From a virus: a DNA stretch of 32,376 bases. The position numbers and the translations under genes were made by a program. Position 1 is the stretch's first letter. Each line of letters opens with the position of its first letter. Positions 1 through 32,376 of this stretch are shown piece after piece. The notes below the pieces were generated by a model. That model was not told the origin of the DNA. It saw only the letters and a program-made list of their open reading frames with translations, and searched no databases. The stretch is from IMG/VR virus record IMGVR_UViG_3300029309_003678, positions 1 to 32,376 of that record; one strand, written 5' to 3'.

Positions 1-360
1 AGGTAGAATTGCCCAATCATGAAGGTAAAAAGTTTCTGTTATAACTTTTACTTTTGGATTAAGTTCTTCTGTGACTCTTTTTAAATTTGTAAAAAATGTT
101 TTGTGCTTCCTTGTAGCTTCGTGATTGCCATCAAATATGATAGTGTCTACAGTAACACCTTTTACAAAGTCAAAGTAGAGTGTTAACTCGTCCATAGAAG
201 GGACTCGATCAAACAAGTCCCCACCTATGATATGCAGACTAACATTCTTCTCTAGTTCGTAGATTTTGTCAAAGAACAGCTTGTATCGTGAACACGCCCA
301 AGCCATTGGAACATTCTTCTGTCCTAGTTTTATATGCCAATCTGCAGTAAATAAAATCAT
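1..360 (-). CDS. SbcD/gp47-like recombination nuclease subunit (partial, 3' end off window)
   Basis: The reading frame is open from ATG at 360 to the left window edge, giving the first 120 residues. It starts MILFTADWHIKLGQ and continues with GGDLFDR and FDGNHEA, the first metal-binding motifs (DxH, GDxxD, GNHD/E) of calcineurin-like phosphoesterases of the Mre11/SbcD/T4 gp47 type. Such subunits pair with an SMC-like ATPase (SbcC/gp46) and process DNA ends in phage recombination; the partner would be expected further left. The start overlaps the peroxiredoxin stop as ATGA (357-360), so the two are translationally coupled. The C-terminal part cannot be judged. Family call is firm; the exact role is inferred. 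Confidence 0.85.
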   Translation of the reverse strand, partial: MILFTADWHIKLGQKNVPMAWACSRYKLFFDKIYELEKNVSLHIIGGDLFDRVPSMDELTLYFDFVKGVTVDTIIFDGNHEATRKHKTFFTNLKRVTEELNPKVKVITETFYLHDWAILP

Positions 361-905
361 GCTACGAAATCATCTCCTGGATTCCATTCACAGCCTGTCA
401 GTCCTCCTGACTTTAAGGCTATAAGAGTCCTTAGTATTTCTTTAGCATTTCTGCCTGTATCATCACGGTTGACTGATACGTGAGCAATATACCCTTCTGG
501 GTCTAAAATAAATGTTGCCCTGTAACAAACTCCTTCTTCTTCATTTACAATTCCACATTCTCTCGAGAGAGCAAGACCACAGTCTGCTGCAAGAGGGTGT
601 CTTGTAGCATAAAGTGGGTGATGATCTCCCTGTTCACATTTCCATGCCCATTTGCAATACTCATTGTCGCCACTGATGCCAATGACTTCATCTGTTTCTT
701 GCAGTAGGGTATCCATTGCCACAATCTCAGTTGGGCAAATAAATGTAAAATCTTTTGGATAGAAATAAATAACTGACCAGTCTTTTAACTCATAGCTTTT
801 GACCACAGTAAAATCATGGTCAGCATCGTTATAATCTGGTGCACTCCTATTTCCGCTAACTGCGTTGAGTTTGAACTCAGGAAATTTATCTCCAATTCCT
901 AACAT
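357..905 (-). CDS. 2-Cys peroxiredoxin (AhpC/TSA family)
   Basis: 182 aa thioredoxin-fold peroxidase that reduces hydroperoxides. The active-site signature PxxxTxxC is present as PKDFTFIC (P50, T54, peroxidatic C57) and the conserved Arg is in YRATFILDP (R129). A second Cys near the C terminus, in GGLTGCEWNPG (C172), sits where the resolving Cys of typical 2-Cys enzymes lies, so the enzyme looks complete and active. It lies between an SSB-like gene, whose end it overlaps by one base at 905, and the SbcD-like gene (ATGA overlap), so it is co-transcribed with recombination genes. A peroxiredoxin is unusual in phages and is best viewed as an auxiliary metabolic gene; the physiological reductant is unknown. 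Confidence 0.93.
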   Translation of the reverse strand: MLGIGDKFPEFKLNAVSGNRSAPDYNDADHDFTVVKSYELKDWSVIYFYPKDFTFICPTEIVAMDTLLQETDEVIGISGDNEYCKWAWKCEQGDHHPLYATRHPLAADCGLALSRECGIVNEEEGVCYRATFILDPEGYIAHVSVNRDDTGRNAKEILRTLIALKSGGLTGCEWNPGDDFVA

Positions 906-1531
906 TAGATGTCAAACTCCTCGTTTATGCTTTCGTCTGCATCAGAGTTAGAAGAACCTGCTCTAATTCTGTCAAGTAATTCTTTCTGTGCATCTGGGGT
1001 AGGTCTAGCAAGCACTTCGTCCATGGATTTAAGGTCTGCAATTAATTCCATTTCTTTTTCGTTTAATGCTCTTGGTTTACATTTAAGTGGTTGTAATTGA
1101 TACTCCACATTGTAAGCCATTGGCCCAGTCTTTACTCTTTTGAAGTAAACGTCCCAACCTGTTTCTGGGTCTGCTGGGTCTCCTAAATCTTCTGCTGCTA
1201 GTAAGATTTGCTCAAGTAATTTTTTCTTGAGATTTAGTACTTTAATCTTTCCACCGTGTATGCATTGTATTGCATAAGACCAAGTACATTTTTGATCTGG
1301 ATAGTATTCTCTAATCCAATCTTTTTCAAGATTATTAAATGTTTCTTTCTCTCTATCAAAAGATAGGCACTCGAAAGGAACATTTTTATCATTTTCTCCT
1401 TTTAGCCAGTAAACGTATCTTGCGCATACATCACCAACCATTCGGACTACGTTATCGCCTTCTACATAAGTATAAGACTCTATTTTTCCTTTTTGGGCTT
1501 CGCCCTTTAATTTATTAAATGTTAATGCCAT
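905..1531 (-). CDS. gp32-like single-stranded DNA-binding protein (probable)
   Basis: 208 aa. The middle is rich in aromatic and basic residues (YVYWLKGEN, CTWSYAIQCIHGGK, GWDVYFKRVKTGP) and the last 15 residues are strongly acidic (SDADESINEEFDI). A core followed by an acidic tail is the arrangement of phage SSBs such as T4 gp32, in which the tail recruits replication proteins. The block DPETGWDVYFKRVKTGPM resembles the gp32 C-terminal core segment. No zinc ligands are evident. Position between the UvsW-like helicase region and the SbcD-like nuclease fits a role in replication and recombination. It overlaps the upstream gene by 10 nt. The family call rests on layout and motif resemblance, not on an alignment. 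Confidence 0.6.
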   Translation of the reverse strand: MALTFNKLKGEAQKGKIESYTYVEGDNVVRMVGDVCARYVYWLKGENDKNVPFECLSFDREKETFNNLEKDWIREYYPDQKCTWSYAIQCIHGGKIKVLNLKKKLLEQILLAAEDLGDPADPETGWDVYFKRVKTGPMAYNVEYQLQPLKCKPRALNEKEMELIADLKSMDEVLARPTPDAQKELLDRIRAGSSNSDADESINEEFDI

Positions 1532-1932
1532 TTAAGTTCTCCTTTAGTGATTTCTTCAAATAAAAAATGTATTCTACCATTCTCTACTTGTAGTAATCTA
1601 TTTTTTGTTAATATATCTTGCTTTCCAGTATAGAACAGCAAGTCCAGTGTGGTATCTTTTTTACTTTGATACTCAAAATAATTTCTCAGTGAAGCGATAC
1701 CTGCATACTGTGCAATTTCAACATCTGAGTATCTATTTCTTTGAATAAGCAATGCTTCTGGATTGATTAAAAAGCTTTTACCATGAAAACTTTTAGTCCA
1801 ATATTTGAAGCGCCTATCCTTTCTATTAATTGGAGGCTCTTTCTTATATGTCAGAATATAAAGGATAGAAACTATATCACCAACTTTTCCGTTGGTTTGA
1901 GTTCTTATCTTTTTCCAATCGTAGAATATCAT
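1522..1932 (-). CDS. Conserved hypothetical protein, possible small replication accessory factor
   Basis: 136 aa, basic, with no motif I can assign. It lies between the helicase gene (45 nt upstream) and the SSB-like gene (10 nt overlap). The start is awkward. ATG 1932 overlaps the -10 box of a consensus promoter (1931-1936), so a transcript from that promoter would begin inside the coding region near 1924. No other ATG, GTG or TTG occurs in the first codons and an in-frame stop lies just upstream. Translation from 1932 therefore needs read-through mRNA from the helicase gene, unless the promoter serves only the downstream genes. The position among replication genes suggests an accessory role, but the function is unknown. 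Confidence 0.65.
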   Translation of the reverse strand: MIFYDWKKIRTQTNGKVGDIVSILYILTYKKEPPINRKDRRFKYWTKSFHGKSFLINPEALLIQRNRYSDVEIAQYAGIASLRNYFEYQSKKDTTLDLLFYTGKQDILTKNRLLQVENGRIHFLFEEITKGELKWH

Positions 1933-1970
1933 TATATCAAAATATCAAGCATTTGTCAAGAACTGTTTTT
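1931..1970 (-). promoter_or_regulatory. Consensus phage promoter P1
   Basis: On the minus strand AAAAACAGTTC abuts TTGACA (1954-1959), followed by a 17-nt spacer and TATAAT (1931-1936). It overlaps the start codon of the 1522-1932 gene and should drive the SSB, peroxiredoxin and SbcD-like genes. Confidence 0.8.
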
Positions 1971-1976
1971 CGAATG

Positions 1977-3257
1977 TTAAATCGTCTCAACTTCATAGCT
2001 TTGTTTCATGTAGTAACCCAGTCTTGCATTTGCTTGTCGTCTAGCAGTTTTACCTTCAAAGTGAATATCAACGATGGTAGGTTGAGGTTTACCCTCATAT
2101 ATTCTTATTATACGACCAATCAGCTGTGTAAGAAGGGGTTCGTTATTAATTGGAGTTGCCAATATTACGCAACTCAAACAGTCTACAGATAATCCTTCTG
2201 AGAAAATACTCTGTGTTCCACAAAGAACATCTTTATCATAGAATATCTGTTTTATCATCTCAGGTCTCTGTTCGTGTGGTATTTCTCCAGTAACACAGAT
2301 AGAGTTATTTCCTACTAATCTATGACACTGCTTTAAAAAATCTACTCGATCAGATACTACTAATACTTTATGCCCTTTAGCAGCATACTTTGCGGCTAAT
2401 AAAGCTATCATGTTTTGGTACTCCCAGTTATATGCAATAGCATTTATTCTACTTGCCCAAGGTGTTTTTGCTCCGTCTGGAAACCTTACTCCAGACTTAA
2501 TCACATTTACTTTTGGTACTAAATAGTTTTCTTTGGGCGGCTTGTAAACATTCGTATTAAAGTAGTCACGAAAGATGACATGCCTACCATCTTTTCTTTC
2601 CATTGTACCTGTAAGGCCTATTTTGTACCTTGCTTTACTTGCATCTACAATCCTAGTAAATGTAGGACTAGATACGTGGTGCATTTCATCGAGAATAAGT
2701 GTGCCAAAAACATCACTAATCTCATTCATCTTTCGATAAAGTGTCTGCACATTTCCAATCACAATTGGAGCATCTATTTCATACCTACCACTACCTATGA
2801 TACCAGGTGTAATTCCAAAGACTTTTTGTGCCTCTTTTTCCCACTGCGACCGTAACGATATTGTATGTGTTACGATAAGTGTTTTCTGTTGCAACTTATT
2901 TGCAATAGCTAACGCAGTAAAAGTCTTTCCCCAACTGACCCAAGCGTTAATTATACAACTATCACTAACATCGTCATAGACTGTCTGTTGTGAAGGTCGT
3001 AAAGTAAACTTAAAGTCAAAAGGATCTATGGGCGATAACTTTCGTTTATCGACTATTTCGTAATCATCTGGGATTAAATCCGTTCTCCCGCTTGGGAGGG
3101 TAATCAAACCTTTTCGAACGACTCCCATATTTTTGATTATGAAAGGCGGGTCTAAAGGATTTCTTGGCGGTATAGCATATGTAAGTTCATCATCGAGTTT
3201 AGACTGCAAAGCAGGACTTACTTCCATGAATATTCTATTACTTAATACTGCTTTCAT
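1977..3257 (-). CDS. UvsW-like superfamily 2 DNA helicase
   Basis: 426 aa. Helicase motifs appear in order. Motif I is an unusual Walker A, AWVSWGKTFTAL (K111-T112), with Trp where UvsW-type proteins usually have Ala or Gly. Motif II is DEMHH (190-194), motif III is GLTGT (214-218) and motif VI is QLIGRIIR (378-385). A basic N-terminal region of about 85 residues precedes RPSQ, the Q-like motif before the motor. T4 UvsW remodels recombination intermediates and stalled forks, and the neighbours (DNA polymerase upstream, SSB and SbcD-like downstream) support that role. The start at 3257 overlaps the preceding gene's stop as ATGA. Confidence 0.92.
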   Translation of the reverse strand: MKAVLSNRIFMEVSPALQSKLDDELTYAIPPRNPLDPPFIIKNMGVVRKGLITLPSGRTDLIPDDYEIVDKRKLSPIDPFDFKFTLRPSQQTVYDDVSDSCIINAWVSWGKTFTALAIANKLQQKTLIVTHTISLRSQWEKEAQKVFGITPGIIGSGRYEIDAPIVIGNVQTLYRKMNEISDVFGTLILDEMHHVSSPTFTRIVDASKARYKIGLTGTMERKDGRHVIFRDYFNTNVYKPPKENYLVPKVNVIKSGVRFPDGAKTPWASRINAIAYNWEYQNMIALLAAKYAAKGHKVLVVSDRVDFLKQCHRLVGNNSICVTGEIPHEQRPEMIKQIFYDKDVLCGTQSIFSEGLSVDCLSCVILATPINNEPLLTQLIGRIIRIYEGKPQPTIVDIHFEGKTARRQANARLGYYMKQSYEVETI

Positions 3258-3733
3258 ATTTTACGCCAAGTCTTTTTTTGTTTTGTTTCTGAAAAAGAAT
3301 ATAAAATAGAGGGTTGTTTTCCCATATAAAGTACACTTGCATAACGAAGTCTAGCTTCGGGTGGTCTCTTTACAAAAAAAGGAAACGGAATATCTTTACA
3401 CCATATGAGTGTAGCTATATCCCGTTTCTCTATTTTATCTATCTTATGACTAATTATATTGCAAGTTTTTGTTTTTACCCACTTAAAATATATACCTTTA
3501 GTGTCTATATAGTTACTACCTTTGTGATGAACGAAATCTTGAAATCCCTCTATCATCACTTTTAATCGATATAAATTTTTATGTGGACTTTGCAATCTTC
3601 TTTGTCCAAGAGTTGTTCCTTTCATATTTTTATCATCTACTATCTGTGTATCACAGTATAGCAAGCCATCTCGTACTACAATTTCATCTGAATGTAGAAC
3701 ATAAACTGGCCATGTAATATTCTCAAGTTTCAT
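3254..3733 (-). CDS. Conserved hypothetical protein downstream of the DNA polymerase
   Basis: 159 aa from ATG 3733 (MKLENITWPVYVLHSDE). An earlier in-frame ATG at 3769 lies deeper inside the polymerase gene, so 3733, which overlaps the polymerase end by only 11 nt, is preferred; the ribosome site is weak either way. The C-terminal half has a conserved-looking run of the type IPFPFFVKRPPEARLRYASV followed by MGKQPSILYSFSE. There is no transmembrane segment and no metal cluster. It sits tightly between polA and the UvsW-like helicase, with an ATGA overlap to the latter, so a replication role is likely but unproven. Confidence 0.75.
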   Translation of the reverse strand: MKLENITWPVYVLHSDEIVVRDGLLYCDTQIVDDKNMKGTTLGQRRLQSPHKNLYRLKVMIEGFQDFVHHKGSNYIDTKGIYFKWVKTKTCNIISHKIDKIEKRDIATLIWCKDIPFPFFVKRPPEARLRYASVLYMGKQPSILYSFSETKQKKTWRKI

Positions 3734-5993
3734 ACATTTTACTAAACTTGCCGAAGGAGTAGTCATCACCTATATCAAAATCACACCCAATCGGGCAACC
3801 TGGTATAGATAGTCCTCTATCTTTTTGGACATTTCTTAGTAAAATTTCACTATATTCCTCTACTGCTTCCTCTTTCACTTCTGCTAGAATAGAGTCGTGA
3901 ACAAGAGCAAAGATTTTTGCGGGTACTTCCTTGCTAAGTACTTCTCGTTGTGCATCTACTGCACCAAGTAAGTTTATGTCTGAAGCTACAGACTGAACAA
4001 GAGAGTTTATGCCTGAACGGACTTCATGAGCAGCGATTGCTCGATCAGTAGATTTTACATTCGGTAATCTTCTCTTTCTACCAAAGAAGCTATAAATAAA
4101 TCCTTGCTTTTCGATAACTGTCTTACAGTTGTCTAACCACTTCTTCAACATGAAGAACTGTCTGAAGTAATCTTCAATAACTTCTTTAGCTTCACTTGTG
4201 CTAAAATATTTGCCACTATCTTTACTTACTTGTTCACTTATCTTTTTTGGTCCAGCACCATACATGATGCCGAAGGTTACGGCTTTTGCCATTTGTCTTT
4301 CTGTTGAGTAATACTCTGCAACTTCGTCAACTCCACAGGGTAAATTAAATACAAGTTTCGCAATGTTTGAGTGAAAGTTTCCACCGTCTTGGAATACCTG
4401 TTGGAGTGCTTTATCCTGTGCCAATACTGCGGCACAGTAAACTTCTGCTGTTGTTAAGTCCATTGCAACAATTTTATTGCCTGGCTTAGCTTTTATGCAA
4501 CCCTTGACGATAGGATTATCACGAGGTATTTGTTGCATATTCATTTTCCCACTAGATGAAAGACGACCAGATGTTGTACCGTGCAGATTAAAACCTGTAC
4601 GAAGTCTGCTGTCCATATCAAGGGCAGGAATAATTTTATCAAGATATGTACTCTTGATTTTTACTTTTTGTCTTATATCGAGTACAAGCTGTGGAACGGC
4701 ATGTTCTTCGGCTAACTGCCCAAGAACTTCTGCATCAGTTGAGTCAGCTCCTGTGCCTGTTTTCTTTCCTGTTGGTTTTAATCCGATATAATCAAACAGA
4801 AGGGAACGAAGTTGCATCGTACTGTTAGGGTTGAAGTCCTTACCTTGTGCTACTTCAAACATTTGAACTTCTTTAAATTCATATAATTTTTGTACTGCAC
4901 TATCAATTTCTTCTTGCATCAGCACCGTTGATTTAGTAAGTCGTTCTCTATCGAAGGGAACTCCATTACTCTCTACATCAAGAAGAAACTCTGTTGCAGG
5001 GAGAAGAATATTACGATAAACGTTTTTTAATTTTTCATTCTCCTCAACTTTCGGTAAGAACTTCTCATAAATGAGAAAAGTACAAACTGCGTCCATTGCT
5101 GCGTAATCTTTCATGACTTCATATGGAATCATATCCCATGTGAAATCTTGTTTGAGTAAGCCATTACGCTTACGAAAGGCTTCTATCCAATCGTACATTG
5201 GTTTCTCATAATCTCCAAAAGGAGTAAATTTGAGAGCGAGTTGTTTTAGGCCGTGAGTGCCTGGATTCTCATTTAATGTGTAATGCATTAACATTGTATC
5301 TTCAAACTGTGGAAACTTAAATCCAAATTGGTATCTAAAGAACGCAATATCAAACTTACTGTTATGAAAGACTACTTTCTTTTTATTAAAAAGTTCTTGT
5401 AGTAGCTGTTCTGCTTTCTCATCAATACAGTCTGTAAGTATATAGGCTCCATGGTTTTCTTTATAAGCTAAACTTATACCAATCATGTGTCCATCACGAG
5501 GGTAAAGACTAGTTGTCTCTGAGTCAAGTGCAACAAAATCATTTTCATGCTCTATTGCATCTTCTAAAAATTTGTGTAGTTCTTCACTGTCTGTAATACC
5601 AAAACAATGGTCACTATCTAGCTTCTCTTGTTTTAGTTCTCCAGATATAAACTTCACTATATTATCTCTAGATTCTATCCATGTCTTTTTAGCCTCAGGT
5701 TTAAAAGCAAGCATGGCTGGATTAATAACAGGTAAGAACTTGTCCTCAACTATTCTACCAGTATACTCTGTGATAGAGTTTATTTTGGTAAAGTGTTTTA
5801 AAGGCTCACTTCCTACAAGTATCACCCAGTCATACTTCTCGAGGTCAATATTAATATCAACATCTCGTTTCAGTACTTTTTTAATCTGCGGATTCGAGCA
5901 GAGAACATAAGAATCGAACTGAATCTTGTTCTCAAAAAGCTCGAAGAACTTATTTCTGCTTGGTTTACTTTCTATTAATGCTATTTTTTTCAT
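3723..5993 (-). CDS. Family A DNA polymerase with 3'-5' exonuclease
   Basis: 756 aa replicative polymerase. Exonuclease motifs: ALDSETTSL (D157, E159), HNSKFD (N211, D215), YAAMD (Y297, D301), so proofreading should be intact. Polymerase motifs: A is AMDLTTAEVY (D512), an unusual version of DYSQIELR; B is RQMAKAVTFGIMYG (R566, K570, F574, Y578), with Phe at the site equivalent to E. coli Pol I F762; C is VHDSILAEV (H699, D700, S701). Residues 1-125 are not part of the usual Klenow-like core and include WVILVGSEPLKHF and LPVINPAMLAF, resembling the C-terminal half of uracil-DNA glycosylase folds. The ATG is 7 nt after the -10 box of promoter P2, so the mRNA should be leaderless. Confidence 0.96.
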   Translation of the reverse strand: MKKIALIESKPSRNKFFELFENKIQFDSYVLCSNPQIKKVLKRDVDINIDLEKYDWVILVGSEPLKHFTKINSITEYTGRIVEDKFLPVINPAMLAFKPEAKKTWIESRDNIVKFISGELKQEKLDSDHCFGITDSEELHKFLEDAIEHENDFVALDSETTSLYPRDGHMIGISLAYKENHGAYILTDCIDEKAEQLLQELFNKKKVVFHNSKFDIAFFRYQFGFKFPQFEDTMLMHYTLNENPGTHGLKQLALKFTPFGDYEKPMYDWIEAFRKRNGLLKQDFTWDMIPYEVMKDYAAMDAVCTFLIYEKFLPKVEENEKLKNVYRNILLPATEFLLDVESNGVPFDRERLTKSTVLMQEEIDSAVQKLYEFKEVQMFEVAQGKDFNPNSTMQLRSLLFDYIGLKPTGKKTGTGADSTDAEVLGQLAEEHAVPQLVLDIRQKVKIKSTYLDKIIPALDMDSRLRTGFNLHGTTSGRLSSSGKMNMQQIPRDNPIVKGCIKAKPGNKIVAMDLTTAEVYCAAVLAQDKALQQVFQDGGNFHSNIAKLVFNLPCGVDEVAEYYSTERQMAKAVTFGIMYGAGPKKISEQVSKDSGKYFSTSEAKEVIEDYFRQFFMLKKWLDNCKTVIEKQGFIYSFFGRKRRLPNVKSTDRAIAAHEVRSGINSLVQSVASDINLLGAVDAQREVLSKEVPAKIFALVHDSILAEVKEEAVEEYSEILLRNVQKDRGLSIPGCPIGCDFDIGDDYSFGKFSKMYET

Positions 5994-6000
5994 AATATAT

Positions 6001-6040
6001 ATTATACTAAATTTTTAACCTTGTGTCAAGAACTATTTTT
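6001..6040 (-). promoter_or_regulatory. Consensus phage promoter P2, leaderless DNA polymerase mRNA
   Basis: AAAAATAGTTC abuts TTGACA (6024-6029), with a 17-nt spacer and TATAAT (6001-6006). The polymerase ATG at 5993 is 7 nt beyond the -10 box, at the expected +1, so no ribosome-binding site can be transcribed. Confidence 0.9.
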
Positions 6041-6931
6041 CTCATGTTCAAGTAGGTCTTTTTCTTCTTTATTTAAAATTTCTAAAATTCTTTTGTAATG
6101 TTTTTCTTCAAAACATTCTGTACCACCATTTTCTTGTAGGGGTAAATATTGTGGTATTCTATCACATTGATTTTGTGTTTCTGTTTCTATTCTTCTAGCG
6201 TGATAGTATGTTGTTTCTATTTCTTTAATTATTTCAAAAGGAGGCCATTTTACTGATCTTCTATCTATTCCTCTTTTTGTATGTCCTGTTTTCAATACTC
6301 CATCTTCAAATTGTATAAAATAAACTATACAAGGGTGTTTTCCTAATTTATGATTTTTAAGTTGTGATAGTGGCATACAACCAGCTTGAGTACACATTCT
6401 ACATCCCGTATTTGCATCTGCTCTCACTTTACTTTTATGTCCATATTCTAAGCACTCTACTTCGAAGTAAGTTTTTCCATGTCCAACTGATCCATTTACT
6501 GGCATAAATCCTCTTGAAAGTAATTTTTCAAAGTAATCTACTGGATTATAAGCTGAGTTTCCTCCTCTAGTTATTTTTCCATTTGCTTGTAAAACTGTTA
6601 GTCTTATCATTACTGCTTTCCAACTTCTTTCGGGGAAAATCTTTCTGAATAAATTTATGCTTAACTCTTCACTACCCTCACACAAACTATATGCTAGTGC
6701 AAGACATTCTTCTTCATCTTCAGTCCACTTTCCTCCTCTAGTAAATCCTCCATATCCTCCCTCTAAACATCTCTCTACTCCATAAGTTTTTACACTACTA
6801 AGTCTTTTTGTTACTGAACTTAGTGTTGGAGCCAGGTCTGTAAAAGGCCATTTATTATATGCTTCACTAGCGGTATTACAACTTAGCAAATACTCAAAAT
6901 GATGTTTCTTATAATCAAATTTAACGGTCAT
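6026..6931 (-). CDS. SANT-like plus GIY-YIG/T5orf172-like protein (homing-endonuclease type)
   Basis: 301 aa with three recognisable parts. Residues about 65-120 form a Myb/SANT-like helical domain (GGKWTEDEEECLALAY then RSWKAVMIRL). Residues about 155-185 hold a Cys/His cluster (VECLEYGHKS, CRMCTQAGC) that could bind zinc. The C-terminal third (CIVYFIQFEDGVLKTGHT, then RRIETETQ and NGGTECFEE) matches the minimal GIY-YIG-like T5orf172 nuclease plan, ending in a G-G-T-E-C-F block that is shared with the 11581-11946 protein. DNA-binding plus nuclease modules are typical of mobile or host-take-over endonucleases. It overlaps the primase gene by 11 nt. Nuclease activity is inferred, not shown. 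Confidence 0.7.
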   Translation of the reverse strand: MTVKFDYKKHHFEYLLSCNTASEAYNKWPFTDLAPTLSSVTKRLSSVKTYGVERCLEGGYGGFTRGGKWTEDEEECLALAYSLCEGSEELSINLFRKIFPERSWKAVMIRLTVLQANGKITRGGNSAYNPVDYFEKLLSRGFMPVNGSVGHGKTYFEVECLEYGHKSKVRADANTGCRMCTQAGCMPLSQLKNHKLGKHPCIVYFIQFEDGVLKTGHTKRGIDRRSVKWPPFEIIKEIETTYYHARRIETETQNQCDRIPQYLPLQENGGTECFEEKHYKRILEILNKEEKDLLEHEKNSS

Positions 6932-7772
6932 ATAAACTCTCTTTTAATTTTTGTACAGATACTTCACTAAGAGCACCAGCGTCTCCTAAATCTGGAGGTA
7001 TACGAACATTATAATACTTTAGTTGTGTATCTTCGCAGAGTTTTATTACTTTTTCTACTGCGCTCTGACCCGCATCATCTGGGTCAAAAAATATATCTAT
7101 CTGCTCAACTCCTTTCATTTTTAGAAGTTGTAACTTATCTGGTGTTATATTAGATATTCCAAAACAGCACAAAGCATTTGTCAATCCTTTATCATGTAGA
7201 TTTACTACATCAAATATACCTTCTACTAATAATACTCTACCTTTAATAGGTTTTACATTAGTAGGAAACATTGGTAACTTCACTCTAGGAGGGTGAAAGA
7301 TATACTTTGGTTGATCTTTAATATGAGTATTCATTCTTAATCTACCATTAAATGCTACTATTTTTCCTGTAATATCTCTAATAGGAAATACTATTCTGTC
7401 TTTGAAAGGTGGATTTACACACATAAATGCTTCGAAGTTTCTATATGTTTCTTGTCTTATATTTCTTTCTGTGCCAACATAAGGCAATATGTCTGTAGGC
7501 ATTTGTAAGCCTATTGATTCTGACCTTTTACGGTCTATTGTTTGTTTTAATTTTTCTCTTTTTATATCTAAGTAATTACTAGGTTTATCGAATAACTTAA
7601 AAATATTTCCTTTAAAACCACAAGAGAAACAATTAAATACTCCTGTAATTTTATCTATTCTCATACTGGGGTTGCTATCATCATGCTCAGGGTTGAGACA
7701 CGACACAACAAAGTCCGCAGGGGACATTTTAAAGGGAATATTTTCTTCTACTAATAATTCTTCTACTGTCAT
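6921..7772 (-). CDS. DNA primase (CHC2 zinc finger and Toprim)
   Basis: 283 aa, short compared with bacterial DnaG, as is usual for phage primases. Zinc-binding residues C25, H30, C48 and C51 form a CHC2-type finger (CLNPEH, then CFSC). The Toprim domain has LLVEGIFDVV (E184) and IFFDPDDAG (D230, D232), the metal site for primer synthesis. There is no C-terminal helicase domain; the helicase is a separate gene (8627-9988), so the two must act as a pair, as in T4 gp61/gp41. The ATG at 7772 overlaps the deformylase stop as ATGA. Confidence 0.94.
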   Translation of the reverse strand: MTVEELLVEENIPFKMSPADFVVSCLNPEHDDSNPSMRIDKITGVFNCFSCGFKGNIFKLFDKPSNYLDIKREKLKQTIDRKRSESIGLQMPTDILPYVGTERNIRQETYRNFEAFMCVNPPFKDRIVFPIRDITGKIVAFNGRLRMNTHIKDQPKYIFHPPRVKLPMFPTNVKPIKGRVLLVEGIFDVVNLHDKGLTNALCCFGISNITPDKLQLLKMKGVEQIDIFFDPDDAGQSAVEKVIKLCEDTQLKYYNVRIPPDLGDAGALSEVSVQKLKESLYDR

Positions 7773-8215
7773 GGTCTATATACTTTTCCTCTATCTTCAA
7801 TTAAAAATCCATTCAAGTGATCTAGTTCATGTTGCACTACTCTTGCATCAAAATCTTTAAATTTTCTTTTTATCTTTACATATTCACCTTCTCTAAGTGA
7901 TGTGTATTCAAGAATAATATAACTTGATCTTTTTATTTTTACCATTATATCTCCACAACTTAGACACCCTTCATAATCACTTTTAGTAAAAGAACTTCTT
8001 TCTAATACTTTTGGATTCATAAATAACTCTGGGTCAGGCATTTGACCTGCTAAAAAGATTCTATAAGGTAGTCCTATTTGTATTGCAGATATGCCAACAC
8101 CTTTATGCTTTTCCATCGTATCATACAAATCTCCAACTATCTTTTTTAGTTCTTCTATAGTTCCATTCCATTCATGGGACATAGTTCTTAATTTATTTTT
8201 GTCTGTTACTAACAA
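7769..8215 (-). CDS. def: Peptide deformylase
   Basis: 148 aa. All three deformylase motifs are present: GVGISAIQIG (motif 1, GxGxxAxQ), EGCLSCGD (motif 2, metal Cys) and QHELDHLNG (motif 3, the HExxH metal site). The protein is short and lacks the C-terminal extension of bacterial enzymes, as in other phage deformylases. It removes the formyl group from nascent proteins and is thought to keep synthesis efficient during infection. The start codon is TTG (8213-8215), preceded by a strong AAGGAG at an 8-nt spacing, which decides the start. It overlaps an upstream micro-gene and ends with an ATGA overlap onto the primase. Confidence 0.94.
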   Translation of the reverse strand: MLVTDKNKLRTMSHEWNGTIEELKKIVGDLYDTMEKHKGVGISAIQIGLPYRIFLAGQMPDPELFMNPKVLERSSFTKSDYEGCLSCGDIMVKIKRSSYIILEYTSLREGEYVKIKRKFKDFDARVVQHELDHLNGFLIEDRGKVYRP

Positions 8216-8318
8216 TTTCTAACTCCTTGGGTAACTCTTTGTTGCAATGTGGACACACCAATGGCAACCCTAATAATTTTCTATATATGCAATCTTTAAT
8301 GTAGGAAATCGTTTCCAT
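8193..8318 (-). CDS. Micro-gene, 41 aa with a CPHC motif
   Basis: 41 aa: METISYIKDC, IYRKLLGLPL, then VCPHCNKELPKEL. The CPHC pair, plus one more Cys at residue 10, hints at a small metal- or redox-linked knuckle, but there are too few ligands for a sure zinc ribbon. It overlaps the 8296-8466 gene at its start and the deformylase at its end by 23 nt each, in other frames. The coding call rests on the CPHC motif and on filling an otherwise empty gap in a densely packed operon. Function unknown. Confidence 0.5.
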   Translation of the reverse strand: METISYIKDCIYRKLLGLPLVCPHCNKELPKELEIVSNRQK

Positions 8319-8466
8319 ACTCTAATTCCATTGCTTCTTCATAAATACTTCTAAATTCTTCTAATGTAGGAATACCACAATCTATTCCTGTTTCTTTTAA
8401 AGTATATAATTCTCTTACATACTTTACATATGCTATTTGTAGTTGTTCTTCTGTGTATAAAATCAT
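8296..8466 (-). CDS. Micro-gene, 56 aa acidic protein
   Basis: 56 aa, acidic and mostly helical: MILYTEEQLQIAYVKYVREL, then the block IPTLEEFRSIYEEAMELEYG. The TEEQL...IPTLEEFR layout is of a kind I have seen in small marine phage proteins, but no function is attached to it. The ATG overlaps the previous gene's stop as ATGA (8463-8466), a strong sign that it is translated by coupling within the helicase-to-deformylase operon. Confidence 0.7.
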   Translation of the reverse strand: MILYTEEQLQIAYVKYVRELYTLKETGIDCGIPTLEEFRSIYEEAMELEYGNDFLH

Positions 8467-8630
8467 AACTGCCTCAATATTTGAACGACTTTTTCTTGGT
8501 TATACCATAAGCCATTAAAAAACATTTTATTATGGGTATCTCTTTCTTCTATTACCCACCTTTTTATGCCTACACAGGTTTTTTCCATAAATAGTCTATG
8601 TGTCTTTGTATCATCTACTAATAATCTCAT
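8463..8630 (-). CDS. Micro-gene, 55 aa basic protein following the helicase
   Basis: 55 aa, mildly basic: begins MRLLVDDTKTHRLFMEKTCV, contains IKRWVIEERDTHNKMFFNG, and ends VVQILRQL. Start and stop both form ATGA overlaps (8627-8630 with the DnaB-like helicase, 8463-8466 with the next micro-gene), which is convincing evidence of translation. No domain recognised and no transmembrane segment. Confidence 0.7.
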   Translation of the reverse strand: MRLLVDDTKTHRLFMEKTCVGIKRWVIEERDTHNKMFFNGLWYNQEKVVQILRQL

Positions 8631-9988
8631 AAATCTTGTGCCTCTTCACCATCTGTTCCTAGCCCCATATCTTCTTTCATCTTTTGTTTTTCTGCTGGGG
8701 TCAGGGCTGAAGCGGGACCGATCTTCAATGACTTCCAGTTAACTTCACTAGAGAAACCTTTTACTTCATTATTTCTCATTTTGGTACAATTAAATGTCAT
8801 ACAGTTGTCTGTCGGTTCCCATGTTTCAAGGGAGTAGGCAGCATCGGCTGCATCTAATATACCTTTTGCGAATCTAGCCTCTCCACTAGAATCAGTCTGA
8901 TAAGGAGCAAATACTAAAGTCTCATACTCTTGTGCATAAGACTTTAGTTTTTTACTTATCTCTATTTGCTCTTGCCAGTCATATTGACTGTTTCTGCCTG
9001 GTGCATTGTGGCGACGAACTTGGTTTAGATAATCTACGATTACGATACCAATGTCTGAACGACTTACCCTCTTATCGAGTTCGCTTTGGATTTTTGAGAG
9101 AGTGAGGGCTGGATCATAGATTACATCTAATTGCCTGTCTTCGTGTAAAGGATTCTTAGTTAATTTTCTATGAAACTCATCAAAATCTCGGTGAGTTTCA
9201 TATTCTTTCAAGAGTTCGTTTCCACCCTGAAAACGATTTGCCCACCAACCAGCAACAAGATTCCATTCTTCTGTATTCATGAACTTATCACGAATATTTG
9301 TGAACTGAACTCCTGTACTAATCGAGCACATTCTCTGTAAGATAGAACGACTATCCATCTCAATAGTGAAATAAATAGCAGTCCTGCCTCCTTCATACAC
9401 ATTAACAGCAAGGTTACAGGAAGTCAATGACTTACCAGAACCTCGTCGTCCACCAACAAGCACTAGGTCTTTGGGTGAGAATTTGACGCTTGCGTCATAA
9501 TCTGTGTTAAGTCCTAAAGGTAAATACTTTGCTCTTTGTTCATCATCTTCAAAAAGTGTAATAGTTTGCATACTTTCTTCAGGTGGTGTTACATCTACCT
9601 TATCACTTACATTTAGGACTATTTCTTGTAATTGTTCTATATTTTCTTCTGCACTAGCCATAGTAACAGTTTTTTCTACATATCGATCTAATTCATCTAA
9701 TATTTCTGTTTGAGTATATTCATTCTTGAGATAGTCGAGCAACATATCTGCGTCCACTTCAACTTCGATGGATTCGATCGCGGCTAGTTTTTCTTGGATT
9801 TTTTGGTCTCGTTGACCAGCTTTGAGTTCTTCAAAGGTTGGGAGAGATTGATAATTATCTACGTGCTTTTCCAAGATGTTAAATATCCCTCGGTACTCAT
9901 TAGGCAAATAAATGTCCTTTACTTGAGACCAAGTATCTAAATCTTGTTGGGTAACTAATTGTTTAAGTAATGCACTGGCAATATTCAT
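8627..9988 (-). CDS. DnaB-like replicative helicase
   Basis: 453 aa. The N-terminal about 130 residues are helical, like the primase-interacting domain of DnaB/gp41. The RecA-like motor carries Walker A LVGGRRGSGKSLTS (K186, S187), a catalytic Glu region FTIEMDSR (E210), Walker B IGIVIVDYLNQV (D319) and the sensor-type stretch APYQTDSSGEARF. It unwinds the fork as a hexamer with the separate primase at 6921-7772. An intrinsic terminator (10001-10027) lies just upstream, so it is probably expressed by partial read-through from the gene before it. Confidence 0.93.
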   Translation of the reverse strand: MNIASALLKQLVTQQDLDTWSQVKDIYLPNEYRGIFNILEKHVDNYQSLPTFEELKAGQRDQKIQEKLAAIESIEVEVDADMLLDYLKNEYTQTEILDELDRYVEKTVTMASAEENIEQLQEIVLNVSDKVDVTPPEESMQTITLFEDDEQRAKYLPLGLNTDYDASVKFSPKDLVLVGGRRGSGKSLTSCNLAVNVYEGGRTAIYFTIEMDSRSILQRMCSISTGVQFTNIRDKFMNTEEWNLVAGWWANRFQGGNELLKEYETHRDFDEFHRKLTKNPLHEDRQLDVIYDPALTLSKIQSELDKRVSRSDIGIVIVDYLNQVRRHNAPGRNSQYDWQEQIEISKKLKSYAQEYETLVFAPYQTDSSGEARFAKGILDAADAAYSLETWEPTDNCMTFNCTKMRNNEVKGFSSEVNWKSLKIGPASALTPAEKQKMKEDMGLGTDGEEAQDL

Positions 9989-10000
9989 CTATATCTCTCT

Positions 10001-10027
10001 CAAAAAAAGGGAGGGTTTGCCCCTCCC
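10001..10027 (-). terminator. Intrinsic terminator after the HTH-repeat gene
   Basis: On the minus strand GGGAGGG, a 5-nt loop GCAAA and CCCTCCC form a perfect 7-bp GC-rich stem (10009-10015 with 10021-10027), followed at once by seven Ts. It would end most transcripts of the 10044-10760 gene and attenuate the helicase operon. Confidence 0.9.
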
Positions 10028-10043
10028 CGCTAAATATTGCTAG

Positions 10044-10760
10044 TTAGCCTATTTCTTTTCTAGCTGCACCATTGTAATCAGCACATTGTAGACCCCTTCT
10101 GGTCAACATTGTTTTAACGCCTCTTACTGTTTTGCCGATATCATCAGCAATTTCTTGAACAGTCATTTCAGAAATATCAAGGTCAGCTAAAACGTCAGCT
10201 TTAGATGAACCTTTTGTGTGTTCTTGCTTAGGAATAGCGTTGATGTCACCACTTCTAAGTAATGAAAGAGCTTTACCTCTGATAGAATTAACACTTTTAC
10301 CTAGGCTTTCTGCGATAGCTTCTACGAAAGCGCCATCGTTAACCATAGAGATGAAAGTAGCTTCTTCTTCAGGTGTATAAGTTCTAACACTTTCTACTTT
10401 AGGAGCAGGCTTAACATGCTCTGTTAGTTCCATAGAAAGAATTTTTCCTTGAATAGACTTCGCACTAAAGTGTCCGCCTTCAAAGTTTTCAGCAATTTCT
10501 GCGTATGTGTATGCGCCAGAGTTATCTTGAACGAAATTGCTTAGAGTTGCTTCTTGCTCTTCTGAGAAGGACTTAGAAGCTGATGCTGAAGCTAATTCAA
10601 CATCGAAACCCATTTTTCTTAGCTTAGAAGATACACTTCTTGTAGAAGTTTCTAAATCTTCAGCAGCTTCTGCAACCATTGCCTGTGTTACAGGACTTGA
10701 ATCACCGACGAAGTCCACTAGTTGCTGTGTTCTTTCGTCTGTCCATTTTGGTAATGCCAT
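10044..10760 (-). CDS. DNA-binding protein with four SANT/Myb-like HTH repeats
   Basis: 238 aa built of about four tandem helix-turn-helix units: WTDERTQQLVDFV...TRSVSSKLRKMG (about 6-50), FSEEQEATLSNFV...SAKSIQGKILSM (about 64-110), YTPEEEATFISMV...SVNSIRGKALSL (about 127-168) and MTVQEIADDIGKTVRGVKTM (about 199-218). Each ends in a recognition-type helix of the form S-x-R/I-x-x-K. A single-subunit tandem array suggests sequence-specific binding or a structural, histone-like role. A strong terminator follows directly, so it may be made at higher levels than the downstream replication genes. It overlaps nothing and abuts LigA-C. Related single-unit proteins occur at 14.5, 22.4, 23.5 and 28.2 kb. 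Confidence 0.8.
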   Translation of the reverse strand: MALPKWTDERTQQLVDFVGDSSPVTQAMVAEAAEDLETSTRSVSSKLRKMGFDVELASASASKSFSEEQEATLSNFVQDNSGAYTYAEIAENFEGGHFSAKSIQGKILSMELTEHVKPAPKVESVRTYTPEEEATFISMVNDGAFVEAIAESLGKSVNSIRGKALSLLRSGDINAIPKQEHTKGSSKADVLADLDISEMTVQEIADDIGKTVRGVKTMLTRRGLQCADYNGAARKEIG

Positions 10761-11522
10761 TTAATTTTCCTCTATTAAAATTTTTATGTTGTTATAAATT
10801 TTTACATTCATTTGTTGTGCTTTATTTGTTTTAGCACTTTCTATACCACTCTCATTGAGCAGTAGTGTTACATCTTTTGTAAGGTTATCTTTTGTCTCGA
10901 ATCCATGACTTTGTAAAACTTTTTGAGCTGCTGCTTTAGTTGGATAGCTCTTTAGTTTACCTGTTATACAAACTACTCCCTTAAAAGGAATATAGTCGAC
11001 TTCAGACTTCTCACAAGAGAATGTGAAAGGTAATTGATCGTACTCCATTGGATAGAAAACGTTGTCTAGCCAGTTAATAAGATTCGACGCCGCTTTAGGA
11101 CCGAGACCAACATCTATACTTTTCTGGTAGGTTATCTCTGAAATATTCGAGACCTGTTTGGTCAATTTATTAGATGCGCTCCGCCCTATCAGCGGTATCG
11201 AAAAAGCTGGGAGGAGAGTTGTTAACTCTGCTGATTTAGAATTTTCTATCTCAGCAAATAACTTCTCTCCTAACTTCTCCGAACCTAGTAGGTCGATCAA
11301 TTCTCCTTCATCGAAAGAGTAGATATCATGATAGTCCTGTAAGTCTAACTTTTCGATTGTTGCTGTACCAAGTCCTTTGATTTTCAAAGTCTTGGCAAAG
11401 TGTTCAACCTTTTTAGAACTCTGTGCAGGACAGTTTATACTTCTACAAAATAATTGGTCTTTCACAATATCTAGCTCTGTGTTACAAGCGGGACAATGTG
11501 TCGGTATAATTATTTCTTGCAT
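10761..11522 (-). CDS. ligA: NAD-dependent DNA ligase, C-terminal half (Zn finger, HhH, BRCT)
   Basis: 253 aa holding only the C-terminal domains of a LigA-type ligase: a four-Cys zinc finger (C10, C13, C26, C31), a helix-hairpin-helix region starting HFAKTLKIKGLGTATIEKL, and a BRCT domain from about residue 176 (FKGVVCITGKLKSYPTKAAA). The adenylation and OB domains are encoded separately at 12481-13416. The two polypeptides presumably associate, since HhH and BRCT alone cannot ligate. It has its own promoter P3 with a leader of about 27 nt. The halves are separated by a nuclease gene and small genes, which argues against a simple sequencing frameshift. Confidence 0.93.
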   Translation of the reverse strand: MQEIIIPTHCPACNTELDIVKDQLFCRSINCPAQSSKKVEHFAKTLKIKGLGTATIEKLDLQDYHDIYSFDEGELIDLLGSEKLGEKLFAEIENSKSAELTTLLPAFSIPLIGRSASNKLTKQVSNISEITYQKSIDVGLGPKAASNLINWLDNVFYPMEYDQLPFTFSCEKSEVDYIPFKGVVCITGKLKSYPTKAAAQKVLQSHGFETKDNLTKDVTLLLNESGIESAKTNKAQQMNVKIYNNIKILIEEN

Positions 11523-11555
11523 AAAATCTGTCTCTCTTTCATTTTTATATAATAT

Positions 11556-11595
11556 ATTATACTAAAGATTTAACCATCTGTCAAGAATTATTTTT
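11556..11595 (-). promoter_or_regulatory. Consensus phage promoter P3
   Basis: AAAAAATAATTC abuts TTGACA (11579-11584), with a 17-nt spacer and TATAAT (11556-11561). It drives the ligase C-terminal gene through a leader of about 27 nt; an upstream ATG near 11541 opens a 10-codon frame that overlaps the start. Confidence 0.88.
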
Positions 11596-11946
11596 TGGGA
11601 AGTCCTGTAGTATAAGCGATGAAATTTTGAAACACTCTGTATGCCCTCCAAATTTTTGTTGAGGTTTATAACTATCATATTCAAACTTTTTGTGTAACTC
11701 CTGCTCTATTTTCCAGCAGTTGTAAATAGTATCATGATAAGTTCGTTGAATACGTAAATCGTATCCTTTAAAACCTCTACTTCGCTTTATTACATGTCGC
11801 CAGTCTTTTCCACTAGCGATTCCAACTTTAATACATTCTCTTTCAAATGTTCTTTGGTTAACTAAGATTACTCCATACAAAACACCCTCTCTTTCTTTTT
11901 CGTGAGGGTGATTGTTGAAATAAGTTTGATTGTATACTCCACTCAC
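11581..11946 (-). CDS. Minimal GIY-YIG/T5orf172-like nuclease between the ligase halves
   Basis: 121 aa. The pattern is LYGVILVNQRTF, then CIKVGIASGK, RSRGFKGYDL, a mid-chain Glu in WKIEQELHKKF, and a terminal GGHTECFKI. This is the order of conserved elements in T5orf172/Mug113-type GIY-YIG domains, and the GG-T-E-C-F end is shared with the larger protein at 6026-6931. No separate DNA-binding domain remains. It sits between the two parts of ligA, the position expected of a homing endonuclease whose invasion split the gene. The ATG overlaps the upstream membrane gene as ATGA. Catalytic activity is inferred. Confidence 0.7.
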   Translation of the reverse strand: MSGVYNQTYFNNHPHEKEREGVLYGVILVNQRTFERECIKVGIASGKDWRHVIKRSRGFKGYDLRIQRTYHDTIYNCWKIEQELHKKFEYDSYKPQQKFGGHTECFKISSLILQDFPKNNS

Positions 11947-12248
11947 GCTAAAAGTAGAACTCCAGCCGTCTGTCTAAGTATACCTATGGCTAAAATACAG
12001 CAAGCTACTGCATTTAGTATGATTAAGGCTCTATCTTTCCATGCAAGGGAAACATATAACCAACCTATGCACCCAGTAAAGGAGAGTAGAGTATCTAAAT
12101 AAGGGTTGACTGCGGCTGCTCTTACTACCATTGCTGAAAGTAAAATCAGTGAGGCACCCCACTTTACATACCAAGTTATATCACCTTTGGGTGTTGCACT
12201 TTTGTAAATTCGTTTACTGTTCTCTACTTCTTCTTTTGAGTACTTCAT
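11943..12248 (-). CDS. Small phage membrane protein (three TM segments)
   Basis: 101 aa. A charged N terminus (MKYSKEEVENSKRIYKS) is followed by three hydrophobic spans: about 30-48 (ASLILLSAMVVRAAA), 51-70 (DTLLSFTGCIGWLYVSLAW) and 74-97 (ALIILNAVACCILAIGIL). WYVKWGAS and the AWKDRALIILNAV segment resemble a small membrane family common in marine phages. Function unknown. It lies between the ligase halves, overlapping the coiled-coil micro-gene by 35 nt upstream and the nuclease by ATGA downstream. Confidence 0.75.
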   Translation of the reverse strand: MKYSKEEVENSKRIYKSATPKGDITWYVKWGASLILLSAMVVRAAAVNPYLDTLLSFTGCIGWLYVSLAWKDRALIILNAVACCILAIGILRQTAGVLLLA

Positions 12249-12345
12249 TTAATTCTTCTATTCTTTTATACAAATTGTATATTTGTTTTTGTTGTTCTGC
12301 TATTGTTTGTTTTAAAATTTCTTCTTTATTAATTACTTTTGTCAT
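12214..12345 (-). CDS. Micro-gene, 43 aa coiled-coil protein
   Basis: 43 aa, charged and helical throughout: MTKVINKEEILKQTIAEQQ then IYNLYKRIEELNEVLKRR, with heptad-like hydrophobic spacing that suggests a short coiled coil. It overlaps the preceding 50-aa gene by 17 nt and the membrane gene by 35 nt. No ribosome site stands out. Function unknown. Confidence 0.5.
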   Translation of the reverse strand: MTKVINKEEILKQTIAEQQKQIYNLYKRIEELNEVLKRRSREQ

Positions 12346-12481
12346 TATAAAAGTCCATCATATCGTTCCATCTCATAAAAGCTCGTTTTTCACTAACCCA
12401 GTACCAACCTGTGTATTTATGCTCTTCAAGTTTGTACTTGCTTTTTATGTAGTCATATGGGTCAAATTGTATAGTATGCAT
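12329..12481 (-). CDS. Micro-gene, 50 aa, coupled to the ligase N-terminal half
   Basis: 50 aa, rich in aromatics: MHTIQFDPYDYIKSKYKLEE, then KYTGWYWVSEKRAFMRWND. Its ATG shares a base with the ligase stop (TAATG at 12479-12483), a typical coupling signal. No transmembrane segment and no known domain. Confidence 0.65.
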   Translation of the reverse strand: MHTIQFDPYDYIKSKYKLEEHKYTGWYWVSEKRAFMRWNDMMDFYNDKSN

Positions 12482-13416
12482 TAATCTACTCTCCTTAATA
12501 CTTGTGGTATTATTTTTCCTGCTCTTATAACTTCAATCTTGCAACCTAACTCTAAATTAAGCGCTTCGATTATTGACTTGTTGTGAAGTGTTGCCTTTGA
12601 TACGATTGCTCCATCTATGTTAATTGAATCAAAGTGTGCAACTGGAGACACTGCTCCTGATTTACCTACTTGCCAAGACACAGATTGGAGCGTAGTGACT
12701 ACACCAGTTTCCTGTTCTTTGAGAGCAAAAGCTCCTCTTGGGTGATGGCTAGTGTAGCCGTGATGGTCAAAACGATTGTTATCTGCAACACGGAAAACTG
12801 ATCCATCATGAGGAAACTGAGTGTAATCACTATCAATGGCTGTCGGGATTCCAAGATTTGAAATAAATCTCATGTCCGACATGTAATTATCTGTTGGGTA
12901 AGGCGATACTCCATGAGCAACGAAAGTTAAATCTCTTGTGGCAAATTCTGCACTATCTTTGAGACTTAGAGCACCCGCTGCATAGTTTCTTGCGTTTGGT
13001 ATCGTCTTAGGAGCGACTACTTCTCCACTTATTTGTAGCACTCCTTCATATTCTATTTGTTCTGGTACTAGATTTCTGATGTTATGTGTAATGTCTAATC
13101 CTTCTATTCCATCACCTCTAGTTAGTGATTTTTGAAATTGTCCTCCACCATAAAGTATACTAATTGCTGCACCATCTAATTTAGGTGTAACTATAAAGTC
13201 GTCACTGCCCCAATCTGGAGCAGTGTCGATACCACTAATTACTTTCTGGAGGGAAAACAATGGAAACAGGTGTCTGTATCTACGTTCATATGAACTTTTA
13301 TATCCAATACTTTCTTCTGTTGCTATTGTTTGTAAGTAATCGAAAATCTCATCAGTCATGATGGGCTTGCCATTGTAATACGCCATTGCGGCTCTTTTTA
13401 TAAGATTTTCTAACAT
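12481..13416 (-). CDS. ligA: NAD-dependent DNA ligase, N-terminal half (adenylation and OB domains)
   Basis: 311 aa. The adenylated lysine is in TPKLDG (K79), followed by TRGDGIEGLDIT (99-110), SGEVV (about 130) and NARNYAAGAL (141-150, NPRNAAAGSL in bacterial LigA). The OB fold closes the protein with WQVGKSGAVSPVA and GAIVSKATLHN. The N-terminal Ia-like region, needed for NAD+ binding, is shortened but present (residues 1-60, including FSLQKV). Zinc finger, HhH and BRCT domains are encoded at 10761-11522. The ATG lies 6 nt after the -10 box of P4, so the mRNA should be leaderless. Confidence 0.94.
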   Translation of the reverse strand: MLENLIKRAAMAYYNGKPIMTDEIFDYLQTIATEESIGYKSSYERRYRHLFPLFSLQKVISGIDTAPDWGSDDFIVTPKLDGAAISILYGGGQFQKSLTRGDGIEGLDITHNIRNLVPEQIEYEGVLQISGEVVAPKTIPNARNYAAGALSLKDSAEFATRDLTFVAHGVSPYPTDNYMSDMRFISNLGIPTAIDSDYTQFPHDGSVFRVADNNRFDHHGYTSHHPRGAFALKEQETGVVTTLQSVSWQVGKSGAVSPVAHFDSINIDGAIVSKATLHNKSIIEALNLELGCKIEVIRAGKIIPQVLRRVD

Positions 13417-13422
13417 TATATT

Positions 13423-13461
13423 ATTATACTAAAAATTTAACCATTTGTCAAGAATTATTTT
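13423..13461 (-). promoter_or_regulatory. Consensus phage promoter P4, leaderless ligase mRNA
   Basis: AAAATAATTC abuts TTGACA (13446-13451), with a 17-nt spacer and TATAAT (13423-13428). ATG 13416 is 6 nt beyond the -10 box. Confidence 0.88.
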
Positions 13462-13760
13462 CCGATATGTTCTACATCACTTGGAGGAATAACTTGGTAT
13501 GCACCTTTGTTGTATGCTGGTGCAACAGTATACTTCTTACTGATTTCAACTTTCCATGAGTTATCCACTGCTGTTCCCTTGCCCGCATTGGTGGAGCTGA
13601 CTGGGGTCGAACCAGCGACCTTCGCAGTGCAAGTGCGACGCTCTCCCATCTGAGCTACAGCCCCCTGTTTCCAAGTAGACTTAGGGGATTTACGCTTAGT
13701 GCGTATCCTTTTTCGTTTGCGACCATACTGGTCATATCCTAAACTTCCTTTTATTATCAT
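13455..13760 (-). CDS. Small reading frame interrupted by a tRNA gene
   Basis: A 101-codon frame made of three parts. Residues 1-32 are protein-like and basic (MIIKGSLGYDQYGRKRKRIR). Residues 33-58 are the read-through of a tRNA-Ala (GAVAQMGERRTCTAK). The C-terminal part is again protein-like (SWKVEISKKYTVAPAYNKGA, ending HIGK). The ATG is 7 nt after the -10 box of P5, so the first part would be leaderless. The last part can stand alone as a 37-aa gene from GTG 13568, with AAGGGA 7 nt upstream. Excision of the tRNA by RNase P and RNase Z would cut the mRNA between the parts. It is either two small genes around a tRNA or one gene split by tRNA insertion. Confidence 0.5.
   Translation of the reverse strand: MIIKGSLGYDQYGRKRKRIRTKRKSPKSTWKQGAVAQMGERRTCTAKVAGSTPVSSTNAGKGTAVDNSWKVEISKKYTVAPAYNKGAYQVIPPSDVEHIGK
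13589..13664 (-). tRNA. tRNA-Ala (anticodon UGC)
   Basis: 76 nt including an encoded 3' CCA. The acceptor stem pairs GGGGCTG with CAGCTCC and carries the G3-U70 pair that is the alanine identity element. The D arm starts TAGCTCAG, the anticodon arm is TCGCA-CTTGCAC-TGCGA with anticodon TGC, and the T loop is TTCGACC. All arms are intact, so it looks functional. It lies wholly inside the 13455-13760 reading frame on the same strand. UGC reads GCA and other GCN codons, which are common in the phage genes. Confidence 0.95.
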
Positions 13761-13767
13761 AATGTAT

Positions 13768-13807
13768 ATTATACAGAAATTTTAAGGATTTGTCAAGAAC
13801 TATTTTT
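13768..13807 (-). promoter_or_regulatory. Consensus phage promoter P5
   Basis: AAAAATAGTTC abuts TTGACA (13791-13796), with a 17-nt spacer and TATAAT (13768-13773). ATG 13760 is 7 nt beyond the -10 box; the transcript runs through the tRNA-Ala. Confidence 0.9.
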
Positions 13808-14102
13808 AGGGTAGGTATATCTCATCTATAATTTCTTTGAACTCCTCTTCAAGTATGTTTTTGCTTTCTGCCAGAGATAATATCTCTACTAGTCCTGCAA
13901 AAAGTTCTTGTGTATTTTCTAAGTCCAAAGGTATACTTATACCTTCTTTCGAAGGTAACCATTCTTCATCAAAATCTAAATAGTATTTGCGTAGGGATAG
14001 GTACTCAACTCCACGAAATGTATTTATTACTAATCGTATCTGTTGAGTGTCCTTTTCATTGATTACTCTTTCATATATACTTGGTGCACTCAAATCAATC
14101 AT
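13806..14102 (-). CDS. PC4-like single-stranded DNA-binding / transcription protein
   Basis: 98 aa. The central segment IRLVINTFRGVEYLSLRKYY, then EEWLPSKEGISIPLDLEN, follows the PC4 core pattern (beta strands with FRG, LR-YY, and a W-P-KGI-L turn) that ends in a helix (LFAGLVEILSLAE). PC4 proteins bind single-stranded or melted DNA as dimers, and phage members are thought to act in replication or as transcription modulators. The protein ends acidic. It overlaps the upstream gene by 8 nt. It has no promoter of its own and probably depends on read-through of the terminator at 14427-14456 or on an unseen site. Confidence 0.7.
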   Translation of the reverse strand: MIDLSAPSIYERVINEKDTQQIRLVINTFRGVEYLSLRKYYLDFDEEWLPSKEGISIPLDLENTQELFAGLVEILSLAESKNILEEEFKEIIDEIYLP

Positions 14103-14358
14103 TTTTAATTATCCTATTCAATGGAACAATGCTAGTAACATTCTTCGGCATTAATAAACGATAAGAGTCCGTATCCCAACAAAATAGGAGGACTGTATCG
14201 TGTGCTTCTTTAGCTCGATTTTTCTTGTCCTTTATGTAAGGTGTCGAGAAGTCTCGAGTGCATATATTATATTTTAGTCTGCGTGAGTTCTTACTTCTGT
14301 AAGTGATGACAGCATCGCCTGCTTCATCTAGTTTTTTATTAAAGTCATCTTTTGTCAT
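14095..14358 (-). CDS. Small phage protein with a DxDSYR motif
   Basis: 87 aa with a strong ribosome site (GGAGGAAAT before ATG 14358). The N-terminal half is basic (YRSKNSRRLKYNIC). The C-terminal half has VLLFCWDTDSYRLLMPKNVT, whose D-x-D-S-Y-R...K-N pattern recurs in the 69-aa protein at 23355-23564 (LFDEDSYRFSTSVKNIR). Both look like small beta-rich, SH3-like modules. Function unknown; it is coupled to the PC4-like gene. Confidence 0.72.
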   Translation of the reverse strand: MTKDDFNKKLDEAGDAVITYRSKNSRRLKYNICTRDFSTPYIKDKKNRAKEAHDTVLLFCWDTDSYRLLMPKNVTSIVPLNRIIKND

Positions 14359-14426
14359 ATTTCCTCCAGTTGTCTAACAAATGATAATTTGAATTGCAAA
14401 CCTGAATGGTCACATCTACAAGATGC

Positions 14427-14456
14427 AAAAAACTAGGGCAGTCTACACTACCCTAG
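14427..14456 (-). terminator. Intrinsic terminator after the 14474-14917 gene
   Basis: On the minus strand CTAGGG pairs with CCCTAG (14451-14456 with 14433-14438), an inner AGT/ACT pair extends the stem, and six Ts follow (14427-14432). Confidence 0.85.
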
Positions 14457-14473
14457 TGAAAAACTAAACTAAA

Positions 14474-14917
14474 TTAATTGTTTAAGTTATTTACTATACC
14501 TGTAAAGTATACTGCTGCTTTACCTGTCAACTTTGATATAATCGCAGCGTCAACTTCTTGACCTGCATCTGTCAAAGCACTTGTAAGGTCGGCTTGTGCG
14601 CCTGCAACACTTACTCTACCGCCACCGCTTGAGCCACTAGAACTACTCTTTGCTGGTGTCTTTCTGACATATACACCTGCCTTTGTAAGTATCATTCTAA
14701 CACCGTTAGGAGATTCTTCTAACTGCTCAGCGATATCTTTTACAATCTCCATACTATTTTCTGGAGTTGGTTCTTCTGCAGTATACATATCTACTGCCTC
14801 TTGTTTTTTCTCGTCTGTCCAAGACATACTTTTTCTCCTTTTATTTTTGTAAGATTCTGGCAAGCCGGGACACCACCCTGTCGCTTGTCTCATCTGCGTG
14901 TAAAATCTATCACTCAT
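14474..14917 (-). CDS. SANT-like HTH protein with two possible starts
   Basis: 147 aa from ATG 14917, or 117 aa from ATG 14827. The first ATG is 6 nt after the -10 box of P6 (leaderless). The second has a strong AAAAGGAG ribosome site, which the long form reads in frame as lysine/arginine codons. The SANT-like unit starts MSWTDEKKQEAVDMYTAEE and ends SPNGVRMILTKAGVYV. A Ser/Gly-rich linker (SSSSGSSGGG) joins it to a C-terminal helical part (ADLTSALTDAGQEVDAAIIS). The upstream 30 residues (with ATGWCPGLPESYKNK) look protein-like. The gene is monocistronic, between P6 and a terminator, suggesting strong expression. Confidence 0.8.
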   Translation of the reverse strand: MSDRFYTQMRQATGWCPGLPESYKNKRRKSMSWTDEKKQEAVDMYTAEEPTPENSMEIVKDIAEQLEESPNGVRMILTKAGVYVRKTPAKSSSSGSSGGGRVSVAGAQADLTSALTDAGQEVDAAIISKLTGKAAVYFTGIVNNLNN

Positions 14918-14923
14918 ATTATT

Positions 14924-14963
14924 ATTATATAAAAATATTAGAGCCGAGTCAAGAACTATTTTT
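14924..14963 (-). promoter_or_regulatory. Consensus phage promoter P6
   Basis: AAAAAATAGTTC abuts TTGACT (14947-14952), with a 17-nt spacer and TATAAT (14924-14929). ATG 14917 is 6 nt beyond the -10 box. Confidence 0.9.
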
Positions 14964-14972
14964 TATTACCTA

Positions 14973-15167
14973 TTAAAAATGCTTTTTAATTGCGGCAAGT
15001 TTATCTTTAGCTGTTGCTAGTTTTTCAACTTCCATTTCAATTGCCTGAACAATTTCAGGGTGTTCACCTATGCCAACTACATTTCTTTCATATGCTTTTA
15101 TATTAGCATAAGCCATGGCTACGTCGCCCTCTAGTTTTTTGCATAGTGCTTCTAATAAATAGTTCAT
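14973..15167 (-). CDS. Small helical phage protein with a GIGEHP motif
   Basis: 64 aa, helical, with the central block NVVGIGEHPEIVQAIEMEVE followed by KLATAKDKLAAI. The VGIGEHP signature between two helices is one I associate with small marine phage proteins of unknown function. No transmembrane segment. It overlaps the upstream gene by ATGA and is the last gene of the operon that begins at 17635. Confidence 0.72.
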   Translation of the reverse strand: MNYLLEALCKKLEGDVAMAYANIKAYERNVVGIGEHPEIVQAIEMEVEKLATAKDKLAAIKKHF

Positions 15168-15373
15168 ATTCTCTTTATTCCCATAACATAGTTTTCTGCT
15201 GCATTTTCTGCATAGGATTCACTATGTCCTTTGTAAAATTCTGTTTTTACTATTTCATTATCTTTATATAGCCTGCAACCCCAGTGTCCATCTAGTTTAA
15301 TAACATCTGCTCTGAGATTACCATCTACATATGTTGAATATTTATTGTCTTTCATCTTCTGTTGTTGCTCCAT
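15164..15373 (-). CDS. Conserved hypothetical protein, 63-69 aa
   Basis: 69 aa from ATG 15373, or 63 aa from ATG 15355 (MKDNKYSTYVDGN). The sequence is beta-rich (YVDGNLRADVIKLDGHWGCR, then EIVKTEFYKGHSESYAENAA), of a type seen in small phage proteins, with a C-terminal helix. It overlaps the membrane protein gene by 32 nt, or 14 nt with the later start, and is coupled by ATGA to the next gene. Function unknown. Confidence 0.65.
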   Translation of the reverse strand: MEQQQKMKDNKYSTYVDGNLRADVIKLDGHWGCRLYKDNEIVKTEFYKGHSESYAENAAENYVMGIKRI

Positions 15374-15605
15374 TTATAAATGACTTTATAAATCTTTCTG
15401 CTTGATCGTCAAATAAAAATGCAAAAATAATTATTGGCAATGTTGCAGTAAAAAATATAGTCATAAGTATTGTTGCCAATATCTGCTGATTAGCCAGAAC
15501 AGATGTTGGCGCTATATGTTTAATTATTTGTAATGATGGAAACCATAGTTTCCAAAGTGCCATGCCCACGCCAGAGACGTAAGCGGCTATTATTATTTCC
15601 CACAT
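15342..15605 (-). CDS. Small membrane protein (two TM segments)
   Basis: 87 aa. The first hydrophobic span is about residues 1-22 (MWEIIIAAYVSGVGMALWKL), then a polar loop (IAPTSVLANQQ), then a second span about 43-66 (ATILMTIFFTATLPIIIFAF), and a charged tail (DDQAERFIKSFINGATTEDE). This arrangement matches small inner-membrane proteins common in marine phages. It may have a role in lysis or superinfection control, but nothing in the sequence decides this. Confidence 0.7.
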   Translation of the reverse strand: MWEIIIAAYVSGVGMALWKLWFPSLQIIKHIAPTSVLANQQILATILMTIFFTATLPIIIFAFLFDDQAERFIKSFINGATTEDERQ

Positions 15606-15616
15606 TTTTCATTTTC

Positions 15617-16336
15617 CTATAAGTATTTCTGTAAGTGCCTAAGACTTCCTAACTCATACGCTAATGCTGTACCCCAATAACCTGTTTTTTCACCATCAAG
15701 CCAAGGAAATAAAGTATTAGAAGTGTCACAAGGCTCTAGTATAAATACTTTATATGCTTTAGCGCCCCATTTATCTTCATAATTTGTACACTGTGCTATG
15801 TTACCATAACAAGCATACCCTTTTCTTTCTGACTGATATTTTTGTGTAATTTCATCTTTAATAAGTGCAAACTTATTTTGACGAGGATACCATACTTTTT
15901 CATTGTAGTCAAACTCTAAAGACACACATTGCTCAGGTAATAAATAATTTCTCATACCTTCATAATCTGAGTCTGCTAGTTTTTGTGGTATACCTGTTCT
16001 TTCTACTATGTTTTTAACAAAAGCAGGTGAACGATACAAGCTGTCAGCGATAGTAGAAATATTCATACCATCTAAATACATTTTTACTACTGAACTTATC
16101 TCATCGTTAGTAGCCATTTTACCTTTATTCTGGCTTTTTCGTGTTTCACGAAATGCTTTTGTGTCAAGGTGTTCGTCTATGATTCTCTGAAGTCTGGTCG
16201 TGTTATACCTAATATTCAGCATCTCACAGGCTTCTTTCTTTGTTATAGGATTATCCTGTTCGAGTTGTGAGATAACTCTTTCTATGTTATCATAAGATAA
16301 CTTTTCTCCTGATTTACTTCTTATCAATGTGTTCAC
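15617..16336 (-). CDS. HTH protein with a conserved C-terminal domain
   Basis: 239 aa. The N-terminal 120 residues hold two helix-turn-helix-like units: ITKKEACEMLNIRYNTTRLQ and a resolvase-type GMNISTIADSLYRSPAFVKN. The C-terminal half (EKVWYPRQNKFALIKDEI, YACYGNIAQCTNYEDKWG, KAYKVFILEP) looks like a separate globular domain without metal clusters. Likely a DNA-binding regulator. It overlaps the DUF3310-like gene by 23 nt. The function of the C-terminal domain is unknown to me. Confidence 0.7.
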   Translation of the reverse strand: MNTLIRSKSGEKLSYDNIERVISQLEQDNPITKKEACEMLNIRYNTTRLQRIIDEHLDTKAFRETRKSQNKGKMATNDEISSVVKMYLDGMNISTIADSLYRSPAFVKNIVERTGIPQKLADSDYEGMRNYLLPEQCVSLEFDYNEKVWYPRQNKFALIKDEITQKYQSERKGYACYGNIAQCTNYEDKWGAKAYKVFILEPCDTSNTLFPWLDGEKTGYWGTALAYELGSLRHLQKYL

Positions 16337-16574
16337 TCCCTAGTAATATAATTGCATAGTGAATTATTTTTAATAAGTCGTCTGGATTGTGTCCATTCTT
16401 TTTACCATATCGTTGAGCATATTTAATTATATTGCCAATAGAAAAACCTTCTCCATGACCTGCATCAAATATAAACTCAGTAGATTGTATTTTATCTTGG
16501 GAATAATGTTTATCATATGTATCTATTATATGATTTCTAACCCAGTTTAGAACTTCTTCTTCGTTAAACTTCAT
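16314..16574 (-). CDS. DUF3310-like small phage protein
   Basis: 86 aa. The core FSIGNIIKYAQRYGKKNGHN, then DDLLKIIHYAIILLG, fits the DUF3310 pattern (F-xx-N-hh-KY-xx-R-x-GKK...DL-K--HY), found in many phages and sometimes loosely annotated as a nucleotide kinase without evidence. The N-terminal part is charged and helical. It overlaps the glutaredoxin gene by 11 nt. Function unknown. Confidence 0.75.
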   Translation of the reverse strand: MKFNEEEVLNWVRNHIIDTYDKHYSQDKIQSTEFIFDAGHGEGFSIGNIIKYAQRYGKKNGHNPDDLLKIIHYAIILLGSEHIDKK

Positions 16575-16824
16575 CAGTGAGCATCTCCACTAAGCTAGTA
16601 TACCCACCAATCTTTTCCCCATTAAATATAATTTGAGGAAATGTTCTTGCGCCAGGAAAGTTTTCAAACATATCTTCTTTTTGAAAATCTTTTCCGAACA
16701 CTTTGTACTCTACCGAACAACCTCGTTGCTCAGCAAGATTCTTTGCCATTGTACAATAATGACAGTTAGGTGTACTATAAATTATTACTATGTTTTCCAT
16801 ATAATCATTCCAAATTCTTTTCAC
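16564..16824 (-). CDS. Glutaredoxin
   Basis: 86 aa from GTG 16824, which shares a GTGA overlap with the preceding stop, or 78 aa from ATG 16800 (MENIVIIYSTPNC). The thioredoxin fold shows the active site STPNCHYCTMAK (CxxC), the cis-Pro in RTFPQIIFNG and the GSH-binding GGY. Phage glutaredoxins usually supply electrons to ribonucleotide reductase or keep proteins reduced. No reductase gene lies in this window. With the peroxiredoxin at 357-905 it forms a second redox gene. Confidence 0.92.
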   Translation of the reverse strand: MKRIWNDYMENIVIIYSTPNCHYCTMAKNLAEQRGCSVEYKVFGKDFQKEDMFENFPGARTFPQIIFNGEKIGGYTSLVEMLTDEV

Positions 16825-17039
16825 TTTAACTTTTTAAGTTCTCTATCTACTATTTTTTCTAAATCTTCGACATCTGGTAGCATATCCCAATCTTCTTCGA
16901 TTGGATTATCATAATAATCATGTGTGCCATTACGATATCTTTGCTTTCTTTCGTCTAAGATAACTGCTGATTCCCAAACCATTCTACCCATAATTAGTAC
17001 TAATATTATTCCTACTATGTATTGAAGAATTTCTATCAT
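16821..17039 (-). CDS. Small membrane-anchored protein
   Basis: 72 aa. One N-terminal transmembrane helix (about 4-22, ILQYIVGIILVLIMGRMVW) is followed by a charged cytoplasmic tail with RYRNGTHDYYDNPIEEDWDM and an acidic-basic C terminus. The YRNG...DYYDNP block resembles small marine phage membrane proteins. It is coupled by overlap to both neighbours. Function unknown. Confidence 0.7.
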   Translation of the reverse strand: MIEILQYIVGIILVLIMGRMVWESAVILDERKQRYRNGTHDYYDNPIEEDWDMLPDVEDLEKIVDRELKKLK

Positions 17040-17635
17040 TTTGCTGTTATCCTTTTATCATACCAAGCAAGACCTTCGTCCCACCAGTCTGGTTGTTCCC
17101 TGTAAGACCACTTAGCAAATGTAGCCTTATCTGTATGGTAATATAGGCGATATGACCCGATGACATCAGATTCATCTTTGAGTTCATCGGGCATAGCCAT
17201 AAGAAATGGAGTGAGTCCGTTGCGTGGCATATTCTTCGGGTCTGGTAGCTTATTAATTACTTCTTCTACACTTTTGTGAAGTTTGCCATATCGGTAATGG
17301 TATTCATCATTTAACGCATTTGCGTAGCAATGAACCCACTCAAAATTATCTAGCGAAGACCGTGTCCATATTGTGCAAGGGTGATTATACATCATTGGTA
17401 GATATGGTGTCAGAGGTCTTTCCTCTAGTGGGAGATGTTTGATTTCTGACTTTCTAGAATTGAGGGCTTCTCTTTCTTCTGCGTTTAACGCTCGAGGAGT
17501 GAATCCTAATACTTCATCAACCCATATGGCAGTGCATAATAGCTGAGCCGCCTCAAGAGGCATCTTTACTATATGCTTGTCCACATGGTATTCTGCGCAC
17601 TTGTCTAAATCTTCGTCTAAATAAAATAAATTCAT
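17036..17635 (-). CDS. Conserved phage protein with a DKHxxKMxLExAQLL motif
   Basis: 199 aa. Hallmarks are YHVDKHIVKMPLEAAQLLCT (residues about 16-35), NHPCTIWTRSSLDNFEW (about 84-100), DEYHYRYGKLHKSVE (about 109-123) and a C-terminal YRLYYHTDKATFAKWSYR. I know this family as widespread in phages, but I know of no proven function. Conserved His, Lys and Trp residues suggest an enzyme or nucleic acid-binding fold. The ATG lies 8 nt after the -10 box of P7, so the mRNA is probably leaderless. It heads the operon that runs down to 14973. Confidence 0.78.
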   Translation of the reverse strand: MNLFYLDEDLDKCAEYHVDKHIVKMPLEAAQLLCTAIWVDEVLGFTPRALNAEEREALNSRKSEIKHLPLEERPLTPYLPMMYNHPCTIWTRSSLDNFEWVHCYANALNDEYHYRYGKLHKSVEEVINKLPDPKNMPRNGLTPFLMAMPDELKDESDVIGSYRLYYHTDKATFAKWSYREQPDWWDEGLAWYDKRITAK

Positions 17636-17643
17636 AAAGTATA

Positions 17644-17683
17644 TTATACTAAAGATTTAACCATTTGTCAAGTATTATTTTTA
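17644..17683 (-). promoter_or_regulatory. Consensus phage promoter P7
   Basis: AAAAATAATAC abuts TTGACA (17667-17672), with a 17-nt spacer and TATAAT (17644-17649). ATG 17635 is 8 nt beyond the -10 box. Confidence 0.88.
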
Positions 17684-18058
17684 TTTGCTACCAAAGGCTT
17701 TACCAGCCTCTGAGATACCAAATGCTCCCAAGGTTACTACCACAAAAGAGGTGTAAATAGTATCAGATACTTTTAAATCCATATCCCAAAATGCTGTAAC
17801 TAGGTCACATATTCCGAAAACTGTCATTAAAAAGAATGAGATAAAACCTATTATAGCTTTTTCATTTACATCATTGTCATCTAAAAACAAATCAATAAAC
17901 TTTCTCTTTGGTGGAGCGAGCCTTTTTCTGGCTTGTTCGGCTTCAAGTTTCATCTCCTTGATAGTATCTTCTGACTTATCGAGTTTCTCAATAAGTGCCA
18001 TATACTTATCTAAATCAATTTCTACTTCATTCCTACTATTATCTGCTCCTTCTGCCAT
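17681..18058 (-). CDS. Membrane protein with coiled-coil head (holin-like)
   Basis: 125 aa. Residues 1-55 are charged and helical with heptad spacing (MALIEKLDKSEDTIKEMKLE). Two hydrophobic spans follow: about 67-88 (AIIGFISFFLMTVFGICDLV) and 98-117 (DTIYTSFVVVTLGAFGIS). The size and the two spans suit a holin or holin-associated protein, and it lies at the end of the lysis gene group (endolysin, spanins). A structural role cannot be excluded. It starts right after the stop of the next membrane gene. Confidence 0.65.
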   Translation of the reverse strand: MAEGADNSRNEVEIDLDKYMALIEKLDKSEDTIKEMKLEAEQARKRLAPPKRKFIDLFLDDNDVNEKAIIGFISFFLMTVFGICDLVTAFWDMDLKVSDTIYTSFVVVTLGAFGISEAGKAFGSK

Positions 18059-18235
18059 TTACTTATCCTTTGCTTTACCCACGTTAAGGGCTACCCAGTC
18101 TAATACTTTATAGACTTTCTTTACCCAACCATCATCTATGGGGGTAGGTGTAAGAGCTGCAACTAATGATGCACCCATTACTAACCATGGTACTAACTGT
18201 ACCCATCTTACTATCACTTCGAAAAATTCTAACAT
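18059..18235 (-). CDS. Small holin-like membrane protein
   Basis: 58 aa. An N-terminal transmembrane helix (about 9-28, VRWVQLVPWLVMGASLVAAL) is followed by the block LTPTPIDDGWVKKVYKVLDW and a short Lys-rich tail. The pattern of one span, then LTPTPxDD and K-YK--D-LALN-GKAK, is one I associate with a common small phage membrane family of unknown function near lysis genes. The ribosome site AGGA lies just upstream. TAA is directly followed by the ATG of the 17681-18058 gene. Confidence 0.72.
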   Translation of the reverse strand: MLEFFEVIVRWVQLVPWLVMGASLVAALTPTPIDDGWVKKVYKVLDWVALNVGKAKDK

Positions 18236-18254
18236 TTTCCTATCCTATTCTGTC

Positions 18255-18500
18255 TTACGACAGCCTTTGCAGAGGTACATACTTCTCTATAGTAGATACA
18301 TCTATGTCCTCCACTTTCTCAAACTCTACATCATAACAAATAATCTTGTCTGACATATTGCTTTGATTTTTTAAATTTGGCATAAAACTCTCATGTGTTG
18401 TGTATTCTCTATTGTGAGTTTTATTACTCTTTAAACTTCTAAATTGTATTTCAACTATACCTTGTTTTAAACACTCTATTAATTTATCACTATCTATCAT
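18255..18500 (-). CDS. Small DUF2693-like protein
   Basis: 81 aa. The layout LIECLKQGIVEIQFRSLKSN, a basic turn, YTTHESFMPN and a closing YDVEFEKVEDIDVSTIEKYV resembles the DUF2693 type (a small beta-barrel with a KKGVVxVxFTK opening) found in T4-like phages. No catalytic residues are evident. It overlaps the next upstream gene by 11 nt. Function unknown. Confidence 0.65.
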   Translation of the reverse strand: MIDSDKLIECLKQGIVEIQFRSLKSNKTHNREYTTHESFMPNLKNQSNMSDKIICYDVEFEKVEDIDVSTIEKYVPLQRLS

Positions 18501-18750
18501 TCTTTTTTAAAGTTCCTAATACTATTTCTATCTTCTCTAATCTTTCTATTAAAGGTTTATACCCATCAAATCCTTCAATTCCACATTTTGGGTGTGCCAT
18601 TTCTTCAAGGTCAATTATTCTTTCTTCTAGTTCTTCTAGCCAATCTTCATTATCTTCAAATCTTACTTGTGCTGCTGGATTTTTCTCAAACCAACGAGAA
18701 TCTTTACTAAAACTCCATAAATTAATCAGATTTTTTATCCACTGAATCAT
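18490..18750 (-). CDS. Hypothetical protein, acidic and helical
   Basis: 86 aa. A short amphipathic N terminus (MIQWIKNLINLWSFSK) leads into an acidic helical region (DNEDWLEELEERIIDLEEMA) and a second helix (LIERLEKIEIVLGTLKK), probably a coiled coil. It overlaps the o-spanin gene by 29 nt, so it belongs to the lysis-region operon. No known domain. Confidence 0.65.
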   Translation of the reverse strand: MIQWIKNLINLWSFSKDSRWFEKNPAAQVRFEDNEDWLEELEERIIDLEEMAHPKCGIEGFDGYKPLIERLEKIEIVLGTLKKNDR

Positions 18751-19192
18751 CTGTTGTTACCTCACGATAGTATATTACTACCTCCCCCATTTGTTTGATA
18801 TACCTTTTAAGTTCTTGCATATCTTCTGCCATTACTTTATAATCTCCTATTGTTGTTGCAACAAATAGAATATCACCATTATTTTGTGATTTTATTTCAT
18901 CTATAAATCTATCGTAGTAGGTATAGCCTTCAGGCCAGTCAGGGTTTTCTCTATCCTCTGGTGCACAAGACTTAGGTCTTTTGCCCTCTACTTTGACACA
19001 TGGGTTTGTAATACGAGTTTCGCTTACGACGTACCACTTCGGTGCAGTCAGCTCGACAGGACGTGGGAGAGTGGGTTGCATAATTTCAACCTTTGCAGGT
19101 TTAGTAATAATTTCTACTTCTTTTGTGGGAAGTAATGAGCAACCACTAGTCAGTACTAGGATTGTCAAGATTGAATAATTTTTCAGTGTCAT
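18722..19192 (-). CDS. o-spanin-like outer-membrane lipoprotein
   Basis: 156 aa. An N-terminal signal (MTLKNYSILTILVL) runs into the lipobox LTSGC, with the lipidated Cys at residue 18. The mature part is Pro-rich at first (TKPAKVEIMQPTLPRPVELT) and ends in a helical segment. This is longer than lambda Rz1, but the lipobox, Pro content and 47-nt overlap with a membrane-anchored coiled-coil protein fit the outer spanin subunit that fuses inner and outer membranes at lysis. It implies a Gram-negative host. Confidence 0.78.
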   Translation of the reverse strand: MTLKNYSILTILVLTSGCSLLPTKEVEIITKPAKVEIMQPTLPRPVELTAPKWYVVSETRITNPCVKVEGKRPKSCAPEDRENPDWPEGYTYYDRFIDEIKSQNNGDILFVATTIGDYKVMAEDMQELKRYIKQMGEVVIYYREVTTDDSVDKKSD

Positions 19193-19526
19193 CTTCTATG
19201 CCCTCCATTACTGCTTCGCTGGCGTTGTTCATTCTTAGTTCTATCATTCCTGGCTTTTTCAGCGCAAGAACATCTAGGTTATGCCTAGAAAATATTTCTA
19301 AGTATTCAGCTTTTTCTTGTTCTATCAAGGCATTTTCTTTTGTCATGTTCATTAAAGCAGCGCCTTGTTTTTCATACTGCTCTTTAATTGTGTTGATTGT
19401 TTGTTTTTGTTCTTCAACAGCATACTCTAGTTTAACATTGTTTGCTTTAAGTGTTTCATTCTCATTATAAAGCCACCAACAACCTAATCCTAGCACTAAT
19501 ATTAAACCTATAAAAAACTGTTGCAT
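19146..19526 (-). CDS. i-spanin-like inner-membrane protein
   Basis: 126 aa. One N-terminal transmembrane helix (about 4-20, FFIGLILVLGLGCWWLY) is followed by a long periplasmic coiled coil (NETLKANNVKLEYAVEEQ to about residue 90) and an acidic tail. This is the Rz-type inner spanin plan. The end overlaps the lipoprotein gene by 47 nt in another frame, as in overlapping Rz/Rz1 pairs. With the endolysin at 19852-20295 it makes up a lysis cassette. Confidence 0.78.
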   Translation of the reverse strand: MQQFFIGLILVLGLGCWWLYNENETLKANNVKLEYAVEEQKQTINTIKEQYEKQGAALMNMTKENALIEQEKAEYLEIFSRHNLDVLALKKPGMIELRMNNASEAVMEGIEDDTEKLFNLDNPSTD

Positions 19527-19753
19527 TATATTTCCTCTATCTTGTAGTTGAGACCTTCTGCGCCTCTGATTTCTACTATTTCTTTATCTTCTGTTTTAAA
19601 TTTTAAGTATTTATCTTGTTTATTATAGAAACTCAAGACTATAAAAGTCTGGTCGTCAGCATCACCGTATGTTGAATTATAACTTACTGTGAGCTTGTAA
19701 CGCTTCTTGAATAGATTTACTATCCATGTCCACATTGCCTTTAGCTTGTTCAT
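19526..19753 (-). CDS. Conserved small phage protein (RYKLTVSYNSTYGDAD type)
   Basis: 75 aa. The amphipathic N terminus (MNKLKAMWTWIVNLFKK) precedes a beta-rich domain: RYKLTVSYNSTYGDADDQTF, DKYLKFKTEDK, and VEIRGAEGLNYKIEEI. I associate this arrangement with small proteins of marine T4-like and related phages; no function is known. A ribosome site AGGAAT lies 9 nt before ATG 19753. It overlaps the RHH-like gene by 77 nt in a different frame, which is unusually long for this window. Confidence 0.7.
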   Translation of the reverse strand: MNKLKAMWTWIVNLFKKRYKLTVSYNSTYGDADDQTFIVLSFYNKQDKYLKFKTEDKEIVEIRGAEGLNYKIEEI

Positions 19754-19862
19754 CTTGTAATATTCCTATAAATTCTTGTATATACTCTTCGAGAGTAATA
19801 CCTCTCTGAGCTGCATGCTCTCCTGCGGCTTTAAGTAGTTGTGAAGATATCTTAAATTTCAT
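19677..19862 (-). CDS. Small ribbon-helix-helix-like protein
   Basis: 61 aa. MKFKISSQLLKAAGEHAAQR, then GITLEEYIQEFIGIL, fits a ribbon-helix-helix plan (a short strand, then two helices with a GIT turn), typical of small DNA-binding repressors. The tail is helical and polar. It overlaps the endolysin gene by 11 nt and the next gene by 77 nt. DNA binding is inferred only from the pattern. Confidence 0.55.
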   Translation of the reverse strand: MKFKISSQLLKAAGEHAAQRGITLEEYIQEFIGILQDEQAKGNVDMDSKSIQEALQAHSKL

Positions 19863-20295
19863 ACCACTCTCTACCTAGATATAGTAGAGCTTCTGCTTCT
19901 CGTCTACGGACTAATCCATCAAGGACTTTTCCTCCTGCTTTATTCCATCTTTTTATTTGTGCTGGTACTTCTTCGTACTTGCCATCATTTAAAACTTTTA
20001 GCATAGTAGACGACTTTAGGTTTGCTGGGCCGAGATTGTATACCCATGATACTAGGGCATCAAACTGGTTTTGGGAAAGAGCTACATTTACATACTCGTT
20101 GACGTAATTTTCATACTCCTCTAGCTCTACTTCGAGCATGTGTTCTGCGTGATTTTGACTCCATGTATCGCCTTTTTGAACATCTTTTGTATGTCCATAA
20201 CCAATAGTCCAAACACCTGCTGAACATTGGTAAGCTTCGAGTTCACACCCTTCAAATTTTTTAATAAGGGCTATACCCTCCATACTTGTTTTCAA
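19852..20295 (-). CDS. Endolysin, glycoside hydrolase family 24 lysozyme
   Basis: 147 aa muramidase. The catalytic region is KKFEGCELEAYQCSAGVWTI followed by GYGHT. The Glu in FEG, the Cys in AYQC (Asp in T4 lysozyme) and the Thr in WTIGYGHT make the E-C-T triad seen in many phage endolysins. NQFDALVSWVYNLGP and RRREAEALLYL complete the fold. There is no signal peptide or SAR segment, so release needs a holin. The start is TTG 20295 with an AGGAG site; ATG 20283 is an alternative. Its initiation region is an exact 19-nt copy of the one before DHODH. Confidence 0.92.
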   Translation of the reverse strand: MKTSMEGIALIKKFEGCELEAYQCSAGVWTIGYGHTKDVQKGDTWSQNHAEHMLEVELEEYENYVNEYVNVALSQNQFDALVSWVYNLGPANLKSSTMLKVLNDGKYEEVPAQIKRWNKAGGKVLDGLVRRREAEALLYLGREWYEI

Positions 20296-20309
20296 TTTAT
20301 TCTCCTATT
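20291..20309. repeat. 19-bp direct repeat, copy 1 (downstream of pyrD)
   Basis: TTCAATTTATTCTCCTATT on the plus strand, identical to 21464-21482. It contains the endolysin TTG start and AGGAG site and the DHODH stop codon. Confidence 0.9.
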
Positions 20310-21468
20310 TAGGTAGCGGATTTCGCGATCCTACTGCTTCAGATAAAGACTTAAATCCATCTTTCTTCAGCAATTTTACTAGACCTCTATTTATTTCATT
20401 AATATTCTGCGGGCCATCAAATATCATTGTTGTAATCATATGTAGTAAGCTTGCTCCAGATGTAATCTTTTCATAAGCATCTTTTGCACTAAATATTCCA
20501 CCCACTCCAATGATTGTAAGTTTTCCTTCTGTTCTTCTATAAACATGGCGAATAACATTAGTTGATATTCTTTGTAAAGGTAAACCACTCATTGCTCCTT
20601 TACCTTTTGGAAGTAGTCCTTTTTCAGTTGGATACTCCTCAGGTCTGTGTTCAGAATTATGCTCTGGTTTAGCAAGGTTAGTACAGACAACTCCGTCCAT
20701 TCCCCACTCTACACATGCATCTACAATTGTGTTTATTTCTTCAAGTGTCATGTCAGCTGCTAGCTTTACATAAATTGGTTTCTTACTAATTGGTCTGATT
20801 TCTTTTACGATTGCAGCCAGTAACACATCTAAGTTATCTTTATCTACAAAAGGTTCCCCCTCTTGTGTATTTGGACAACTAATGTTAACTGTATAGTAAT
20901 CACCTATATCTTTAAACAGTTTCATTGTTTTTAGATAATCGTTGATAGATGCGTCTAAATCAAACTCAGGTGTTAAATTAGAGTTTGCCGCATTGATACC
21001 TACACGAAGTCTGCCAAAATCTTCATTTGCCAATCTTTTGGAAATGGTTTCAGCTCCTTCATTATTTAGTCCATACCATACTACGATTGCTTTAGACTTT
21101 ATCATTCTAAATAATCTTTTGCCAGGATTGCCAGGACATATTTCGCCTGTAAATGAGCCAAGCTCTGCAAGACCAAATCCTAATGACGGATATATTTTAG
21201 TAAGCTCTCCATCTTTATCAAACCCTGCTGATAATCCTACTGGATTTCTATACTTAATTCCATCTACTTCGATAGCTAGACTCTTATGGTTATAATCCAT
21301 AAGTGCACTTGTTAACCCTCGTGTTATAGGGTTTTTTCCTAAGAACACTCCTACTCTTTTCAATGAATAGTGTGCCTCTTCTGGTTCCATTAAAAATATT
21401 AATGGTCGGACGGCTTGATAGCCTGCCCATAAAAATTTATTTCTTATTCCTATTATTGTGCTGTTCAA
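20305..21468 (-). CDS. pyrD: Dihydroorotate dehydrogenase
   Basis: 387 aa FMN enzyme of pyrimidine synthesis (dihydroorotate to orotate). Class 2 (quinone-linked, membrane-associated) features are the N-terminal helical extension with MEPEEAHYSLKRVG (residues 27-40), NPVGLSAGFDKDGE (75-88), YGLNNEG (132-138) and GAMSGLPL. The FMN phosphate loop is IGVGGIFSAKDAYEKITSGA. The catalytic base region reads VNISCPNTQ with Cys198, whereas class 2 enzymes normally have Ser there and class 1 enzymes Cys. The start is TTG 21468 with AGGAG upstream. The gene is exactly bracketed by a 19-bp direct repeat and sits between Hsp20 and endolysin, looking like an inserted auxiliary metabolic gene. It would support nucleotide supply during infection. 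Confidence 0.95.
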   Translation of the reverse strand: MNSTIIGIRNKFLWAGYQAVRPLIFLMEPEEAHYSLKRVGVFLGKNPITRGLTSALMDYNHKSLAIEVDGIKYRNPVGLSAGFDKDGELTKIYPSLGFGLAELGSFTGEICPGNPGKRLFRMIKSKAIVVWYGLNNEGAETISKRLANEDFGRLRVGINAANSNLTPEFDLDASINDYLKTMKLFKDIGDYYTVNISCPNTQEGEPFVDKDNLDVLLAAIVKEIRPISKKPIYVKLAADMTLEEINTIVDACVEWGMDGVVCTNLAKPEHNSEHRPEEYPTEKGLLPKGKGAMSGLPLQRISTNVIRHVYRRTEGKLTIIGVGGIFSAKDAYEKITSGASLLHMITTMIFDGPQNINEINRGLVKLLKKDGFKSLSEAVGSRNPLPK

Positions 21469-21482
21469 TTTATTCTCCTATT
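21464..21482. repeat. 19-bp direct repeat, copy 2 (upstream of pyrD)
   Basis: Identical to 20291-20309. It holds the pyrD TTG start and its AGGAG ribosome site. Confidence 0.9.
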
Positions 21483-21494
21483 ACTCTTGTAAGA

Positions 21495-21520
21495 AAGTGC
21501 CTCTTTTAAGGGAGGCACTT
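21495..21520 (-). terminator. Hairpin with weak T run between the hsp20 unit and pyrD
   Basis: A perfect 9-bp stem AAGTGCCTC/GAGGCACTT (21512-21520 with 21495-21503) has an 8-nt loop. On the minus strand only TCTT follows, so it may attenuate transcription or stabilise the hsp20 mRNA end rather than fully terminate. Confidence 0.6.
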
Positions 21521-21537
21521 ACAATTACTAGACAAGT

Positions 21538-21666
21538 CTATGCTAATGAACCAATGCAAGTTATCATTACACTTGCTACAAAACTTAATAACAGTAGAGT
21601 TCCTACTGCTTCACAAAGTTCACCGCTATCACATATTCCCTGTCTAAAATACTCTACATATTTCAC
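21538..21666 (-). CDS. Micro-gene, 42 aa membrane peptide after hsp20
   Basis: 42 aa from GTG 21666, which shares one base with the hsp20 stop (TAGTG). The head is polar (MKYVEYFRQGICDSGELCEA), followed by one hydrophobic span (VGTLLLLSFVASVMITCIGS). The overlap and the clear span support translation. Function unknown. Confidence 0.6.
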   Translation of the reverse strand: MKYVEYFRQGICDSGELCEAVGTLLLLSFVASVMITCIGSLA

Positions 21667-22046
21667 TAATCAATCTCCAAGACTTTCCTCTTGGAATTGG
21701 GAGTTCTAGACAGAGCGATTGTTAGTAACCCGTCTTGTAGATTAACTTTATCTACTTGTAAGTCTGGATTGAGAATAAACCTTCTATCAAAAGATTTAAG
21801 ACTTAACCCCTGATGAACGAACTGTTCGCCATCATTCAGTTTATGCTCTTTTTTCCCTGCGATATGGAGTTCTTCGCCTTCAGCGATTATCTCCAGTTCT
21901 TCTTTTTTCCAGCCCGGCACTGCGACTTCTATACGATAGTTGCCTTTCCTTTCGATTACATTATATCTTGGATAACCTGTATCCGTATAAGACGGCATAC
22001 TCGGCATATCCAAACCAAGCCAAAATTTACTTAAATCAATACTCAT
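21666..22046 (-). CDS. Small heat-shock protein (Hsp20, alpha-crystallin domain)
   Basis: 126 aa. A short N-terminal arm (DLSKFWLGLDMPSMPSY) precedes the alpha-crystallin domain: YRIEVAVPGWKKEELEI, then GEELHIAGKKE, and the closing DKVNLQDGLLTIALSRT. The SxxRxFxLP-like stretch is SFDRRFILNP. Phage Hsp20 proteins are frequent in marine cyanophages and relatives and are thought to stabilise virion or host proteins. It has a strong AGGAG site and a 5' UTR of about 90 nt with two hairpins (22047-22133), unusual here. Confidence 0.93.
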   Translation of the reverse strand: MSIDLSKFWLGLDMPSMPSYTDTGYPRYNVIERKGNYRIEVAVPGWKKEELEIIAEGEELHIAGKKEHKLNDGEQFVHQGLSLKSFDRRFILNPDLQVDKVNLQDGLLTIALSRTPNSKRKVLEID

Positions 22047-22133
22047 AATTTTCTCCTAATTCCTTTCGGTAATAATTGTCTACCCTCTCGGTATAGACGC
22101 GTTAAAATATAGGTAGACCCATTCCACCTATAT
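22047..22133 (-). promoter_or_regulatory. Structured hsp20 5' UTR (possible RNA thermometer)
   Basis: From the expected start near 22133, the leader contains ATATAGGT paired with ACCTATAT (8 bp) and GTCTA/TAGAC with an inner CC/GG pair closed by a GAGA loop. The AGGAG site then lies in an AATT-flanked stretch just before ATG 22046. No uORF was seen. The heat-shock context suggests temperature or structure control, which is inference. Confidence 0.45.
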
Positions 22134-22139
22134 AACTAT

Positions 22140-22179
22140 ATTATACTAAATTTTAAGGTAAAAGTCAAGAACTATTTTT
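22140..22179 (-). promoter_or_regulatory. Consensus phage promoter P8 (hsp20 operon)
   Basis: AAAAATAGTTC abuts TTGACT (22163-22168), with a 17-nt spacer and TATAAT (22140-22145). It gives a leader of about 87 nt before hsp20 and may read on into pyrD and the lysis genes. Confidence 0.9.
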
Positions 22180-22317
22180 CTAATCTTCGAAATCTATCTT
22201 ACCCTGCTCACGCATATATTCGAGTGTAATTCCTATGCCTTCTCTCTTGCCAATAACATAAGAGCAGTATCCACAGCCAATTAAAAGAATAAAAAATGCG
22301 AAATCAATATTTTCCAT
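22180..22317 (-). CDS. Small single-span membrane protein (45 aa)
   Basis: 45 aa. An N-terminal hydrophobic span (MENIDFAFFILLIGCGYCSY) is followed by VIGKREGIGITLEYMREQGK and an acidic end (IDFED). The G-x-REG...L-Y-x-x-G-K/I pattern after one span is typical of tiny marine phage membrane proteins. It has its own promoter P9, a GGAGAAATAT ribosome site and ATG 22317. The stop lies just before the upstream block of P8. Function unknown. Confidence 0.75.
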   Translation of the reverse strand: MENIDFAFFILLIGCGYCSYVIGKREGIGITLEYMREQGKIDFED

Positions 22318-22340
22318 ATATTTCTCCTATTCAATGTAAT

Positions 22341-22379
22341 ATTATATCAAATCAACAACCAAAAGTCAAGAACTTTTTT
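22341..22379 (-). promoter_or_regulatory. Consensus phage promoter P9
   Basis: AAAAAAGTTC abuts TTGACT (22364-22369), with a 17-nt spacer and TATAAT (22341-22346). It is back to back with P10 on the other strand. Confidence 0.88.
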
Positions 22380-22390
22380 CAACTATCCCA

Positions 22391-22429
22391 AAAATAGTTC
22401 TTGACAGATGGTGAAAATTTTTGTATAAT
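22391..22429 (+). promoter_or_regulatory. Consensus phage promoter P10 (plus strand)
   Basis: AAAAATAGTTC abuts TTGACA (22401-22406), with a 17-nt spacer and TATAAT (22424-22429). ATG 22436 is 6 nt beyond the -10 box, giving a leaderless mRNA for the SANT-bS21 pair. Confidence 0.92.
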
Positions 22430-22435
22430 ATATAA

Positions 22436-22618
22436 ATGACTAAAAGATGGACAGATAAGGAAAGAAGATATTTAAAAACGAATTATAACTCTCTACCTAT
22501 GAGTATGCTAGTTTCACAACTAGGCAGAACAGGTGGTTCAATTCGTTCGCAAGTAGACTACCTTCGCAAGAGAGGGTGGACTTTTCATCGTGTTCGAGAC
22601 AAGGAGATAGATGCCTAG
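22436..22618 (+). CDS. SANT/Myb-like HTH protein, 60 aa
   Basis: 60 aa consisting of one SANT-like unit: RWTDKERRYLKTNYNSLPMS, then LVSQLGRTGGSIRSQVDYL and a basic end (RKRGWTFHRVRDK). The GRTGGSIRSQ recognition-type helix suggests DNA binding. It is the first gene of the only plus-strand coding unit here and is predicted to be leaderless. Its end overlaps the bS21 start by 8 nt, so it could regulate or be coupled to bS21. Confidence 0.82.
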   Translation: MTKRWTDKERRYLKTNYNSLPMSMLVSQLGRTGGSIRSQVDYLRKRGWTFHRVRDKEIDA

Positions 22619-22844
22619 TATTAATACGAAAAACATGTCATTCGAGAAAGCTATAAGAATCTTTCGTAAAAAAGTTGAAAACGCTGGTATTAAAGATAGT
22701 GTTCGTGAGAAAGAATACTATGAGAAGCCAAACTGGAAACGAAGAAGAAAACTCAAGAGCGCCATTCGCAGACAAGAACGCGAAAAAGCAAAGGAGGAGG
22801 CTTACTGGAAAGACTATCGTAAATTGCATAAACGTAGAAATTAA
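22611..22844 (+). CDS. rpsU: Ribosomal protein bS21
   Basis: 77 aa. It matches bS21 along its length: FEKAIRIFRKKVENAGIKDS (typically S-F-xx-AL-RFK-KVE-AG), then VREKEYYEKPNWKRRRKLKS and AIRRQEREKAKEE. The last about 15 residues extend beyond the usual length. bS21 binds the 30S subunit near the anti-Shine-Dalgarno region and affects mRNA selection. A phage copy could replace the host protein and bias ribosomes to phage messages, including leaderless ones (inference). AAGGAG lies 5 nt before ATG 22611. Confidence 0.9.
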   Translation: MPSINTKNMSFEKAIRIFRKKVENAGIKDSVREKEYYEKPNWKRRRKLKSAIRRQEREKAKEEAYWKDYRKLHKRRN

Positions 22845-22928
22845 CGATTTTTTACCTTCAAATTTACAAAAATAAAATATTTTGTCATTCAACATACCTA
22901 CTGCAAAACACAAATTCATACCCCTTGG

Positions 22929-22968
22929 AAAAACAGTTCTTGATTTTTTGATAAACTTGTGGTATAAT
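22929..22968 (+). promoter_or_regulatory. Consensus phage promoter P11 (plus strand)
   Basis: GGAAAAACAGTTC abuts TTGATT (22940-22945), with a 17-nt spacer and TATAAT (22963-22968). It leads into the ORF-poor, folded stretch 22975-23345. Confidence 0.85.
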
Positions 22969-22974
22969 AATAAC

Positions 22975-23345
22975 ATATTTTATGATAATTAAGAAAATTA
23001 TAAAACTAATCATACTTCTCGTGAATCTCGCTTATAATGAAATTACATTTCAAGAGAGCTGTGTAGCGTAAGCGAAAGAGCTCACCTTGTAATTGAAATT
23101 ATTTAGCGAGAGAGTTAATGATATAATTACTCTATTATATCTTCACCCATGAAAAGCAAAGAGATTCACCTAAGCTTTTTCATAATTTCAACATTAAAAA
23201 CCAATTTACTACAATTTCGCCCAATTCGTTCGTGAATTTTTAACTATTTCAATTAATCAATTACATTGGTTTATCCCAAATTATATCGTCTATACATGAA
23301 TTTCCCCTAGATTATGGAGACTAGAATAGACTGTTGCGGAGTCTA
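22975..23345 (+). ncRNA. Candidate structured non-coding RNA next to bS21
   Basis: About 370 nt behind promoter P11 with no convincing gene; only a 29-codon frame (22982-23071, hydrophobic start MIIKKIIKLIILLV) opens near the 5' end. Complementary pairs are many. GTGAATCTC (23021-23029) pairs with GAGATTCAC (23161-23169). AATTACA/TGTAATT encloses GAGCT/AGCTC at about 23041-23094. ATGAAAAGC (23149-23157) pairs with GCTTTTTCAT (23173-23182), leaving GAGATTCAC in its loop and so allowing a pseudoknot. AAACCAAT pairs with ATTGGTTT (about 23198-23271), and TAGACT/AGTCTA (23327-23345) closes the region. No T-run terminator was seen; it converges with minus-strand genes at 23355. Confidence 0.6.
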
Positions 23346-23354
23346 TAACCCCGC

Positions 23355-23564
23355 TCAGTCCGTAAGTTGTGGTACTCGAATGTTCTTCACACTCGTTGAG
23401 AATCTATAGCTATCTTCATCAAAGAGGGTGATAATCATTCCGAGTTCTGGGTGTAGTCGAGGTTCCTTCTCTACATAGAAATACTTACCTCGATTTTCGA
23501 TAACCTCTCGTGTTTTGCTAGTATTCGGAAGTAGCTCTACGATTCTTTTAGTCCAAGCACTCAT
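23355..23564 (-). CDS. Small protein with a DEDSYR motif
   Basis: 69 aa. A basic N-terminal part (SAWTKRIVELLPNTSKTREV) precedes LGMIITLFDEDSYRFSTSVK and NIRVPQL. The DSYR-plus-KN pattern recalls the 87-aa protein at 14095-14358, so the two may be distant relatives. It is the last gene of the operon from 26892 and overlaps the HTH gene by 17 nt. Function unknown. Confidence 0.68.
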   Translation of the reverse strand: MSAWTKRIVELLPNTSKTREVIENRGKYFYVEKEPRLHPELGMIITLFDEDSYRFSTSVKNIRVPQLTD

Positions 23565-23871
23565 AAATTGCCTCCCTTAGTATCTTGAGAGCAGTCTTTG
23601 GAGATTTCTCCAACCCCGCTACCTGTATATATTCTACACTTAGCAACCCCGCTAGGTTTTCTACTATTTCTTTCTTTGTTTCAGGGTCTTCGCCTGTTTT
23701 CGTTTTGTAGACAGTCTTTTTGTAGACGCCCTCTCTACTGAGCTTACCTATGATAGATTTTACACTCTTATCCAAATCCTCAGCTAGAGCTTCTACTGTC
23801 TCTCGGCTAGGGTCTTTTTTGTAAGCATCTATCATATGTTCTACTTGTTTTTCGGTATAATTTATACTCAT
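23548..23871 (-). CDS. SANT-like HTH protein, paralogue of the 28.2 kb gene
   Basis: 107 aa. The N-terminal unit YTEKQVEHMIDAYKKDPSRE followed by KSVKSIIGKLSREGVY is nearly parallel to the gene at 28174-28530 (RSIIAKLSREGVY). A linker KTKTGEDPETKKE leads to a C-terminal helical part (VENLAGLLSVEYIQVAGLEK) with a second helix bundle. This two-part layout recurs in marine phages; a transcription or packaging role is possible. It overlaps both neighbours. Confidence 0.78.
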   Translation of the reverse strand: MSINYTEKQVEHMIDAYKKDPSRETVEALAEDLDKSVKSIIGKLSREGVYKKTVYKTKTGEDPETKKEIVENLAGLLSVEYIQVAGLEKSPKTALKILREAIYECLD

Positions 23872-24062
23872 ATAATATCTCCTAGGTCGCCTGTATGGTC
23901 TATATCATTCATTCTAGCTAAGAATGGTTGAATTACATTGTTTACTTCTTCTGATGTCATGCCCCAATCTTTGGCGACCAATCTAATACCTTCAGAGTGA
24001 GTGTAGCCATCATCTATGTAATCCTCATAGTCCATTTCTATTAATGTTGTGTTAAGTTTCAT
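23868..24062 (-). CDS. Hypothetical acidic protein, 64 aa
   Basis: 64 aa from ATG 24062 (MKLNTTLIEMDYEDYIDDGY), which follows the upstream stop by one base; an earlier in-frame ATG at 24128 lies well inside the previous gene and is less likely. It is acidic and helical, with LVAKDWGMTSEEVNNVIQPF in the middle. Coupled by ATGA to the SANT gene. No domain recognised. Confidence 0.65.
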   Translation of the reverse strand: MKLNTTLIEMDYEDYIDDGYTHSEGIRLVAKDWGMTSEEVNNVIQPFLARMNDIDHTGDLGDII

Positions 24063-24063
24063 A

Positions 24064-24399
24064 CTAATATCCGTGTGTGTGATGCTCGTATTCTTGTTCA
24101 CAGTTTGCAGTTCCACATATACATACATTATGTGTAGCCTTTTCCCATGCGTCGATTAGCTCATCACCGATTAATTTTTCATTCTCTAAGAAAACTAAAC
24201 CTCCATTTGGTAGCCTTCTTTGTATTGTTCCGTCATTAAACATAGTGTCAGTAACGAAACCACTATCCATGTCGTATGGACGAGTCTCATACCACATACT
24301 TTTCAGCTGATGACTATGAATACTATATACTCCTCTCGCCCATTTCTCAGCTTCTATCATTTTTCTTTGTTTTTCTACTAATTCTTTGTATTCAGTCAT
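24064..24399 (-). CDS. Hypothetical protein, 111 aa
   Basis: 111 aa. A helical start (YKELVEKQRKMIEAEKWARG) is followed by a beta-rich middle (TIQRRLPNGGLVFLENEKL) and a Cys/His-rich end (CICGTANCEQEYEHHTHG), which might bind a metal. The ATG shares a base with the preceding stop (TAATG). No known family. Confidence 0.68.
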   Translation of the reverse strand: MTEYKELVEKQRKMIEAEKWARGVYSIHSHQLKSMWYETRPYDMDSGFVTDTMFNDGTIQRRLPNGGLVFLENEKLIGDELIDAWEKATHNVCICGTANCEQEYEHHTHGY

Positions 24400-24530
24400 T
24401 ATATCACCTTACTTAGAATTATTACTTGTAGAATTAGTACTAATACTGGCACTACTGTTCTCACTAACTCTAGTGAATGTTTCATTGTGCTAATATCCTT
24501 TTCGATGCGTTTTAATTTTTTCTTTGTCAT
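24399..24530 (-). CDS. Micro-gene, 43 aa membrane peptide
   Basis: 43 aa. The head is strongly basic (MTKKKLKRIEKDISTMKHSL), followed by one hydrophobic span (VVPVLVLILQVIILSKVI). The start overlaps the previous stop as ATGA and the stop overlaps the next start as TAATG, so translation is well supported. Probably a small inner-membrane protein, positive-inside. Confidence 0.7.
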   Translation of the reverse strand: MTKKKLKRIEKDISTMKHSLELVRTVVPVLVLILQVIILSKVI

Positions 24531-25159
24531 AATAGCTGTTCTAACCTCCCTCTATCGAAGAATTGATAAACAAGTTCATCTGCATACTCTTGCACACACC
24601 AGTCTTCACCTTTGTGAGCATGATTTTCCATAGTGATAGGATAAGACTCCCACCAATCAAACTCGTCAGATTGAAACCACTCTTCATCTTTGCCATATGC
24701 TTCTAATATTAAATGATTTAGCTCCTCGCCATCACACTCATCATAATCCCAATCGACATCATCTGTGCCATCAACCCATGCCTCATGTATTCCTATGAAG
24801 TTTCTAAACTCATCTTCATAAGTTACTTTAGCACTAGGGTTTCCACCTACTTCATTATAAATATACTGAATTAGATTGTTTACAAAAGGTATTGGCGGAC
24901 TCCATGCTGAATGTCCACTAAGAGTAGTTTCATTCCAGTCATCTACCTCTATCCATTTGGCTCCAATATTTTCACAACCCCAATTATACCAGTCCTTTTC
25001 ATCATAAGGCACAGGATATATAGGTAGTTTTTCTACTGAATACGTGAGCCATTCCATCTCACCTTGTTTTTCTTTGCAGGAATCGCTTAGTTTTTCTACT
25101 AATGCTGTCTGACCTGCATCTAGACTTAGCTCTATGTTAAAATAAACATGATTTGCCAT
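24527..25159 (-). CDS. api92/YubB-like phage protein (DUF1281 type)
   Basis: 210 aa, very acidic. The block WYNWGCENIGAKWIEVDDWN followed by GHSAWSPPIPFVNNLIQYI is the signature of api92/YubB ferredoxin-like phage proteins (NWGxKW...F-T-WSPP). The N terminus is MANHVYFNIELSLDAG. The role of the family is unknown. It heads no promoter and is part of the long operon from 26892. Confidence 0.75.
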   Translation of the reverse strand: MANHVYFNIELSLDAGQTALVEKLSDSCKEKQGEMEWLTYSVEKLPIYPVPYDEKDWYNWGCENIGAKWIEVDDWNETTLSGHSAWSPPIPFVNNLIQYIYNEVGGNPSAKVTYEDEFRNFIGIHEAWVDGTDDVDWDYDECDGEELNHLILEAYGKDEEWFQSDEFDWWESYPITMENHAHKGEDWCVQEYADELVYQFFDRGRLEQLL

Positions 25160-25172
25160 AGTTTTTATACTC

Positions 25173-25286
25173 CTATCTTTGTTGACCTATTTCCCACAGC
25201 ACAAATCCTACTACGCCGCCAACAACTGCGAGTATGTGCACTCCTAACATATATAGAAAATATACTATATCCCATAGAATTTCCAC
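25173..25286 (-). CDS. Micro-gene, 37 aa membrane peptide
   Basis: 37 aa from GTG 25286, sharing one base with the MazG stop (TAGTG) and preceded by AAGGAG. It is almost all hydrophobic (YFLYMLGVHILAVVGGVVGF), with a short polar end (EIGQQR). The good ribosome site and overlap favour a real gene. Confidence 0.65.
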   Translation of the reverse strand: MEILWDIVYFLYMLGVHILAVVGGVVGFVLWEIGQQR

Positions 25287-25711
25287 TATATATCTCCTTC
25301 TACCCTGTGTTCGCTACGAAATACTTCGAAGCCATTAGGGTAGCGTTTCTCTAATTTCTTGATATTTTCTTCAATTACTTCCTCAGGGGTAAAGCCTAAG
25401 GACGTACAACCTTGAATCCAATACCATAATACATCACCAAGTTCTCTTTTCATATGAAATATCTCATCTTCTGAGAACTTTGTATCAGCTTGAAAGACTT
25501 TTTTCTTCACTACTTCAGCAAATTCTCCACTTTCTGCCATCATACCTATGACAGCAGTAAGTAGTCTTGCTACTTGCATTTCTTCGCCTCTTTCACTGCC
25601 TTTATGCCAAGTTGTGCCACATAGATTTCCTAGCCTATCTGTCAACTTAAGCGTGTTTTTACTCGCTCCACTTGTTGTGGAGTCTACAAATTTTGCGTAA
25701 TCGTTAATCAT
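25286..25711 (-). CDS. mazG: MazG-like nucleotide pyrophosphohydrolase
   Basis: 141 aa from ATG 25711 (MINDYAKFVD), chosen because AAGGAG stands 6 nt before it; an earlier in-frame start at 25726 lacks this. The MazG metal site is AESGEFAEVVKK (E60, E63) with RELGDVLWYW (E90, D93), followed by PEEVIEENIKKLEKRYPNGF. Phage MazG enzymes hydrolyse (d)NTPs or related nucleotides and have been proposed to alter alarmone levels; the exact substrate cannot be read from sequence. Confidence 0.9.
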   Translation of the reverse strand: MINDYAKFVDSTTSGASKNTLKLTDRLGNLCGTTWHKGSERGEEMQVARLLTAVIGMMAESGEFAEVVKKKVFQADTKFSEDEIFHMKRELGDVLWYWIQGCTSLGFTPEEVIEENIKKLEKRYPNGFEVFRSEHRVEGDI

Positions 25712-25955
25712 CGCGTTCTCCTTCAATCAATAATAATTGCTTTAATCTTTCTGTTAGCTTCTCATACTCCTCCGTCAAGCCTGCTAGTTCTAATTGTAGC
25801 TGGTCTATCTGTCCGAGTATGGTTGCCATATCTTCATCACATAGCCGAAGTAAATCATTTATGTGCTGAATTTCTTCTAATCTATACTTCTTTCCTACTC
25901 GCGAACGCACATTTGGAAACTGTATTATATTATCCTTTGGCTTATCAATACTCAT
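25704..25955 (-). CDS. Coiled-coil protein with an IIQFP motif
   Basis: 83 aa. The N terminus has DNIIQFPNVRS, then a long helical coiled coil (LLRLCDEDMATILGQIDQLQ to about residue 75). Such small IIQFP proteins occur in many phages without a known role. It overlaps the MazG gene by 8 nt and the 27-aa peptide by ATGA. Confidence 0.65.
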   Translation of the reverse strand: MSIDKPKDNIIQFPNVRSRVGKKYRLEEIQHINDLLRLCDEDMATILGQIDQLQLELAGLTEEYEKLTERLKQLLLIEGERDD

Positions 25956-26035
25956 TGGTAGCCATTTCCATCATTGTCGTTATAATACATATAAAGCAGG
26001 AACATAGCGACAACTAATAAGACTGTATAATCCAT
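25952..26035 (-). CDS. Micro-gene, 27 aa membrane peptide
   Basis: 27 aa: MDYTVLLVVAMFLLYMYYND, then NDGNGYQ. One hydrophobic span and a polar tail. It forms TAATG with the preceding stop and ATGA with the following start, so it is tightly embedded. Real translation is likely but unproven at this size. Confidence 0.55.
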   Translation of the reverse strand: MDYTVLLVVAMFLLYMYYNDNDGNGYQ

Positions 26036-26274
26036 TAGCTATCCTCCTTTGAGTTCCATACTATTTTAATGCCTCTGCGAACTAGTTCGTTTACATACTT
26101 AACCCTATGCTTAGGCTTAGTTCTATCACTATTAATAGCGTCAAACAGTTCTTGCTTAGGCACTTGCTTCAAATAAAAATGTTTCCATCGCTTGATAGGG
26201 TTATCAGTATTGATACGCCTACCTCTTGCGTCTTTCGCATATACTCTTTCACTTGGTTTAAATTTAGCTGGCAT
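26035..26274 (-). CDS. Conserved small basic phage protein
   Basis: 79 aa, basic. MPAKFKPSERVY at the start, then HFYLKQVPKQELFDAINSDR and KYVNELVRRGIKIVW. The YLKQVP-x-ELFDAIN...K-R---ELVRRG-K--W layout is one I recognise from T4-like marine phages, without a known function. It overlaps the 26264-26656 gene by 11 nt. Confidence 0.75.
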   Translation of the reverse strand: MPAKFKPSERVYAKDARGRRINTDNPIKRWKHFYLKQVPKQELFDAINSDRTKPKHRVKYVNELVRRGIKIVWNSKEDS

Positions 26275-26656
26275 CTTTTCCTCCTTGCTTGTTAGCCGTT
26301 AAATAATCGTTAATCGTTTCTATGTAGATTTCGTACTCTTGCGTATCTACTTTTTCGTATGCGTACTTTATCGCTTCTAGTAATTCTTGCTTAGAATAAC
26401 TACTATGCTCATAGTCATACATCATTGCGAGAGCCTCTTCTACTTCTTGGAGTTCTAGCACACCGTAGATTGTGCACTCGTAGAATTTCTCTACTTCACT
26501 TATCGCTTCCCATAAACTATGGGTGTGAAAAAACAGCAAGCCATCATCTGTGTCTTGCTGTTTGCCATCTTTGAACACTTTTACATCAATGCCTGGCTTG
26601 AAAGTTTTTCCACTTTGGTCTCCGCATACTGCTTTTGTTATTCCCCAAAACTTCAT
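26264..26656 (-). CDS. Hypothetical protein, 130 aa
   Basis: 130 aa from ATG 26656 (MKFWGITKAVCGDQSG), chosen because AAAGGAG lies upstream and the ATG shares a base with the preceding stop (TAATG). The frame is open further upstream only as a shadow. Middle: DTDDGLLFFHTHSLWEAISE; the second half is helical and acidic with KQELLEAIKYAYEKVDTQE. No domain recognised. Confidence 0.7.
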   Translation of the reverse strand: MKFWGITKAVCGDQSGKTFKPGIDVKVFKDGKQQDTDDGLLFFHTHSLWEAISEVEKFYECTIYGVLELQEVEEALAMMYDYEHSSYSKQELLEAIKYAYEKVDTQEYEIYIETINDYLTANKQGGKDAS

Positions 26657-26892
26657 TACTTCGCTCCTTTGATGTAAGTCGTAACTGTGCCAACTCTTGA
26701 TGGTGTTTGCATTGTGCCGTCTTTGCCACCTTTGTGAACAGGGAACTCGCCTTTCCAATAGCCACACTTTTCTCTGCGTGTGATTTCTTTGCGAATTAGT
26801 CTGCCACTAGGAGTTTCTTCTTGCCTACGGGCTAGTAAATCAATACTATCCATCTGCATAATCGCTAGGTATTGTGTATTTATTTGTGCCAT
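26656..26892 (-). CDS. Conserved small phage protein, 78 aa
   Basis: 78 aa. The helical N-terminal half (LAIMQMDSIDLLARRQEE, RLIRKEITRREK) precedes a polar, Gly-rich half (GEFPVHKGGKDGTMQTPSRV). It is the first gene of the long operon running to 23355, with promoter P12 and a leader of about 30 nt holding AAAAGGAG. Function unknown. Confidence 0.7.
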   Translation of the reverse strand: MAQINTQYLAIMQMDSIDLLARRQEETPSGRLIRKEITRREKCGYWKGEFPVHKGGKDGTMQTPSRVGTVTTYIKGAK

Positions 26893-26928
26893 TGTTGTTC
26901 TCCTTTTATTTTATTTTTTAATATGTAT

Positions 26929-26967
26929 ATTATAACACGCACTAAGGGTGTTGTCAAGAACTATTTT
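26929..26967 (-). promoter_or_regulatory. Consensus phage promoter P12
   Basis: AAAATAGTTC abuts TTGACA (26952-26957), with a 17-nt spacer and TATAAT (26929-26934). It drives the 26892-23355 operon through an SD-containing leader. Confidence 0.9.
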
Positions 26968-27004
26968 ATAATTAGCTTCAGAATTTTGATGTCTACTTGC
27001 TTTA

Positions 27005-28090
27005 GACAAAAAGAAAGGCAGATATGAAATCTGCCTCACTTAATACTTCGCGTAGTCGACCTGAGCGAAGGGACACTATCAAAGAAGTTCCAATCCTTGG
27101 TCGCCCACTATGACTTGCACATGGTTGGACAACACCCCCAAATCTCATTCTTGCCTCGGCACTTTTCAGTCTCTAATCTAGCCGTTTTAATTCCTTCGCC
27201 TTGCTACCGAATCGGTTGAGAGGGCGAGCATTAGTGAGAGTTTGGTTTTAAAGTTGTGGTAGGTCGGCATTGAATTACGACTCGCGTAGTCAACCTACAC
27301 CTTTCACAACTTATCTCCTCTTGTTGTTAATGCGTAGCTTTTATACTCGTCCACGGCTGGAGTTTTTATACTTAGTGCTAACTGCCCCACTTGCCCTCTG
27401 TCAATGCCTAAAGGCAAATTACAAGGGTATCCTCGCAGTTAGCGATGAAGTTCTCTATACGCCTATGCCACTCTTAATCATGTGTCGCTTGGCTCTGTAA
27501 ACTTCTTCGCCCGAATACTAACCTATGCTCGCATTTACTTGAGGGGCGAGGGCACGACTTATGTCTATTCCACTACGCCTAGCACACTGAAGTTAGCTAA
27601 GTGTTGGTTTGGTCGAGAACTCCAACAAACTCCCAAGCGAGTTCAAGATGTGCTTGGAACAACTACAACACTTTGAGCATGGTTGTCATACTAGGTTGGT
27701 AGAGCCGTTCTTATGGTAGCTCTCTACATCTGATATTATCGCTGTATCCACCCGTTCAATCGCGTGCAGATTTACTGTTTTACTACTGTAATACTGCATA
27801 ATCCCGTAGGTTTTACGAGCACTGCTCGCTCTCGATAGTGGGGTTGCTAGGTTTACTACTACCGCTCACAAGTGAGGCTTACTGTAGTTTTACTACTAGC
27901 TATTGCCACTTACCCTTAACGACTAGAGTTGCCGATAGCGACTCCCTTTTGTCTTATCGCGGAACAAATATCTTTGCTATTAAGGTCAAAATCCGCACTG
28001 CCTTCTTTTACAGAGGTCGCAGTTCTCCTCTTTGGGTCGGCAACATCTGCAATGTGCCGTTATCTTTTTTGTCTCTTTTTTAAAATTTAT
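27005..28090 (-). ncRNA. Candidate giant structured non-coding RNA (about 1.08 kb)
   Basis: No credible gene on either strand for 1.1 kb, yet a consensus promoter (P13) and a textbook terminator bound it. Perfect complementary arms are abundant and nested: GCTAACTGC/GCAGTTAGC (27377-27385 with 27435-27443, 9 bp, enclosing TGCCT/AGGCA); AAGTTGTG/CACAACTT (27251-27258 with 27305-27312) enclosing GTAGGT/ACCTAC and GACT/AGTC; AAGTGTTG/CAACACTT (27599-27606 with 27666-27673) enclosing CCAAGC/GCTTGG; GCTAG/CTAGC (27846-27900) enclosing CTCAC/GTGAG; CGAGC/GCTCG (27816-27828); and CGGCA with its partner (28038-28059). Base composition is richer in GC than nearby genes. Size, phage setting and folding recall the GOLLD/ROOL class of ornate RNAs, but family membership cannot be assigned here. 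Confidence 0.8.
27008..27036 (-). terminator. Intrinsic terminator of the giant RNA
   Basis: On the minus strand AGGCAGAT, loop TTCAT, ATCTGCCT (27029-27036 with 27016-27023, 8-bp perfect stem), then TTCTTTTT. Confidence 0.9.
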
Positions 28091-28096
28091 AATAAT

Positions 28097-28135
28097 ATTA
28101 TACTCGGCTTTTGGGGATTTGTCAAGAAGTTTTTT
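28097..28135 (-). promoter_or_regulatory. Consensus phage promoter P13 for the giant RNA
   Basis: AAAAAACTTC abuts TTGACA (28120-28125), with a 17-nt spacer and TATAAT (28097-28102). The predicted start is near 28090, and no start codon with an open frame follows. Confidence 0.88.
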
Positions 28136-28173
28136 GAACTATTTTTGACAACCCCCCTTGGCGAGTCGAAACA

Positions 28174-28530
28174 CTACTGTGCTTCGAGGTGGTCAGCCAA
28201 CCTTGCTAAATCAGCTTTAGTAGCTTTAGCAATACTAGGTATTTCGATACCAAGTGCTTTGTGTATTCTGTCCACAAACTCGGACTTTAACACTACAGGC
28301 TCTCCTGCTTTGGTCACTCTTGGTTGAGCGACATAGACACCTTCTCTTGAAAGCTTAGCAATAATACTTCTTGCATTTTTGCCAAGTTTCTCAGCCAACA
28401 TATCAACTGTGTCTCTTGTTGGATTTGCTTTGTAAGTATCAATCATCATGCTTACATCTTTTTCTGAATAATTTTTTACTGTTGCCATTTCTTCTCCTTT
28501 TCTTGTAAATAGTTTTGTAATCCATTTCAT
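28174..28530 (-). CDS. SANT-like HTH protein with leaderless and SD starts
   Basis: 118 aa from ATG 28530, or 104 aa from ATG 28488. The first start is 7 nt after the -10 box of P14 (leaderless); the second (MATVKNYSEKDV) has AAAAGGAG upstream, read in frame as KGEE in the longer form. The SANT-like unit SEKDVSMMIDTYKANPTRDT, then NARSIIAKLSREGVYV, parallels the 23548-23871 protein, as does the TKAGEPVVLK linker and the helical C terminus (IAKATKADLARLADHLEAQ). Likely DNA-binding. The gene is single, between P14 and P13. Confidence 0.8.
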   Translation of the reverse strand: MKWITKLFTRKGEEMATVKNYSEKDVSMMIDTYKANPTRDTVDMLAEKLGKNARSIIAKLSREGVYVAQPRVTKAGEPVVLKSEFVDRIHKALGIEIPSIAKATKADLARLADHLEAQ

Positions 28531-28537
28531 AATATAT

Positions 28538-28575
28538 ATTATACTGTGGCTTGAAGGGTAAAGTCAAGAACTTTC
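28538..28575 (-). promoter_or_regulatory. Consensus-type promoter P14
   Basis: GAGAAAGTTC abuts TTGACT (28562-28567), with an 18-nt spacer and TATAAT (28538-28543). ATG 28530 is 7 nt beyond the -10 box. Confidence 0.85.
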
Positions 28576-28591
28576 TCAAACTTTTTTAGGC

Positions 28592-28738
28592 TTATCTTAT
28601 CCAAGCGTCCCAAGCCCATAGCATTAATACTAATACCATGTTTAGCAAAGCGAAGAATATTATCTTGCACTCAGCATCTAGTTTATACCACCATTTACCT
28701 GTGCGTGTTTTGTATCTCCACTTATCTCTCAATTTCAT
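28592..28738 (-). CDS. Small C-tail-anchored membrane protein, 48 aa, leaderless
   Basis: 48 aa from ATG 28738, which lies 6 nt after the -10 box of P15. A basic head (MKLRDKWRYKTRTGKWWYKL) precedes one hydrophobic span (IIFFALLNMVLVLMLWAW) ending DAWIR. The frame is open upstream to 28915, but that part crosses the promoter and reads as noise, so the short form is chosen. Function unknown. Confidence 0.7.
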   Translation of the reverse strand: MKLRDKWRYKTRTGKWWYKLDAECKIIFFALLNMVLVLMLWAWDAWIR

Positions 28739-28744
28739 ATAAAT

Positions 28745-28782
28745 ATTATACTTACGCTTATATATGCAAGTCAAGAACTTTC
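28745..28782 (-). promoter_or_regulatory. Consensus-type promoter P15
   Basis: TTAGAAAGTTC abuts TTGACT (28769-28774), with an 18-nt spacer and TATAAT (28745-28750); ATG 28738 is 6 nt beyond. Confidence 0.85.
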
Positions 28783-28894
28783 TAACGCCAAGCATCATAA
28801 AATAACGCCAACGAATTCTCGGGGGCCGGACGCGAAACCACGCCTCGTTGTGGCAAATACGCCTTAAAAAACGTCGCAAATTGTCGCAAAACTC

Positions 28895-28923
28895 TTGACA
28901 ACTTCGTCTAGCCATGATATACT
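28895..28923 (+). promoter_or_regulatory. Sigma70-like promoter, plus strand
   Basis: TTGACA (28895-28900), 17 nt, TATACT (28918-28923). The upstream AAAACTC block is unlike the consensus phage set. GTCGCAAA is repeated just upstream, a possible operator. No gene follows on this strand. Confidence 0.6.
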
Positions 28924-29158
28924 TTTATTAACATAATTATACCCGCGCCAAGCCCACATAACTTTGCCACTAGACTACGCGGAGATTTTGCACTCGCCCG
29001 CGCGGGTGCAGAGAAAATGTACTGAGTTTTGGCACTGTGTGTCTGGCGCAGGTTGCACAACGGTATAATCGACCCCGCAAAGTACCTAGGAATAAGGGTT
29101 TCCCTCGGCCTGCAGAGACTTGTCCTCGAAAAAAATTGTATTTATTTAGGCGTATGTA
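28924..29158. other. GC-rich intergenic region with palindromes
   Basis: No supportable gene on either strand. It contains a strong palindrome built around CCCGCGCGGG, flanked by TGCA repeats (about 28989-29011), an orphan TATAAT (29064-29069) lacking a -35, and AGGGTTTCCCT (about 29095-29105). Composition differs clearly from the AT-rich gene regions. Confidence 0.5.
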
Positions 29159-29187
29159 TTGACAGCGTGATTGGCATGTGATATAAT
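29159..29187 (+). promoter_or_regulatory. Sigma70-like promoter, plus strand, antisense to a small gene
   Basis: TTGACA (29159-29164), 17 nt, TATAAT (29182-29187). The predicted transcript starts with a GCGGG/CCCGC hairpin and then runs antisense across the 29265-29405 gene. Confidence 0.7.
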
Positions 29188-29264
29188 CGGCGCGGTTTAG
29201 CGGGTTTGCCAATTCCCGCGTTGCCTAGCGTTGAGTAATAAAGTCGCTTACACTTCAAACAAGA

Positions 29265-29405
29265 TTAGGAGATTTGCTTAAGAACCCATTGTAGAGTGTC
29301 GATGTTTGCTCTTTGTAGAGATGCTACGATTGCTTTGTCGACGCCTCTGTCTTCGAGTTGCTTAACAAGAACCTTTTTTGTTGGTCTTTTGTTTTCGTTT
29401 TTCAT
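29265..29405 (-). CDS. Small basic protein, 46 aa, leaderless
   Basis: 46 aa: MKNENKRPTKKVLVKQLEDR, then GVDKAIVASLQRANIDTLQW and VLKQIS. Basic N terminus followed by two helices. The ATG at 29405 lies 7 nt after a -10 box (29413-29418), so there is no ribosome-binding site. The pattern is protein-like and codon use suits the phage. A plus-strand promoter at 29159-29187 could produce an antisense RNA. Function unknown. Confidence 0.65.
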   Translation of the reverse strand: MKNENKRPTKKVLVKQLEDRGVDKAIVASLQRANIDTLQWVLKQIS

Positions 29406-29412
29406 GATGTAT

Positions 29413-29440
29413 ATTATAAGGATTTTTCTGTGCGAGTCAA
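29413..29440 (-). promoter_or_regulatory. Sigma70-like promoter for the 46-aa gene
   Basis: TTGACT (29435-29440), 16 nt, TATAAT (29413-29418). It lacks the AAAAATAGTTC block of the phage set. Confidence 0.7.
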
Positions 29441-29450
29441 TAGTGCGGCT

Positions 29451-29481
29451 TGTGGAAATTCTGTGGAAATCCTGTGGATAA
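29451..29481 (+). other. DnaA-box-like cluster (possible replication origin)
   Basis: Three like-oriented sites exactly 11 bp apart: TGTGGAAAT (29451-29459), TGTGGAAAT (29462-29470) and TGTGGATAA (29473-29481). The last is the exact reverse complement of the consensus DnaA box TTATCCACA. Phasing by one helical turn is what a DnaA filament or an operator array would show. Confidence 0.55.
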
Positions 29482-29509
29482 CTTTTTTCAAAAAAGATGA
29501 AAGTTTTTC

Positions 29510-29538
29510 TTGACCCCGATCGGGTTCTATGTTATAAT
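29510..29538 (+). promoter_or_regulatory. Sigma70-like promoter, plus strand, into folded region
   Basis: TTGACC (29510-29515), 17 nt, TATAAT (29533-29538). The start near 29545 begins with a GC-rich run and leads into the ORF-free stretch to 29990. Confidence 0.7.
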
Positions 29539-29544
29539 AACCGG

Positions 29545-29990
29545 GGGGATCTTTTTTCTGACCCGCCCCAGCGACCCGGGGGTACTAAAAACAGAAGAAG
29601 ACTAGCACTCCTGGTAATTATCGCAGATTAGCACTCATGTACTGAGTCTGACCACTGCAGTTCGCCACTCGGCGCGCTAGCGCGAATTTTGAAAAAAACA
29701 GTCGGACAGGGGCAACCCCTCAAAATTAATTGACGAAAAAAAAGTGAGGCTCGGAATCCAGCAAATTTTGAATTTTCAAAAAATGAGGATTCCTGCAACC
29801 TCGTGAAACCCTTTCGGATTTCTCTTTTCGGGGATTTCAACCCGAGGAAATTTATCTAATCGAGATTTTCAAAATTTCCCTTTTTTCGGGCTTGTCTCTT
29901 TTCTAGTCTCCGAGAAGATTCAAATTGAGAGAATCGCCCTTTTTGGAAAGTTTCCGATTCGTGAGAATTTTTCGCTTTCCGATTCCCCTT
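29545..29990 (+). ncRNA. Candidate structured non-coding RNA in the origin-like region
   Basis: 446 nt without a supportable gene. Stems: TTCGC/GCGAA around the palindrome CGCGCTAGCGCG (29673-29684); AGGGG/CCCCT; a nested hairpin GAGG, GGAATCC, TTTTGAA / TTCAAAA, GGATTCC, CCTC (29746-29802); GGAAATTT/AAATTTCC (29846-29879) enclosing ATCT/AGAT; CGGG/CCCG; and GGAAAG/CTTTCC enclosing GATTC/GAAT (about 29946-29980). Direct repeat TAGCACTC occurs near 29603 and 29631. A plus-strand promoter stands at its left end. The strand is not certain, since the folds are possible on both. Confidence 0.5.
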
Positions 29991-29995
29991 AAATA

Positions 29996-30047
29996 CATAA
30001 TGTTTTTAATTGGAATATGTATATAATACCAAAATAAAAACATTATG
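29996..30047. repeat. 13-bp perfect inverted repeat around a TATAAT
   Basis: CATAATGTTTTTA (29996-30008) and TAAAAACATTATG (30035-30047) are separated by 26 nt that include TATAAT (30022-30027). It could be an operator or a bidirectional terminator-like stem. Confidence 0.7.
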
Positions 30048-30197
30048 CAAGGGTTTTATTAAAAAAAGTTAAATTATTTTAAATTAATTAAAATAATCAT
30101 TTGCAGTATCAGAACAAGAAGGGGAATAATAGTTCTTATAAGTTCCATTATCCTAGACACCTTTTCAAGTGTTTTTTCTATCCCCTCGAGTTTTGAT
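30048..30197. other. Very AT-rich intergenic stretch
   Basis: No gene. It contains a 10-bp perfect inverted repeat ATTATTTTAA/TTAAAATAAT (30073-30082 with 30088-30097) and an 8-nt palindrome CTTATAAG near 30137. It could serve as an unwinding element or the end of the right-hand operon. Confidence 0.5.
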
Positions 30198-30701
30198 TTA
30201 TTCAAAAGCTTTGTTCCATTCTTTCGCATTGACAATATTGCAACCTTTCGAGAAAAATCTCGTTAGAGTTTTAACATTGTCATCAAGAATAGTTTTCTTT
30301 AAGTTTTTGAATTGTTTAAGATTAAAAAAATGTTTGCATTGATTCCATTTTAAAACATCATCAATCGTTTCATTTCCTATCGGTCTTGAAATTATATAAT
30401 CGTAATAAATGCCCATAGTATGAATAAAATTTAAATCGTGTTTATTCAATTCTCGAGCAGTACATATCACAATAATATCACCCATTTTATAATCTGATAC
30501 GAGTTGCCAGTACATAGGCAAGAGAGTATCACCAAAAATAAAATCTTTCGTTGACATCTCTCGCCATTTTTCAAGATTTATCGTACCATCTGGATTTACA
30601 ATAGCTCGGTGAGAGCTATCGATAATCGTTCCATCTAAATCGTAAATTTTGATTTCTGGTTTGAGTTTCCATATCCTTTCAACAAATTTAGTTTTTTGCA
30701 T
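30198..30701 (-). CDS. HAD-superfamily phosphatase
   Basis: 167 aa. Motif I is IYDLDGTIIDSS (nucleophile and acid/base Asp pair), motif II is VICTARE, and motif IV is the Asp pair in TILDDN; a Lys in the KNLKKTI stretch may serve as motif III. This is the plan of small phage HAD enzymes such as 5'-nucleotidases or the phosphatase part of polynucleotide kinase. The substrate is unknown. The start has GAGGT upstream (TCGAGGTTATACT ATG), like the other genes in this cluster. It ends the right-hand operon. Confidence 0.85.
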   Translation of the reverse strand: MQKTKFVERIWKLKPEIKIYDLDGTIIDSSHRAIVNPDGTINLEKWREMSTKDFIFGDTLLPMYWQLVSDYKMGDIIVICTARELNKHDLNFIHTMGIYYDYIISRPIGNETIDDVLKWNQCKHFFNLKQFKNLKKTILDDNVKTLTRFFSKGCNIVNAKEWNKAFE

Positions 30702-30900
30702 AGTATAACCTCGATAATTGAGCAGTCATCATTAAAACAGTTAGTATTAATAATGAAAGTTCTTTATTCAAAATACACCATTCAAGAATTAGAATATTTC
30801 CAAATAATACGAGAGCATTATTTGTTTTTCTATCTAACTTGTAAAGTTGTTGAAGTCCTAGAAACACCATTACGAAATATGTTATTAGATAAATGTCCAT
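30688..30900 (-). CDS. Small membrane protein, 70 aa
   Basis: 70 aa from ATG 30900, which has GAGGTG upstream and forms TAATG with the preceding stop; a longer in-frame start at 30966 runs back through that gene and is rejected. Two to three hydrophobic spans: IYLITYFVMVFLGLQQL, ALVLFGNILILEWCIL and LSLLILTVLMMTAQL. It overlaps the phosphatase by 14 nt. Function unknown. Confidence 0.68.
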   Translation of the reverse strand: MDIYLITYFVMVFLGLQQLYKLDRKTNNALVLFGNILILEWCILNKELSLLILTVLMMTAQLSRLYYAKN

Positions 30901-31103
30901 TAACTCACCTCGCCCCTTGAATACCATTCCGATTTTTCTTTTTCCCATTTTTCCAAAAGAAAACAATAATTTTCTTTTATATATTGGAAACGAGAGAGAG
31001 GGGCAATTCGCCCCTCATAAGATTTATATTCGTATTGATATTCTGAGAAATAGTGAGAACAGAATAAATTAAATAACCTTTTTTCTGTTTCGTCCATTAA
31101 CAT
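30900..31103 (-). CDS. Hypothetical aromatic-rich protein, 67 aa
   Basis: 67 aa. It contains LFNLFCSHYFSEYQYEYKSY and FLLEKWEKEKSEWYSRGEVS. Rich in Tyr, Phe and Trp, helical, no span. GAGGTG stands 6 nt before ATG 31103. Part of the right-hand operon. No domain recognised. Confidence 0.62.
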   Translation of the reverse strand: MLMDETEKRLFNLFCSHYFSEYQYEYKSYEGRIAPLSRFQYIKENYCFLLEKWEKEKSEWYSRGEVS

Positions 31104-31105
31104 AA

Positions 31106-31942
31106 TTACACCTCAATAATTAAATCCTTTTTGATTTTTCTTCGTGCTTTTGAACGCATAGCAAGTTTTTCTTTTTTCGTAAAAATCTTGTTAGCTGTTT
31201 TCCAAGACACCCCTCGAACATTATTAACAAAATGTTTGTTAATATCGTTCGCCCATTTATTATAGGCATATTTTAAGAGTTTGTATTCCATTCGACAATC
31301 TCGCAACGCTGTATGTTGTTCAGTATAGAAATAATCTTCGAATAAATATCTATACATACATTCAGCAGAATAAGAGATATTTCCTTTATCGGTCTGAAAT
31401 TGATTCTTAAAATCATCTTCGAGAGAATCCCACCATGCTTTAAAATCTCGATTCATTATGAATGTTTGACAAATATCCATTAAACAAACTTTATCAACGC
31501 CATTCGGCAATCTTAATTGTTTGTCTGAATATTGTGCTTGAGTTTTTTGCATAGCTTTTAAATCAAAATTTATGTTATAAGCAGTAATGACATCAACGCC
31601 CATTCTTGAGCAATAATCCCAAAATTGTTTATAAGCATAATCCCAAGTTGCAACCTCGTATCGTTCACCATTCGCCCACCTATTGAGAGCATTTTTGTAT
31701 CTCCCATCTAGTGAGTATGGAACACGATTACCAGTCTCGTTATCGGTATATGTAAAAATAAAATTCTCAGGGTCTGAAAGAGTATCTTTAATAAGATAAT
31801 TTTTTTCCAGTATATCGTAAGAATGATTATCATAAACATTACCAATCACAAAAGCGAAATCAAAAATTAAATGAGAATGTTCATTCCTCATTGTCGTTTC
31901 TGTATCGATAACAGCAACAGTCAATTTTTTTCTTTTAACCAT
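31106..31942 (-). CDS. DnaQ-like DEDDh 3'-5' exonuclease
   Basis: 278 aa. Exo I is VAVIDTETTM (D and E), Exo II is TAYNINFDLKAM (D), Exo III is EQHTALRDCRMEY (H and D four residues later), so the DEDDh active site is complete. The C-terminal 50 residues are very basic (TANKIFTKKEKLAMRSKARR) and probably bind nucleic acid. It is distinct from the exonuclease domain of the polymerase and could degrade host DNA or RNA or proofread. The start overlaps the preceding gene by 8 nt. Confidence 0.88.
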   Translation of the reverse strand: MVKRKKLTVAVIDTETTMRNEHSHLIFDFAFVIGNVYDNHSYDILEKNYLIKDTLSDPENFIFTYTDNETGNRVPYSLDGRYKNALNRWANGERYEVATWDYAYKQFWDYCSRMGVDVITAYNINFDLKAMQKTQAQYSDKQLRLPNGVDKVCLMDICQTFIMNRDFKAWWDSLEDDFKNQFQTDKGNISYSAECMYRYLFEDYFYTEQHTALRDCRMEYKLLKYAYNKWANDINKHFVNNVRGVSWKTANKIFTKKEKLAMRSKARRKIKKDLIIEV

Positions 31943-32114
31943 TTTTTAACCTCGCTTTTATTTCTTCTAGTTGGGGTTTAGTCCAACCTCGATTTAATTG
32001 AGCAAGTGTAAAAAATTGCTTGAAATCAGCAACCGACATTGAAAAAGTTTTATTATCATCTGATTTTAAAATTTCATCAATAATCGTTAATTTATTTTGA
32101 ATTGGCTTTTTCAT
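31935..32114 (-). CDS. Hypothetical small protein, 59 aa
   Basis: 59 aa from ATG 32114 (MKKPIQNKLTIIDEILKSDD), which is preceded by GAGGGGG; a TTG five codons earlier is less likely. Ends VADFKQFFTLAQLNRGWTK and a basic helix (PQLEEIKARLKNG). Helical, charged, no known domain. It overlaps both neighbours. Confidence 0.65.
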   Translation of the reverse strand: MKKPIQNKLTIIDEILKSDDNKTFSMSVADFKQFFTLAQLNRGWTKPQLEEIKARLKNG

Positions 32115-32313
32115 TCGAAACCCCCTCAAATAAATCTAGTTGCATTGGTGTTGAGATAAATTTTCCATTTCTTACCATGAAAGAAATTTGATTTGACATA
32201 GGAATATCAAGATTTAATTTCTTCATAGTTCGAGAAACAGAATCACCTCTCGCTATCGCATTACGCAAAATGTTCAAATTTCGCTGTGCTTTTTTAGATA
32301 TAGTTTTTTCCAT
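32092..32313 (-). CDS. Small HTH-like protein heading the right-hand operon
   Basis: 73 aa. The basic N terminus (MEKTISKKAQRNLNILRNAI) leads to ARGDSVSRTMKKLNLDIP and MSNQISFMVRNGKF, a spacing compatible with a helix-turn-helix. This, and a palindrome just upstream (32332-32347), would suit an autoregulator; that is inference. The ribosome site is GAGGT, 6-7 nt before ATG 32313. Confidence 0.6.
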   Translation of the reverse strand: MEKTISKKAQRNLNILRNAIARGDSVSRTMKKLNLDIPMSNQISFMVRNGKFISTPMQLDLFEGVSNEKANSK

Positions 32314-32331
32314 ATTTTACCTCGTTAAAAT

Positions 32332-32347
32332 TGTTCTATGTAGAACA
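32332..32347. promoter_or_regulatory. Operator-like palindrome before the right-hand operon
   Basis: Perfect arms TGTTCTA and TAGAACA are separated by TG (32332-32338, 32341-32347). It lies 19 nt upstream of the ATG at 32313, where it could cover the promoter or leader. Confidence 0.5.
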
Positions 32348-32351
32348 TGTT

Positions 32352-32366
32352 AAACATTATGTATTT
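32352..32366. repeat. 15-bp inverted copy of 29991-30005
   Basis: AAACATTATGTATTT here is the exact reverse complement of AAATACATAATGTTT at 29991-30005. The two copies flank the 30.05-32.35 kb gene cluster. Confidence 0.75.
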
Positions 32367-32376
32367 ATATTAAGTG

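Follow-up and report, generated by a model that had tools for sequence, protein, structure and literature searches.

A giant structured RNA of an environmental T5-like phage, probably founding a family of its own

The locus and its predicted transcription unit

The window, by which we mean the whole stretch of 32,376 nucleotides that was analyzed, is a 32 kb virus record with a T5-like gene order: ligase, D5-like protein, replicative helicase, primase, polymerase A, and helicase. This order matches the replication region of T5-like phages (Demerecviridae, e.g., Vibrio phage VCPH), and Demerecviridae polymerases are ∼44% identical to that of the window. The window also carries a dihydroorotate dehydrogenase gene (PF01180; 20305–21468). 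About 15 kb upstream of its replication genes are the following features:

28174–28530, minus strand: gene of 118 aa with a helix-turn-helix-like product, adjoining the RNA unit across homologues
28097–28125, minus strand: sigma-70 promoter of the giant RNA, TTGACA-17-TATAAT, 12/12 match to consensus
27008–28090, minus strand: giant structured non-coding RNA of ∼1,080 nt, identified as a promoter-to-terminator unit with no conserved open reading frame (ORF), with homologues and with covariation
27008–27037, minus strand: intrinsic terminator, with an 8–9 bp stem (27037–27015) and a 5-nt loop followed by TCTTTTT

A preliminary description of this DNA had reported a consensus promoter firing into the segment and a terminator stem with a T run at its end. 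Both were found as claimed. The RNA is predicted to start at ∼28090 on the minus strand, and a second 12/12 promoter at 26957–26929 starts the next unit or gene. As judged from these signals, the minus strand of 27005–28090 is a stand-alone predicted transcription unit. Its GC content is 44.7%, versus 35.8% for the whole window. In the 42 kb stretch of Vibrio phage VCPH inspected, which lies outside the early region, D5 is not flanked by a gap this large.

The preliminary description had also seen no believable gene in this 1.1 kb and had named conserved translated proteins as evidence that would count against an RNA. Possible ORFs on the two strands are 48 to 132 aa long. However, tblastn searches with the six longest revealed no conserved counterpart in homologues, only fragments that were often interrupted by stop codons. 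The 118-aa protein encoded upstream has a weak match to phrog_323 ("D5-like regulator"), and its AlphaFold model is all-helical (pLDDT 85). A fold search gave no significant match to it, and it had no match among 50,697 phage records.

Nested perfect helices of 5 to 9 bp had been put forward as evidence of an ornate structure. There are 10 perfect helices of at least 8 bp in the RNA, compared to a mean of 5.4 and a maximum of 11 in dinucleotide shuffles, and two of at least 9 bp, compared to a mean of 1.6. The folding-energy z score is −2.0, versus −4.0 for the opposite strand and −5.2 for a coding control from the same phage. The helix counts and folding energy of the lone sequence do not exceed chance, and perfect helices in a single sequence are a poor argument. 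We judge the ornate structure to be real because its helices covary among homologues, not because of single-sequence folding.

Homologues, covarying core, and peripheral modules

The gene upstream of the RNA has 78 related viral loci. In L002 to L057, as far as the contigs reach, it is followed by 0.6 to 1.3 kb in which no ORF is consistent, with a promoter at one end and, in most, a recognizable terminator at the other. Conserved blocks common to the window and its homologues were found by blastn, and scans with RNA motifs only recovered further units. In IMG/VR this amounted to 84 promoter-bounded units, 72 of them non-redundant, with a median length of ∼950 nt. Nearly all homologues have a promoter at the corresponding point before the RNA unit. 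With a summed score of 100 bits as the threshold, 65 of the 72 non-redundant units fall into one similarity network. Because this score sums several short matches, it reflects blocks in common and not resemblance over the full length. For the most diverged units (L019/L025, L038, L042, L053, L054, and L112), position is the sole basis for inclusion in the family. Among loci found through the CCAUAAGAACGG module alone, the same upstream gene was present in all 13 with enough upstream sequence (4 of which are near-duplicates). Two other CCAUAAGAACGG matches of the collection scan fall inside ORFs (L117 and L120). There was no DNA match to the RNA in isolated phages (50,697 phage records), and the RNA motif was not found in cellular genome contigs. 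The upstream gene occurs once in cellular genomes, on a 4.4 kb contig whose bin is assigned to Flavobacteriaceae; this does not prove a host. The RNA family is known here from environmental contigs only.

In a seven-way alignment, near-identical blocks alternate with arms that a sequence either has in full or lacks altogether. Conservation is highest in the central blocks (27814–27377), and both ends are variable. The elements of this core are as follows:

27783–27809, minus strand: helix P0, first stem of a pseudoknot (27809–27806 with 27786–27783), with compensatory changes
27765–27798, minus strand: helix P1, crossing P0 (27798–27794 with 27769–27765), with compensatory changes
27732–27748, minus strand: helix P2 (GATA 27748–27745 with TATC 27735–27732), 96.8% paired, with double changes
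27633–27657, minus strand: helix P3, 6 bp (27657–27652 with 27638–27633), 5 of 6 pairs changed on both sides
27603–27626, minus strand: helix P4, 5 bp (27626–27622 with 27607–27603), closing a highly conserved loop
27442–27510, minus strand: core block C with helix P5 (27505–27500 with 27452–27447; GCC 27493–27491 with GGC 27463–27461), by inspection
27377–27443, minus strand: helix P6, 9 bp (27443–27435 with 27385–27377), kept across two clades

P0 and P1 were counted on a hand-corrected alignment, which leans toward the proposed structure, because in some rows of the automatic alignment A1 the position of P1 is off by one base. On it, 61 of 64 P0 cells are paired (95%) and 14 are doubly changed; for P1 the values are 77 of 80 (96%) and 33. 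None of 500 shuffles reached these values in either helix, and slid registers gave 36 to 44% pairing for P0 and 20 to 50% for P1. One P1 pair has an E value of 0.029 on a tree-based null. The order of the strands is 5′-P0-P1-P0′-P1′-3′, and therefore P0 and P1 form an H-type pseudoknot. Support for P2 is post hoc because its register was found by a one-base slide. Within P3, pair 27656:27634 is paired in 19/19 sequences (E = 0.0024 in a full-length scan). P4, part of covariance model R1, is 100% paired, with double changes in three pairs. Taking P3 and P4 together, 97% of cells are paired and 26 are doubly changed, versus 5.6 in shuffles. The compensatory changes in P5 (GAAGTT/AACTTC, GGAGTT/AACTCC, and GCAATCT/AGATTGC) come from inspection only. 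In P6, double changes affect five pairs and extend over two clades, and the covariance model of this helix, R2, has matches in both, with E values down to 1e-17. R2 gave 31 matches at E ≤ 0.05 over 72 sources, and those checked against unit coordinates fall within RNA units.

Compensatory changes have thus been counted in six core helices, two of which form the pseudoknot, and shuffle and slide controls back those in P0, P1, P3, P4, and P6. These pair-by-pair tests covered the core and only a minor part of the 1,080 nt outside it. The tree-based null, which we wrote ourselves after the R-scape idea, gave E values of 0.0011 to 0.045 for individual pairs, and a separate clade added two further pairs, each 14/14 paired. 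We rely mainly on the helix-level counts because this statistic raised one alarm at a non-pairing position: a strong pair in the L008 clade was paired in only 4/14 sequences, so it is not a base pair and is probably an alignment artifact. We also dropped a proposed pairing between the P4 loop and block C (GAGUUCUC with GAGAACUC), as inspection found that it is not kept in L082, L087, and L089.

The preliminary description had suggested collecting phage homologues and testing their covariation. There are many homologues and their helices covary, and we consider it virtually certain that this is a real structured RNA family. The drawable ORFs could instead be taken to mean a cluster of small genes, or the segment could be plain intergenic filler. 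However, the ORFs are not conserved, and covarying helices and long near-identical non-coding blocks already contradict such a reading, which is scarcely credible.

Around the core, stem-loop modules have been gained, lost, and moved among family members. Those in the window are as follows:

27703–27720, minus strand: CUACCAUAAGAACGG stem-loop, recurring on varied stems and in varied places in 19 of 72 units
27524–27589, minus strand: module CAGUGUGCUAG...CUCAAGUAAAUGCGAGCAUA, present or absent as a whole block among homologues
27046–27070, minus strand: hairpin with a GUCGAC palindrome loop that is constant while its stem changes (CTTCGC/GCGAAG, CTGGC/GCCAG)

In the IMG/VR scan the CUACCAUAAGAACGG module was found mostly within such RNA units, and the CAGUGUGCUAG...CUCAAGUAAAUGCGAGCAUA module was found in six contigs of the collection. 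The giant RNA of many relatives contains another module, GAUAACAAACCRAUUU..YGGUAGCAAC (AACAAACC..GGUAGCAAC). It also caps a lone stem-loop in short phage-gene leaders, before a gene that by eye is Hsp20-like (L129, L130, L133, L135, L138, L140, L142, and L146) or before other phage genes (L143 and L132). The motif CCCACGC..AGUAGGG occurs in normal and circularly permuted orders in different units (L004, L008, L014, L018, L096, L118, and others), as would be expected if this is an internal-loop module that either end can lead into.

Relation to GOLLD, ROOL, and tRNA neighbors

At gathering score, the 1.3 kb surrounding the RNA matched no Rfam family, and relaxing the limit to E ≤ 10 gave only three weak matches, to eukaryotic microRNA and retroviral families. 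In 26 RNA-bearing homologous loci (20 + 6), tRNAs were the only matches at gathering score. The GOLLD (RF02032) and ROOL (RF03087) covariance models gave nothing above noise in eight phage records. Even at E ≤ 10, neither GOLLD nor ROOL matched the window; the control genomes of the direct ROOL search contained no ROOL, so that search had no positive control. Full-text searching of the open-access literature turned up no account of this RNA. It very probably lies outside all Rfam families.

GOLLD and ROOL form RNA-only cages whose suggested cargo is tRNAs or ribosomes, and tRNA islands are reported near both (PMC12286853). The present RNA is like GOLLD in its very large size, phage origin, structure, variable periphery, and, in some members, tRNA neighbors, and like ROOL in being a large ornate phage RNA (PMC12286853). 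However, GOLLD is described with a universally conserved 3′ region and a less conserved 5′ region (PMC12286853), whereas the core is central here and the RNA is fixed beside one small gene. The ROOL model has 574 positions, whereas most members of the present family are longer and have exchangeable modules.

A Rfam search of the minus strand had been recommended, with the forecast of either a divergent GOLLD or ROOL or a new family. The new-family half of that forecast is supported because Rfam was negative and there are many homologues with covarying helices. A very diverged GOLLD or ROOL would share the size class, the phage origin, and the tRNA neighbors of many members, but neither model matches even at E ≤ 10 and the conserved core is not where GOLLD has its conserved region, making this relationship very unlikely. 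By loose standards for a giant ornate phage RNA (at least ∼600 nt, non-coding, elaborate covarying secondary structure), the RNA is of this kind, and the sequence comparisons assign it to a new family that is neither GOLLD nor ROOL.

Several relatives have a tRNA or tRNA-like element near the RNA, whereas the window does not. The only tRNA of the window is tRNA-Ala (TGC; 13589–13664), 13 kb from the RNA. A tRNA-Glu (TTC) lies ∼1 kb from the CCAUAAGAACGG module in L111, L115, L116, L119, L122, L124, L125, and L128, and in most of these loci it separates the upstream gene from the RNA. At 13 loci (L018:533, L014:1406, L048:5572, L087:4788, and nine others) the upstream gene and the giant RNA are separated by another small structured RNA, a tRNA-like element, which is absent from the window. 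Within a long variable outer stem, it has a near-constant AAGUGUCUACGGAAGCAC followed by a mimic of a tRNA T arm, and some loci have a second T-arm-like hairpin. None of the loci checked yielded an ARAGORN call for this element, whose scores in L014 and L018 fall short of the Rfam cutoffs of the tRNA type.

Possible functions

From its host-type promoter, the giant RNA would be transcribed early by host RNA polymerase. It might then accumulate as a free compact particle and act through its three-dimensional shape. The likeliest role would be scaffolding or assembly, whether the partners are copies of itself or molecules of the phage or host (tRNAs, for example); a role of this kind has been proposed for GOLLD and ROOL. 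We put the probability of this model, a new giant RNA of T5-like phages with most likely a structural or assembly role, at about 0.5; the step from a structured RNA to assembly is one that we infer. A bolder version, which we hold only tentatively, is a third self-assembling family of giant phage RNAs, independent of GOLLD and ROOL. Its interchangeable stem-loops would be mounted on a fixed, pseudoknotted core, so that different phages make different particles from a shared parts list. There is no direct sign of self-assembly. The GUCGAC loop is a possible dimer contact and the sole hint of self-contact in the window, but it is confined to the window and three relatives (4 units), and for this reason we rejected a palindromic kissing loop.

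The main rival to the assembly model is that the RNA serves as a decoy or sponge, sequestering a host or phage protein such as an RNase, ribosomal protein, or translation factor, with the mobile stem-loops as putative binding sites. Module motifs do turn up on more than one stem and at more than one position, and the AACAAACC..GGUAGCAAC module also occurs by itself in short phage-gene leaders, which fits a protein-binding site. However, the conserved pseudoknotted core exceeds a string of binding sites, and we consider this reading rather unlikely. A CsrA sponge in particular is unlikely, with three ANGGA motifs versus 6.6 in shuffles. Less probable still is a regulatory RNA acting with the adjoining helix-turn-helix-like protein on early phage transcription. 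The gene and the RNA unit are adjacent throughout and the protein is weakly D5-like with an all-helical model, but the two have separate transcription units, their adjacency may reflect stable gene order only, and proteins that look similar by eye (10044–10760 and 14474–14917) have no such RNA alongside. A large RNA with a covarying pseudoknot could also be a ribozyme or other catalytic RNA, but no Rfam ribozyme or intron matched, and we think this highly improbable.

GOLLD and ROOL are the two classes of giant ornate phage RNA met in our searches, and the RNA described here would be a third, unrelated family. Its ∼70 natural variants, with a defined core and swappable modules, offer material for structure work and for finding the features common to giant phage RNAs. 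The fixed link to one small gene and the frequent tRNA or tRNA-like neighbors are testable clues to what such RNAs may do.
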